A stretch of 47,386 nucleotides of DNA from Halorubrum saccharovorum DSM 1137 (GCF_000337915.1 NZ_AOJE01000070.1:298338-345723), one strand, 5' to 3'; shown: positions 1-47,386, numbered from the stretch's first letter. A program made the numbers and translations. Notes: generated by a model from the letters alone, not told the origin.

Positions 1-1
1 T

Positions 2-1069
2 GCCGGATATCTGAACGGGACTGACGACAAAACGAATGTCTCGGCGGCATTCGGTGTGAGCGTCGAAAAAGTGGTTGCGACCGACCCTGACCTCGTGTTG
101 GCACCGAACGCGTCAGCCGGTCAGGTAGCTAATCTCCGTGACCAGAACCTCACCGTCTATCATTTCCCGGCGGCAACCGATGTCGACGACATTGCAGCGA
201 AGACGGAACGTACAGGCCGTCTTGTCGGTAACTGCGAAGCGGCCACTGAGATAAACAACGAAATGAACGAGTCCGTAGACGATGTCGAGAATCGGACTGC
301 TGATCTGGATCGCCCTGATGCACTATATCCACTTGGTGGAGGTTATGTCGCTGCTGATCAGACCTTCATCAACGAGATCATGCAGATCGGTGGGACCACC
401 AACGTCGCGGCTTCAGAAGGAGACGGATATCCACAACTCTCGAATGAAGTAATCCTGCAAACAAACCCTGAAGTCATACTCGTAACAGACTCAGAAGCGT
501 CAATCCTTGGGCAGGAACCGTATGCCAGCACAAGTGCTGGAATGAACAATAACTACGTAGTTTTAAATAGCAACTATCTCAATCAGCCTGCGCCTCGCAG
601 CGTCATCGAGTCCACGGAAACACTTGCAACCGGTGTCGAAGATCTCCACTCCGAGAGTGAGACAGATGACGGACGTGAAAGCAGTGGATCCGACGGCTCA
701 AGTAGCGACAGTGATGACGGGGATGAAGATTCAGATGAGAAAGACAAGACAACCGTCGACGAAGATACAACAGCCGTAGATGAGAATACAACAGCTATAG
801 ACGGAAATACAACAGCCGTAGGCGAAAACCAGACAGCCACCAACATGTCTGCTGAAGGAAATACCACGGAGATTGAATCCGAGTCCAGATCTCACGACGA
901 GAATAATGAGACCGGGGGAGCTGACGGTGCTGTTGATGCGGATGGTGAGCAAGACGTTGGACAAGCTAATACAACCAGTGAGGAGACTGAATCAGAGACC
1001 CCAGGGTTTGGAATTGTTGTGACAGCATTGGCGGTTCTTGGATTCGTGTTCATGCCGCTACGAAGGTAG
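2..1069 (+). CDS. BtuF/TroA-type ABC substrate-binding protein with PGF-CTERM anchor, 5'-truncated by window edge
   Basis: The reading frame is open from base 2 and the true start lies upstream of the window; the GTG at 56 is only an internal codon. The visible N-terminal ~200 residues have the fold pattern of cobalamin/iron-siderophore binding proteins (motifs 'DPDLVLAP' and 'NPEVILVTD', the paired lobes of the TroA-like family). A low-complexity stalk of about 120 residues follows, rich in D/E/S/T and N-x-T/S sequons (NTT, NQT, NMS, NET), with a degenerate 7-residue repeat (NTTAVDE-like). The C-terminus is a PGF-CTERM signal: 'TPGFG', a hydrophobic helix, then RR. Such proteins are exported and linked to membrane lipid by an archaeosortase, so this one should act outside the cell, delivering ligand to a BtuCD-type permease not seen here. 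Base use is clearly AT-richer than in the genes from 1.7 kb on. The family is firm; the ligand (B12 or a chelate) is inferred. Confidence 0.85.
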   Translation, partial: AGYLNGTDDKTNVSAAFGVSVEKVVATDPDLVLAPNASAGQVANLRDQNLTVYHFPAATDVDDIAAKTERTGRLVGNCEAATEINNEMNESVDDVENRTADLDRPDALYPLGGGYVAADQTFINEIMQIGGTTNVAASEGDGYPQLSNEVILQTNPEVILVTDSEASILGQEPYASTSAGMNNNYVVLNSNYLNQPAPRSVIESTETLATGVEDLHSESETDDGRESSGSDGSSSDSDDGDEDSDEKDKTTVDEDTTAVDENTTAIDGNTTAVGENQTATNMSAEGNTTEIESESRSHDENNETGGADGAVDADGEQDVGQANTTSEETESETPGFGIVVTALAVLGFVFMPLRR

Positions 1070-1099
1070 CAGCGTGAAAATGAGAACCAAGTCGGCCCA

Positions 1100-1390
1100 C
1101 TGAACGTAAGAGAGTCGCGCTGTTCGAGACGAGACCGTGCGGACGCTCCGGATGTACTTCGCCGGCTGCTGGAAGGACACCGCGGTGCTGTGACCGTCGC
1201 GACAGGCCGACCAGATGTCACCGAGTCGGTCCGGAACGTCGTGCGAAACGCGGCTGTCGCCGCCGACGTGCGCCACATGACCGTCGCCGGCGGGGGTTGA
1301 CCCGGAAAGATGCCGCCGCACACGTTCCGGTACAGCGTCGCGTATCGGTGGATGAACGTCGGGGAGGCTACGGGAGAGTACGTATCTGAA
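1100..1390 (+). pseudogene. C-terminal remnant of a tyrosine recombinase/integrase
   Basis: One plus-strand frame starting just after the previous gene reads as the C-terminal catalytic part of a haloarchaeal XerC/D-like integrase. It contains 'VRNVVRNAAVAADVRHMTV', then an in-frame TGA at 1298-1300, then 'PPHTFRYSVAYRWMNVGEA'. The second piece carries the H-x-x-R box (HTFR) followed by SVAYR, as in family members, where the consensus is close to TPHTFRHSVAYRM. The reading loses similarity soon after 'NVGEA', before the expected second His and the catalytic Tyr. No start or N-terminal domain is visible. It is therefore a non-functional fragment, a scar of an integrated element that ended near the binding-protein gene. 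Confidence 0.6.
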
Positions 1391-1484
1391 GAATCGGCGC
1401 TATCGGCACCTTCGGAATCACGACGGCGGGCTGTTCGAGGATTCGCTCGTGTATCTGGGTCGTCCACGGGACGGTCGAGCGCAT

Positions 1485-1643
1485 TCAGGTTGCGTCTCCG
1501 GGGAGGTCGCCGCTGTCGGCGGCGGTGACATCGCTGGCGTCGCCGTCGATCCGCGCACCGCACTCCGGACAGACCTCGTCGGCGCACGAAACCGCGAGGT
1601 CACACTCCGGACAGAACCGACGATCGCAGGCTGAATCGCCCAT
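1485..1643 (-). CDS. small double-CxxC zinc-ribbon protein
   Basis: A 52-residue protein with two knuckles: CPEC at residues 11-14 and CPEC at 25-28, ten residues apart. This is the pattern of a compact zinc ribbon. The acidic tail after residue 33 has no recognisable domain. The start at 1643 is preferred over the longer in-frame start at 1748 because an AT-rich ACTTATC stretch sits about 30 bp upstream, as expected for a leaderless haloarchaeal transcript. It is divergent from the MFS gene. Such small zinc fingers are abundant in haloarchaea and mostly uncharacterised; a role in protein or nucleic-acid binding is only a guess. Confidence 0.65.
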   Translation of the reverse strand: MGDSACDRRFCPECDLAVSCADEVCPECGARIDGDASDVTAADSGDLPGDAT

Positions 1644-1757
1644 GTCGGAGCGTCCGTCCGGACGCCTGATAAGTCCGACGGCGGTCTCCACTTGACACCG
1701 GAGTTGGCGCATGTTTCCAACCGAAACCCCTTTTGAACCGGTACGCACCGATCCGGT

Positions 1758-3056
1758 GTGAGCAACGCGGACGCAAGCGACGGAGCGAAGCGATCGCAGT
1801 TCTGGGCGCTCTACCTCACGCGCTTCGCCGAGGGGTTCGGCTTCATCACGCTCATCACCCTGTTGGGGACGTACATCAACACGCTCGACCCGCAGGCGAC
1901 GACGGTGCTCGGCGTCACAATATCCGCCGGGTTCATCATCGGGATGTACACCACGGGGTTCACCCTCGCGCAGACCGTCGCCGTGATCCCGCTGGCGTGG
2001 GCCGGCGACCGGTTCGACAAGCGAACCGTCCTGCTGGGCGTACTCGCGGTCGGGGCGGGCGTGTACGCGCTGTTCCCCCTCGCGGACACCTCCGCCTCGT
2101 TCATCCTGGTCCGCGCCCTGCAGGGGTTCGTGGTCACCGGCGCGGGGCTGATGACGCTGTCGCTGGTCGGACAGATCGCCGACGTGGGCACTCGCGCCGA
2201 CAGGATCGGGAAGGCGAACGCCGCCGCCTTCGCGGCCTCCATCCTCGGGCCGCTGTCGGCCGGCGCGATATACGACGCGGTCGGCTTCGGCCCCATATTC
2301 ACGATCATCTCCGGGCTGATGGTCGCCGCGTGGGTCATCACGTGGCTCTTTCTCGACGCGGACGACACCCGCGTCGAGGGGTTCCCGTTCTCGGATCTGG
2401 CCGTGAGTCGACGGATACTCACGATGACGAGCTTCCGCGCGCAGTACGCCTTCGCCGTGACGATGGTGCGGACGTGGATCCCAATCTACGCCGCCACGGA
2501 GATGGCCGCCGGCGGTCTCGGCGTCGCCGGTATCGCGGTCGGGGTCACCGTCGCCGCCGAGAAGGGAACCAACATGATCGGTCAGCTGTTCACCGGTCGA
2601 CTCTCGGACGCGTACGGGCGGGCGTTGTTCGTCTTCGTCGGCGGCGGCGCGTACGGGCTGATCGCGGTGGTGATCCCCTTCGCACCGGGGGTCGGAACGG
2701 CTCTCGGCGCCGACGTGACGCTTCCGATCCTCGGCGCGTTACCGCCGGCGTACCTGCCGCTCGTCGTCTTCTCGGGACTGCTCGGCGTCGCCGACTCCTT
2801 CCGCGAGCCGGCCAGCATGGCGCTGTTCGCGGACGAGGGGACCGACGACGGCGGCGTCGCCTCCAGCTTCGGCATCCGCGAGCTCGTCTGGCGGCCGGGT
2901 TCGGTTGCGGGGCCGCTGATCGCCGGTTGGCTGATGGTCGAGGTGAGCATGGGGTCCGTCTTCTACGTCGGCGGCGCGTTCGCGATCACCGGCGTCGTCT
3001 CGTTCCTCGCGGTGCTCGCGCACGACCACGGCCGCGCGGCGCTGACGGCGTGGTAG
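1758..3056 (+). CDS. MFS transporter
   Basis: A 432-residue integral membrane protein of the major facilitator superfamily with about 12 predicted hydrophobic helices. The loop after the second or third helix contains 'AGDRFDKRTVLL', matching the family's GxxxDRxGRR/K signature A, and the second half has a related loop 'GRLSDAYGRALF', supporting the 6+6 duplicated fold. The start is GTG, giving MSNADASDG, a short acidic cytoplasmic N-terminus typical of haloarchaea. The substrate cannot be told from sequence; drug or metabolite efflux and uptake are all possible. It stands alone, divergent from the zinc-ribbon gene and about 150 bp before the PAS sensor gene. Confidence 0.9.
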   Translation: MSNADASDGAKRSQFWALYLTRFAEGFGFITLITLLGTYINTLDPQATTVLGVTISAGFIIGMYTTGFTLAQTVAVIPLAWAGDRFDKRTVLLGVLAVGAGVYALFPLADTSASFILVRALQGFVVTGAGLMTLSLVGQIADVGTRADRIGKANAAAFAASILGPLSAGAIYDAVGFGPIFTIISGLMVAAWVITWLFLDADDTRVEGFPFSDLAVSRRILTMTSFRAQYAFAVTMVRTWIPIYAATEMAAGGLGVAGIAVGVTVAAEKGTNMIGQLFTGRLSDAYGRALFVFVGGGAYGLIAVVIPFAPGVGTALGADVTLPILGALPPAYLPLVVFSGLLGVADSFREPASMALFADEGTDDGGVASSFGIRELVWRPGSVAGPLIAGWLMVEVSMGSVFYVGGAFAITGVVSFLAVLAHDHGRAALTAW

Positions 3057-3203
3057 ACGCGACGACACGCGACACTCGACCGCGCCGCTTCACCGTCGGT
3101 CGCCCGGGGTCACCGCGGCCGGCGCCTCCCGAGACGGGGCGGACGTGTTTAGAGCTGATAATTCGCGGTATACGTTTTTATTCGTCACCCGGGTCGTGCC
3201 CGT

Positions 3204-5315
3204 ATGGAGCATCGAAGAGAGCCGGTACACTCCGTCGTCCACGTCGGTGCCGCCGCGGATCGGGTCCGCGAAGCGGCCGCGGAGTCGACGGCCGTCGCCG
3301 GGCCCGACTGCGTCCTGTCCGTGGGCGAGGCGGTGACGGAGCTCCGCTCGCTGGACCCGGACGACGTGCGGCTGATCGTCTGTGAGCTGACGGCGGGCTC
3401 CGGCGTCGATCCCCTCGTCGAGGTCCGCGAGGCGCTTCCCGACACCCCGTCGCTCGCGGTCGTTTCCGACCCCGCCGCGGTCGGCGACGCGCTCGGGGCC
3501 GGGGCGACAGACGTGCTGGTTCGCCGGGACGGCGCGGACGAAACGACTCTGTTCGCTCGTCGGATGGATACGGTCGCGACCACGCCGGTCGAGTCGTCGC
3601 TCGGCTCGGAGTCGACCGAGCGGCTCCTCGACGCGATCGACGACTCCTTCTACGTGCTCGACGCGGACGGCGGGCTCAGGCGATGGAACGATCGGTTCCG
3701 TGCGGTCACCGGCTACGACGACGACGAGCTGCGCGGGATGCACGCGCTGGAGTTCTTCTCCGGTGCCGACAGGGAGCGGATCGCCGACGCGATCGAGACC
3801 GCGATCGACACCGGCAGCGACACCGTCGAGGCGGAGTTGGTCGCGAAGGACGGCACGACGACTCCCGTGGAATACACCGGGGCCGCCGTGACCGACGCCG
3901 ACGGGACGCCACGTGGTGTCGTCGGCGTCGGGCGGGACGTGACCGATCGGCGCGAGCGCGAGGAGCAGCTGTTGCGCCTCCGCCAGGCGGTCGAGACGGT
4001 CGTCGACAACGCGCCCCTGACGCTGTTCGAAGTCGAGCCCGGCGGAACGGTGTCGATGGTTCGCGGTGAGACCCTCTCTCGGCGACTCCGACGGCGGATC
4101 GCTCGCGGAGACGCGGTCGCGGAGGCCTTCGCCGACCAGCCGCAGCTGCGGCGGAGCGTCGATGCCGCTCTCGAGGGCGAGCCCAGCCACGGGCTCGTCG
4201 GGATCGGCGACTCGACGCTCGAAACGTGGCTCCAGCCGGCGTTGGACGAGACGGGCACCGTCAGTCGGGTGATCGGTCTGGCCCTGGACGTGACGGAGCG
4301 GGAAGACCGGGCCGTCATGCTCGATCAGATCCAGACGAACGCCGGCGAAGTCATCTGGATCTCCACTCCGGGCAAGGGGTCGATGGACTTCGTCAGCGAT
4401 TCCTACGAGGAGGTCTGGGGGCTCCCGCCGGAGACTCTCGAGGAGGACGCCATGTCGTTCCTCGAGGCGGTCCATCCGGACGACCGCGACAGAATCGAGG
4501 CGGCGTTGGCCGAGCAGCGCGAGGACCCGGACGCCTACGAGGAGACGTACCGCGTGGTCCACCCGGACGGGGAGGTCCGTTGGGTCCACGACCAGTCGTC
4601 CGCGGTCTACGAGGACGGAGAGCTGACCCGCATCGTCGGTATCGCGACCGATATCACGGTCCGGAAACGCCGCGAGCGGGAGCTCCGACTGAAGAACCGC
4701 GCTATCGAGACCGCACCGGTCGGCATCGCGATCCACGAGACGACCGGGACGGGAAGCCCGATAACGCACGTGAACGACCGGTTCGAAGCGATCACGGGCT
4801 ACGATCGCGAGGCGATCGTCGGTGAGGCGATCTCGGTGCTCGGCGGCTCCGACACGGACGGGGACCAGATTCGGAAGCTGAAGTCGGCGCTCCGGGCGGG
4901 CGACCGCCGATCGCAGACCGCCGTGCTCCACCGAGCGGACGGGACGCCCTTCTGGGGACGGGTCGACGTCGCTCCGGTCGACGAGACGGACCGCGACGTG
5001 ACGCACGCCGTCAGCTTCGTTCAAGACGTGACGGAAGCGAAGGAGCACGAGCAGGAGATCGAGCGGCATCTGACGGAGTTCGGTGAGGTGTTGGCCGAGG
5101 ACCTCGGCGTCCCGCTGCGGGAGGCGAGGGAACGACTGAACGCCGCGACCGCGGAGGGAGCGGGAGCGGAAGCGGAGCTCCGGCGGGCGGAGCGGTCGAT
5201 CGAGACCGCCGTCTCGCTCGTCGAGGACCTCACGACCGTCCACTCGTTCTCGGTCGAATCCCGACGCCTCTCGGAGTCGATGCGCAAATCGACCGGGATC
5301 GACCGAACGAGATGA
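3204..5315 (+). CDS. multi-PAS sensor protein with degenerate histidine-kinase end
   Basis: 703 residues. Roughly 1-125 resemble a receiver (REC-like) domain. About 135-255 is a PAS domain ('GGLRRWNDRFRAVTGYDDDE' then 'GVVGVGRDVTDRRERE'). About 260-375 is a weaker PAS, 375-500 a PAS_3-type domain ('MDFVSDSYEEVWG', 'WVHDQSS'), and 500-620 a further PAS with PAC ('AVSFVQDVTEAKEHEQ'). The last ~80 residues look like a dimerisation helix pair: 'FGEVLAEDLGVPL' aligns with the H-box consensus F..vvSHDLRnPL but has Glu where the phospho-acceptor His should be. The protein stops before any HATPase domain. It is soluble. A TATA-like GTTTTTATT lies ~25 bp upstream of the ATG. It probably senses redox, light or a small ligand and signals by contact rather than by phosphotransfer. 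It is followed by the HalX regulator gene. Confidence 0.85.
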   Translation: MEHRREPVHSVVHVGAAADRVREAAAESTAVAGPDCVLSVGEAVTELRSLDPDDVRLIVCELTAGSGVDPLVEVREALPDTPSLAVVSDPAAVGDALGAGATDVLVRRDGADETTLFARRMDTVATTPVESSLGSESTERLLDAIDDSFYVLDADGGLRRWNDRFRAVTGYDDDELRGMHALEFFSGADRERIADAIETAIDTGSDTVEAELVAKDGTTTPVEYTGAAVTDADGTPRGVVGVGRDVTDRREREEQLLRLRQAVETVVDNAPLTLFEVEPGGTVSMVRGETLSRRLRRRIARGDAVAEAFADQPQLRRSVDAALEGEPSHGLVGIGDSTLETWLQPALDETGTVSRVIGLALDVTEREDRAVMLDQIQTNAGEVIWISTPGKGSMDFVSDSYEEVWGLPPETLEEDAMSFLEAVHPDDRDRIEAALAEQREDPDAYEETYRVVHPDGEVRWVHDQSSAVYEDGELTRIVGIATDITVRKRRERELRLKNRAIETAPVGIAIHETTGTGSPITHVNDRFEAITGYDREAIVGEAISVLGGSDTDGDQIRKLKSALRAGDRRSQTAVLHRADGTPFWGRVDVAPVDETDRDVTHAVSFVQDVTEAKEHEQEIERHLTEFGEVLAEDLGVPLREARERLNAATAEGAGAEAELRRAERSIETAVSLVEDLTTVHSFSVESRRLSESMRKSTGIDRTR

Positions 5316-5367
5316 GCGAAACGACCGGGAGCAGAACCGGATCCGCCACCCCGTCCCGGCTCCGCGG

Positions 5368-6141
5368 GTGATCCCCGTGGAGCTACCGGCGTCGGCGGTC
5401 GTCGTCTGCGAGATGAACAGGACGAGGGCGGACCTCTACGAGCTCTGGCTCGGCGACCGCGAGGTCCGACGGGCGCTGACGAGAACGCAGTTCGTCGAGG
5501 CGTTCGACGCCGGAATCGCGGTCCTCGTGCTGGACGACTCGTTCGGCGGCGGGGAAACGGGTCCGATCCTCGAGCGAGTCGCGTCGGCGGCGCCCCACTG
5601 CCGCGTGCTGGGGATCAGAGAGCGGTCGAACACGGCTCCCGAATCGGCGTACGACCGCGAGCTCGAACGGCCGGTGTTCGAGGGGGATCTGACCGACTCC
5701 GTCGAAGCGTTGTTCCACCGGGCGAACTACCACCTGCTCCTCGATCAGTACTACCGGACCACCGTCCTGATCTCGGCGTACGAGTGGCGGGCCGACGGGG
5801 AACCGGCGGACAACGAGCGGTACGAACGGCTTCGGGACCGGGCCGAGCGCCTCCAAGACTACTTGAACGGGCTCCGACCGCGGATGAGCGACGAGGACGT
5901 CCGCGTCGTCGCGGAGGAGATGTCGTTCTCCGACACCGCCGCCGTCGACGCGGAGAAATCGATCGTGAGCAAGTATCGACCGGACGAGTGCGCTCGGTGC
6001 GGACAGGACTGGAACAAGCCGATAGACGGCGGAGAGTCCGCCGCGAAGCTGGGAGCGTACGTGTGGCGGTGCGTCAACTGCGGTCACGTGGACATGCGCG
6101 CGGACCCGAACCACCGACGCGTCAGCTCGTTCAGGCGGTGA
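5368..6141 (+). CDS. HalX-type response-regulator-like protein with C-terminal zinc ribbon
   Basis: 257 residues. Residues 10-115 follow a receiver fold. The segment 'ADLYELWLGDREVRRAL' matches the first helix/strand of haloarchaeal HalX regulators, and 'LVLDD' (Asp56) sits where the phosphorylated Asp lies. However, the N-terminal acidic pair is poor (CEM) and the conserved Lys before Pro is Arg ('ERPVF'). Residues 115-170 contain the HalX helical region ('ANYHLLLDQYYRTTVLISA'). Unlike usual HalX proteins it ends in a zinc ribbon, CxxC at 208-211 and CxxC at 235-238. The start is uncertain: GTG 5368 or GTG 5380. An ATG overlapping the PAS gene stop at 5312 opens only 19 codons in another frame, which hints at a frameshift near the start. 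It is probably the partner of the PAS sensor. Confidence 0.75.
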   Translation: MIPVELPASAVVVCEMNRTRADLYELWLGDREVRRALTRTQFVEAFDAGIAVLVLDDSFGGGETGPILERVASAAPHCRVLGIRERSNTAPESAYDRELERPVFEGDLTDSVEALFHRANYHLLLDQYYRTTVLISAYEWRADGEPADNERYERLRDRAERLQDYLNGLRPRMSDEDVRVVAEEMSFSDTAAVDAEKSIVSKYRPDECARCGQDWNKPIDGGESAAKLGAYVWRCVNCGHVDMRADPNHRRVSSFRR

Positions 6142-6291
6142 CACGGGCGACACCGCCGGCCCGCGCCCCGGTACGCGGGCCGACGTCCGGTCGTCCGCAC
6201 ACACGGCCGCGCCGGAACGGCCCCGTCGAGGCTGGAGGCCACTCTAACGGGGAGAAACGGCGAGCGATGGAGGCGCGAAGGGCCGAGGGAT

Positions 6292-7023
6292 TCACTCGGC
6301 GCCGCGCTTCCGCAGCGCGGCGCGGTAGTGGTACCCGTTCCCCTCGTCGCCGCGGGCGACCTCCGCGATCTCCCAGCCGGTCCCGACGGCGGCCTCGCGG
6401 AGTCGCGCCGGGCTGAACAGCCGGAGCTGGAGGACCGGGTCCGTCTCCCCCTCGTACTCGAAGAACATGACTCGGTGCGCGAGCCCCGGCGTCGGGTCGT
6501 CGCGGTAGCCGACGAGGTCGGCCGTCGCCGGGCGGGTCGGGTCGTAGCAGTCGACGACCGCGGTCGCGTCCGGCGTCGTCACGTGCGCGAGGTCGCCGAG
6601 GAACTCGGTGAGGCCCCGCATCGACCCGGCGAGCCCCATCTGGGTCCCGTTCGCGAGCGCCGAACCGAACCGACCGCGCGGGAACTGCTCGCGCAGGGCG
6701 AACATGTCGCCCTCGCGGGCGTCGTCGACGCCGCGGTCCCGCATCGTCTCGACCAGCGCGGGGCTCGGCTCGAGCGCGACCGTCTCGAACGCGTCCTGAA
6801 AGAACAGCGCGTGTCGGCCGGTGCCGGCACCGAGGTCGACGAGGGGACCCCGGAGCCAAGACGCGAGCCACTCGTGGTCCGGATCCTCGCTGGGGTCGAA
6901 GTCGGCGAAGTAGAACGCCTCGATCGGGTGCTCTCTCGTCTCTCCGCCGTCTCGGTGCAGGAGGGGCTCGTTCCGCTCGCCGCGGAGGTGGTCGCGGATC
7001 GCTCGGCCGAACGCGTCGGTCAT
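6292..7023 (-). CDS. class I SAM-dependent methyltransferase
   Basis: 243 residues. Motif I of the Rossmann methyltransferase fold is plain at 62-70 ('VDLGAGTGR'), with the acidic residue ending strand 2 at 'VALEPS' and 'GDMFALRE' near the expected motif II/III position. The fold therefore binds S-adenosylmethionine; the methyl acceptor is unknown. The C-terminal 'LFSPARLREAAVGTGWE' resembles the substrate-side region of small-molecule methyltransferases. The start at 7023 (MTDAFGRAIRD) is chosen over a longer in-frame start at 7107 because the extra segment is not protein-like and a T-rich stretch (rc of 7049-7056) sits ~25 bp upstream as a promoter element. It is a single-gene unit between the HalX gene and the IMPDH-family gene. 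Confidence 0.85.
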   Translation of the reverse strand: MTDAFGRAIRDHLRGERNEPLLHRDGGETREHPIEAFYFADFDPSEDPDHEWLASWLRGPLVDLGAGTGRHALFFQDAFETVALEPSPALVETMRDRGVDDAREGDMFALREQFPRGRFGSALANGTQMGLAGSMRGLTEFLGDLAHVTTPDATAVVDCYDPTRPATADLVGYRDDPTPGLAHRVMFFEYEGETDPVLQLRLFSPARLREAAVGTGWEIAEVARGDEGNGYHYRAALRKRGAE

Positions 7024-7126
7024 GGTCCGAACAATCCGCGTCACGTGAAAAAAAACCCCTCGCGAGTTTGTCACACGATCGCGCGCTAGACGCGTGCCTT
7101 CGGACACCGATCGGATCCCGAAACGG

Positions 7127-7190
7127 CCGGTCAGTCGTCGCTTTCGGCCGCCGACCCGCCGGTCAGTCGTCGCTTTCGGCCGCCGACCCG
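7127..7190. repeat. 32-bp perfect tandem duplication over a gene end
   Basis: Bases 7127-7158 and 7159-7190 are identical 32-mers, starting CCGGTCAGTCGTCGCTTTCG and ending CCGACCCG, with the first six bases of a third copy following. The unit spans the stop codon and the last codons of the minus-strand IMPDH-family gene, so the spare copy lies just past its end. It looks like a replication-slippage event. Confidence 0.95.
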
Positions 7191-8272
7191 CCGGTCGAAT
7201 CGGCGACCCGCTTCGTCTCGCTGTCCACGCTGACCCCCTCCCAGTCGTGGTCGGTGTGGAACCCCTCGCGCTCCTTCGCGCCGGGCGCGACGCGGACGAA
7301 CTCGGCTCGGTCGCGGGCGCGCTCGATAGTGTGCCCGCCGCAGTACGAGAGCCCCGACCGGATCCCCTGGCAGAACTCCTCGGCGACGGTCGCGACCGGC
7401 CCCTTGTACGGCGTCAGCGCCTCGACGCCCTCGTCGGCGCCCACGTCGGCGCCCTTGTCGTCGCGCTCCTCGGCGGCGGCGGTGGTCGCCATCCCGCGCG
7501 ACCGCTTGTACCGCGTCCCGTCGACCTCGACGACCGCGCCGGGCGCCTCCTCCGTGCCGGCGAAGAGGCTCCCGAGCATCACGGTGTCGGCGCCCGCCAT
7601 CAGCGCCTTCACCGCGTCGCCGGAGGTGCGGATCCCGCCGTCGGCGCAGATCGTCACGTCCAGGTCCTCGGCAGCGGTCGCGCAGTCGTCGACCGCGGTC
7701 AATTGGGGCACGCCCGCCCCGGCGACCTTCCGCGTCGTACAGTGCGACCCCGGTCCGATCCCGACCTTCACGCAGTCGGCGCCCGCGGCCGCGAGGTCCT
7801 CGACGCCCGCGGGCGTGGCGACGTTGCCGGCGATCAGATCCGTCTCCGGGAACTCGTCGGCGATCTCCTCGACCGCCGCGATCGTCCGTTCGAGGTGGCC
7901 GTGCGCGACGTCGACGACGAGCGCGTCCACGTCGGCCGCGACGAGGGCGGCGCTCCGTGCCACGTAGTCCTCGTCGATCCCCACCGCGGCGGCGACGCGC
8001 TCGCCGACCGCCGCCACGTCCTCGACCTGCGTCGCCTGCTCGTCGACGGTGAGGAACCGGTGGAGCACGCCGATCCCGCCGGCGCGGGAGAGTTCGATCG
8101 CCAAGCCCGACTCGGTCACAGTGTCCATCGCAGCCGAGACCAGCGGCGTTTCCAGGTCGACGCTCGGCGTGAGCCGCGTCGAGAGGTCCACATCGCTCCG
8201 GCTGTCGACCGGCGACCGCTGGGGAACCAGCAGCACGTCACCGTAACTCAGTCCGATTCGTAGATCGTTCAT
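7163..8272 (-). CDS. IMP dehydrogenase/GMP reductase family enzyme lacking CBS domains
   Basis: A 369-residue TIM-barrel enzyme. The N-terminus 'LSYGDVLLVPQRSPVDSRSD' and the catalytic loop 'GIGPGSHCTTRKVAGAGVPQ' with Cys178 are diagnostic of the IMPDH/GMPR family. Also present are 'ICADGGIRTSGDAVKALMAG', the phosphate-binding Gly-rich loop, 'YKRSRGMAT' and 'PYKGPVA' of the mobile flap. Where IMPDH inserts two CBS domains (after about residue 80) there is no insertion, and the total length matches GMP reductase rather than full IMPDH (~490). The reaction is thus either GMP to IMP with NADPH (purine salvage) or a CBS-free IMP dehydrogenation; sequence alone does not settle it. The acidic C-terminal tail is dispensable-looking and its last codons lie within the 32-bp duplication. 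Confidence 0.88.
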   Translation of the reverse strand: MNDLRIGLSYGDVLLVPQRSPVDSRSDVDLSTRLTPSVDLETPLVSAAMDTVTESGLAIELSRAGGIGVLHRFLTVDEQATQVEDVAAVGERVAAAVGIDEDYVARSAALVAADVDALVVDVAHGHLERTIAAVEEIADEFPETDLIAGNVATPAGVEDLAAAGADCVKVGIGPGSHCTTRKVAGAGVPQLTAVDDCATAAEDLDVTICADGGIRTSGDAVKALMAGADTVMLGSLFAGTEEAPGAVVEVDGTRYKRSRGMATTAAAEERDDKGADVGADEGVEALTPYKGPVATVAEEFCQGIRSGLSYCGGHTIERARDRAEFVRVAPGAKEREGFHTDHDWEGVSVDSETKRVADSTGGSAAESDD

Positions 8273-8392
8273 ACCCTTACCGAGGAGAGAGACGCACGCT
8301 GAAAAACCCCTCGCCGGGCGGTCGACGTGCGACCCCGAGGCTTTCGCGGTGCTCTCGCGACGCTCTCTCGGGTCCCCCGGCGCTTGCGCCCC

Positions 8393-9559
8393 CTAGAACC
8401 CCTGCTCCGCCAGCGCGTCCTCCAGCGCCGCGAGGACGTACTCGACGTTCTTCGGGCGGGCGGAGTGGCCCATACAGCCGATCCGCCAGATGTCGCCGTC
8501 GAGGTCGCCCAGTCCGGAGGCGATCTCCAGGTCGTACTCGTCGAGGAGGTGGGCGATGACGTCGCCGTCGTCGATCCCGTCGGGAACCCGCACCGCGTTC
8601 AGGCTCGGGAGCCAGTACTCGTCGGGGGCGTTCATTTCGAGGCCCAGATCCTGAAGGCCGGCCTTCAGGTCGCCTGCGACCTCGCGGTGGCGCGCCCACC
8701 GCGCTTCGATCCCCTCCTCTGCGACGAGGCGGAGCGCCTCGCGGAGCGCGTACACGTTCGTGATCGGCGCGGTGTGGTGATACGATCGGTCGTCGCCCCA
8801 GTACCCCTCTAAGAGGGAGAGGTCGAGGTACCACGACCGCGGCTGCTCGTCGCGGTCGAGCACCTTGTCCATCGCGCGGTCGTTGAGCGTGAGCGGGCTC
8901 GCGCCCGGCGGACACGAGAGGCACTTCTGGGGCCCGGAGTAGGCGGCGTCGATCCCCCACTCGTCGACGCGCAGTTCGACGCCGCCGAGCGAGGTGACGG
9001 AGTCGGCGATCACCAAGGCGTCGTGGTCGTGCGCGATGGCGGTCAGCTCGGGGACGTTCGGCTGGAGGACCCCGGTCGAGGTCTCCGCGTGGACGAACCC
9101 GAACACGTCCGGCTGGTGCTCGTCGAACGCGCGCTCCACGTCGACCGGATCGAGGGGCTCGCCCCACGGCGCCGACACCTCGACGACCTCGCCGCCGGCC
9201 CGCTCGGCCATCGACTTCATCCGCCCGCCGAAGTAGCCGTTCGTCGGGACCAACATCCTGTCGCCCGGCTCGACGAGGTTACCGATCGCGGCCTCCATCG
9301 ACGCGGAACCGGTCCCCGACACCGGAATGGTCCACTTGTTATCGGTCCGGAACGCGTAGCGCAACAGCTCCTGGACCTCGTCCATCATCTCGACGAACGA
9401 GGGATCGAGGTGGCCGACCAGCGGCGTGCTCATCGCCTTGAGCACGCGCGGGTGGACGTCGCTCGGCCCCGGCCCCATCAGCGTCCGGTCCGGCGGTGTC
9501 AGCTCCCCCACGTCAGGTGCGTCGCCCTCTCGATCGGCCAGCGCGGATGCGTCACTCAT
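8393..9559 (-). CDS. class V aminotransferase (alanine/serine-glyoxylate type)
   Basis: 388 residues, PLP-dependent, fold type I. 'LMGPGPSDVHPRVLKAM' near residue 28 is the start of alanine-glyoxylate/serine-glyoxylate/serine-pyruvate aminotransferases. 'VSGTGSASMEAAIGNL' (80-95) binds the cofactor phosphate, 'HAETSTGVLQP' and 'ADSVTSLGG' hold the ring and the Asp, and Lys212 in 'SGPQKCLSCPPG' is the Schiff-base lysine. It would move an amino group from Ala or Ser to glyoxylate or pyruvate. The start MSDASALAD is preferred over one 11 codons upstream, which would fall in the promoter. It is a separate unit with the same orientation as the flanking genes. Confidence 0.9.
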   Translation of the reverse strand: MSDASALADREGDAPDVGELTPPDRTLMGPGPSDVHPRVLKAMSTPLVGHLDPSFVEMMDEVQELLRYAFRTDNKWTIPVSGTGSASMEAAIGNLVEPGDRMLVPTNGYFGGRMKSMAERAGGEVVEVSAPWGEPLDPVDVERAFDEHQPDVFGFVHAETSTGVLQPNVPELTAIAHDHDALVIADSVTSLGGVELRVDEWGIDAAYSGPQKCLSCPPGASPLTLNDRAMDKVLDRDEQPRSWYLDLSLLEGYWGDDRSYHHTAPITNVYALREALRLVAEEGIEARWARHREVAGDLKAGLQDLGLEMNAPDEYWLPSLNAVRVPDGIDDGDVIAHLLDEYDLEIASGLGDLDGDIWRIGCMGHSARPKNVEYVLAALEDALAEQGF

Positions 9560-9647
9560 GCGACGACCTACCCGGAGCAGCGTCAAAAGCACGACGAAAC
9601 CCGAGAGCCGGAACGGGGTCAGGGATCGCTCCCGGATCCCCGACGGC

Positions 9648-11597
9648 TCACTCCGCGTCGACGAAGTCCGGCTCCGTCCGCTTCTCGTCGCGCTCGTCGA
9701 CGAGGTGGTCGACGAACGCGTCGAGGTCGACGTCGCCGCGCTGGTTCTCGAAGCGGTCGCGCACGGAGACGGTGCCCGCCTCCTGCTCGTCGTCGCCGAC
9801 GATCACCATGTACGGGAGCCGGTCGTCGTGGCCGGCGCGGATCTTGCGACCGACCGTCCAGTCGCGGTCCTCGACCTCGACGCGGAAGCCGGCGTCTTCG
9901 AGTTCGTTCTTCACGCGGTGCGCGTAGCCGAGCGTCTCGTCGGAGACGGGGAGGATGCGGACCTGCTCGGGCGCGAGCCACAGCGGGAAGTCGCCGTCGA
10001 AGTGCTCGATGAGCACCATGAAGAAGCGCTCGTAGCTCCCGTACAGTGCCCGGTGGATCATCACGGGCTCGTGGTCCTCGTTGTCCTCGCCCGTGTAGCT
10101 CAGATCGAACCGGTCGGGCATGTTGAAGTCGAGCTGGACCGTCGGGCCGTCCCAGACGCGACCCAGCGCGTCCTCGAAGCCGAAGTCGATCTTCGGGCCG
10201 TAGAAGGCGCCGTCGCCGGGCTCGACGTCGTAGTCGTAGCCGCCCGATTCGAGCACGTCGCGGAGCTGCTCCTCCGCGGACTCCCAGATCTCGTCGCCGC
10301 CGACCGACTTGTCGGGGCGGGTCGCCAGCGCGACTTCGACGTCCAGATCGAGCGTCTCGACGACCTCGAAGATCATCTCGATCACCGACTCGATCTCCTG
10401 ACGTATCTGGTCCGGCCGGACGAACAGGTGCCCGTCGTCGATGGTGAACGACCAGACCCGCGAGAGACCGGAGAGCTCGCCGCGCTGCTCTTTCCGATAC
10501 ACCTTCCCGTTCTCGAAGTAGCGCTGCGGGAGGTCGCGGTACGACCACGACTGCTGGTCGAAGATCGTCGCGTGGCCCGGACAGTTCATCGGCTTGAGGC
10601 CGTACTCCTCGTCGTTGACGTCGAGGAGAAACATGTCCTCTTTGTAGTTCTCGTAGTGGCCGGACTTCTTCCACAGCTCCGTCCGGAACACGTGGGGCGT
10701 CTCGACCTCCTCGTAGCCGTTCTCGCGGTTGAGCTCGTTGGCGAAGTTCGACAGCTCGCGGAGCACGGTCTTGCCCGGCGGGTGGTACAGCGGGAGCCCC
10801 GGCCCGGTCACCGTCGGGATCGAGAAGAGGTTCATCTCCTGGCCGATCTTCCGGTGGTCGCGCTCTAACGCCTCCTCGCGCAGTTCGAGGTGCTCTTCGA
10901 GGTCGGACTCGGAGGCGAACGCCGTCCCGTAGACGCGGGTCAGCGTGTCGTTGTCCTCGTCGCCGCGCCAGTAGGCGGCCGAGACCTCCAGGAGGGTCGC
11001 CGCGCCGATCTCGCCCGTGGACTCGACGTGGGGGCCCTGACAGAGATCACGCCAGCCGTCCTGTGAGTAGAAGGTGACCTCCTCGTCGTCGGCCTCCTCG
11101 TCGAGGATCTGCAGTTTGTACTCGTTGTCGGCGTAGATCTCCTTGGCCTCCTCGCGGGACCGGACCTCGCGCTCGATGTCGTAGTCCGCCGCGATGATGT
11201 CGTCCATCTCGTCTTCGATCGCGTCGAGGTCGTCCTCGTCGAGGTCCACGTCGGTCACGTCGTAGTAGAACCCCTCGTCGGTCGGGGGGCCGATCGTGAG
11301 CGTCGCCTGCGGGTAGAGCCGCTGGAGCGCCTGCGCGAAGACGTGCGCGGCCGAGTGACGTAACACCGTGAGATACTCGTCGGACTGGTCGGTGACGATC
11401 TCGATCCGCGCGCCGTCGTGGACCTCCGCGTGCTTTTCGACGAGTTCGCCGTCGATCTTCCCCGCGACCGTGTCGCGACCGAGCCCGGGGCCGATCTCGA
11501 AGGCCACGTCCTCGACTGTCGCCCCCGCCGGAACGTCCAGCTCTGATCCGTCCGGAAGGACGACCGTCACGTCGGCCTGCGCATCGGTCTCGCTCAT
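9648..11597 (-). CDS. thrS: threonine--tRNA ligase
   Basis: 649 residues in the full bacterial-type order. A TGS domain (about 7-68) is followed by the N2 editing domain with 'HSAAH' (81-85) and 'DLCQGPHV', which hydrolyses mischarged Ser-tRNA. The class II catalytic core has motif 2-like '[16 protein letters not shown]', the zinc-binding Cys in 'KPMNCPGH', and motif 3 '[14 protein letters not shown]'. A C-terminal anticodon-binding domain ends the protein ('[18 protein letters not shown]'). The bacterial-like N2 editing domain differs from the DTD-like domain of many archaea. The start at 11597 (MSETDAQ) is preferred to one nine codons upstream. It is divergent from the cysteine synthase gene across a region with a 23-bp tandem repeat. 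Confidence 0.97.
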
Positions 11598-11665
11598 ACC
11601 TCTTCGGAACCGGACGAGGGGCATAAGTTTGTTCGATCCCCGTCACGGTCTCACGTCCACGACGC

Positions 11666-11757
11666 TGGCGGTCACGTCCGGACATCCCTGGCGGTCGCAT
11701 CCGGACATCCCTGGCGGTCGCGTCCGGACATCCCTGGCGGTCGCGTCCGGACATCTC
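11666..11757. repeat. 23-bp tandem repeat, four copies, between thrS and cysK
   Basis: Four head-to-tail 23-bp units, TGGCGGTCRCRTCCGGACAT followed by three bases, lie at 11666, 11689, 11712 and 11735 with only one or two differences each. TCCGGA at the centre of each unit is self-complementary. They sit in the 257-bp divergent promoter region, about 70 bp before the thrS start and 100 bp before the cysK start. They could be phased protein-binding sites or simply a minisatellite. Confidence 0.95.
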
Positions 11758-11854
11758 CGTCACGTCTCCCGGCAACTCCCGCCGTCGCCGACGACAAGTG
11801 GCGGCCGACGCGGCCATGGAAACACGCAAAAGGGGCGGCAACGATTGCGGCAAC

Positions 11855-12835
11855 ATGACGACCCATCGGGAGCCCCTGTCGTCGGTGTTGGAGACGATCG
11901 GGGAGACGCCGCTCGTCCGAGTACACGACTCCCCGGACGAGGTGCCGGTGTATGCGAAGCTGGAGTCGTTCAACCCCGGTGCGAGCATCAAGGACCGCAT
12001 CGGGAAGTACATGCTCGAACGCATGCTCGAACGCGGCGACGTGGGGGAGGGCGGCACCGTGGTCGAGCCAACCGCCGGTAACACCGGGATCGGACTGGCG
12101 GTCGCGGCCAAGCAGCTCGGACTGGACGCGGTGTTCGTCGTCCCCGAGCGGTTCTCCGTGGAGAAACAGCAGCTCATGCGCGCGCTCGGCGCCGAGGTGG
12201 TCAACACCCCGAGCGAGGACGGGATGGGGTTCGCGATCGACCGCGCCCACGAGATCGCCGAGGAGCTCGACGACGCGGTCGTCCCTCAGCAGTTCTCGAA
12301 CCCGCTCAACGCCGAGGCGCACTACGCGACCACCGCCCCCGAGATCGGGGACGCGCTCGACGGCGAGGTGGGCGCGGTCGTCGCCGGCTGCGGCACCGGC
12401 GGGACGCTGATGGGGATGGCCCGCTACTTCCGTGAGAAGCACCCCGACACTCACGTCGTCGCCGTCGAGCCCGCCGGCTCCGCGTACCGCGAGTTCCTCG
12501 GCGACGACGTGGCGCACGAGGAGTACAAGACCGAGGGGATCGGCACCCACGACATCGAGCGGAACGAGCTGTTCGACCCGGAACTCGTCGACGACATTCG
12601 GGCCGTCCCCGACCGCGAGGCCCACGAGGAGATGAGCCGACTCGCGGCCGAGGAGGGTCAGCTCGTCGCCTCCTCCGCGGCCGCGAACGCGATCGCGGCC
12701 AAACGGGTCGCGATGGCGATTCGGGACGGCGATATCGACGCCCCCTACGACACCGTCGCCACCGTCTTCCCCGACTCCTCGGAGCGGTACCTCTCGAAGG
12801 GCGTGTACCGGTCGTTCGAGGAGTGGGAAGGGTAA
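11855..12835 (+). CDS. cysK: PLP-dependent cysteine synthase family protein
   Basis: 326 residues, fold type II PLP enzyme. 'GETPLVRV' (16-23) opens the family, Lys46 in 'NPGASIKDRIG' is the Schiff-base lysine, 'PTAGNTGIGLAVAAKQLG' is the substrate carboxylate loop, and 'GCGTGGTLMGMARYF' binds PLP phosphate. Serine as the PLP N1 partner lies in 'DSSERYLSKGVY'. It would make cysteine from O-acetylserine (or O-phosphoserine) and sulfide; a cystathionine beta-synthase activity cannot be excluded because the halophile families are close. There is no CBS domain. The ATG at 11855 is chosen because upstream in-frame ATGs at 11798 and 11816 precede a purine-rich AAAGGGG tract and add no family sequence. 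It converges on the CoA-binding gene. Confidence 0.88.
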   Translation: MTTHREPLSSVLETIGETPLVRVHDSPDEVPVYAKLESFNPGASIKDRIGKYMLERMLERGDVGEGGTVVEPTAGNTGIGLAVAAKQLGLDAVFVVPERFSVEKQQLMRALGAEVVNTPSEDGMGFAIDRAHEIAEELDDAVVPQQFSNPLNAEAHYATTAPEIGDALDGEVGAVVAGCGTGGTLMGMARYFREKHPDTHVVAVEPAGSAYREFLGDDVAHEEYKTEGIGTHDIERNELFDPELVDDIRAVPDREAHEEMSRLAAEEGQLVASSAAANAIAAKRVAMAIRDGDIDAPYDTVATVFPDSSERYLSKGVYRSFEEWEG

Positions 12836-12862
12836 GAGCAGAGCGGCGCCGCGTTCGGTACC

Positions 12863-13285
12863 CTATCCGCGAAGGCGCCCGTGCTCGACCTTCATACACC
12901 GGTCCTGAACGACCTCGATCCCGTCCGCCTCCGCGGCCGCGGCCGCCTCGTCGTGGCTGATCCCCAACTGGAGCCACGCCGCGCCAGCGTCGCCGCGCTC
13001 CGCGTGGCGCTCGCGCACGGCGTCGAGCACCTCCGGAACCTCCTCGCTCGGGCGAAACACGTTCACGAGGTCCACCTCGGCCTCGACATCGGCGAGTTCG
13101 TCGTAGGCCGGTTCGCCGAGCACCTCGTCGGCGAAGGGGTTCACCGGGATCACTCGATACCCGTGGCGCTGGAGGTACGCCGGCACGTTGTGAGCCGCCT
13201 TTCCGGGGGTCGTCGAACAGCCGACCACGGCGATCGTGTCGGCGTCGAGCAGTCGGCCGAGCCCCTCGTCGTCGGTGATAGGCAT
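12863..13285 (-). CDS. CoA-binding (Rossmann) domain protein
   Basis: 140 residues covering a single CoA-binding domain. 'IAVVGCSTTPGKAAHNVPAY' forms the first nucleotide-binding beta-alpha unit, 'GYRVIPVNPFADEVLGEPAY' the second, and 'WLQLGISHDEAA' with a terminal 'VVQDRCMKVEH' complete the YccU-type fold. These proteins bind CoA like the N-terminal domain of succinyl-CoA synthetase alpha but lack the ligase part; their metabolic role is not established. The start MPITDDEG at 13285 is preferred over 13342. It converges on the cysteine synthase with only 27 bp between the stops. Confidence 0.85.
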   Translation of the reverse strand: MPITDDEGLGRLLDADTIAVVGCSTTPGKAAHNVPAYLQRHGYRVIPVNPFADEVLGEPAYDELADVEAEVDLVNVFRPSEEVPEVLDAVRERHAERGDAGAAWLQLGISHDEAAAAAEADGIEVVQDRCMKVEHGRLRG

Positions 13286-13357
13286 GGCTCCGCATACGCG
13301 GTCGCGCGAATTAAACGTCCGGCGGTCTGGCTCACGCGGCACAGTCCCGCCCGGCGA

Positions 13358-13960
13358 TCAGGCCAGTCGGATCTCCGGTTCGCCGTCCTCCGGAACGGTG
13401 ATGACGCCGTCGAACAGCTGTTTGAGGGTGTTCATCGCCTGCTCGTCGTGGGAAGTCGAGTCGATGCTGAACAGCCCGAGCCCGTTCACGCTCTGGATCC
13501 GACCCGTGAACACGTGCAGAAAGCGGAACACCGTCTGGAGGTCCGAGTACATCAACAGCGTCGACAGCGAGTGAACCATCACGCGGTTCTCCTCTATCCC
13601 CCGATCGCCGAACGCCTGCAGGAACTCGGAGAGCTTGATCCCGATGCCCGTCATGTCCACGGGCGAGGAGGCGTACTTGATCCGATCGGACTCGCGAGCG
13701 TCGCTGACGCCCTGCTGGCGGGTGACGCAGTCGACGACGGCCACCGGCTTTCCCTCGTAGGGCGTGCGCTTCTCGTAGTCCTTCAGAACGCGATCTGCGC
13801 CGTCCTTCGTGGTGACGACGATCGCGCCATCGCCGCGCTCGGTCCCGGCCGCCAACAGGTCCATCATCAGCGACCGCTTGCCCGTGAGCGGCGGCCCGGT
13901 GAGAAGGAGGTTCGTTCCGGGTTCGACCTCCTCGGTGAAGTGTGGCCTCAGGTCATACAT
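13358..13960 (-). CDS. RecA-superfamily (KaiC/GvpD-like) ATPase domain protein
   Basis: 200 residues. 'LLTGPPLTGKRSLMMDLLAA' (19-38) is a Walker A loop of the KaiC/RAD55/GvpD type, 'VDCVTRQQGVSD' follows the second strand, and 'NRVMVHSLSTLLMYSD' is the Walker B region, with Ser replacing the usual acidic residue (typical motif D-S-x-S). It ends after the core fold and has no HTH or second KaiC domain. Haloarchaea carry many such single-domain paralogues, some beside signal-transduction genes, with unknown roles. AAGAATATTA (rc of about 14064-14073) is a possible distal promoter element. It is the last gene before tRNA-Arg. Confidence 0.75.
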   Translation of the reverse strand: MYDLRPHFTEEVEPGTNLLLTGPPLTGKRSLMMDLLAAGTERGDGAIVVTTKDGADRVLKDYEKRTPYEGKPVAVVDCVTRQQGVSDARESDRIKYASSPVDMTGIGIKLSEFLQAFGDRGIEENRVMVHSLSTLLMYSDLQTVFRFLHVFTGRIQSVNGLGLFSIDSTSHDEQAMNTLKQLFDGVITVPEDGEPEIRLA

Positions 13961-14175
13961 GGGCGTACCTCAGCGACGACGGGACCGACTCGGGCCACTC
14001 GTTCGGCGATGACGCCGTACGACCAAGACACATCTACTACGGAAACCATACCCGGTCCCGATAATATTCTTTTTGATCGCCCGTGGCTCCGTGGTAGCTG
14101 AGGTCGACCCGATGGTTCCCGATACGATTTTCGAATCGCGGGACTTAACACCCTCAGCGAAGAACCGGGACGTAC

Positions 14176-14250
14176 GGGCGCTTAGCTCAGTCTGGATAGA
14201 GTGCTTGGCTTCGGACCAAGCTGTCGCGGGTTCAAATCCTGCAGCGCCCA
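14176..14250 (+). tRNA. tRNA-Arg (anticodon TCG)
   Basis: A 75-nt cloverleaf. The acceptor GGGCGCT pairs with AGCGCCC (discriminator A). The D stem is GCTC/GAGT with one wobble pair. The anticodon stem CTTGG/CCAAG closes the loop CTTCGGA, so the anticodon is TCG (reads CGA, Arg). The T stem GCGGG/CCTGC surrounds TTCAAAT. CCA is not encoded. TTAACA about 20 bp upstream may be the TATA element. The gene marks the left edge of the accessory block. Confidence 0.97.
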
Positions 14251-14644
14251 TTCGTTTTCATGATGGTTAGGATTCCACAGACAGCGGCGGGTTCGTTATA
14301 AAATACCTCCGTCGACCAAAGTAGATTTCATCAGTTTTCATGTTGCGGGTCGACGCCGCGATGCGGCTCACATCAATCGTGAATAACCGTGTTAAATTTC
14401 TGTGAGTCGAGCCGGTTCTCCGTGTTGGTTCGTGGCTGAGCGCGCTTTGGGCGGCTCGCTTCTTCTCGATTACGCGAAATACGGAGAATACGAACGCTAT
14501 TGAAGTCCCACTACAACAGGAGATATTTCTGACCGGTGTGTGGTCAGTACAGGGACGCAGATATCGACTACGCCCGGAACGAACCGAGCTGCACTCATTC
14601 AGTGTAACAGGTCTTTTAAACTATGTGGGAGGACCACCAACTGC
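14251..14644. other. 394-bp intergenic region after tRNA-Arg
   Basis: The composition is more AT-rich than the genes on its left. It carries the promoter of the creatininase-like gene: CTTTTAAAC at 14613-14621, about 25 bp before the ATG at 14645. A 34-codon frame from GTG 14402 to TGA 14503 looks faintly protein-like ('GGSLLLDYAKYGEYERY') and may be a gene scar, but nothing supports calling it. No repeat of the tRNA 3' end is visible here. Confidence 0.6.
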
Positions 14645-15403
14645 ATGCCTTCTCGCAGGTCAATACTCCTTGAGGAGATGGTATGGCCAGAAGTCGAATC
14701 GGCGCTCGAAAGCGGGATACGGACGGCGATCGTTTCCGTCGGCTCGATCGAACAGCACGGTCCCCACCTCCCGTTGAATATGGACACGCTGGACGGTGAC
14801 GAGCTCTCGCGGCGGATCGCGGAGAAATTGGGGGATGCTCTTGCTGCACCGACGATCCGGCCCGGCTGCTCGGGACATCACATGGAGTTCCCGGGCACGA
14901 TCACTATCCCGCCCGAAACACTGATGGATGTAATCCGGGCATACTGCCGGTCGCTCAATGACCATGGCTTCGAACATATCGTCTTAGTCCCGACGCACGG
15001 CGGGAATTTCGGCCCGGTCAAGACTGTTGCACCTGATGTCGCTCGGGACATCGAAGCCACAGTGATTCCCTTGGCTGACCTCGATGAGCATATGCAGTTA
15101 CTGAATGATGGCCTCAGCAAGGCCGGGATCAAATACGATCAAGACGTGATTCATGCCGGTGCAGCCGAGACGGCAGTGGTATTGGCGGTGAATGAGGATC
15201 TCGTAAGGGTTGAGAACATCGAGTCCGGCCCTGAGGGGGAGATATCTACCGCTCGCCTTCTGAGCGAAGGGTTCAAAGCCATCACTCAAAACGGTGTGCT
15301 TGGCGATCCGACTGAAGCAACCGCTGAAGCCGGCGAAACCATTATTCAGAACGTGGTTGATGCCTACGTTGATCACATCGAGAATGAACGCCGTTCTGTG
15401 TAG
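14645..15403 (+). CDS. creatininase-family amidohydrolase
   Basis: 252 residues. 'VGSIEQHGPHLPLNMDT' (about 24-40) supplies the Glu, His and Asp metal ligands typical of creatininase, MftE and FAPy deformylase (ArfB). 'RPGCSGHHMEFPGTITI' and 'LVPTHGGNFGPV' are the other conserved blocks, the latter with a metal-binding His. The family hydrolyses cyclic or linear amide bonds, using two metals. Which amide is cut here is unknown; creatinine itself is unlikely to be the only option. The start MPSRRSILL at 14645 is chosen over an in-frame start at 14540 because CTTTTAAAC lies ~25 bp upstream and a GGGAGGA tract 12 bp upstream. It faces the helicase operon tail to tail with 127 bp between. Confidence 0.88.
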   Translation: MPSRRSILLEEMVWPEVESALESGIRTAIVSVGSIEQHGPHLPLNMDTLDGDELSRRIAEKLGDALAAPTIRPGCSGHHMEFPGTITIPPETLMDVIRAYCRSLNDHGFEHIVLVPTHGGNFGPVKTVAPDVARDIEATVIPLADLDEHMQLLNDGLSKAGIKYDQDVIHAGAAETAVVLAVNEDLVRVENIESGPEGEISTARLLSEGFKAITQNGVLGDPTEATAEAGETIIQNVVDAYVDHIENERRSV

Positions 15404-15530
15404 ACACGCACCTCGACCGGGGTTGTCGGATTAATGCGCACTCTTCAACGACCAGCTTGTTTCATGCGGTATTGTGTCTGAAGAATACGAGCCCAACAGA
15501 GCCGTTTCATCGGATAGCCGATGATTTGAG

Positions 15531-18500
15531 CTACTCTTCGAACTCGGGATCGACGGTGAGTGAGTCCGGCGCGCAGGGCAGTTGGTTGTGCTGACACCAT
15601 TGGCAGTGCTCGCCAGCAGTGTAGCGACTGAACGAGAACTCGGCGATACTGTTCATCGACTCCGTCACGTCCCCTTCGACTGCTTCGAGTTCGTCCTCGT
15701 CAAACGCCCGCGATTCGACTTTTGGCCCGATCTCACCGACGTACGCGTATCCCGCCTGTGCGATCGGCTCATCGTACAGGTCACGACAGGCCAACAGATA
15801 GATCGGGAGTTGCGTATCGTCCGCTAGGTCGCGGTGGCGTTCGGTCGCCTTGTAGTCGATGACGACCAGTTCGCCGTCGGGTCTCCGATAGACGGCGTCA
15901 ATGTACCCGACGAGTTCGTGCCCACCGATATCGAGTTCGAACTCTCGCTCGGCGTCGACAATCTCGTACTCGGGAAGATCCAACTCGAAGTACCGATCGA
16001 TACACTCCTGGGCCGCCGGGAGCGCGTCCTCGGCGCGGCGCTGACCGGCGAGCCGCTCACAGATGTCGTACCACTCCGCACGCCGATCAGCGTCTTGTTT
16101 CGCGGCTTGCTCTGCCGTGTCGTGGAACAACAACCCGATCTCACGTTGTGACACACCGCTCCCGGTGGTGGTCGCGGACTCTTGGTAATCGGAGAACGCA
16201 TTGACCACGTAGTCGAGGTAGTGACTCCGCGAGCATTCCTCGTACGCCGCGAGTGAGGTGTAGCTGTGCGAGAGTGACGGTGGCGGCGTCGACGGACCCG
16301 TCAGCGACGCCACGTGGAGTGTTTTCTCCTCAGCTCTCGCTGAGAGGTCCCCGTTGAGAGAGGCCGTTGCGAGATCGACCACGCGGTCGCGTGCAGTCTC
16401 GACCGCGAGTTCCTCGCCGTCATGCGTCACGGTCCCGCCGACGTTCCCGATCGTCTCGCCGGCGAGTGTTGACGTCCAATCCGCTGTTGTATCCGGGAGA
16501 CACTCTTCGATGTCGGTCCAGAGTGGGAGATGGCCGCGTTCCGGTTGCCACGGAATTCGTGATGGCAGGATCTCACCCACTGCCTCCGAAACGGGGCGGT
16601 CGTCTTCGGCGTCGTCTCGGTCTTCGCTGCCACCCTGCAAAACGAGGACGTCCTCGGCGCGCGTGATTCCGACGTGGAACACGCGTCGAGTTTCCCGCGC
16701 GTCACGTTCGACGAAGTCCTCGGCGAACGCTGCGTCCGCGCCATCCGAGAGGCCGGTTTCGAGCGCATCGTATGTACGCGAACTTGGAGCCCATTCGTCG
16801 GCCGTGATCTGCGGAATGAGGACGACGGGGAAGTCGAGCCCCTTGCTTTTGTGGATGGTCATGACGTTGACCGCGTCGTCGGCGACATCCGGCTGGCTCG
16901 TGGGTGCGGTGCCACTCTCATCGAACAGGGAGTCGTAGTGTTCGAGCGAGTCGATGAACTCGGGAGTGAGCGGCGGTTGGACGGCGCTGTCTCCGTACTG
17001 TTCGATCACGTCCTCAAGCTGGGCGAGGTCCCGGCGCTCCTGCTCGCTGAGATACCACTCGATGTTCGTGAGCGCCGTGAGTTCGCGGTACAGGTGGCTG
17101 AGTGACGCCGAGTCCCGAAGATCGAGCAGTTCCGTGACGTGGTCACGGGCTTCCGCGATACGCTCGGGTTCCTCGAACTTGTCAAGCGGTGTGTCACGGA
17201 GCGTGTTCACGAGCGGGTCGTCGCCGTCGTTGAGTGTTCGAAGGTCGGCGTCGCACACTCGGTACCGCATCAGGAGGACACGGTTCCAACTCACCTCGTC
17301 TGCCGGCCGGGCGAGCGCTTTCAGGTACGCCGTGACGGTGCCAACGCCAACTGACTCCGTGGCTAAATCCCCCGCCACCTGGTACGGGATCCCGGCATCC
17401 TCGAACTCCTCGATGACGGGTGTGGCGTGGTCATTTTTCCGTACCAGTAACGCGATGTCCCCCGGATCATACGTCTCATCGAGATTCTCTGCGGCACCAC
17501 TCACCAGATTCTGTACGACGGTGCGAAGTTGTGCCGCACTATTTTCTTCCTCTTCGTCATCTGGGAGCTCGACGGTAGCGATGGTGTCCCCGTCGTACGC
17601 GGGTTCGTCAATTCGAGTGAGCGTCTTGTGTCGTTCTCGGTGGTCGAGTTTTGTGATCGCTTCGTTCGCTAAGTTCAAAATTGGCTGTCGGGAGCGGAAG
17701 TTCTCTTCGAGCGGCTCGTCACTGAGTGCTGTGAATGCTTGGTCAAGCTCGTCGGTGATGTTAGCGACGTGCGCACCGCGCCACTCGTAGATCGCCTGAT
17801 CGTCATCGCCAACGACGAACAGGTTGTCGTCGGTGACGAGTGACGTGACGAGGTCGAACTGAAGGCGATCGGTGTCCTGGAACTCGTCACAGAACACGTA
17901 GTCCCACCGCTCGGCGATTTCCTCACCGACCGGCGAATCCATCAGCGCAGCAGTCTCGACGACCAGTCCGTCGAAGTCAATGCGGTTCCGCTCGTCGAGT
18001 TCGCGTTCGTATGCTGCATACCCCGCTGTCAAGTCCCGGGCAGTGAGACAGTCGGAGACGAACGAATCGAGATGGTCGGTGAGTTCGAGATTGAGCTCAC
18101 CAGGAATCCCCGTCGGTGCACCGCTCGCGTACCCGCCGAGCAAGTATTTCGGGAGTTTGTGCGCGTTGTCTGGAAGGCCTCGGGCACCCGCCTCGTGTGC
18201 TTCGAACGCGGCTTCGAGCGCGTCAACCAGATCGATGAGCCGAGTGAGGAAATCGCGTGCGCTCTCCTCGATACCTTGCGTGCCAAGCGCATCGCGTTCA
18301 GCGACTAACTCTGACCGGACAGCCGGGAGCGAGTCAAGAACACTCCCGATCGAGCGGCCACCGAGATGATCGCCCGCAATATTTTCGATGCGGTCAGGAA
18401 GATCGGCGAGCTCGTACACGCGGTCAGTCGGGCCGAGGAATGCGTCGATGTCATCGGGTGTAATCCCGCTGCGTTTCATCGATCCGATGAAGTTCAGTAG

Positions 18501-18989
18501 CTTCGAGGCAGCGCCTGACGCGTACCCGTCACCGCCGTACACGTTGGGTTTCACCGACCGGTACTCGATTTCATCGAGGACATCGATGACGATGGCGTAC
18601 TTCTCGGCGTCCGTGGCGACCTCGAAATCAGGGTCGATCCCGGCTTCGTACGCGTAGTCGGTGAGAATCTCGTTACAGATGGAGTGGTACGTGTACGCGT
18701 CGATGTCGTATCCGGCGGTCCCGAGTTTCGCGTTGAGTTTCTCCCGCATCGAGTTCGCCGCGTTGTTCGTGAACGTCAACGCGAGAATCCGGTCGGGGGA
18801 GATGTCTTCCTCGTCGATGAGGTGCTCGATTTTCCGCACCATCGTGAACGTCTTCCCCGTCCCAGCACCGGCGAGGACACGCATCGGGTACGCGTCTGAA
18901 TCGATGATCGTCTCCTGCTGGGGCTCCGGTGAGATATCCGCCTCCGGAACCGGGAACCACGACGGGTACTCGTCAGGGTCGTCGCTCAT
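15531..18989 (-). CDS. UvrD/AddA-type helicase fused to a C-terminal Fe-S PD-(D/E)XK nuclease
   Basis: 1152 residues. Superfamily 1A helicase motifs: Walker A GAGTGKT 41-47, 'LTFTNNAA' (Ia) 71-78, Walker B DEFQD 368-372, 'GDDDQAIYEWRGA' (III) 394-406, 'ENFRS' (IV) 429-433, 'TIHKSKGLDF' (V) 711-720 and 'VGITRAED' (VI) 773-780. All key residues are intact, so it should be an active 3'-5' translocase. The C-terminal ~240 residues form a RecB-like nuclease: His956 ('GLLFH'), Asp1031 ('GYIDAV'), and Asp1045-x-Lys1047 ('VIDYKA'). Cys919 plus Cys1129, 1132 and 1139 make the split cluster motif of AddB/Cas4 iron-sulfur nucleases, which bacterial AddA lacks. Its start overlaps the stop of the nuclease gene by 4 bp (ATGA), so the subunits are co-translated. 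The likely role is DNA end resection or destruction of foreign DNA. Confidence 0.93.
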   Translation of the reverse strand: MSDDPDEYPSWFPVPEADISPEPQQETIIDSDAYPMRVLAGAGTGKTFTMVRKIEHLIDEEDISPDRILALTFTNNAANSMREKLNAKLGTAGYDIDAYTYHSICNEILTDYAYEAGIDPDFEVATDAEKYAIVIDVLDEIEYRSVKPNVYGGDGYASGAASKLLNFIGSMKRSGITPDDIDAFLGPTDRVYELADLPDRIENIAGDHLGGRSIGSVLDSLPAVRSELVAERDALGTQGIEESARDFLTRLIDLVDALEAAFEAHEAGARGLPDNAHKLPKYLLGGYASGAPTGIPGELNLELTDHLDSFVSDCLTARDLTAGYAAYERELDERNRIDFDGLVVETAALMDSPVGEEIAERWDYVFCDEFQDTDRLQFDLVTSLVTDDNLFVVGDDDQAIYEWRGAHVANITDELDQAFTALSDEPLEENFRSRQPILNLANEAITKLDHRERHKTLTRIDEPAYDGDTIATVELPDDEEEENSAAQLRTVVQNLVSGAAENLDETYDPGDIALLVRKNDHATPVIEEFEDAGIPYQVAGDLATESVGVGTVTAYLKALARPADEVSWNRVLLMRYRVCDADLRTLNDGDDPLVNTLRDTPLDKFEEPERIAEARDHVTELLDLRDSASLSHLYRELTALTNIEWYLSEQERRDLAQLEDVIEQYGDSAVQPPLTPEFIDSLEHYDSLFDESGTAPTSQPDVADDAVNVMTIHKSKGLDFPVVLIPQITADEWAPSSRTYDALETGLSDGADAAFAEDFVERDARETRRVFHVGITRAEDVLVLQGGSEDRDDAEDDRPVSEAVGEILPSRIPWQPERGHLPLWTDIEECLPDTTADWTSTLAGETIGNVGGTVTHDGEELAVETARDRVVDLATASLNGDLSARAEEKTLHVASLTGPSTPPPSLSHSYTSLAAYEECSRSHYLDYVVNAFSDYQESATTTGSGVSQREIGLLFHDTAEQAAKQDADRRAEWYDICERLAGQRRAEDALPAAQECIDRYFELDLPEYEIVDAEREFELDIGGHELVGYIDAVYRRPDGELVVIDYKATERHRDLADDTQLPIYLLACRDLYDEPIAQAGYAYVGEIGPKVESRAFDEDELEAVEGDVTESMNSIAEFSFSRYTAGEHCQWCQHNQLPCAPDSLTVDPEFEE

Positions 18990-19888
18990 CGCCGCACCTC
19001 CGGTGCCAGCCGGTCAGCGCACATCTCTCTGTAGTCACAGTCCGGACACGCCTCCTCGGTGATCAGCTCGAACGGTTCCGGCTCGAACGCGTCGTTCGTG
19101 ATGCCGTCGTGAGCGTCTCGAATGAGCGCCCAGATCGTGTCTCGGTGTTCGTCGTAAATCTCCGTGGTTTCGCGTGGATACCCGCGTGCAGACACCTCGT
19201 ACCCGTCCGGAGTGCTCTCGAACGACGTGCTATTGAGGAGCCCGTAGAAGCTGAACCGGACCTCCATCCCGTCTTCGTAGAACGGTTCGTTCTTCACGCC
19301 CTCGACGTACGTCGCCGTCTGAAACGCGTTCCGTACCCGCTTCGGTTCGTGCGCCTCGCCGTCGAGATGCTCACCGAGGCGCTCGGCCGTCCCCGACGAG
19401 AGGGCACCGCGGGTGTTCCGCTTGTAGTCGAACACGTGGAGCCCGTCGTCCGTTCGGATGACGTTGTCTGCTTTCCCGTGAAGCTCCCGCCCGTCCACTT
19501 CGCACTCGACCCAGCACTCCGTGACGAGTGACCGGCGGGCGTGCTCGATCCCGTCACCGCCGTCCGGATCGAAGAACGACTCGATGGCAGCCCGGTTCTC
19601 AACGCGTTGGTACTCTCGGTGTGCAGTCGATTCGTAGTCCTCGGGCGTGCTGTGCTCGTCCCACTTCGCATCGAAGACCCGCATCGCTCGGTCTGAGATG
19701 ACTTCCGGATCGTCGTCGCGGTCGGTCGCGTCACACACGTCCTCGATCGTCTCGTGGTAGATCGTTCCCTGATTGAGGTAGAGTTCGGTCCGATCCGGGG
19801 CGTTCACGTCCTGTACGTACCGGTAGTCGTACAGACGGGGACAGGTAGCGTACGTCGCCAGCCGTGACGGGGAGAGCGCTCTGCTCAT
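18986..19888 (-). CDS. Cas4/AddB-like PD-(D/E)XK nuclease with four-Cys iron-sulfur motif
   Basis: 300 residues, a free-standing RecB-family nuclease. 'SRLATYATCPRLYDYRY' holds Cys16, 'GTIYHETIED' the family His45, 'GKAD' Asp141, and 'VFDYKRNT' Asp154-x-Lys156; Cys281, 284 and 290 (CxxCx5C) complete the iron-sulfur staple. It matches the nuclease module that ends bacterial AddB, but here it is a separate gene placed directly after the AddB-like gene. The start at 19888 (MSRALSPSRL) overlaps the upstream stop by 4 bp; a longer frame reading back to 20224 is only a shadow of the upstream gene. Metal-dependent cleavage of single-stranded DNA ends is inferred from the family. Cas4 proper is unlikely because no cas genes or arrays are nearby. 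Confidence 0.88.
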   Translation of the reverse strand: MSRALSPSRLATYATCPRLYDYRYVQDVNAPDRTELYLNQGTIYHETIEDVCDATDRDDDPEVISDRAMRVFDAKWDEHSTPEDYESTAHREYQRVENRAAIESFFDPDGGDGIEHARRSLVTECWVECEVDGRELHGKADNVIRTDDGLHVFDYKRNTRGALSSGTAERLGEHLDGEAHEPKRVRNAFQTATYVEGVKNEPFYEDGMEVRFSFYGLLNSTSFESTPDGYEVSARGYPRETTEIYDEHRDTIWALIRDAHDGITNDAFEPEPFELITEEACPDCDYREMCADRLAPEVRR

Positions 19889-21942
19889 CGACGGACCTCC
19901 CCGCTGGCAAGTTCGACGCGCGCACGCAACGCCCGGCGCAGTTCGTCGCCGCGGGAGCCGCTCCGATCGAGGAGCTCCTGAATCTCGCCGAGGTCCGCTT
20001 CGACGTCGTCGAGCGACACCGTCACGTCCTGACTGTTCGCGCGACGGACCTCCGCGAGCGCGTCGTCGACCCGCGACAACAGGTACGTCTCCGCCGCCTG
20101 CTCGTTCGTAATCTGCGGGTCGTCGGCGTCGGTCACCCACGGGAGTGCTTCGTACGCCGCCGTGAGGAACCGCGAGGCCTGCGCGCGCTCTTCGAGCGCC
20201 GTGTCCTCGAACTCGTAGAGACAACAGTACAGGCGCTCCGACGCCGCGTCCGCACCGACAGCCAGTCGTCGCCGCGCGTGCTCCGTGTGATACCGCGCGA
20301 ACGGGCGACTCGACGCCGTCGACGTCGTCGGGAACGTCGCATCCACGTCCGCCGCATCGATCTCCGTGACGCCCGGGAAATCCGGCATCGACGCGACGCG
20401 CTCCGTAGGGAACAACCGCGTCATGGACGCGTCACCCGGATACTCGCCGTCGACGAGGTTCACGAGAAACACCGCCCGGAACGACTCGTTTTTGATGGCC
20501 TGCAAATGATCGACGCGCACGCCACCATCGAGGTCCGTGGCGCTCGTCTGGTTCTGCTGTGGCGCGTACTCGTGAGCGCGTTCCAACATCTCGTCGAAGG
20601 ACGCCCACGTCGCCTCCGCGAACTCGGTTGCTTCGAGAAACTCCGCCATCCGGAAGGCTCGGCGGACGTTCCCGAACTGCGACCGCGCGTCGAGCGGCGA
20701 GGCCCGCTCCGCGACGCGTTCTTTCAACCCGGAAGCTGTCGCCCACCACCGAACCGCATCCTCGATCGACTCCATGCCCCGCATCCGTTCCGCGCGACTA
20801 CCGTCGATATCTGGTCCGTGGTCGAGGGCGTCATCATCGTCGTCGGCCGCGAGTCGGCGGACGACAGCGAGCAACTCCCTGATCGCCGGATCATCACCGA
20901 ACCCGGTCACAGTCGTCGATTCCGTCGGAATCCCGGCGCGTTCGAACGCTTCGATGACGTCCGTGACGCTCTCTCCGCTTCCCTTCGTGGCGACCGCGAC
21001 ATCGTCGTACTGCCAGTCGGGCTCTTCGACGAGCGACTCGATCTCGTTCGCGACCGCGTTGAGCTGCTCGTCACTCGAGTCTGTAGCCAAGACAGAGACG
21101 GCCCCGGACTCCGGATCGGCTTCCACTCGCTCGTCGGCGAAGTACGCCGCCGTGGCCGCCGGTCGATTCGACGGCGTCGTCGGGGGCTCGCGTCGAGACT
21201 CGTCGAACGAGACGTACTCCGTCACCGGTCCCGTCTCGACCCACGTTCGACGCACACTCGCGTTCTCCTCGGCGACGCACACGAGCTCGCAGTCCGCCGT
21301 GAGCGCATCGAGGTACGCACGGTCGAGCGGGAAGAACTCCTCGAACTCGACCGCAAGCACCGCCTCGAAATCGACGACGTCACCGCGGTCGTCGCCGGTG
21401 AGCACGTCACGCGCCTCGGAGATGAGCTGTCCGCGCTCCATGTGGTCGTGCTCGGCGAGCCACTCGTGGAACGCGTCGAGCGCGGCCGAGATCTCTCGGA
21501 GTTCCGGTGTCTCGTCCGGCGTGACGGTCTGCCAGGAGAGCGTGTCGATCACTTGGTCCACATCCTCGATGAACGACGGCTGCTCGGACGCTCGTCGCAG
21601 GTACTCCGTCTCCCACTCGTAGTCCGCGAGGAACCGATGGAGGAGTTCGCGCCGTAGCGCGTCGGACAGAATCACGCGGTCATCAGTCTGATTGAGGACG
21701 TCAGTCGCGTGGACGACGAGCGACGTCACGTACGGCGTCGCCGCCCCCGACAGCTCCTCACCCAGCGCGTCACGGAACGTGTCCGCGCTCGTGGGTGCCC
21801 CCGTGATGACGAGTATCTCCTCGGAATCATACTCGTCAAGGTAGTCCGCGTAGATGTCGCCTGCCGCTGCTTCGACGTTCCGAGTACCGAACGGTGCTGT
21901 CACCAGTGTACCATCGAAGGTGCGGTGGCTCGACTCACTCAT
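19885..21942 (-). CDS. AddB/RecC-like inactivated helicase subunit
   Basis: 685 residues. The overall layout follows the helicase-like part of AddB. The N-terminal strand that should carry the P-loop reads 'LVTAPFGTRNVEAAAGD', with no GxGKT, so ATP binding is lost as in RecC. A late motif, 'VDHLQAIKNESFRAVFLVNL' followed by 'DGEYPGDAS', corresponds to helicase motif V of AddB (...KGLEF..VFLLGL..G.FP). There is no C-terminal nuclease domain; that function is in the next gene. It probably forms a scaffold or recognition subunit, holding DNA ends or scanning for a signal sequence, as RecC/AddB do with Chi. ATG 21942 is preferred over TTG 21948. It is the first gene of the three-gene unit; an inverted repeat lies ~65 bp upstream. 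Confidence 0.75.
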   Translation of the reverse strand: MSESSHRTFDGTLVTAPFGTRNVEAAAGDIYADYLDEYDSEEILVITGAPTSADTFRDALGEELSGAATPYVTSLVVHATDVLNQTDDRVILSDALRRELLHRFLADYEWETEYLRRASEQPSFIEDVDQVIDTLSWQTVTPDETPELREISAALDAFHEWLAEHDHMERGQLISEARDVLTGDDRGDVVDFEAVLAVEFEEFFPLDRAYLDALTADCELVCVAEENASVRRTWVETGPVTEYVSFDESRREPPTTPSNRPAATAAYFADERVEADPESGAVSVLATDSSDEQLNAVANEIESLVEEPDWQYDDVAVATKGSGESVTDVIEAFERAGIPTESTTVTGFGDDPAIRELLAVVRRLAADDDDDALDHGPDIDGSRAERMRGMESIEDAVRWWATASGLKERVAERASPLDARSQFGNVRRAFRMAEFLEATEFAEATWASFDEMLERAHEYAPQQNQTSATDLDGGVRVDHLQAIKNESFRAVFLVNLVDGEYPGDASMTRLFPTERVASMPDFPGVTEIDAADVDATFPTTSTASSRPFARYHTEHARRRLAVGADAASERLYCCLYEFEDTALEERAQASRFLTAAYEALPWVTDADDPQITNEQAAETYLLSRVDDALAEVRRANSQDVTVSLDDVEADLGEIQELLDRSGSRGDELRRALRARVELASGEVRR

Positions 21943-22003
21943 TGCCAATCCTCAGACAAAGAAGACAGAACGGTCACATTCGGCATACGACACGATTCCA
22001 AGA

Positions 22004-22016
22004 CCTATCGGATAGG
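22004..22016. promoter_or_regulatory. inverted repeat upstream of the AddAB-like operon
   Basis: CCTATCGGATAGG is a perfect 6-bp inverted repeat around one base. It lies 61 bp before the ATG at 21942, in the 183-bp leader of the operon. The position suits an operator at or above the core promoter. No regulator gene next to it is recognisable. Confidence 0.35.
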
Positions 22017-22125
22017 CTTTCTCCTACTCACCAAAACCCATCCGCCGTATCCGTCGTCTCCCATCGTCAACCGCGGCGACCGAGCGTGTTTTTCGCCACG
22101 AAAGCCGCACCGTACTCAGAGGCGG

Positions 22126-22395
22126 TCACTCGCCCGGTTTTGTCCCAGCCCGCAGGTTCTCCCGGTACTCACACCATGCTCGGTACATCTCTGCCCGTTC
22201 CGCTTCCGTCATCGCCCCGTGTTCGCCTTCGTCGTAGAACGGGAGTTCCTCCTTCTCGGGTACCGCCATCACCTGCTTGAGCGGATAGATATCCTCGTAG
22301 TAGTTCTCTAACACCCAGTCTTCGCCGTGTTCATCGACGGCTTCCTGAATGTGCGGGGCGGCCTCCGGATACTCCGCGGCGAGCGTGTCGGTCAT
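22126..22395 (-). CDS. hypothetical acidic small protein
   Basis: 89 residues with an acidic, helical character: 'YPEAAPHIQEAVDEHGEDWV' then 'YYEDIYPLKQVMAVPEKEEL' and a C-terminal 'AEMYRAWCEYREN'. I do not recognise the family; no catalytic or metal motif and no membrane segment is visible. The start MTDTLAAEYP at 22395 is favoured over 22533, since the longer form adds arginine-rich shadow sequence. It has the same orientation as the helicase operon, 183 bp upstream of it, and is 55 bp downstream of another unknown gene. It could belong to the same accessory unit, but the gap leaves room for a separate promoter. Confidence 0.7.
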   Translation of the reverse strand: MTDTLAAEYPEAAPHIQEAVDEHGEDWVLENYYEDIYPLKQVMAVPEKEELPFYDEGEHGAMTEAERAEMYRAWCEYRENLRAGTKPGE

Positions 22396-22450
22396 GGTCG
22401 TCCTGCTTCGAGGTGGGTTGGGGTGCTCCGATACGCGGACGGATCGGCGG

Positions 22451-22807
22451 TCAGGCGTCGGCGAACTCGGCGAGCGAGTGGTCCGAACCGCTCCCGTTCC
22501 ACGTGCCGATTTGGACGAGCTCGAACGTCTCAAGCGAGGCGTCGATCGCGTCTGCGATTCGGGCCCGGATCGCAGACGGAAGGCTTTCCACGGGGATCGC
22601 CGTGAGCGCGTGCTGGGTGAGTCGGTAACTCGATGCGAAGTTCGTCGGGGCGACGACGATCACGCTCGCCCCGTCGACGTCGTCGAGCGCGAGTTGGGCA
22701 TCCCGATACTGGTGGACGATCGCATCCAGCTCCTCGACCGGGAAGAGGCAGTCAGCAGCACCGTATTCGAGACTCGCCCCCGCCGACACGAAATGTCCTT
22801 TAGGCAT
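22451..22807 (-). CDS. hypothetical protein, palindromic promoter
   Basis: 118 residues, soluble. It contains 'VEELDAIVHQYRDAQLALDD' (helical), a hydrophobic strand 'ASVIVVAP', and a C-terminal 'FELVQIGTWNGSGSDHSL'. No known domain is recognised. The codon pattern is haloarchaeal and the start has a strong AT-rich promoter region with overlapping palindromes ending ~10 bp upstream of the ATG. It may head a small minus-strand cluster with the 89-residue protein, upstream of the AddAB-like genes. Confidence 0.65.
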   Translation of the reverse strand: MPKGHFVSAGASLEYGAADCLFPVEELDAIVHQYRDAQLALDDVDGASVIVVAPTNFASSYRLTQHALTAIPVESLPSAIRARIADAIDASLETFELVQIGTWNGSGSDHSLAEFADA

Positions 22808-22816
22808 AACTATATC

Positions 22817-22838
22817 AACATATATGTTCTATGAACAT
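22817..22838. promoter_or_regulatory. overlapping palindromes in the promoter of the 118-residue protein
   Basis: AACATATATGTT (22817-22828) is a perfect 12-bp palindrome and overlaps ATGTTCTATGAACAT (22824-22838), with 6-bp arms and a 3-bp centre. They fill the TATA/start region of the minus-strand gene beginning at 22807, so a protein bound there would block transcription. Confidence 0.5.
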
Positions 22839-23023
22839 TAAATTTGTGGTGAATGTGGCGACGATCGACGATCGGATAGCGACAGAGTACGGTTTCGACG
22901 GGATCACGAGGTGTCTCACACCCCGGGGTGGTTCACCGGACCAGGGGTCTTTGAAAAATACGAGCAGCGATTCGGATGAGATGCGGTTCGTCCGAAGGCG
23001 CGCCCTAACACTTGATCCAGGCG

Positions 23024-23239
23024 TTACCGATCTCTGAACTCTACCGTGTAGCCGTTGTTCCGAAGCGCTTCAACGAGCTCGTCTCCACGCTCGATTTTGA
23101 ACTCGTGGAACGAGTTGGACGGAGTGTCTGTCGAATACAGCTCTGAGTCAATATTGTCTGGTATCTCGTTCTGATGGGTATCCTCTTGGACAATAACCGG
23201 TTGACTGGGAACGTGGTTGGAGCTGCTGTCTTCTGTCAT
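23024..23239 (-). CDS. hypothetical short protein
   Basis: 71 residues from ATG 23239: a polar, low-complexity N-terminal half ('TEDSSSNHVPSQPVIVQED') and a better ordered C-terminal end ('FHEFKIERGDELVEALRNNG'), which could be one helix-strand unit. No family is recognised. A longer in-frame start at 23404 exists but its extra sequence is unlike a protein. It lies alone between the unknown gene cluster and the amidohydrolase. It may be a real small gene or the 3' remnant of a larger one. Confidence 0.4.
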   Translation of the reverse strand: MTEDSSSNHVPSQPVIVQEDTHQNEIPDNIDSELYSTDTPSNSFHEFKIERGDELVEALRNNGYTVEFRDR

Positions 23240-23478
23240 TCGAACATCTCTCGTTACAGCTATTCGGCTATGTGAATTCCGATTCCAGTTCCTGTCGAGC
23301 TGGCTATTCGATGCGGTCGCATGCGTCGAAACGGTACCGTGAGTTTCGCCCCGTGACGGACAGCCACTCCCCTTCTCGCGATCGGTTCCGGGGAACTCGT
23401 TCAAACAGCCCCTCGTACCGTCCCGATGGAGACGGCCAACACCAATCCTGATGAGCGCTCAGTAAGAAGTCGAACCCG

Positions 23479-24945
23479 ATGGCCGCTGACATCGCGATCC
23501 ACGATGCCGTCGTTCTCACGGTCGACGACAGGAATCGGCTCTACGAACGGGGTACGGTGCTCGTCGAGGATAGCCACATCACGGAGGTGCGACAGTCTCG
23601 GGACGTCGATGCGGACATCGCGGCCGACCGCGTCATCGACGGCGAAGGGAAGCTCGTGATGCCGGGGCTGGTCAACGCGCACACGCACCTCGAACTGACG
23701 CCGTTGCTCGGCGCGTTCAGCGACCTCGACCTGCTGGAGATGATGGGGAGTATAACCGCTATCTACGGCCGGATCGCGGACGGCGAGTTCGACTACCTCA
23801 CCGAGGCGGGGTACGAACTCGCCGCGCTCAACTTCCTCGCGGGCGGCGTCACCACCGTCAACTCGCAAGACGTCCGTCCGAGCGCGGGTGCGAAGACGTT
23901 CGGCGAGGCGGGCCTCCGCGGGTTCTTCGGCCCGGCGCTCTCCGACCTCTTCTGGGACGTCCCCGTCGACGAGCAGTTCGCCCGCGCCCGCGAGTTCATC
24001 GACGAGTACCACGATACCTACGACGGCCGCATCCGCGCGACGATCAACCCCCACGACGACTGGTCGTGTACGCGCGAGCTGTGGGAGCGCACCGCTGACC
24101 TCGCCGCGGAGCACCCCGACTTGCTCGTTCACACCCACCTGCTCGAACTCGAGGAGAGCAACACGATGGCGCGCTCGAACGGTGCGAACGACTCGCTCGA
24201 CCTGCTCGACGACGTCGGCCTCCTCGACGATCGGCTAGTGGCCGCGCACTTCCGTATCGCGGACGACGAGGACATCCGGCGGACTGCCGAGGCGGACGCG
24301 TCGGTCGCACACTGTCCGTCGATCTTCTCGTACTGGAACACGGGCAGCGACGTGCAGTGGACGCCGGTGCCGGAACTCCGAGCCGCCGGTGTCGACGTCG
24401 GCCTCGGCATCGACGACCACTACTGGCACGACTCGTACAACATGTTCGGCGAGGCCCGACAGGCCAGACTCGCGGCCAACCTCAAGCGGTCGACCGGGCA
24501 GTACCACTCGATGGAGTTGGTACGGATGCTCACTGTCGAGGGGGCGAAGGCGCTCGGCGTCGGCGACGAGATCGGCAGTCTCGAACCCGGCAAGCGCGCC
24601 GACATCATCCTGCTCAACGTGGACAAGCCGAAGTTCACGCCGCTGACCAACGTCCCGGCGCAGGTCGCCAACAACGCGACGTCCGCCGACGTGGAGGCGG
24701 TCATCGTCGACGGAGACGTGCTGATGGAGGACGGGGAGGTGAAGGCGATGGACGCCGACGCGGTGCGCGACCGCGTCGAGTCTGCGGTCGCCCGCTTCGA
24801 GTCGGAGACCGACTGGGAACTCGGCGTCGGGGAGAGCGAGCCGCCGAGCGAGAGAGATGTCGTCCGCGACCTGCCGAAGCGCGGCCCCGCCCAGTTGCTC
24901 GGCCGACTCGCGTTTCAGTCGGCCAGGGACCGGTTCCCGTTCTGA
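23479..24945 (+). CDS. amidohydrolase-superfamily deaminase/chlorohydrolase-like protein
   Basis: 488 residues. The composite N-terminal beta sandwich ('VEDSHITEVRQS') is followed by 'MPGLVNAHTHLELTPL' (the HxH metal pair near residue 68). 'LLVHTHLLE' supplies the third His, 'VAAHFRI' the fourth, and 'LGIDDHYWHDSYNMFGEAR' the metal Asp. 'IGSLEPGKRADIILLN' is the C-terminal signature of the ATZ/TRZ, S-adenosylhomocysteine and guanine deaminase group. It most likely deaminates or dechlorinates a heterocycle or nucleoside using one metal; the substrate is not clear. A short tail of ~60 residues past the sandwich is additional. It stands alone on the plus strand, ~200 bp before the FAD monooxygenase, so possibly a loose pair for breakdown of an aromatic or heterocyclic compound. 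Confidence 0.85.
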   Translation: MAADIAIHDAVVLTVDDRNRLYERGTVLVEDSHITEVRQSRDVDADIAADRVIDGEGKLVMPGLVNAHTHLELTPLLGAFSDLDLLEMMGSITAIYGRIADGEFDYLTEAGYELAALNFLAGGVTTVNSQDVRPSAGAKTFGEAGLRGFFGPALSDLFWDVPVDEQFARAREFIDEYHDTYDGRIRATINPHDDWSCTRELWERTADLAAEHPDLLVHTHLLELEESNTMARSNGANDSLDLLDDVGLLDDRLVAAHFRIADDEDIRRTAEADASVAHCPSIFSYWNTGSDVQWTPVPELRAAGVDVGLGIDDHYWHDSYNMFGEARQARLAANLKRSTGQYHSMELVRMLTVEGAKALGVGDEIGSLEPGKRADIILLNVDKPKFTPLTNVPAQVANNATSADVEAVIVDGDVLMEDGEVKAMDADAVRDRVESAVARFESETDWELGVGESEPPSERDVVRDLPKRGPAQLLGRLAFQSARDRFPF

Positions 24946-25149
24946 ACCCGATGACAGCGTCTGACTCGCGTTCGAGTGCGGCAAGCACCGTGTCACGGGC
25001 GGGGGTTCGAACTGGCTCACCGCCATCCGCCGGTCGCCCCCAGAGGCGAGCGGCGCGTCGACGGGGACCCGGACACGATCGATTCGTACCTTAAAGAGCC
25101 GTATTCAACCGGCAGGGATGTCTCCACTGCCGAGGCCGTATCGCCGTCC

Positions 25150-26355
25150 ATGGAACACATCGGCGAGACGAGTGAGATCGCGATTATCGGCGGCGGCATC
25201 TGCGGTCTCACGACCGCGATCGCCCTCGAACGACGAGGGGCGTCGCCGACGGTGTACGAAGCGGCGTCTGAATACCGGCCTGTGGGTGCCGGAATCCTCC
25301 TCCAGACGAACGCGCTATTGGCACTTGACCGCTTGGGAATCGCGGACCGGGTACGGTCCGCGGGGATGGCGCTCGACGACGCTCGGATCCTCTCCCCGAG
25401 CGGGCGAGTTCTCCAACGATTCGACCTCGAAGGCGTCGAACGAACGCGCTACGACTACGGCTACGTGGCGATCCAGCGTGGGGATCTCCAGCAGGTCCTC
25501 CTCGATGAACTCGGCGGAGCCGTCCGGACGGGCAAGGCCTGTGCGGCCGTCGAGGACCCGGAGTCCCCGACCGTTCGGTTCGAGGACGGGATGCGCATCA
25601 GCCCTGACATCGTCATCGGCGCGGATGGCATCGACTCGAACGTCCGCGGCGCGATCGCGCCAGAGGCCGAAACGCGGTCGTTTGATGCCGCAGTCCATCG
25701 GTCCGTGGTACCCTGCGAGTTGCCCGAACGGTGTCGATCAACGGGAGTGGAGGTCTGGGGACACGGCACTTACACCGGTGGTGCTCCCGTTGGTTCGGAT
25801 CGGTTTTACTGGTTCGCGACGGTTCCGAACCGGTTGGAATCCGCGACTACGTACCACCGGCCCCGCGCGGAGTGGGTGCGCGAACACTACCGCGGCTTCC
25901 CGGAGCCGATTCCCACAGTGATCGAATCGCTCGATTCCGACGACATCATCACGACTGGCCTCGCCGACGTGCCACCGCTCGACCGATGGTCTCGCGGATC
26001 GGTCGCCCTCGCCGGCGACGCGGCCCACGGGATGTTACCCTTCGCCGGGCAAGGCGCAGCGCAGGCGATCGAGGACGCTGTCGCGTTAGCTGCCGCACTC
26101 ACAACGAGCGAAGATCCGCCGACAGCGTTCGACGCGTACGAGCGCGAGCGAAAGCGACGTGCCGATCAGATACGTACCGAATCCCGTTGGCTCGGTGCTC
26201 TCGGGACCGCCCAGTCGAGTCTCGCATGCCGGGCTCGAAACGCCGGAGCCACCCTGCTCCCCGGTGGAGTCGTTCGTCGCTTCCGACAGCGTCGAATACT
26301 CGGCGCCTCTCTCGCGGAGGAAATCACCGCCGATCCGGAGAAGCGTCCTGGATAG
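25150..26355 (+). CDS. FAD-dependent monooxygenase (group A flavoprotein hydroxylase)
   Basis: 401 residues. 'IAIIGGGICGLTTAIALERR' (9-28) is the FAD ADP-binding GxGxxG fold, 'VIGADGIDSNVR' is the DG motif that binds FAD and NAD(P)H, and 'ALAGDAAHGMLPFAGQGAAQ' is the GD motif holding the ribityl chain. 'PVGAGILLQTNALLALDRLG' is typical of salicylate- and 3-hydroxybenzoate-hydroxylase-like enzymes. It would insert one oxygen into an aromatic or polyene substrate; which one is unknown. The start at 25150 (MEHIGETS) precedes the FAD motif by a normal 8 residues; the longer in-frame start at 24976 adds a non-family leader. A CTTAAAG element ~50 bp upstream suggests its own promoter. Confidence 0.9.
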   Translation: MEHIGETSEIAIIGGGICGLTTAIALERRGASPTVYEAASEYRPVGAGILLQTNALLALDRLGIADRVRSAGMALDDARILSPSGRVLQRFDLEGVERTRYDYGYVAIQRGDLQQVLLDELGGAVRTGKACAAVEDPESPTVRFEDGMRISPDIVIGADGIDSNVRGAIAPEAETRSFDAAVHRSVVPCELPERCRSTGVEVWGHGTYTGGAPVGSDRFYWFATVPNRLESATTYHRPRAEWVREHYRGFPEPIPTVIESLDSDDIITTGLADVPPLDRWSRGSVALAGDAAHGMLPFAGQGAAQAIEDAVALAAALTTSEDPPTAFDAYERERKRRADQIRTESRWLGALGTAQSSLACRARNAGATLLPGGVVRRFRQRRILGASLAEEITADPEKRPG

Positions 26356-26460
26356 GGTACTCTGTTTCACGGGGGCCCGCGTCATCCTCGACGGGCGCCA
26401 CGCGCATCACGGGGTACGGCCCCTCTGAGGTGATCGGCACTCAGAATTCGGTGGCGGCAG

Positions 26461-26476
26461 AACCCTTCTGAGGGTT
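26461..26476. terminator. hairpin downstream of the radical SAM gene
   Basis: AACCCTTCTGAGGGTT forms a 6-bp stem with a 4-base loop, about 60 bp past the stop of the minus-strand gene and between it and the converging monooxygenase. No U-tract follows, so terminator function is only a guess. Confidence 0.3.
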
Positions 26477-26533
26477 CGACGGGGCGATCGAACCGCATAT
26501 CCAACTGCCACGCGTCCGAGGCTCTGAGAGGCG

Positions 26534-27637
26534 TCAGTCCGCGGCGTCGGTCGTCCCCGCCGGTCCCTCGGAACCGGCGCCGAGCGTCGCCGGCAACTCG
26601 CCGTCGTACCCCTCCGGAACGTACGGACAGAGCGGGTCGCTCTCCAGGGGGTCCCCGGTCGTCGCGAACGCCCGCGAGCGGCTCCCCCCGCACACCCGTC
26701 GGAACTCGCAGGCGCCGCACTTCCCTTTCAGCCTGTCCGGTTCGCGGAGCGACTCGAAGAGGTCTGAGTGCCGGTAGATGTCGACGATCGATCGGTCGCG
26801 GACGTTGCCGGCGGACTCCGGGAGGAACCCGGACGGGTACGCCTCGCCGGTGTGGCTCACGAACGCGAACCCGCGGCCGGCGGTGATTCCGCCGCGCCGT
26901 CGGGCCGCCCCCTCGTCGCCGTCCGACTGAATACCGACCCGGCGGTAGAAGGGCGCCTCGGTCGTCTTGACGCCGAACGGCTCCGACTCGGCGACGCCGT
27001 GGAGCCACTCCATCACGGCCTCGGCCCGCTCCGGCGAGATGGGATCGAGGATCCGGCCCCGACCCACCGGAACGAGGAAGAACACGCTCCAGAGGACGGC
27101 GCCGAGGTCTCGCACGCGGTCCCGGATCGCGGGGAGCTCGTCGACCGTCTCCGCGCAGACGGTCGTGTTGATCTGCAGCGGGAGCGCCGCGTCGGACGCC
27201 GCCTCCGCCGCCTCCAGCGTGCTCTCGAAGCTCTCCTCGCCCCGGAACCGGTCGTGGATATCCCGCGTCGCGCCGTCGAGGCTGAGCGCCATCCGCCGGA
27301 CCCCGGCGTCGGCGAGGGCCTCGACCCGGTCGGGCGTCAGCGATCGCGTCCCGCTGGGGGTGATCGTCATGCGGAGCCCCCGATCGTCGCCGTACGAGAC
27401 CAGCTCCAGGAGGTCGTCTCTGGCGAGCGGATCGCCGCCGGAGAGCACGACGAGCTGGCCGTCCCCGAACGCCGCCGCGTCGTCGAGGAGGCGCTTCCCC
27501 TCCGCGGTCGTCAGCTCGTCGGGGTGCCGCGCCGGCTTCGCGTCGGCGCGACAGTGACGGCAGGCGAGCCCGCACGCCTGCGTCACCTCCCAAATGAGAA
27601 CCAGCGGCCGCCGGTCCGTGTCGAGGTCGTCGAACAT
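26534..27637 (-). CDS. radical SAM/SPASM protein (NirJ/AhbC/AhbD-like)
   Basis: 367 residues. 'TQACGLACRHCRADAKPARH' (19-38) carries the CxxxCxxC motif for the SAM-bound [4Fe-4S] cluster (Cys22, 26, 29), 'VVLSGGDPLARDDL' is the GGxP-like element, and 'MALSLDGATRDIHDRFRG' is the strand of the partial TIM barrel. The C-terminal 'KCGACEFRRVCGGSRSRA' plus 'DPLCPY' is a SPASM-type auxiliary cluster site. The arrangement resembles the heme-biosynthesis radical SAM proteins AhbC, AhbD and NirJ. A role in alternative heme or heme d1 modification is possible, but no other heme gene lies nearby. The start at 27637 (MFDDLDTDRRP) is favoured over 27664. It is divergent from the stress-protein gene. Confidence 0.88.
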   Translation of the reverse strand: MFDDLDTDRRPLVLIWEVTQACGLACRHCRADAKPARHPDELTTAEGKRLLDDAAAFGDGQLVVLSGGDPLARDDLLELVSYGDDRGLRMTITPSGTRSLTPDRVEALADAGVRRMALSLDGATRDIHDRFRGEESFESTLEAAEAASDAALPLQINTTVCAETVDELPAIRDRVRDLGAVLWSVFFLVPVGRGRILDPISPERAEAVMEWLHGVAESEPFGVKTTEAPFYRRVGIQSDGDEGAARRRGGITAGRGFAFVSHTGEAYPSGFLPESAGNVRDRSIVDIYRHSDLFESLREPDRLKGKCGACEFRRVCGGSRSRAFATTGDPLESDPLCPYVPEGYDGELPATLGAGSEGPAGTTDAAD

Positions 27638-27771
27638 CGGAGTACTCCGGGCTTCCCGCCCCATCCGTTTGGGGTCTCCCCCGAACGTGTTCGCGCGACG
27701 GACGACGCCCGTGCTCCCTGATGGGTCCCGGAAAGCCCCGGTTTGATACCGTCGCCCGTCGAAGCCGACGT

Positions 27772-28200
27772 ATGACCGACGACGTGCTCGTCGCGATGGA
27801 CGACTCGCCGCTGGGCCGCGAGGCGCTCGCGTTCGCCCTCGAAACGTTCCCGGACGCGCGCATCACCGTCGTCCACGTCGCCTCCCCCGAGCTCGACATG
27901 CTCCCCCAAGACACGGAGGAGGTCGTCGGCGGCTCGCTCGACGAGGTCGCGGGCGCGGGCGACGAGACCGCCGCGTCGGTGTTCGACGCCGTCAGCGAGA
28001 TCGCCGGCGACCGGGATGTGGCGGTCACCTTCCTCACGGGCGAGCCGAAGCGCCGCGTCGCCGAGTACGCCGAGGGCGAGGGGTTCGATCACGTCGTGCT
28101 CGGCACGCACGGTCGCTCGGGACTCTCGAGGGCTCTGATCGGGAGCGTCGCCGAGGCCGTCGCCCGTGAGACGGCGGTTCCGACGACGCTGGTGAAATAA
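27772..28200 (+). CDS. universal stress protein (UspA family)
   Basis: 142 residues. 'DDVLVAMDDSPLGREALAFA' is the first strand and helix of a single Usp domain, and 'LGTHGRSGLSRALIGSVAEA' is the ATP-binding G-2x-G-9x-G-S/T pattern, so it is of the nucleotide-binding type. It ends 'VPTTLVK' as the family does. The start MTDDVLV at 27772 is chosen over 27721 because the latter adds a leader rich in Arg and Pro. Haloarchaea have many Usp paralogues linked to stress; this one is divergent from the radical SAM gene and lies upstream of the phosphate operon, with which it need not be related. Confidence 0.92.
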   Translation: MTDDVLVAMDDSPLGREALAFALETFPDARITVVHVASPELDMLPQDTEEVVGGSLDEVAGAGDETAASVFDAVSEIAGDRDVAVTFLTGEPKRRVAEYAEGEGFDHVVLGTHGRSGLSRALIGSVAEAVARETAVPTTLVK

Positions 28201-28210
28201 GCGAACGGGC

Positions 28211-28258
28211 GCCGATCCGGCCGCCGTGTTTCGGTGACCGCCGATCCGGCCGCCGTGT
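28211..28258. repeat. 19-bp direct repeat after the stress-protein gene
   Basis: GCCGATCCGGCCGCCGTGT occurs at 28211-28229 and again at 28240-28258, ten bases apart. It follows the Usp stop codon directly. No function is evident. Confidence 0.9.
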
Positions 28259-28306
28259 CGACTGCGCCGTCGCACGGCCACCGACCGGTCCGGTTCGCCG
28301 AGGAAT

Positions 28307-28360
28307 CAGTATCGATATATACCGATCAGTATCGATACCGATCGATACTGCCCGATACTG
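28307..28360. promoter_or_regulatory. clustered palindromic operator upstream of pstS
   Basis: CAGTATCGAT appears at 28307-28316 and 28327-28336, exactly 20 bp apart (two helical turns). Its reverse complement ATCGATACTG is at 28341-28350 and a partial CGATACTG at 28353-28360. The 24-bp stretch 28327-28350 is a perfect inverted repeat with a 4-base centre. The cluster ends 35 bp before the TATA-like box of the phosphate operon and looks like the binding site of a dimeric regulator, plausibly the phosphate-responsive one. Confidence 0.75.
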
Positions 28361-28395
28361 GCGACACGGTGCCGAAAAGTATCCGTATAGTAACC

Positions 28396-28404
28396 TATTA
28401 TAAA
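28396..28404 (+). promoter_or_regulatory. TATA-like box of the pst operon
   Basis: TATTATAAA lies 34 bp before the pstS ATG at 28438. At usual haloarchaeal spacing transcription would begin within ten bases of the start codon, giving a nearly leaderless message. Confidence 0.65.
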
Positions 28405-28437
28405 CCTGTTTAATAGAATCCCGCCTGCACTCACCTG

Positions 28438-29637
28438 ATGTCACGTGATTCGGGGCGTCAGGCGGACGCGGTATCACGCCGAAAGTATCTGCTCACGTCG
28501 GCCGCGGTCGGGGCGGCCGGCCTCGCGGGGTGTAGCGGCAACAGCGGGAGCGGCGGCGACGGCGGCGACGGGAGCGGCGGAAGCGACGGCGGTGACGGGA
28601 GCGACAGCGGCGGGAGTGAGAGCACCAACTCCATGGAGTCCGGGTCGTCGGCGCCGGCGACGGTGACGGCCGAGGGGTCGTCGACGGTGTACCCCATCTC
28701 GAACAAGGGGAGCTCCTACTGGAACTCGAACTCGCCGGCGAGCGACGGCGAGTACTGGGGCTCCAATAGCGAGTCGTCGGTCGCCGGGTGGGACCAGATC
28801 GAGACCGACATGAACATCGCCGACTACTTCGCCAGCCTGTACGGCTTCGAGCCGACCGGCGAGCGCTCGAACCCGCCGTTCGCGACCCGCGTCGCGCTGA
28901 GCCACTCGGGGACGGGCTGTGAGGCGGTCCGGGACGGCCTCGTCGACATCGGGAACTCCTCGGGGCCGATCACGGCGGAGCTCGACATCAGCGAGGAGCA
29001 GCGCGACGAGAACTACGTCGACCACGTCGTCGGCCGCGACGGCCAGCCCGTGTTCGTCAGCCAGGCCATCTACGACGCCGGCGTCGAGCAGCTCACCGGC
29101 GACCAGATCCGCGGCATCTACCAGGGCGACATCTCGAACTGGAGCGAGGTCGGCGGTCCGGACCGAGAGATCTACGTGGTCGGCCGCGCCGAGGGCTCCG
29201 GGACCGACACGTCGTTCCGGCTGAACATGCTCGGCGACGCCGACGCGCCGATGGACGTCGACACGCGCCTCGGACAGAATCAGCAGGTCCAACAGGTCCT
29301 CCAGGACAACGACAACGCCATCGGCTACATGGCGCTGGCGTTCTCCGGCTCGGGGATCCAGGCGATCGCCATCGACTTCGAGGGCACCGTCTACCGTCCG
29401 GACCCCGACGCCGAGAACACCATCTTCGACTCCGAGTACCCGCTGAACCGGGACCTGCACATGTACACGCGGATAGACGAGGAGACGCCCGAGGGAACGG
29501 ACAGGCGCGAGGCGGCGTTCCTCAACATGTTCCTGACCGAGTTCGGCCAGAAGACGTTCGTCGAGGACGTCAACTACATCACGCTGCCGACCTCGGACAT
29601 CGAGGCCGAACGCGAGAAGCTCCCCGATCAGGCGTAA
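28438..29637 (+). CDS. pstS: phosphate ABC transporter substrate-binding lipoprotein PstS
   Basis: 399 residues. The Tat signal 'RRKYLLTSAAVGAAGLAGCS' ends in a lipobox (LAGC, Cys33), so the protein is exported folded and lipid-anchored outside. A Gly/Ser/Asp-rich linker follows. The mature domain has 'AEGSSTVYPISN' (the phosphate-binding SST loop of PstS), 'SHSGTGCEAVRDGLVDIGN' and 'GRAEGSGTDTSFRL' (the second phosphate loop). It captures inorganic phosphate and passes it to PstCA. First gene of a six-gene unit preceded by the palindromic operator cluster. At ~400 residues it is somewhat larger than enterobacterial PstS, as usual in halophiles. Confidence 0.95.
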   Translation: MSRDSGRQADAVSRRKYLLTSAAVGAAGLAGCSGNSGSGGDGGDGSGGSDGGDGSDSGGSESTNSMESGSSAPATVTAEGSSTVYPISNKGSSYWNSNSPASDGEYWGSNSESSVAGWDQIETDMNIADYFASLYGFEPTGERSNPPFATRVALSHSGTGCEAVRDGLVDIGNSSGPITAELDISEEQRDENYVDHVVGRDGQPVFVSQAIYDAGVEQLTGDQIRGIYQGDISNWSEVGGPDREIYVVGRAEGSGTDTSFRLNMLGDADAPMDVDTRLGQNQQVQQVLQDNDNAIGYMALAFSGSGIQAIAIDFEGTVYRPDPDAENTIFDSEYPLNRDLHMYTRIDEETPEGTDRREAAFLNMFLTEFGQKTFVEDVNYITLPTSDIEAEREKLPDQA

Positions 29638-29682
29638 GTCCGCGGTCGCGCGGACGCTCGCCTCGCGGTCCGACCCCATTAT

Positions 29683-30810
29683 ATGTCACTCACCACCCCC
29701 CGAACCGACTGGCGCGCGAGCATCGAGCGACGGCTGACCAGAACCCGAGCGTTCGTCGACGACGCCGACCCGGAGGCGCTGGCAGTGATCCTCGCCTCGA
29801 TGGGGTCGCTCCTGGTCGCCTTCGTCGGGTTCCTGCTGGCGTCCGCATGGACGGCCGTTCCGTTCGGCGCGTTCCTGATCGCCGCCGGCTACGGCTGGGT
29901 CCGCCATCAGGCGCTCGTCGCCCGCGCGGTCGCCTTCGCCATGACGACCGTGACGCTCGTCACGCTCGGGCTCGTCGTCGCCTTCATCTTCGCGGAGTCG
30001 ATCCCCGCGTTCCGGTACGAGACGGCGAGCGTCTTCGGCGTCTCCGTTCCCGGGCTCGGCATGTTCGCACAGGCCCGCTGGGACGCCGTCTCGGAGCCCG
30101 TTCGCTACTCGCTGCTCCCGATGATCCACGGGACGGTGATGGTGACGACCATCGCGACGCTCGTGGCGGCGCCCCTCGGCGTCGCCGCGGCGCTCTTTGT
30201 CGCCGAGATCGCGCCGCCGCGGGTCCGCGAACTCGTCAAGCCCGGCATCGAGGTGCTGGCGGGCATCCCCTCGATTGTGTACGGCTTCATCGGCTTCACC
30301 GTCATCAACCCGTGGGCGAGCGACGCGTTCGCCCTCAACGGCGGCTCGACGTACCTGTTCGTCGGGATGGTCGTCGGGCTGATGGCGCTCCCGACCGTCG
30401 TCTCGGTGGCCGAAGACGCGTTGACGAGCGTGCCGGACGTGATGAAGGACGGCTCGCTCGCACTCGGCGCGACCGACTGGCAGTCGATGACCTCGATCAC
30501 GCTGCCCGCGGCCTTCTCGGGCGTCTCGGCCGCCGTCCTCCTCGGGGTCGGGCGGGCCATCGGCGAGACGATGGCCGCGACGGTGATGCTGGCCGGGGTC
30601 CCGCGGATCAGCGACCCCCTCGTGAACGTCTTCTACGGCTACGAGACGCTCACGTCGCTCATCGCGCGCGGCTACGGCAGCGCGAACGGCGTCCACGAGA
30701 GCGCGCTGTTCGCCGCCGGCGTCGTCCTGTTCGTCACCGTGTTGTGTCTGAGCGTCGGCTCGCAGTACATCGAGGCGCGGATGCGGCGGCGCCTCGGGGG
30801 TGCCGAATGA
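29683..30810 (+). CDS. pstC: phosphate ABC transporter permease PstC
   Basis: 375 residues with about 6-8 hydrophobic helices. The transport domain carries the EAA-type loop 'SLALGATDWQSMTSITLPAA' followed by 'GRAIGETMAATVMLAG', the cytoplasmic contact site for the ATPase, and 'EVLAGIPSIVYGFIGF' is a PstC/PstA hallmark. An extra hydrophobic pair near the N-terminus ('AVILASMGSLLVAFVGFLLA') precedes the core. It forms the phosphate channel with PstA. The stop overlaps the pstA start by 4 bp (ATGA). The ATG at 29683 lies 45 bp after pstS. Confidence 0.95.
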   Translation: MSLTTPRTDWRASIERRLTRTRAFVDDADPEALAVILASMGSLLVAFVGFLLASAWTAVPFGAFLIAAGYGWVRHQALVARAVAFAMTTVTLVTLGLVVAFIFAESIPAFRYETASVFGVSVPGLGMFAQARWDAVSEPVRYSLLPMIHGTVMVTTIATLVAAPLGVAAALFVAEIAPPRVRELVKPGIEVLAGIPSIVYGFIGFTVINPWASDAFALNGGSTYLFVGMVVGLMALPTVVSVAEDALTSVPDVMKDGSLALGATDWQSMTSITLPAAFSGVSAAVLLGVGRAIGETMAATVMLAGVPRISDPLVNVFYGYETLTSLIARGYGSANGVHESALFAAGVVLFVTVLCLSVGSQYIEARMRRRLGGAE

Positions 30811-32375
30811 GCCGCGCCACCCGGACCGCGCTCGTCCGAGACGACCGCACGGCCTACGAGGCCGCCGCCGGGAGCGCGGTCGGGCTCTCCGGGATCGCGT
30901 TCGCGGTCGGGCTGGCGGCGCTGTTGGGCCTGGTCGCGATCGACGCCCCCGTCGCCGGCGTCGGGCTGTCGGTGGCGCTCGGCGCGGTACTGCTCGCGCT
31001 CGGCGCGGCGGTCGTCGGGTTCGGCGTCGCCTCACGGACGGGGTACGTGGACACCGGGCCCCAGCCCAGCGCGGGGATCGTCGCCGCCGCCGCATTCACG
31101 GGGATCTGGGTCGCCGTGGGCGCGGCCGCGTCCGGTGCCGCGGGGCTCGGGACCGGCGGCCGGCTCGGAGGCGGCGCGGTCCTCGGCGGCGTCGCGTTCG
31201 CGACGACCGCGCTCCCGCGCGAAGACATCGGATCGACGGTGCCCGCGGGGGCCGTCGCCGGGCTCTGCGGGCTGGCGCTCATCAGCGGCGTCGTCGGCCC
31301 CGGCTGGGAACACGCGCTCGTCGGGTACAACGCGACCCTGTTCGGCGACACCGTCGTTCCCGTGGTCGTGCTGTTCGCCTCGCTGGTGACCGGCTGGAGC
31401 GCCGCGAAGGCGTCCGGCGGGTTCGGCGCCCGCGGCCGCAACGTCGGCGCGTACGTGCTCATCTACCTCGTCGTCGGCTCGATCCTGGCGGTGCTCGTCG
31501 GGCTCGTCGCCTTCGTCGCGGCCAAGGGACTCCCCGGGCTGTTGAACGGGGTTAGCGTCGGCGGGGCCGGCCTCGTCAGCTGGCCGTTCCTGACCAACGG
31601 CGCCGGGCTGTTGGCCGACGTCGCGGGCGTGTTTCCCGCGCTCGTGGGGACGGTCTGGCTGGTCGTCGGCGCCGTCTGCTTCGCCGTGCCGACCGGCGTC
31701 GGCGCCGCCGTGTTCCTCAGCGAGTACGCCGAGCAGGGCCGCTTCACGGGGGCCGTCGAAGTGGCGACGAACGGACTCTGGAGCACGCCGAGCATCGTGT
31801 TCGGCCTGTTCGGCGCCGCCTTCCTGATCCCCCGGTTCGGCAACCAGAAGTCGCTGATCGCCGGAATGCTGACGCTCGGGTTCATGCTGTTGCCGCTGGT
31901 GTTGATCACGAGCCGGGAGGCGATCCTCGCGGTCCCCGACGAGTATCGCGACGCCAGCGCGGCGCTCGGCGTCTCCAAGTGGCAGACGATCCGCAGCGTC
32001 GTCCTCCCCGCGGCGATTCCCGGCGTTACCACCGGCGTCATCCTCGGCGTCGGGCGGATCGCGGGCGAGACCGCCCCGATCCTGTTGACGATGGGCGGCG
32101 GCGTCCTGCCGGCGAAGGCGGCGGCCCCCGACGTGTTGGGTAGCTTCCGCCTGAGCGCCTCGCCGCCGTTCGTCAGCAACCCCGCGCTGTTGGAGGCGAC
32201 GAGCGCGCTGCCGTACCAGCTGTACGCGCTCATCACTGCGGGGTTGAGCGGGAACATCCGGAACCCGCAGGAGTTCGCGTGGGGGCTGGCGCTGACGCTG
32301 CTGCTCGTCGTGTTGGCCTTCTACGCAGTCGGTATCGCGACGCGCTACTACTTCAGACAGAAGCTTCACCAATGA
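30807..32375 (+). CDS. pstA: phosphate ABC transporter permease PstA with long N-terminal membrane extension
   Basis: 522 residues, against about 300 for bacterial PstA. The last ~290 residues are the normal permease: '[20 protein letters not shown]', EAA loop '[20 protein letters not shown]' and '[16 protein letters not shown]'. The first ~230 residues hold additional hydrophobic, Gly/Ala/Val-rich segments (perhaps six helices) unrelated to the core. Start ATG 30807 overlaps the pstC stop; an apparent upstream extension of the frame to 29847 is a shadow inside pstC. It pairs with PstC to move phosphate inward. Confidence 0.93.
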
Positions 32376-33322
32376 GTCAGACAGACACCGCGGAGACTGC
32401 GGAGACCGCAGAGACCGCAGAGACCGCAGCGACGACTGTGAACCGCACCGACGGACAAGATGTCTCCACGACCGCCGGCGAGACCGCCGAGGAGACGCGT
32501 CCCGAGTGGACGAGCTACGACGCCGGCGGCGAGACCAAACTCGCCGTCGACGACCTCGATGTCCACTACGGCGACGACCACGCGCTCAAGGGCGTCTCGA
32601 TGGACATCCCCGAAGAGAGCGTGACGGCGCTGATCGGTCCGTCCGGCTGCGGGAAGTCGACGTTCCTCCGGTGTCTCAACCGGATGAACGACCGCATCCG
32701 CGCCGCCAGCGTCGACGGGTCGGTCGCGCTCGACGGCGAGGGCATCTACCAGGACGGCGTCGACCTCGTCGAGCTGCGTAAGCGGGTCGGGATGGTGTTT
32801 CAGAGCCCCAACCCGTTCCCCAAGTCGATCCGAGAGAACGTGTCGTACGGACCGCGGAAACACGGCGATATCGAGACGGGCCTGCTCGCCCGACTGACCG
32901 GGCGCGCGGAGCCCGACCGCGAGGAGGCGCTCGTCGAGCGGTCGCTCGAACGGGCCGCGCTGTGGGAGGAGGTGAGCGACCGGTTGGACGACAACGCGCT
33001 CGGGCTGTCCGGGGGGCAACAACAGCGCCTCTGTATCGCCCGGTGTCTGGCCGTCGATCCGGAGGTCATCCTCATGGACGAGCCGGCCTCGGCGCTCGAT
33101 CCGATCGCCACCTCGAAGATCGAGGACCTCATCGAGGACCTCGCGCGGGATTACACGGTCGTCGTCGTCACTCACAGCATGCAACAGGCCGCCCGCGTCT
33201 CCGACCAGACCGCCGTCTTCCTCACCGGCGGCGAGCTCGTCGAGTACGACGACACCGAGAAGATCTTCGAGAACCCCGAGAGCCAGCGCGTCGAGGATTA
33301 CGTCAGCGGGAAGTTCGGGTGA
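32372..33322 (+). CDS. pstB: phosphate ABC transporter ATP-binding protein PstB
   Basis: 316 residues. Residues ~55-316 form the ATPase: Walker A 'GPSGCGKST', Q-loop '[14 protein letters not shown]' (the PNPFP stretch is PstB-specific), signature '[13 protein letters not shown]', Walker B '[12 protein letters not shown]', and H-loop 'VVVTHSM'. The first ~55 residues are an acidic leader with an AET tandem repeat from a 9-bp DNA repeat, absent from bacterial PstB. ATG 32372 overlaps the pstA stop (ATGA). It drives phosphate import by ATP hydrolysis on the cytoplasmic face. Confidence 0.96.
32386..32430. repeat. 9-bp repeats in the pstB leader
   Basis: Copies of GAGACCGCA, with slight variants, encode the [12 protein letters not shown] run near the PstB N-terminus. 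This is likely a slippage-prone coding microsatellite. Confidence 0.8.
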
Positions 33323-33996
33323 TCGCCGTGCCCCGCGAGGACTATCGCGAGTCGCTCGACGAGCTGCGTGCCGACGTGGAGTCGATGGGGAGGGAGGTGC
33401 TCGATCAGCTCGGTCGGTCGCTGGATGCGCTCGAACGCGACGACCGCGGGCTGGCGCGTGAGGTGATCGACGGCGACGAGCGTGTCAACCAGCAGTACCT
33501 CGATCTCGAGGCCGACTGTATCGAGCTGATCGCGCTCCAACAACCCGTCGCCTCGGATCTGCGCTTCGTCGCCGCGTCGTTCAAGATCCTCACCGATCTG
33601 GAGCGGATCGGCGACCTCGCGACGAACCTCGCCCGGTACGCCCTCGCCGGCAGCTCGGAAGTCATCTCGGAGAGCCGGCTCCGAGGGATCGGCGAGACCG
33701 CCTCCAAGCAGGCGGAAAAGGCGCTCGACGCCTACGTCGAAGCCGATCCCGAGGCGTGTCGAGCGATCGCCGAACGAGACGACGACCTCGACGCCTCGTG
33801 TCAAAACGCCAGCGAGGCCGTCGTCCGCGAACTGGTCGCCAGCGAGCCCGACCGCTGGGACATCGAGCGACTGCTTGACGACGTATCGCGACTGCTGCTC
33901 ACGGTCCGCGATCTGGAGCGGGTCGGAGACCACGCCGTCAACATCGCCGCGCGGACGCTGTACATGAGCGACGGTGACCCCGAGCTGATCTACTGA
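33319..33996 (+). CDS. phoU: phosphate signalling protein PhoU
   Basis: 225 residues with two helical PhoU repeats. The first includes '[20 protein letters not shown]' and '[17 protein letters not shown]'; the second ends '[20 protein letters not shown]'. The metal-binding E/DxxxD boxes (ERIGD, ERVGD) are present in both. PhoU links Pst activity to control of phosphate genes and prevents excess uptake. GTG 33319 overlaps the pstB stop (GTGA), matching the other junctions of this operon; GTG 33328, giving a PREDYRESL start more like homologues, is equally possible. Confidence 0.93.
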
Positions 33997-33998
33997 CG

Positions 33999-35018
33999 AT
34001 GGAGACGAGAAAGCTCCAGGAGGTCGGCGGCGGAACGTTCACCGTCTCGATCCCGAAGGAGTGGGCGGCGAGTCACGGCCTCGAGGTCGGCATGGACCTG
34101 CACCTGTACACCCACCGTGACGGGTCGATCCTCGTCAGGTCCTCGGACGCCGACGTCGGCTGTCTGGACGAGGCGACCGTCGACGTCCCAGGGGGCGGCA
34201 CCGGAGCCGTCGAGCGCGCGGTTCGGACCGCTCACGCGGCCGGGTTCGAGACGATAACGCTGCATCGGACGGGCTCGTTCTCCGACGCGGAGCGCGAGGC
34301 CGTCCGGTCGACGGTTCGGGACCTCGTCGGGACGAACGTCCTCAGCGAGTCGGACGCGGAGATCACGATCAGACACCTCTTGGACACCTCGTCCGTCTCC
34401 GTCTGCCAGTCGATCCTTCGACTCCAGCGCGTGGTCGCCTCGCTCCTCCGCGACGCGAGCGAGCGGTTCGTCGACGCCGCTGATACGCACGCGGGAATCC
34501 GCGACCGCGCCTGCGAAGCGCGACGCTCCGCCGAGATGGTCACGCGACACTTCTCCCGGTCACTGACCTCGCCCGCCGAGCTCGACGCGCTGGGCGTTTC
34601 CCGACCAGAACTGTTCGCCTTCCACGCTATCGCTCGGCGTCTCGAGACGGTCACCCAGCAGGCCGTTCGGATCGCGGGCACCGGGGAGAAGCTCCCCGAG
34701 CCACTCCCGGACGAGGCGGCCAGGGACGTGTGTTCCGTAGCCGACGACGTTGCGTGCGCCGTCGACGACGTGGTAACCGCCGTCCTCGGCGACGACGGGA
34801 CGAAGGCTCAACAGGCGAGGGATCGATGTGACGGCGCCGCGGAAGACATCGCTGCGGTCGAACGGCGTCTGTACGACGGGGCAGTTTCGGGACCGATGCC
34901 CACGACAGTCGCCCTGACCGACGTGCTCTCGCACCTGCGGCGAACGGCTGACTGTGGCCGACACATGGCAGATACCGCGGCGAGCGCCGCGATTCGCGCC
35001 GAAAACACCGATCTCTGA
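33999..35018 (+). CDS. AbrB-PhoU fusion, probable phosphate-uptake regulator
   Basis: 339 residues. The first ~50 form a SpoVT/AbrB-type DNA-binding swapped hairpin: 'METRKLQEVGGGTFTVSIPK' then 'EWAASHGLEVGMDLHLY'. The rest is helical and PhoU-like, with 'FHAIARRLETVTQQAVRIAG' and 'LSHLRRTADCGRHMADTA' at repeat positions, though the acidic metal boxes are weaker than in PhoU. The joining of a DNA-binding head to a PhoU body suggests a transcription factor that reads transporter state; the palindromic operator before pstS is a natural target (inference). It starts 2 bp after phoU and is the last gene of the operon. Confidence 0.85.
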   Translation: METRKLQEVGGGTFTVSIPKEWAASHGLEVGMDLHLYTHRDGSILVRSSDADVGCLDEATVDVPGGGTGAVERAVRTAHAAGFETITLHRTGSFSDAEREAVRSTVRDLVGTNVLSESDAEITIRHLLDTSSVSVCQSILRLQRVVASLLRDASERFVDAADTHAGIRDRACEARRSAEMVTRHFSRSLTSPAELDALGVSRPELFAFHAIARRLETVTQQAVRIAGTGEKLPEPLPDEAARDVCSVADDVACAVDDVVTAVLGDDGTKAQQARDRCDGAAEDIAAVERRLYDGAVSGPMPTTVALTDVLSHLRRTADCGRHMADTAASAAIRAENTDL

Positions 35019-35064
35019 CTGACAGACCGGCTGGACACGAGCTGTCGCTTCGGAGACGCCGGTC

Positions 35065-36015
35065 CTACTCGACCGCGGGTTGGTGGTCCGCGACGACGGC
35101 TTCGACAGCAGCCCACGCGACCGGGGGCTCCATCGCTTCGAGCTCCGCGTCGAGCGCGGTCAACCGATCGTCGAAGCGCGCGGTCCACTCCGGCTCGGCA
35201 CGCGCGACGAGCCGCTCTCCGACGGCCTCGTGGCTGGCCTGAACCTCGTCGAGGCGCGGTTCGATGTCCGACGGAGAACGCTCGCTCTCACGCTCGGCCC
35301 ACGTTCGAAGCGCCGCCAGTTCCGCCCGGAGATCCGCGATCATCAGCGACGCGACGCGGTGGCGAACCATCGCCGCGGCCCACCTGTTCGCCGCCTCCCC
35401 CTCGGGTCCCTCGTCGCCGACCGCGAGCGTCTCGGCGATCGCATCCAGCTCGTTCACTGACTCCGCGAGCGCCTCGACGTCGCCCGCGAGCTCTTCGGCT
35501 CGTCGGTCGGCGTCAGCGAGCCACTCCCCGAACGCCTCGATCTCTAACTGAAAGTCGTCGGCGATTCGCTGAACTTCGGAGGCGGCGTTCGTCACCCGTT
35601 TAATCCGCCGTGCAATCTCGTAGAGGTCGCCCTCGTCCTTCATCGCGAGCACCTCCTGTACCGCGTTTCCGAGGTCGTCCGCTCGGTCCTCGATACGGTC
35701 GAGACGCGCTTCGAAGTCGTCGGTGCGCGCCGAAACGAGGGCCATATCCGAGACCGGGTCGGCCGTTTCCCGAGCGTCGTCCAGCTTTTCGGCCGCGAGC
35801 TCAACCCTCGTCTCGGCGGTGGTCACTACCATCGACGCGTTCGCGAGGGCGTCGTCGACAGCCTCCCGTCGGACCGTCCCGTCCCGGGCGACGATCGCGA
35901 GCGTTTCTCGCACTTCGCTGGAGTTTCGCTCGTCGTCGTCGACGATGTCGACCGCCCGGTCGATGGACATCCCGTCGAGATCACTCGGGCCATCGCCGTG
36001 CTCCGTGTCTGTCAT
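35065..36015 (-). CDS. coiled-coil 'halo transducer'-like protein
   Basis: 316 residues, soluble, acidic and nearly all helical. Long heptad-like stretches include 'DDFEARLDRIEDRADDLGNA', 'EDRADDLGNAVQEVL' and 'LAESVNELDAIAETLAVG'. The N-terminal ~60 residues ('MSIDRAVDIVDDDERNSSEV') resemble a short conserved head seen in haloarchaeal proteins annotated as halo transducer protein. There are no HAMP domain, membrane helices or MCP signalling hairpin, so a chemoreceptor role is doubtful. It converges on the AbrB-PhoU gene with 46 bp between and is probably an independent unit. Confidence 0.7.
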   Translation of the reverse strand: MTDTEHGDGPSDLDGMSIDRAVDIVDDDERNSSEVRETLAIVARDGTVRREAVDDALANASMVVTTAETRVELAAEKLDDARETADPVSDMALVSARTDDFEARLDRIEDRADDLGNAVQEVLAMKDEGDLYEIARRIKRVTNAASEVQRIADDFQLEIEAFGEWLADADRRAEELAGDVEALAESVNELDAIAETLAVGDEGPEGEAANRWAAAMVRHRVASLMIADLRAELAALRTWAERESERSPSDIEPRLDEVQASHEAVGERLVARAEPEWTARFDDRLTALDAELEAMEPPVAWAAVEAVVADHQPAVE

Positions 36016-36901
36016 GGGTACCGCTTCTCACTGATAGCCCCTTAGTGGTTCGATGCCCTCACCGACCGCTGTGGTGCGCCGCGAGTGAGTCCGGACGGGA
36101 CTTCGACGCGATACGCCGAAACCCGCCCCTCGGGCGTGCCCAGCGAATCGGCCTTGAGACTGTGGAGCGAGAGCCGATACCCGCGAGATTATAGACGACG
36201 GAATCAACCATTATCTGCCAGAAATACCACTTTCGAATACAGTTAGCTTTCTTTATGATATGCTGTCGAACGCGGTTGCGTCGCGGTTCATAACCGGTAC
36301 GGAAGACCGCTTGATGAGCCACCGGCGGGGATCCATCCGGACCGAGTTGCCGTCGATTAAAAGCGGTACAGGAGCGGCAGGCCTCACTGGCCGTGCCTTG
36401 CGACTACTTCGGAAGCCAAGTAAATCTTCGCTCACGACGGCCCCGAGGCCCCAGTTTCCGATATCGCGGGAACCTCTCATGACCCTTCCGAGACCTCCGA
36501 TGGCGTAGACTCCGTGACCTCACCGGTGACCCCGGCGATCTCATCGGCGCGCCCGACGAAAAGCCTCAGCCACCGCGTCCGACAACACGAGTTCGGAAAT
36601 TCCATAAAGACATATTGTATATGATGAAAGAACGAATACCATCGCTTTCAATCATTTTGGCTGCGTCGATCATTTCACCGATCGTGGACACGCGGATCAT
36701 TCGAACGCAAAGTACGTATCAGAACCAGAATGATCCCGATCACCGAATCCTTCCGAGGTTGTGTTCGAGATGAATCGAGGTCCGTCCAGAGCCCGCGACA
36801 CTGAGCACCGGTCCCGCTCTCGTCGAGGGCGGAAATTTCCACGCTGATCCCGAGTTTGAGAAACAATTATATCACGGCGTCTATTCAAGCGACATAAGCG
36901 A
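36016..36901. other. 886-bp intergenic region with inverted-repeat arm
   Basis: No convincing gene is present. Composition is mixed, with AT-rich patches around 36195-36260 and 36600-36665. Short frames occur on both strands (for example a 42-codon minus-strand frame 36477-36605) but none shows a family. The region contains the left arm (36725-36748) of a perfect 24-bp inverted repeat whose right arm is in the next gene, and the promoter of that gene, AATTATATC around 36865. It may hold gene scars or an untranslated RNA. Confidence 0.55.
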
Positions 36902-36998
36902 ATGCGCTACATACAGTCGATTCAGGACCCGCGGTATACGGGTAACAATCGATGCCTCCCGTGTACGATCGTTAATTCGGTGATCGGGATCATTCTGG
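36725..36998. repeat. perfect 24-bp inverted repeat, arms 226 bp apart
   Basis: The left arm at 36725-36748 (CCAGAATGATCCCGATCACC then GAAT) is the exact reverse complement of the right arm at 36975-36998. The right arm is coding: it specifies 'NSVIGIILA' at the first membrane segment of the 267-residue protein. Identity stops sharply at both ends of the arms. Confidence 0.95.
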
Positions 36999-37705
36999 CG
37001 GCGATCGCGGCAGTGGAGTCACTCTATCTCGCCGGAGGTGTGCTGGGTATCGCGGTCCTCGCGATCGGGTTGCGGGGGTACCTCATCCCCGGAACGCCCG
37101 CGTTGACCAAACGATACCTGCCAAAGCGCGTGCTTCGATGGTTCGGCAAGCAGCAAACGACCACCGAGAGCAACGGCGAACTCGCGGAGGACGCATCCGA
37201 CCTCGATACCGAGGAGATCCTCCTGTCTGAGAACGTATTACGGATCTGCGACGACGGCGCGGATTTGTGCCTCACCGATCAAGCCCGGGAGCGCTGGAAC
37301 GCTGAAATCGAGTCGTGCGACGGAGTGACGGCGTCCGGGGTCTCGCTCATGTTACCCGGAGTCGATACGCACAGTTCGGTGAGTCTGACAGAGGATCAGA
37401 CCGGCGTGGACCTCACGTGCGATGGGACGTGGGCCGGCCATTGGCCGTCCGAAGCCGCGGTGTGTGCTGACATAACTGGAGCAGCCGTGCTCGACGCACA
37501 GCTTCCGATGTGGGAAGAGTTCGACGCGCAAGAGCGCGCGCAACTCCTCACCGGGCTCCGACTGTTCGTTCCGAAGTGCCCGACAACCGGGAGCGAGGTG
37601 TCGATGTCCGAGAAAACGGTGCCATCGTGTTGCTCCTCACGTCAGGTCGTCGCGTTCACCTGCGCGGGGGGCGAAACGATCCTCGAACAAGAGATCCGGG
37701 GCTGA
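36902..37705 (+). CDS. haloarchaeal membrane protein with RYTGxNRCxPCT signature
   Basis: 267 residues. The N-terminal 'DPRYTGNNRCLPCTIVN' with a CxxC pair is, to my recollection, a conserved opening of a haloarchaeal family of unknown function. Two hydrophobic segments follow (about 25-60: 'SVIGIILAAIAAVESLYLAG' and 'VLGIAVLAIGLRGYLIPGTP'), then a soluble C-terminal half with several Cys, including a late 'CC' pair. It is probably anchored in the membrane with the soluble part in the cytoplasm; metal or redox chemistry by the cysteines is only a guess. The right arm of the 24-bp inverted repeat lies at codons 25-33. ATG 36902 has AATTATATC ~35 bp upstream. Confidence 0.75.
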   Translation: MRYIQSIQDPRYTGNNRCLPCTIVNSVIGIILAAIAAVESLYLAGGVLGIAVLAIGLRGYLIPGTPALTKRYLPKRVLRWFGKQQTTTESNGELAEDASDLDTEEILLSENVLRICDDGADLCLTDQARERWNAEIESCDGVTASGVSLMLPGVDTHSSVSLTEDQTGVDLTCDGTWAGHWPSEAAVCADITGAAVLDAQLPMWEEFDAQERAQLLTGLRLFVPKCPTTGSEVSMSEKTVPSCCSSRQVVAFTCAGGETILEQEIRG

Positions 37706-38024
37706 TCAGCGATTCTCACCTGGAACGGTAAGGGAGGAGCTCAGACACGCTATCTTCGAAGCGCGGCCAGGCGTGAAGACCACACCGGTATTCCCAGCCT
37801 CTGACGGCGGGCGAGACGGCCGACATCGACGTACGGGCCGACGTGCCGTTCGTCCCAACAACTGCGATACACCGAGAGCCAACGCGTAGCGATACGGTCT
37901 CCATGACCCGTCGGAACCCGATCCCGACCGTGGCTGACCTGTGCGCCAAATTGTTAATCGTATTATTAATATTATTTATTCGTTCCGGTGTTTATTTATA
38001 TGGAGGTAATGAACGTCGCAGTTA
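37706..38024. other. 319-bp intergenic region with a strongly AT-rich promoter
   Basis: The first two thirds are GC-rich without a supported gene. The last ~75 bp (37950-38024) are very AT-rich, with repeated TTATTAATATTATTTATT-like sequence and TTTATTTATATGGAGG, a likely promoter of the stress protein. GGAGG lies about 24 bp before its ATG, too far for a standard ribosome site. Confidence 0.6.
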
Positions 38025-38507
38025 ATGATCGAAACGGTCCTGCTCGCAGTCGGTCGTGACGATGAGACGAGAGTTGACGAACTCGTCAGGCACGCCATTG
38101 ACATCGCCAAGCCGACCGATGCGACGGTCATCGTGGCCCATGTGATCTCCAAAAGCGAGTACGAAGACGAGGTGCAGAGTTACCAAGACGCGATCGACCA
38201 ACTCGGACTCGACGTGAGAGAGCAGGATCTCTCACCGGAAACGCTAGCCGAAGAGACCGATCTCGTGGGCGAACTCCTAGAACGGCTGGATGATGCCGGA
38301 ATCGACGTCGAAACGAGGGCCGCGCTAGGCGACGAGGCCGACGAGATCGTCCGCATAGCGAAAGACGTTGGATCTGACGTACTTCTTGTGGGAGGCCGGA
38401 AACGATCGCCAACCGGAAAGGCAGTGTTCGGTAGCACCGCGCAGGAAGTCCTGCTTACCGCACCCTGTCCCGTTACGTTCGTCCGCGAAGGTGCCTATCA
38501 GGAGTAG
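38025..38507 (+). CDS. universal stress protein (UspA family)
   Basis: 160 residues, single Usp domain: 'ETVLLAVGRDDETRVDELVR' begins it, and 'LLVGGRKRSPTGKAVFGSTA' is the nucleotide-binding loop (G-x-x-K/R...G-9x-G-S), ending 'PVTFVREGA'. Compared with the Usp at 27.8 kb it has an insertion after the second strand ('YQDAIDQLGLDVREQDL') and shares little sequence, so the two are separate paralogues. The long AT-rich promoter suggests strong or regulated expression. It converges on the Tat-exported TIM-barrel protein. Confidence 0.9.
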   Translation: MIETVLLAVGRDDETRVDELVRHAIDIAKPTDATVIVAHVISKSEYEDEVQSYQDAIDQLGLDVREQDLSPETLAEETDLVGELLERLDDAGIDVETRAALGDEADEIVRIAKDVGSDVLLVGGRKRSPTGKAVFGSTAQEVLLTAPCPVTFVREGAYQE

Positions 38508-38540
38508 ACTCCGCCTCGCCGACACGATACGGGAGAGAAG

Positions 38541-39470
38541 TCAGATCAGCGTTCGGCTCCAAGTGTCGAGGAATTCGGCCCCCGTCTCGAGAGATTCCAT
38601 CGGATTCGGCGCACCATCGTACTCATAAACGAGAAAGTCGATGTCCGAGGTTTCCCTGATGACGTCAGCGAGGGAATCCGTATTCACGTCGCCTTCGCCG
38701 ATCTCCTCAAACGTTCCCGCCGTGCTCATATCTTTCACGTGGAGCGAGCCGATATTGCCGCTGTATTCGCTGAGAACACCGGCCGGATCCGCGCCGCCAA
38801 CGAGCGACCACCCAACGTCCAACTGGAGGTGGACGTCGTCACTGATGTGTCGAGCAAAAACGTCGTAAGCGGTCTCGTCTCCGAGGGTCATCTCGAACTC
38901 GTGGTTGTAGTTGTGATAGCCGTACTCGATCCCCCAGTCAGCCAGCCGGTCCGCCATCGCATTAATTCGATCTGCGAACGCCACGATGGAGTCTTCGTCC
39001 GTAAACGTGTTCGGAGATTGATATCCGTGAATGAGAGTCGACGCGCCGAAATCAGTGTACGTCCGAGCGAGTGTGTCGAACTCCTCCTCAAGGTGACCAA
39101 CACTGACGTGGGCACTACGCATGGTAACGTCCGTCTCCTCAACTGCAGTCGCGATCACCGCCGGGTTGTCGAGATAGAACGGTTCGACGGCGTCGTACCC
39201 GGCAGCGGCGCTCGCGCGGATCAACTCTGCAACGGACTTGTCGGAGTTCGCATCGTACGTCCAAAGCTGTGTTGAGATGGGGATGTCGTCAGTTGCTCCC
39301 CGTGCGCTTTCGCTGTCTTCGGAGAGATCATCGGCCCGCACGAGTCTCGTAGCCGAACTCCCGAGACCAAACACACCGATCCCCGTGAGAACGCCTCGCC
39401 GAGTCGCAACTGATAATTCTCGACTATTTTCACGATCTCGCCCCTTCCGTCTTCGATTTTTTTCACTCAT
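38541..39470 (-). CDS. Tat-exported sugar phosphate isomerase/epimerase-like TIM-barrel protein
   Basis: 309 residues. The N-terminus has a twin-arginine signal ('TRRGVLTGIGVFGLGSSATR', then a likely cleavage after VRA). The mature part is a xylose-isomerase-like TIM barrel: 'PISTQLWTYDANSDKSVAEL', 'GYDAVEPFYL' with a Glu at the first metal position, 'YGYHNYNHEFEM', 'VHLQLDVGWSLVGG' with the metal Asp, 'GSLHVKDM', and 'FLVYEYDG' with a final Glu. These residues fit the divalent-metal epimerase/isomerase site. Substrate unknown, likely a sugar or sugar derivative outside the cell. The start MSEKNRRRKG at 39470 is favoured over 39506. It is divergent from the glycosidase gene and probably serves sugar scavenging with it. 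Confidence 0.85.
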   Translation of the reverse strand: MSEKNRRRKGRDRENSRELSVATRRGVLTGIGVFGLGSSATRLVRADDLSEDSESARGATDDIPISTQLWTYDANSDKSVAELIRASAAAGYDAVEPFYLDNPAVIATAVEETDVTMRSAHVSVGHLEEEFDTLARTYTDFGASTLIHGYQSPNTFTDEDSIVAFADRINAMADRLADWGIEYGYHNYNHEFEMTLGDETAYDVFARHISDDVHLQLDVGWSLVGGADPAGVLSEYSGNIGSLHVKDMSTAGTFEEIGEGDVNTDSLADVIRETSDIDFLVYEYDGAPNPMESLETGAEFLDTWSRTLI

Positions 39471-40146
39471 GCGTGTGTACCCAGTGTTTGCCCATATTCC
39501 ACTCACTTGTATACAAGAATTCGATTTATTATCGAGCTACCACCTCGTAGTTTGTCACCTATAATAAAATAGTGGGGAAGTGATGATATTCGCACGTGTA
39601 CCAACAACTGCAGAGAGACGAGAGCCCGTTCGTGCGATCGCGCTTTGACTTCAATCAGACGGCGAGACTCAGACATCCTCTGAGCCCGGTATCTCGCCGG
39701 TGTGTCGAAATCGACGCGTAATCTGTCGAACTCTCCGAAAGCCGATCGCTTCACGCCGTAGCCACGGTTGACGGTTCCGATAACGGAAGCTCAGTCGTAT
39801 CGGTATCGGTCCTATTGATATTCTTCACTTCGTACTAGTAATGCTCCGGGAACCACTCGATCGATACGTTACAAAACTAATAGTGTAACGGATTATGCCA
39901 TGTTAAAATATCCAATTGATCATGAAAAATCTGTGGTTCTATTGAGAACGATTTGTCGATCGGTGTGTCGTCCCGTATCCTGAGTATTGATAGTAATACC
40001 AGTGTGTGAAGATACCAAGATAGATGTAGAAAAACATCTGATCTACGCCATCTGACAAGTGGGTTCTCACCGATGACACGGACAGACGACGGGGTTTGCA
40101 GAATATCGACCACAGATTTAAATCCGATTGAAGGATACGCTGGCTT
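39471..40146. other. 676-bp AT-rich intergenic region
   Basis: The region separates the divergent TIM-barrel and glycosidase genes and is among the most AT-rich stretches of the window. TTTAAAT at 40117-40123, about 25 bp before the ATG at 40147, is the probable glycosidase promoter; ATAAATCGAATTC (rc of about 39517-39530) may serve the other side. Minus-strand frames of 83-95 codons exist here but show no family resemblance. It may carry gene scars or control sites. Confidence 0.55.
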
Positions 40147-42402
40147 ATGACTGAGGTAAATCACACATATAAGGATTCAAATGCCCCGATCAGCGCACGG
40201 GTGGACGATCTCCTAGGTCGGATGACGATCGAAGAGAAGGCGGGCCAGTTGACCGGAATGTGGGTCGGGAAGCTCTCTATGTCCGATAGCGGTACGAACG
40301 TCGCCGGGCTGGTGGAACAGACTCTGAACGATGTCAAGGACGCGATCCGCACCTCCGATATCGGATCCGTGACCCCGTTCGGGACCGGTATATCCCCGTA
40401 TAACAACCCCGCTGTCACGTCTCGAATCGCGAACCAGCTACAGCGAGTGGCAATAAACGAGACCCGGTTAGGAGTTCCGTTAATCATCCCCGTCGACGCC
40501 ATACACGGGCACGCTAACGTCGACGGGAGTACGATATTTCCTCACAACCTCGGAATGGCAGCGACGTGGAATCCGGACATTGTCAGACGATCGGCCCGTA
40601 TTACGGCAAAGGAGATGCGAGCGACCGGTGCCACGCAGAACTACTCGCCGACGGCGGACGTCGCCCGCGACCCTCGGTGGGGAAGGACGTACGAAACCTA
40701 CGGTGAATCACCGCACTTGGTACAGGAGCTGGTCGCAGCGGAAGTCAAAGGGCTCCAACGGCAAGAGGCGTCCATCTCGGACGGCGTCGCTGCGACAGCG
40801 AAACACTTCCCAGCGTACAGCAGTCCCGCGCGGGGAGAGGACGCGGCCCCGGTTGACATCTCGCCGACGACGCTCCGGAGGGTGTATCTACCACCGTTCC
40901 GGCGTGCTATCGACGAGGGGACGCTCGGTATCATGCCCTCGTACAACTCGGTCGATCGGGAGCCCGTACACGGATCGCGACGGTTCCTGACAGAGCTGCT
41001 CCGCGAGGATCTGGGGTTCCAAGGGGCGGTCTACTCGGACTGGCTCGCCACGGAAATGCTGCCAAATAACCATCGAACGGCCGACTCTCTCCCAGAGGCG
41101 GTGCGACAGGTGCTCGACGCCGGGATGGATATGTTCTCGGTCGGAGGTCCGGATACCACCGACAGAATCATTCACCTCGTCGAATCCGACCTGTATCCCG
41201 AAGATCGGTTGGACGAGCACGTCCGACGCGTTCTCGAGGCAAAATTCCGACTCGATCTGTTCGACGATCCGTTTGTTCACCCGAGCGATGCCAGTGATAT
41301 CGTCGGAAAGTTAGATCATCGCCAAGTTGCTCTTGACAGCGTCAGACAGTCAGTGACGCTGCTACAGAACACCGACGAGACGCTCCCGTTGGATCCGGAC
41401 CTCGACAGTGTACTAGTCACCGGGCCGAACGCAGACTCTATCAACAACCTCTGTGGGGGGTGGAGCGTCGTCCAGAACGACAATTACCGCGGATCGACGA
41501 TCCGCGACGGGGTCGCACTCGTAACCGGGGATAATACTAGTATTACTCACGAGCCGGGCTCGTCAATAACTGAGGCAAGAGATCTGGATCGGGTTCGCTC
41601 CGAAGCCGAAGATAGCGATGCAGCCGTCGTCGTCCTCGGCGAAAACTGGTACATCCACGAATTCGGTCCGCGGTCGGTCACGGGGCCGACTGACGAGTTC
41701 CCGAAACGGGACCAGCTCAGACTTCCTACGGCTCAGCGACAGTTGCTCAAGACCGTCCACGAGACGGGGACGCCGACCGTTCTCGTCGTGGTTTCGGGTC
41801 GGCCCCTCGTGCTCACCGACGTGATAGAGCACGCCGACGCGGTTCTGATGGGATATCTCCCGGGAAAAGAGGGCGGCCAGGGAATCGCAGAGGTCGTGTT
41901 CGGAGAGGTAAACCCGTCCGGCAAGCTCCCGATATCAATGCCGAAGTCGATGGGGCAGCTACCGCAGACACACGATCGGCTCCCGCATCCCGCTCCGATC
42001 GGTGAAAGCGAACATTCTCCGTCTTACGATCCCCTTTTCGAGTTCGGGCACGGGTTGAGCTACGCCGACTGCAGTTATGAGGAGATCGAAACCGGACAGT
42101 CCAAAGTGGGTGCACAAGAGACAGTCGACGTAACGGTAACTCTCGAAAACCGGGGCGACCGATCGATCGAAGAGGTCGTGCAGCTGTACGTTCGTGATCG
42201 CGTCAGCTCGCGCGTAACGCCCGTACGAGAGCTAAAGGCGTTCAAACGCGTCTCTGTGCCGGCAGGCGAGTCCACGAGTACGACGCTCCCGCTCGACGTC
42301 GACGACCTCGGCGTAGTACAACCCGACGGCGACATGGCGGTCGAGCCGGGAGTGTTCCAGGTGACATCTGGCGGGTTATCAACGGAGTTCGAGGTGGTGT
42401 AG
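40147..42402 (+). CDS. glycoside hydrolase family 3 (beta-glucosidase/xylosidase type)
   Basis: 751 residues. Family 3 core: 'RMTIEEKAGQLTG' (25-37), 'VDAIHGHANVDGSTIFPHN' (116-134), 'DVARDPRWGRTYETYGE' (171-187), 'ATAKHFPAY' with Lys219-His220, and the nucleophile Asp298 in 'GFQGAVYSDWLA'. A second alpha/beta sandwich domain follows ('VTLLQNTDETLPLDPDLD', 'GPNADS'), then a C-terminal fibronectin-like domain ('VTVTLENRGDRSIEEVVQLY'). It removes beta-linked glucose or xylose from oligosaccharide ends by a retaining mechanism. No signal peptide is seen, so it should act inside the cell on imported oligosaccharides, consistent with the ABC importer downstream. The start is supported by TTTAAAT ~25 bp upstream. 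Confidence 0.93.
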   Translation: MTEVNHTYKDSNAPISARVDDLLGRMTIEEKAGQLTGMWVGKLSMSDSGTNVAGLVEQTLNDVKDAIRTSDIGSVTPFGTGISPYNNPAVTSRIANQLQRVAINETRLGVPLIIPVDAIHGHANVDGSTIFPHNLGMAATWNPDIVRRSARITAKEMRATGATQNYSPTADVARDPRWGRTYETYGESPHLVQELVAAEVKGLQRQEASISDGVAATAKHFPAYSSPARGEDAAPVDISPTTLRRVYLPPFRRAIDEGTLGIMPSYNSVDREPVHGSRRFLTELLREDLGFQGAVYSDWLATEMLPNNHRTADSLPEAVRQVLDAGMDMFSVGGPDTTDRIIHLVESDLYPEDRLDEHVRRVLEAKFRLDLFDDPFVHPSDASDIVGKLDHRQVALDSVRQSVTLLQNTDETLPLDPDLDSVLVTGPNADSINNLCGGWSVVQNDNYRGSTIRDGVALVTGDNTSITHEPGSSITEARDLDRVRSEAEDSDAAVVVLGENWYIHEFGPRSVTGPTDEFPKRDQLRLPTAQRQLLKTVHETGTPTVLVVVSGRPLVLTDVIEHADAVLMGYLPGKEGGQGIAEVVFGEVNPSGKLPISMPKSMGQLPQTHDRLPHPAPIGESEHSPSYDPLFEFGHGLSYADCSYEEIETGQSKVGAQETVDVTVTLENRGDRSIEEVVQLYVRDRVSSRVTPVRELKAFKRVSVPAGESTSTTLPLDVDDLGVVQPDGDMAVEPGVFQVTSGGLSTEFEVV

Positions 42403-42445
42403 CGACTGCTCTAATTATCAGCCTTGCGGTCGACGCCCGGTCTAT

Positions 42446-42482
42446 CACGGTAGATAATACACGGTAATGAATAATTTTTTAA
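42446..42482. promoter_or_regulatory. direct repeats and AT box upstream of the BMP transporter operon
   Basis: CACGGTAGATAATA (42446-42459) is followed at once by the near copy CACGGTAATGAATA (42460 on). The second runs into ATAATTTTTTAA (42471-42482), ~24 bp before the ATG at 42506, a probable TATA region. Tandem half-sites touching the TATA box suggest a repressor site for the importer. Confidence 0.45.
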
Positions 42483-42505
42483 TGTAGGACTTCATTCACC
42501 GGACT

Positions 42506-43726
42506 ATGACGTCTAACACGGATAACCCTGACAGGTCTGCAAACTCGGACGAAACAACGACGACCGGGCGCCGCTCCGTGCTCGCAGCGGGTGCCACGGT
42601 CGTCGCCGGGACGACGCTCTCCGGCTGTCTCGGCGGTGACGGCGGCGACGGAAGCGACGGGAGCGACGGCAGTGACGGGAGCGACGGCAGTGACGGGAGC
42701 GACGGCAGTGACGGGAGCGACGGCAGTGACGGGAGCGACGGCGGCGACTCGGGATCGACGACGAACATCGCGATCGTCTCCAGCCCGGCCGGCTTCGACG
42801 ACAGCGCGTTCAACGACCTCGCGGTCGAAGGTCTCGAAACGGCAGCGGAGGAGTACAACATCGAGATCAACCAGGTCGAGGAAACCGAGCAGTCGAACTA
42901 CCAGTCCACGCAGGCGAACCTCGCCGAGAGCGGTGACTACGACCTCATCGTGTTGGTCTCGTACAACCACACCGAGGCACTCACGCAGAACGCCGTCGAC
43001 TATCCGGACCAGAACTGGATGCTCATCAACGCCCACGTCGACGAGCCGAACGTGGCCGGGTACACGTGGGCCAACCACGAGATGTCCTACCTCGCGGGCG
43101 TCCTCGGCGGGACGATGACGACCGAAGAGCTCTCCCACGAAGGGAACTCGAACGATCCGAGCAACGCTCACATCGGCTTCGTCGGGGGCGTCGACGGGTC
43201 GCTCATCAACGCGTTCGAGGAGTCCTACATCGCCGGTGCGGAGTGGGTCAACTCCGATGTCGATGTCGACGTCGGGTACATCGGGAACTACAGCGACACG
43301 GACACCGCGTCCAGTATCGCCTCCTCGCAGTACGACAACGGCGCGGACATCGTCTACCACGCTGCAGCGGCGGCCGGACAGGGAGTCTTCGCGGCTGCCC
43401 AGGAGAACGACCGGTTCGCGATCGGCGTCGACGCGGACCAGTCCGTGACTCTGGAGGAGTTCCAGGACGTCATCATCGGCTCCGCGGTCAAGTACATCAA
43501 CGCGGGGACGCAGGAAGTCGCCGGCGCGGTCGCCGAGGGCAACTTCGAGAGCGTGACGGGTGCAAACACGCTCGGCCTCGAAGAGGAGGGCGTCGACGTC
43601 GTGATCGGCCAGGCGTTCGAAGGGAGCCTCCCGGACGTCGTCTCGCAGAACATTCAGGAAGCGAAAGACGGCATCACGAGCGGCGATATCGAGGTTCCGT
43701 GTTCCGCCTCCGGCTGTAGCAACTAA
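42506..43726 (+). CDS. BMP-family ABC transporter substrate-binding lipoprotein
   Basis: 406 residues. The Tat lipoprotein signal 'TGRRSVLAAGATVVAGTTLS' is followed by GC, the lipobox Cys. A Gly-Ser-Asp linker encoded by an 18-bp tandem repeat leads to the mature domain. 'GFDDSAFNDLAVEGLETAAE' and 'DLIVLVSYNHTEAL' match the basic membrane protein (BMP/PnrA) family, which mostly binds purine nucleosides in bacteria; 'HIGFVGGVDGSLINAFEESY' and 'GVDADQSVTLEEF' are further conserved blocks. It captures substrate outside and hands it to the permeases downstream. The substrate could be a nucleoside or, given the neighbours, a sugar. First gene of the operon. Confidence 0.92.
   Translation: MTSNTDNPDRSANSDETTTTGRRSVLAAGATVVAGTTLSGCLGGDGGDGSDGSDGSDGSDGSDGSDGSDGSDGSDGSDGGDSGSTTNIAIVSSPAGFDDSAFNDLAVEGLETAAEEYNIEINQVEETEQSNYQSTQANLAESGDYDLIVLVSYNHTEALTQNAVDYPDQNWMLINAHVDEPNVAGYTWANHEMSYLAGVLGGTMTTEELSHEGNSNDPSNAHIGFVGGVDGSLINAFEESYIAGAEWVNSDVDVDVGYIGNYSDTDTASSIASSQYDNGADIVYHAAAAAGQGVFAAAQENDRFAIGVDADQSVTLEEFQDVIIGSAVKYINAGTQEVAGAVAEGNFESVTGANTLGLEEEGVDVVIGQAFEGSLPDVVSQNIQEAKDGITSGDIEVPCSASGCSN
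42656..42742. repeat. 18-bp coding tandem repeat (about 4.8 copies)
   Basis: The unit GACGGGAGCGACGGCAGT is repeated perfectly from 42656, 42674, 42692 and 42710, with a fifth diverged copy from 42728. It encodes the (DGSDGS)n linker between the lipid anchor and the binding domain. Length variation between strains would only change linker reach. Confidence 0.95.
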
Positions 43727-43779
43727 TTCTCTCGCAGTTTTCGGTCGGTATTTTACGATCACACCTCCTACAAAGGACA

Positions 43780-45360
43780 ATGACAACTAAAGACACACCA
43801 CCCGCCGTTCGCATGGAGGGTATCACGAAACGGTTCGGCGACGTCGTGGCGAACGACAACGTCGATTTCTCGTTGGAAGAGGGATCGATTCACGCTCTCC
43901 TCGGTGAGAACGGGTCCGGAAAGACGACGCTGATGAGCGTCCTCTATGGACTCTACGAGAAAAACGCCGGCACCATCTCCGTCAACGGCGAGACGCGAAC
44001 GTTCGACTCGCCTCGGGACGCGATGGACGCGGGCATCGGGATGATCCACCAGCATTTCCAGTTGGTGGACACCATGACGGTGCTCCAGAATATCATTCTC
44101 GGCCACGAGCCGACCAGTAGCGGCCTCGTCGACAAAGATTCCGCTCGAGCCGATATCGAAGAGATCTGCTCACACTACGATTTCAACGTCGATCAGCACC
44201 TCGACACGAAGGTCCAAGACCTCGACCTCGGATCCCGACAGCGCGTTGAAATCGTGAAGAGCCTGTACCGCGGGGCTGATATTCTCATCCTCGACGAGCC
44301 GACCGCCGTCCTCACTCCGCAAGAGATCGAGGATCTGCTTGACGTGATGGAAGAGCTCGCGGACGCCGGTCACTCGCTCATATTTATCACACACAAGCTC
44401 GGAGAGGCGCTCCAGACGGCCGACGAGATCACCGTTTTGCGAGATGGTGAGGCTATTGGCACGGTCGATACCGCTGAAACTTCCGAAGAGGAGTTGGCGC
44501 GGATGATGGTCGGCCGAGAGATTCAGTTCGACCGTCCATCTCGGGATCCGTCCACCGGGGCCTCCGTGCTTGAAGCAAGCGGACTCCGCGTCCGAGATGA
44601 CCGAGATCTCGAACAGGTGAGCGGCGTCGATCTGTCCGTTCAGGAGGGTGAAATTCTCGGAATTGCAGGGGTCCAAGGGAACGGGCAGACGGAGCTCGTC
44701 GAAGCGCTGACGGGGCTACGTGACGTTGACTCCGGATCTGTTCAGTTCCACGGAAAAGACATCACGGAGACGAACAGACGCCAGCGGATCAAAGACGGAA
44801 TCGCGTACATCCCGGAAGACCGGACGACGGAGGGGCTCGTTCAGGACTATACGCTGGTTCGCAACGCCTTGTTGGGGAACCAGACCGTCGAACCGTTCGT
44901 CGAAAACGGGATGATCGACTGGGATTCTGTCGACGAGCACGCCGGAGATATCATCGAAGAGTACGACGTGCAGCCACCGGACAAAAGTACCGAAGCAAAG
45001 TCGCTGTCCGGCGGGAACCAGCAGAAGTTCATCGTCGGACGGGAGATCGAACACAACCCAGATGTGATGATCGCGTCTCACCCGACCCGAGGCGTCGATA
45101 TTGGTTCGATCGAGTTTATTCACGATCGGTTGCTGGAACTGCGTGAGTCTGGGATGGGGATCGTCGTTGTCTCCTCGAAGCTCGATGAGATCCAGAAACT
45201 CTCGGATCGGATCGCGGTAATGTACGAAGGCGAATTCATAGACACAGTCGATCCGGTGGAAACGACCGAAGAAGAGCTCGGAATGCTGATGGCTGGGCAC
45301 AACACTACCGAGGGCGATATCCCTCGTGAAAATACGCCCAGTGGAGGTGTCCAGTCGTGA
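43780..45360 (+). CDS. BMP-type ABC transporter, double ATP-binding protein
   Basis: 526 residues with two ABC domains, as in RbsA/YufO. Domain 1 (about 8-240): Walker A 'GENGSGKTTLMS', signature-like 'DLGSRQRVEIVKSLYRGA', Walker B 'ILILDEPTAVL', H-loop 'IFITHKL'. Domain 2 (about 260-505): variant Walker A 'GVQGNGQTELVEALTG', signature 'LSGGNQQKFIVGREIEHNP', with 'MIASHPTRGVDIGS' in place of the usual DEPTRG (Ser-His for Asp-Glu). Thus site 1 is probably catalytic and site 2 degenerate, the normal state in this subfamily. The stop overlaps the first permease start (GTGA). Confidence 0.94.
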   Translation: MTTKDTPPAVRMEGITKRFGDVVANDNVDFSLEEGSIHALLGENGSGKTTLMSVLYGLYEKNAGTISVNGETRTFDSPRDAMDAGIGMIHQHFQLVDTMTVLQNIILGHEPTSSGLVDKDSARADIEEICSHYDFNVDQHLDTKVQDLDLGSRQRVEIVKSLYRGADILILDEPTAVLTPQEIEDLLDVMEELADAGHSLIFITHKLGEALQTADEITVLRDGEAIGTVDTAETSEEELARMMVGREIQFDRPSRDPSTGASVLEASGLRVRDDRDLEQVSGVDLSVQEGEILGIAGVQGNGQTELVEALTGLRDVDSGSVQFHGKDITETNRRQRIKDGIAYIPEDRTTEGLVQDYTLVRNALLGNQTVEPFVENGMIDWDSVDEHAGDIIEEYDVQPPDKSTEAKSLSGGNQQKFIVGREIEHNPDVMIASHPTRGVDIGSIEFIHDRLLELRESGMGIVVVSSKLDEIQKLSDRIAVMYEGEFIDTVDPVETTEEELGMLMAGHNTTEGDIPRENTPSGGVQS

Positions 45361-46484
45361 GCGGATCGTCTGGGCGCCTCTATGACGCGATCGATCGAGC
45401 CGCCAGCCGCATGTTACGTGCGTCTGTGTTCGAGCGGCTGGCAATCGCGACGGCCTCGACGGCGCTGGCCCTCATCATTGGTGTCAGTATCGTCGCGGCG
45501 GCCGGGTACGATCCGGTACAGTTCATTACGAGCATGATCGAAGGGGCGCTCGGCGGACAGTCGGCTATCGCGCGAACACTGCGGTTCTCAACGCTGTTCA
45601 TCCTGACCGGCGTCGCGGTCGCAGTCGCGTTTCGGGCCGGAGTGTTCAACATCGGGGTTCAAGGCCAGTTCGTGGTCGGCGGCATCACGACCATCATGTC
45701 GATCATCTGGATGGCGCCGCTGTTACCCGAGGGTGTTGTCGGCGGTGTCGCACTGATCATTATCGGATCTCTCGCAGGGACACTCGCTGGCGGCGCGTAC
45801 GGAGCACTACCCGGCGCGCTGAAGGCCTACGCGGACGCGAACGTGATCATTACGACGATCATGTTGAACTTCATCGCGACCGGTGTTGTCGGCTGGTTGG
45901 TCCAGAATCCACTCCGTGGAGAGGGGAACGCGGCGCCGAACACGGAGCGGATTCCGGAGTACGTCTCCTTTCCCAATATTCTGTTCGATAGCCCCAGCTT
46001 CTCGGTAATCGGATTGGGGATTGCGCTCGCTACGGTCGTGGTCATCTACGTCGTGATGGAACGCAGCCGGTTCGGGTACGATATGGTGACCAGCGGCCAT
46101 CAGGAATCGGCGGCGACGTACTCGGGCGTCAGCGCCAAGCAGACGGTTGTCTCGACCATGGCCCTCTCGGGGATGGTAGCGGGAATCGCCGGCGCAGTAT
46201 TCGCAATTATGATTCAGGGCTACTACACAGACCCGAGTGGCATCGGAACGTATGGGTTCGACGCGATCGCCGTGAGCCTGCTCGCCGCGAACAACCCGCT
46301 CGGCATTATTCCAGCGGGGTTACTGTTCGGCGGTCTCGAGTCCGCCGGCTCTCACATCGGCATCTACACCGACGTTCCCGTACAGCTCATCGACGGCGTC
46401 ATCGGGCTCGTCATCCTCTTCGTCGCCGTACCGGAACTGTTTCGTATGGCTGCCGTGCGGACTGGCTTAGGGGGTGACCGATGA
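45357..46484 (+). CDS. BMP-type ABC transporter permease, first subunit
   Basis: 375 residues with about 8-10 membrane helices of the BPD_transp_2 family (RbsC/YufP-like). 'GVFNIGVQGQFVVGGITTIM' is the FNIGxxGQ signature, 'ANVIITTIMLNFIATGVVGW' is typical of the first permease of nucleoside BMP systems, and 'SGMVAGIAGAVFAIMIQGYY' plus 'GFDAIAVSLLAANNPLG' are the late conserved blocks. GTG start at 45357 overlaps the ATPase stop by 4 bp; the end overlaps the next permease by 4 bp (ATGA). Confidence 0.94.
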   Translation: MSGSSGRLYDAIDRAASRMLRASVFERLAIATASTALALIIGVSIVAAAGYDPVQFITSMIEGALGGQSAIARTLRFSTLFILTGVAVAVAFRAGVFNIGVQGQFVVGGITTIMSIIWMAPLLPEGVVGGVALIIIGSLAGTLAGGAYGALPGALKAYADANVIITTIMLNFIATGVVGWLVQNPLRGEGNAAPNTERIPEYVSFPNILFDSPSFSVIGLGIALATVVVIYVVMERSRFGYDMVTSGHQESAATYSGVSAKQTVVSTMALSGMVAGIAGAVFAIMIQGYYTDPSGIGTYGFDAIAVSLLAANNPLGIIPAGLLFGGLESAGSHIGIYTDVPVQLIDGVIGLVILFVAVPELFRMAAVRTGLGGDR

Positions 46485-47386
46485 TGAACGTCGCCGAATT
46501 TGCCAAGGAAAACAAAATTGGGGTTGCGGGCGTCGCAGTCCTCATCGCTGCGGCGGCGATCGCGGCAGTAGCGATGGACCTGCCGTTCTGGGAGATCGTC
46601 ACGATCGGGTTCGTCGAGCGCTCCTTCCAGGCTGCGACTCCGATCGCACTGACGGCTGTCGGCGGGCTGTACGCCGAGAAGAGCGGTGTCTTCAACATCG
46701 GTGTTGAGGGCTTCATGATCTTCGGAGCGGCGACCGCGGCCACGATGATGTGGATTATCAGCGGGGGCGATCCGGGCCAGAGCGACATCTGGCTCGCGAT
46801 CCTCGCCTCGGTGCTGGTCAGTCTCGTGCTCGCGATCCTGTTCGCGATCCTGATGATCAGGTACGAAGCGGACCAGATCGTCGCGGGATTGGCGCTGTGG
46901 TTCATCGGTCTCGGATTCGGACCGTTCATGGCGGTGCTCGTCTGGGACAGTCGAAACAGCCCGAGCCTCGAGAGCATCAACGATCTGACGATCCCCGTGC
47001 TCGCGGATATTCCCGTGCTCGGTCCGATTCTCTTCGACACCTCGCCGCTGGTGATCGCCACTGCAATCTTGATTGTCGTTGCATGGAAGTTCCTCAACGA
47101 CACGAAGTACGGATATTGGATCCAGGCGGCCGGTGAAAATCCGGAGGCACTCGACACGGCCGGTGTCAACGTCACGCGTGTTCGATACGCAGCCGTGATC
47201 TTCTCCGGCGTAATGGCCGGCCTGGGTGGCGCAGTGTTGCTCGCACAGGCGGGATCGTTCACCGGATCCGGACAGACGATGGTCGGCGGTCGCGGGTGGA
47301 TCGGTATCGTCGCCTACCTGTTCGGTAACTACAACCCGCTCGGGGCGGGCATCGCAGCGCTCGTGTTCGGCGGCTTGGACATGCTA
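46481..47386 (+). CDS. BMP-type ABC transporter permease, second subunit, 3'-truncated by window edge
   Basis: At least 302 residues are visible, open to the last base. ATG 46481 overlaps the previous stop (a second ATG follows at once). It shares the family signature 'GLYAEKSGVFNIGVEGFMIF', a second block 'EADQIVAGLALWFIGLGFGP', and the end block 'FSGVMAGLGGAVLLAQAGSF' followed by 'RGWIGIVAYLFGNYNPLGAG'. It is the YufQ-like partner that forms the channel with the first permease. Only the last one or two helices should be missing. Confidence 0.93.
   Translation, partial: MMNVAEFAKENKIGVAGVAVLIAAAAIAAVAMDLPFWEIVTIGFVERSFQAATPIALTAVGGLYAEKSGVFNIGVEGFMIFGAATAATMMWIISGGDPGQSDIWLAILASVLVSLVLAILFAILMIRYEADQIVAGLALWFIGLGFGPFMAVLVWDSRNSPSLESINDLTIPVLADIPVLGPILFDTSPLVIATAILIVVAWKFLNDTKYGYWIQAAGENPEALDTAGVNVTRVRYAAVIFSGVMAGLGGAVLLAQAGSFTGSGQTMVGGRGWIGIVAYLFGNYNPLGAGIAALVFGGLDML

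Follow-up and report, generated by a model that had tools for sequence, protein, structure and literature searches.

Three adjacent genes of Halorubrum saccharovorum DSM 1137 probably encode a three-polypeptide ATP-dependent helicase-nuclease of the AddAB/AdnAB class, acting at DNA ends. In the form described here it would be directed against invading DNA, and in Natrialbaceae it would serve repair. The genes, hereafter the trio, are carried by a stretch of 47,386 nucleotides that was analysed as a whole and is called the window (Table 1).

Table 1. Trio genes, their junctions and the surrounding locus (positions counted from the first nucleotide of the window)
Feature	Position	Strand	Product	Remarks
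AddB-like gene	19885..21942	minus	685 aa	dead SF1 helicase fold (predicted), without Walker A
Free Fe-S PD-(D/E)XK nuclease gene (Cas4-like)	18986..19888	minus	300 aa	
UvrD/PcrA-type SF1A helicase with C-terminal Fe-S PD-(D/E)XK nuclease	15531..18989	minus	1152 aa	Pfam, NCBIfam
ATGA stop-start overlap, AddB-like/nuclease genes	19885..19888	minus		sequence; overlap conserved in relatives
ATGA stop-start overlap, nuclease/helicase-nuclease genes	18986..18989	minus		ORF coordinates; overlap conserved in relatives
tRNA-Arg(TCG)	14176..14250	plus		Halorubrum synteny stops at the tRNA 3' end
Variable block holding the trio	14252..26533			replaced by ~970 bp in locus L200, by other cargo in other Halorubrum

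A previous examination, the sequence-only reading, had described three minus-strand genes joined by ATGA overlaps, a layout borne out by the ORF coordinates, the sequence and a comparison of 77 loci. Both junctions in the window are 4-nt ATGA overlaps, as read directly in the sequence. With the window included, the AddB/Cas4 junction overlaps in 77/77 loci and the Cas4/UvrD junction in 76/77, mostly by 4 or 8 nt, so the overlaps of the window are not due to chance. Pfam domains agree with the proposed Cas4-like free nuclease and UvrD helicase carrying its own nuclease: the large protein matches UvrD helicase, UvrD_C and PDDEXK_1, and the small one PDDEXK_1. The AddB-like protein gives only sub-threshold matches to UvrD_C and ADDB_N. 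PADLOC returned generic UvrD (GajB) and weak Cas4 matches for the trio. Gabija (GajAB) was considered and rejected, as the GajB models match as generic UvrD and the neighbouring genes of the window are not GajA-like. A perfect 6-bp inverted repeat, CCTATC-C-GATAGG (22004-22016), lies ~60 bp ahead of the AddB-like gene and is a possible operator.

Foldseek searches with the AlphaFold model of the AddB-like protein (pLDDT 85, pTM 0.85) ranked AddB chains at the top (4cei_B, E 2.6e-24), and 606-611 residues align to AddB 2-767. This is the structural match on which the idea of a single complex had been made to depend. Since the VIA Z-score is higher for plain UvrD (Z 32 over 506 residues) than for AddB (Z 26-27 over ~606), it is the Foldseek rank, the length of the alignment and the gene context that support the assignment to AddB. 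A family profile of the AddB-like relatives also matches AddB by sequence (E 1.8e-8); the protein scores far under the curated AddB cut-offs. No Walker A motif is present in any of the homologues (0/127), and the AddB-like protein is therefore unlikely to be a motor. With a predicted AddB fold and no Walker A, its earlier description as an inactive helicase holds.

The model of the middle nuclease (pLDDT 91.6) matches best the nuclease domains of AdnA (792-1039, Z 16.6) and AddB (786-1139, Z 15.9). In the window, the catalytic residues H45, D141, D154, K156, Q190 and Y194 are all present, as are cysteines C16, C281, C284 and C290. A CRISPR Cas4 was rejected for this protein: the cas4 model gives 34 bits for a cut-off of 65, and Cas4 structures score Z ~10 compared to 16 for AdnA/AddB. 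Structures of Argonaute-associated Cas4 are available (9IAB, 9IAC). The gene border in the trio falls between the helicase-like and nuclease modules of AddB. From the modelled folds, the first two proteins, which together span AddB without a gap, are predicted to be an AddB/AdnA subunit split at a domain border. The Fe-S nuclease is a gene separate from the AddB helicase domain in every locus reaching that gene, and no fused AddB-like/nuclease gene was seen among the long ORFs of haloarchaea.

The motor of the window scores higher with the curated pcrA model (256 bits) than with recB (145) or addA (126, for a cut-off of 708). Against solved structures, the order is PcrA (306), AdnB (221), AddA (212) and RecB (135). 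A helicase-domain tree groups all the sampled trio motors in one clade (99/100) and separates them from archaeal AddA (100/100), from RecB, UvrD and Rep of E. coli and from the UvrD-nuclease fusions; for the UvrD-Cas4 fusions (PMC5704561) this separation is to be read with just four, long-branched representatives in the tree. From this clade and from the model scores, the trio motor is not AddA by descent. The UvrD/AddA motor proposed earlier is thus a UvrD helicase with a nuclease, and it resembles PcrA/UvrD and AdnB more than AddA. Likewise, of the idea of AddAB modules split over three genes, the AddAB/AdnAB-like architecture stands, and the trio is not a broken-up AddAB. K46, D368, E369, D1031, D1045, K1047 and four cysteines are invariant across all relatives covering those positions; the motor reading frame is broken in two relatives (L064, L131). 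Judging from these motifs, the UvrD-like subunit is the predicted sole motor of the trio, which may work like AddAB or AdnAB although its motor has another descent.

Relatives were compared using gene neighbourhoods together with 80 loci from genome contigs, all haloarchaeal. As to whether the three genes are normally found apart, a point raised by the sequence-only reading, the neighbourhood survey found all three kept, in the same order, at 124 of 127 distinct loci. The incomplete loci are a plasmid remnant (L071) and two contig ends (L070, L171). Order and overlap hold at protein identities down to ~30%. The AddB-like gene occurs in 138 of the 392 genomes of the window's order, and 16 plasmid records, all haloarchaeal, carry trio relatives. 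Strong matches to the trio were obtained in haloarchaea only, with weak matches outside, where we observed either an AddB that is not split (1018-1052 aa) with an AddA-type motor after it, or UvrD-nuclease fusions. We rejected an origin as a viral recombinase, since viral contigs (pattern-limited scan) and phage records contained no relative. The remnant L071, on a Halorubrum lacusprofundi plasmid (NC_012030.1), is a degenerate clade B system, with a lone 311-aa AddB-like fragment beside a divergent AAA/DUF4143 ATPase gene. We found no description of the trio in the open-access literature, an absence that is weak evidence.

The trio exists in two forms. Every checked catalytic residue of the middle nuclease is kept in 39/39 clade A, 12/12 clade B and 10 clade C sequences. 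Loss of the DxK motif marks 63 clade C sequences; each of H45, K156, Q190 and Y194 is found in only 10/75 clade C sequences, and the Fe-S cysteines are retained in nearly all. All checked residues of the motor and of its nuclease are kept throughout the clades. The dead-nuclease set falls on one side of one branch of the trio tree, and in a second tree the active and dead-nuclease forms are separate, well supported clades. The AddB-like gene is present in 109/125 genomes of a family inferred to be Natrialbaceae, and in 30/148 genomes of the window's family, where it is patchy. It had been taken for one unusual gain, which does not fit a trio that is near-core in Natrialbaceae and patchy elsewhere. 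The contexts differ too: the window form, with two intact nucleases, sits among defence genes, and the Natrialbaceae trio, whose middle nuclease has lost its catalytic residues, has a constant, non-defence context. Defence-type neighbours were counted at 32/39 clade A, 9/13 clade B, 3/10 active clade C and 0/63 dead clade C loci.

The tRNA-Arg(TCG), a drop in GC (55-67% over 14-24 kb, 65-73% on the flanks) and the break of synteny confirm that the trio lies in an accessory block beside a tRNA. As synteny stops at the tRNA and homology with L200 resumes at 26534 after ~970 bp, we consider this ~12.3 kb block as variable. The same tRNA-Arg adjoins a trio in Halorubrum aquaticum; in Halorubrum sp. 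48-1-W (L117) and Halostella pelagica its neighbour is the cassette complete with Argonaute. A search for a repeat of the tRNA 3' end, as expected from the attachment site of a simple tRNA-integrated element, found none. Nor did the window contain remnants of Argonaute or PLD, and no Piwi domain is present in the genome. The window copy, which occupies a variable tRNA-Arg hotspot, is thus a version lacking Argonaute, and because its genome has no Argonaute, the link to Argonaute is indirect, coming from related loci. Pairwise dN/dS of the window trio genes with relatives is 0.09-0.17, suggesting a benefit from the trio even in the absence of Argonaute. Between the tRNA-Arg and the trio, on the strand opposite to the trio, lies a creatininase-family gene (14678-15403); Mrr-type or HEAT-repeat genes take this position in relatives.

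Clustering of neighbour genes and family searches revealed a gene string that recurs in clade A. It starts with a divergent AAA/DUF4143 ATPase, followed by a long Argonaute (PADLOC pAgo, 1081 bits) and a PLD nuclease; next comes the trio, and after it ATPase_2/DUF234, Mrr-type or methyltransferase genes. The Argonaute-PLD pair is directly upstream of the trio in 14/39 clade A loci, the close relatives of the window, with 54-64 nt between Argonaute and PLD and, in 12/14, 5 nt between PLD and trio. Across the 392-genome sample, where 37 genomes have a Piwi domain, 11 Piwi genes precede, by their coordinates, a clade A trio at a distance of ~1-2.5 kb; the chance expectation is far under one. The pair corresponds to APAP, and of the genes nearby, the authors of that system mention only one encoding a helicase (PMC11442185). 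In bacteria, Argonautes have known links with RecBCD and AddAB (PMC10164581, PMC10269773). With this precedent, cooperation is plausible at loci that join the genes, and the shared string suggests that Argonaute and trio cooperate there against invading DNA. Clade B has no Argonaute. It carries a convergent gene for a 375-aa protein (L060:3479-4606 and five further megaplasmid loci) with an Argonaute N-terminus-like OB domain and a weak match to DNA polymerase B exonuclease, adjoined by a PLD gene in five loci. Proteins of ~1600 aa with sacsin-like N-termini are encoded next to or near six clade A trios (L034, L055, L129, L130, L131, L133), mostly without Argonaute, and are a possible alternative partner.

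A further-reaching proposal, which we put forward tentatively as possible rather than probable, is that the haloarchaeal trio is a dedicated part of an Argonaute immune operon, where it would unwind and fragment invader DNA, supply guides and finish targets. It would then be a wired-in version of the bacterial RecBCD/AddAB-Argonaute cooperation, and a sister form would have turned into a resident repair enzyme with the loss of one nuclease. Somewhat less likely still, the trio might be a general recombination machine in every carrier, resecting chromosomal breaks for RadA, with defence neighbours that are coincidental, as accessory genes sharing hotspots. The near-core Natrialbaceae trio in its constant surroundings fits with this, as do the repair role of AddAB and AdnAB and the metabolic genes that accompany the window copy in its tRNA hotspot. 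However, the trio is patchy in the window's family, defence-type neighbours mark clade A and are absent from the resident form (32/39 versus 0/63), and a PLD gene ending 5 nt before the trio in 12/14 loci is tighter than shared hotspots would give.

That the mobile form is instead an obligate part of Argonaute immunity, the window copy being a left-over on its way to loss, is improbable: despite the five-gene string of 14 loci and the full cassette at the same tRNA-Arg in the congener L117, at least 23 clade A trios without adjacent Argonaute retain all checked residues, and the low dN/dS of the window genes points the same way. Mapped on the trio tree, Argonaute switches between present and absent about ten times, indicating that the two modules join and part. 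Least probable is that the three proteins merely share an operon and act separately, the helicase-nuclease and the Cas4-like nuclease each as a solo enzyme and the first protein as an inactive UvrD-like protein unrelated to them. UvrD-nuclease fusions do stand alone in other archaea (L207, L208; PMC5704561), but the order and overlap of the trio are invariable even among distant relatives and its first two proteins cover AddB gap-free.

In the preferred reading, a three-polypeptide DNA-end helicase-nuclease, the UvrD-like subunit would draw in the duplex end as sole motor and carry one nuclease. The AddB-like dead helicase would grip the duplex end, split it, and either route or scan one of the strands. 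The free Fe-S nuclease, replacing the C-terminal nuclease of AddB/AdnA, would cut the other strand, so that one or two Fe-S nucleases would cut, depending on the form. The mobile form, with two intact nucleases, would most likely act on linear invader DNA by degrading or resecting it, alone in the case of the window. In related loci the trio could act with Argonaute and PLD, either degrading Argonaute-cut DNA or making strands or fragments usable as guides. The Natrialbaceae form, with one intact nuclease, would most likely serve break repair.

In the usual description of archaea, breaks are resected by Mre11-Rad50 and HerA-NurA. A distinct AddAB-like machine that is near-core in one archaeal family would be a second resection route, open to genetic tests. 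The two natural forms, one with two live nucleases and one with a live and a dead nuclease that keeps Fe-S cysteines, would independently replay the difference between AddAB and RecBCD. An operon shared with Argonaute makes the origin of guides and the finishing of targets testable on one gene string in model haloarchaea. As a separate observation, a NurA-family protein scores above the Pfam cut-off in the genome of the window (L220, G000:C16:5973-6962) and likewise in the Haloferax volcanii control; a review gives HerA and NurA as absent from H. volcanii (PMC7776575).

The trio can be compared with several known systems. Archaea are often said to lack AddAB, although two-gene AddAB, with an unsplit AddB and an AddA-type motor, was seen in some non-haloarchaeal genomes of the phylum (L210-L214, L216). 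Like the trio, it has an AddB-like protein and a motor-nuclease in one operon; unlike the trio, its nuclease is fused to AddB and its motor best matches addA models. The UvrD-Cas4 fusions, found partly in defence contexts, share a UvrD helicase fused to a pfam12705/PDDEXK_1 nuclease, but an AddB-like or free Cas4-like partner is not described for them (Hudaiberdiev et al. 2017, PMC5704561). APAP has the Argonaute-PLD pair found ahead of the trio in 14 relatives, whereas the window has neither gene. As in the trio, RecC of RecBCD is a dead helicase, and with its dead nuclease fold the partner subunit resembles the Natrialbaceae form; the trio operon differs by lacking a RecD-like second motor, and structural scores are lower (Z ~19). 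Mycobacterial AdnAB (6PPJ, 9NP6) provides the top match of the free nuclease, the AdnA nuclease domain, and AdnB is the best-scoring two-subunit motor for the trio motor, but AdnAB consists of two polypeptides each with helicase and nuclease, whereas the trio has three genes, its first subunit being in two pieces. AddAB of Firmicutes (3U44, 4CEI) shares the dead helicase subunit, the Fe-S nuclease domain, the SF1A motor with its own nuclease and the domain order along the operon. In the trio, by contrast, the AddB part is two genes, the motor scores with PcrA/UvrD models rather than AddA, and the nuclease of the motor also has four Fe-S-type cysteines.
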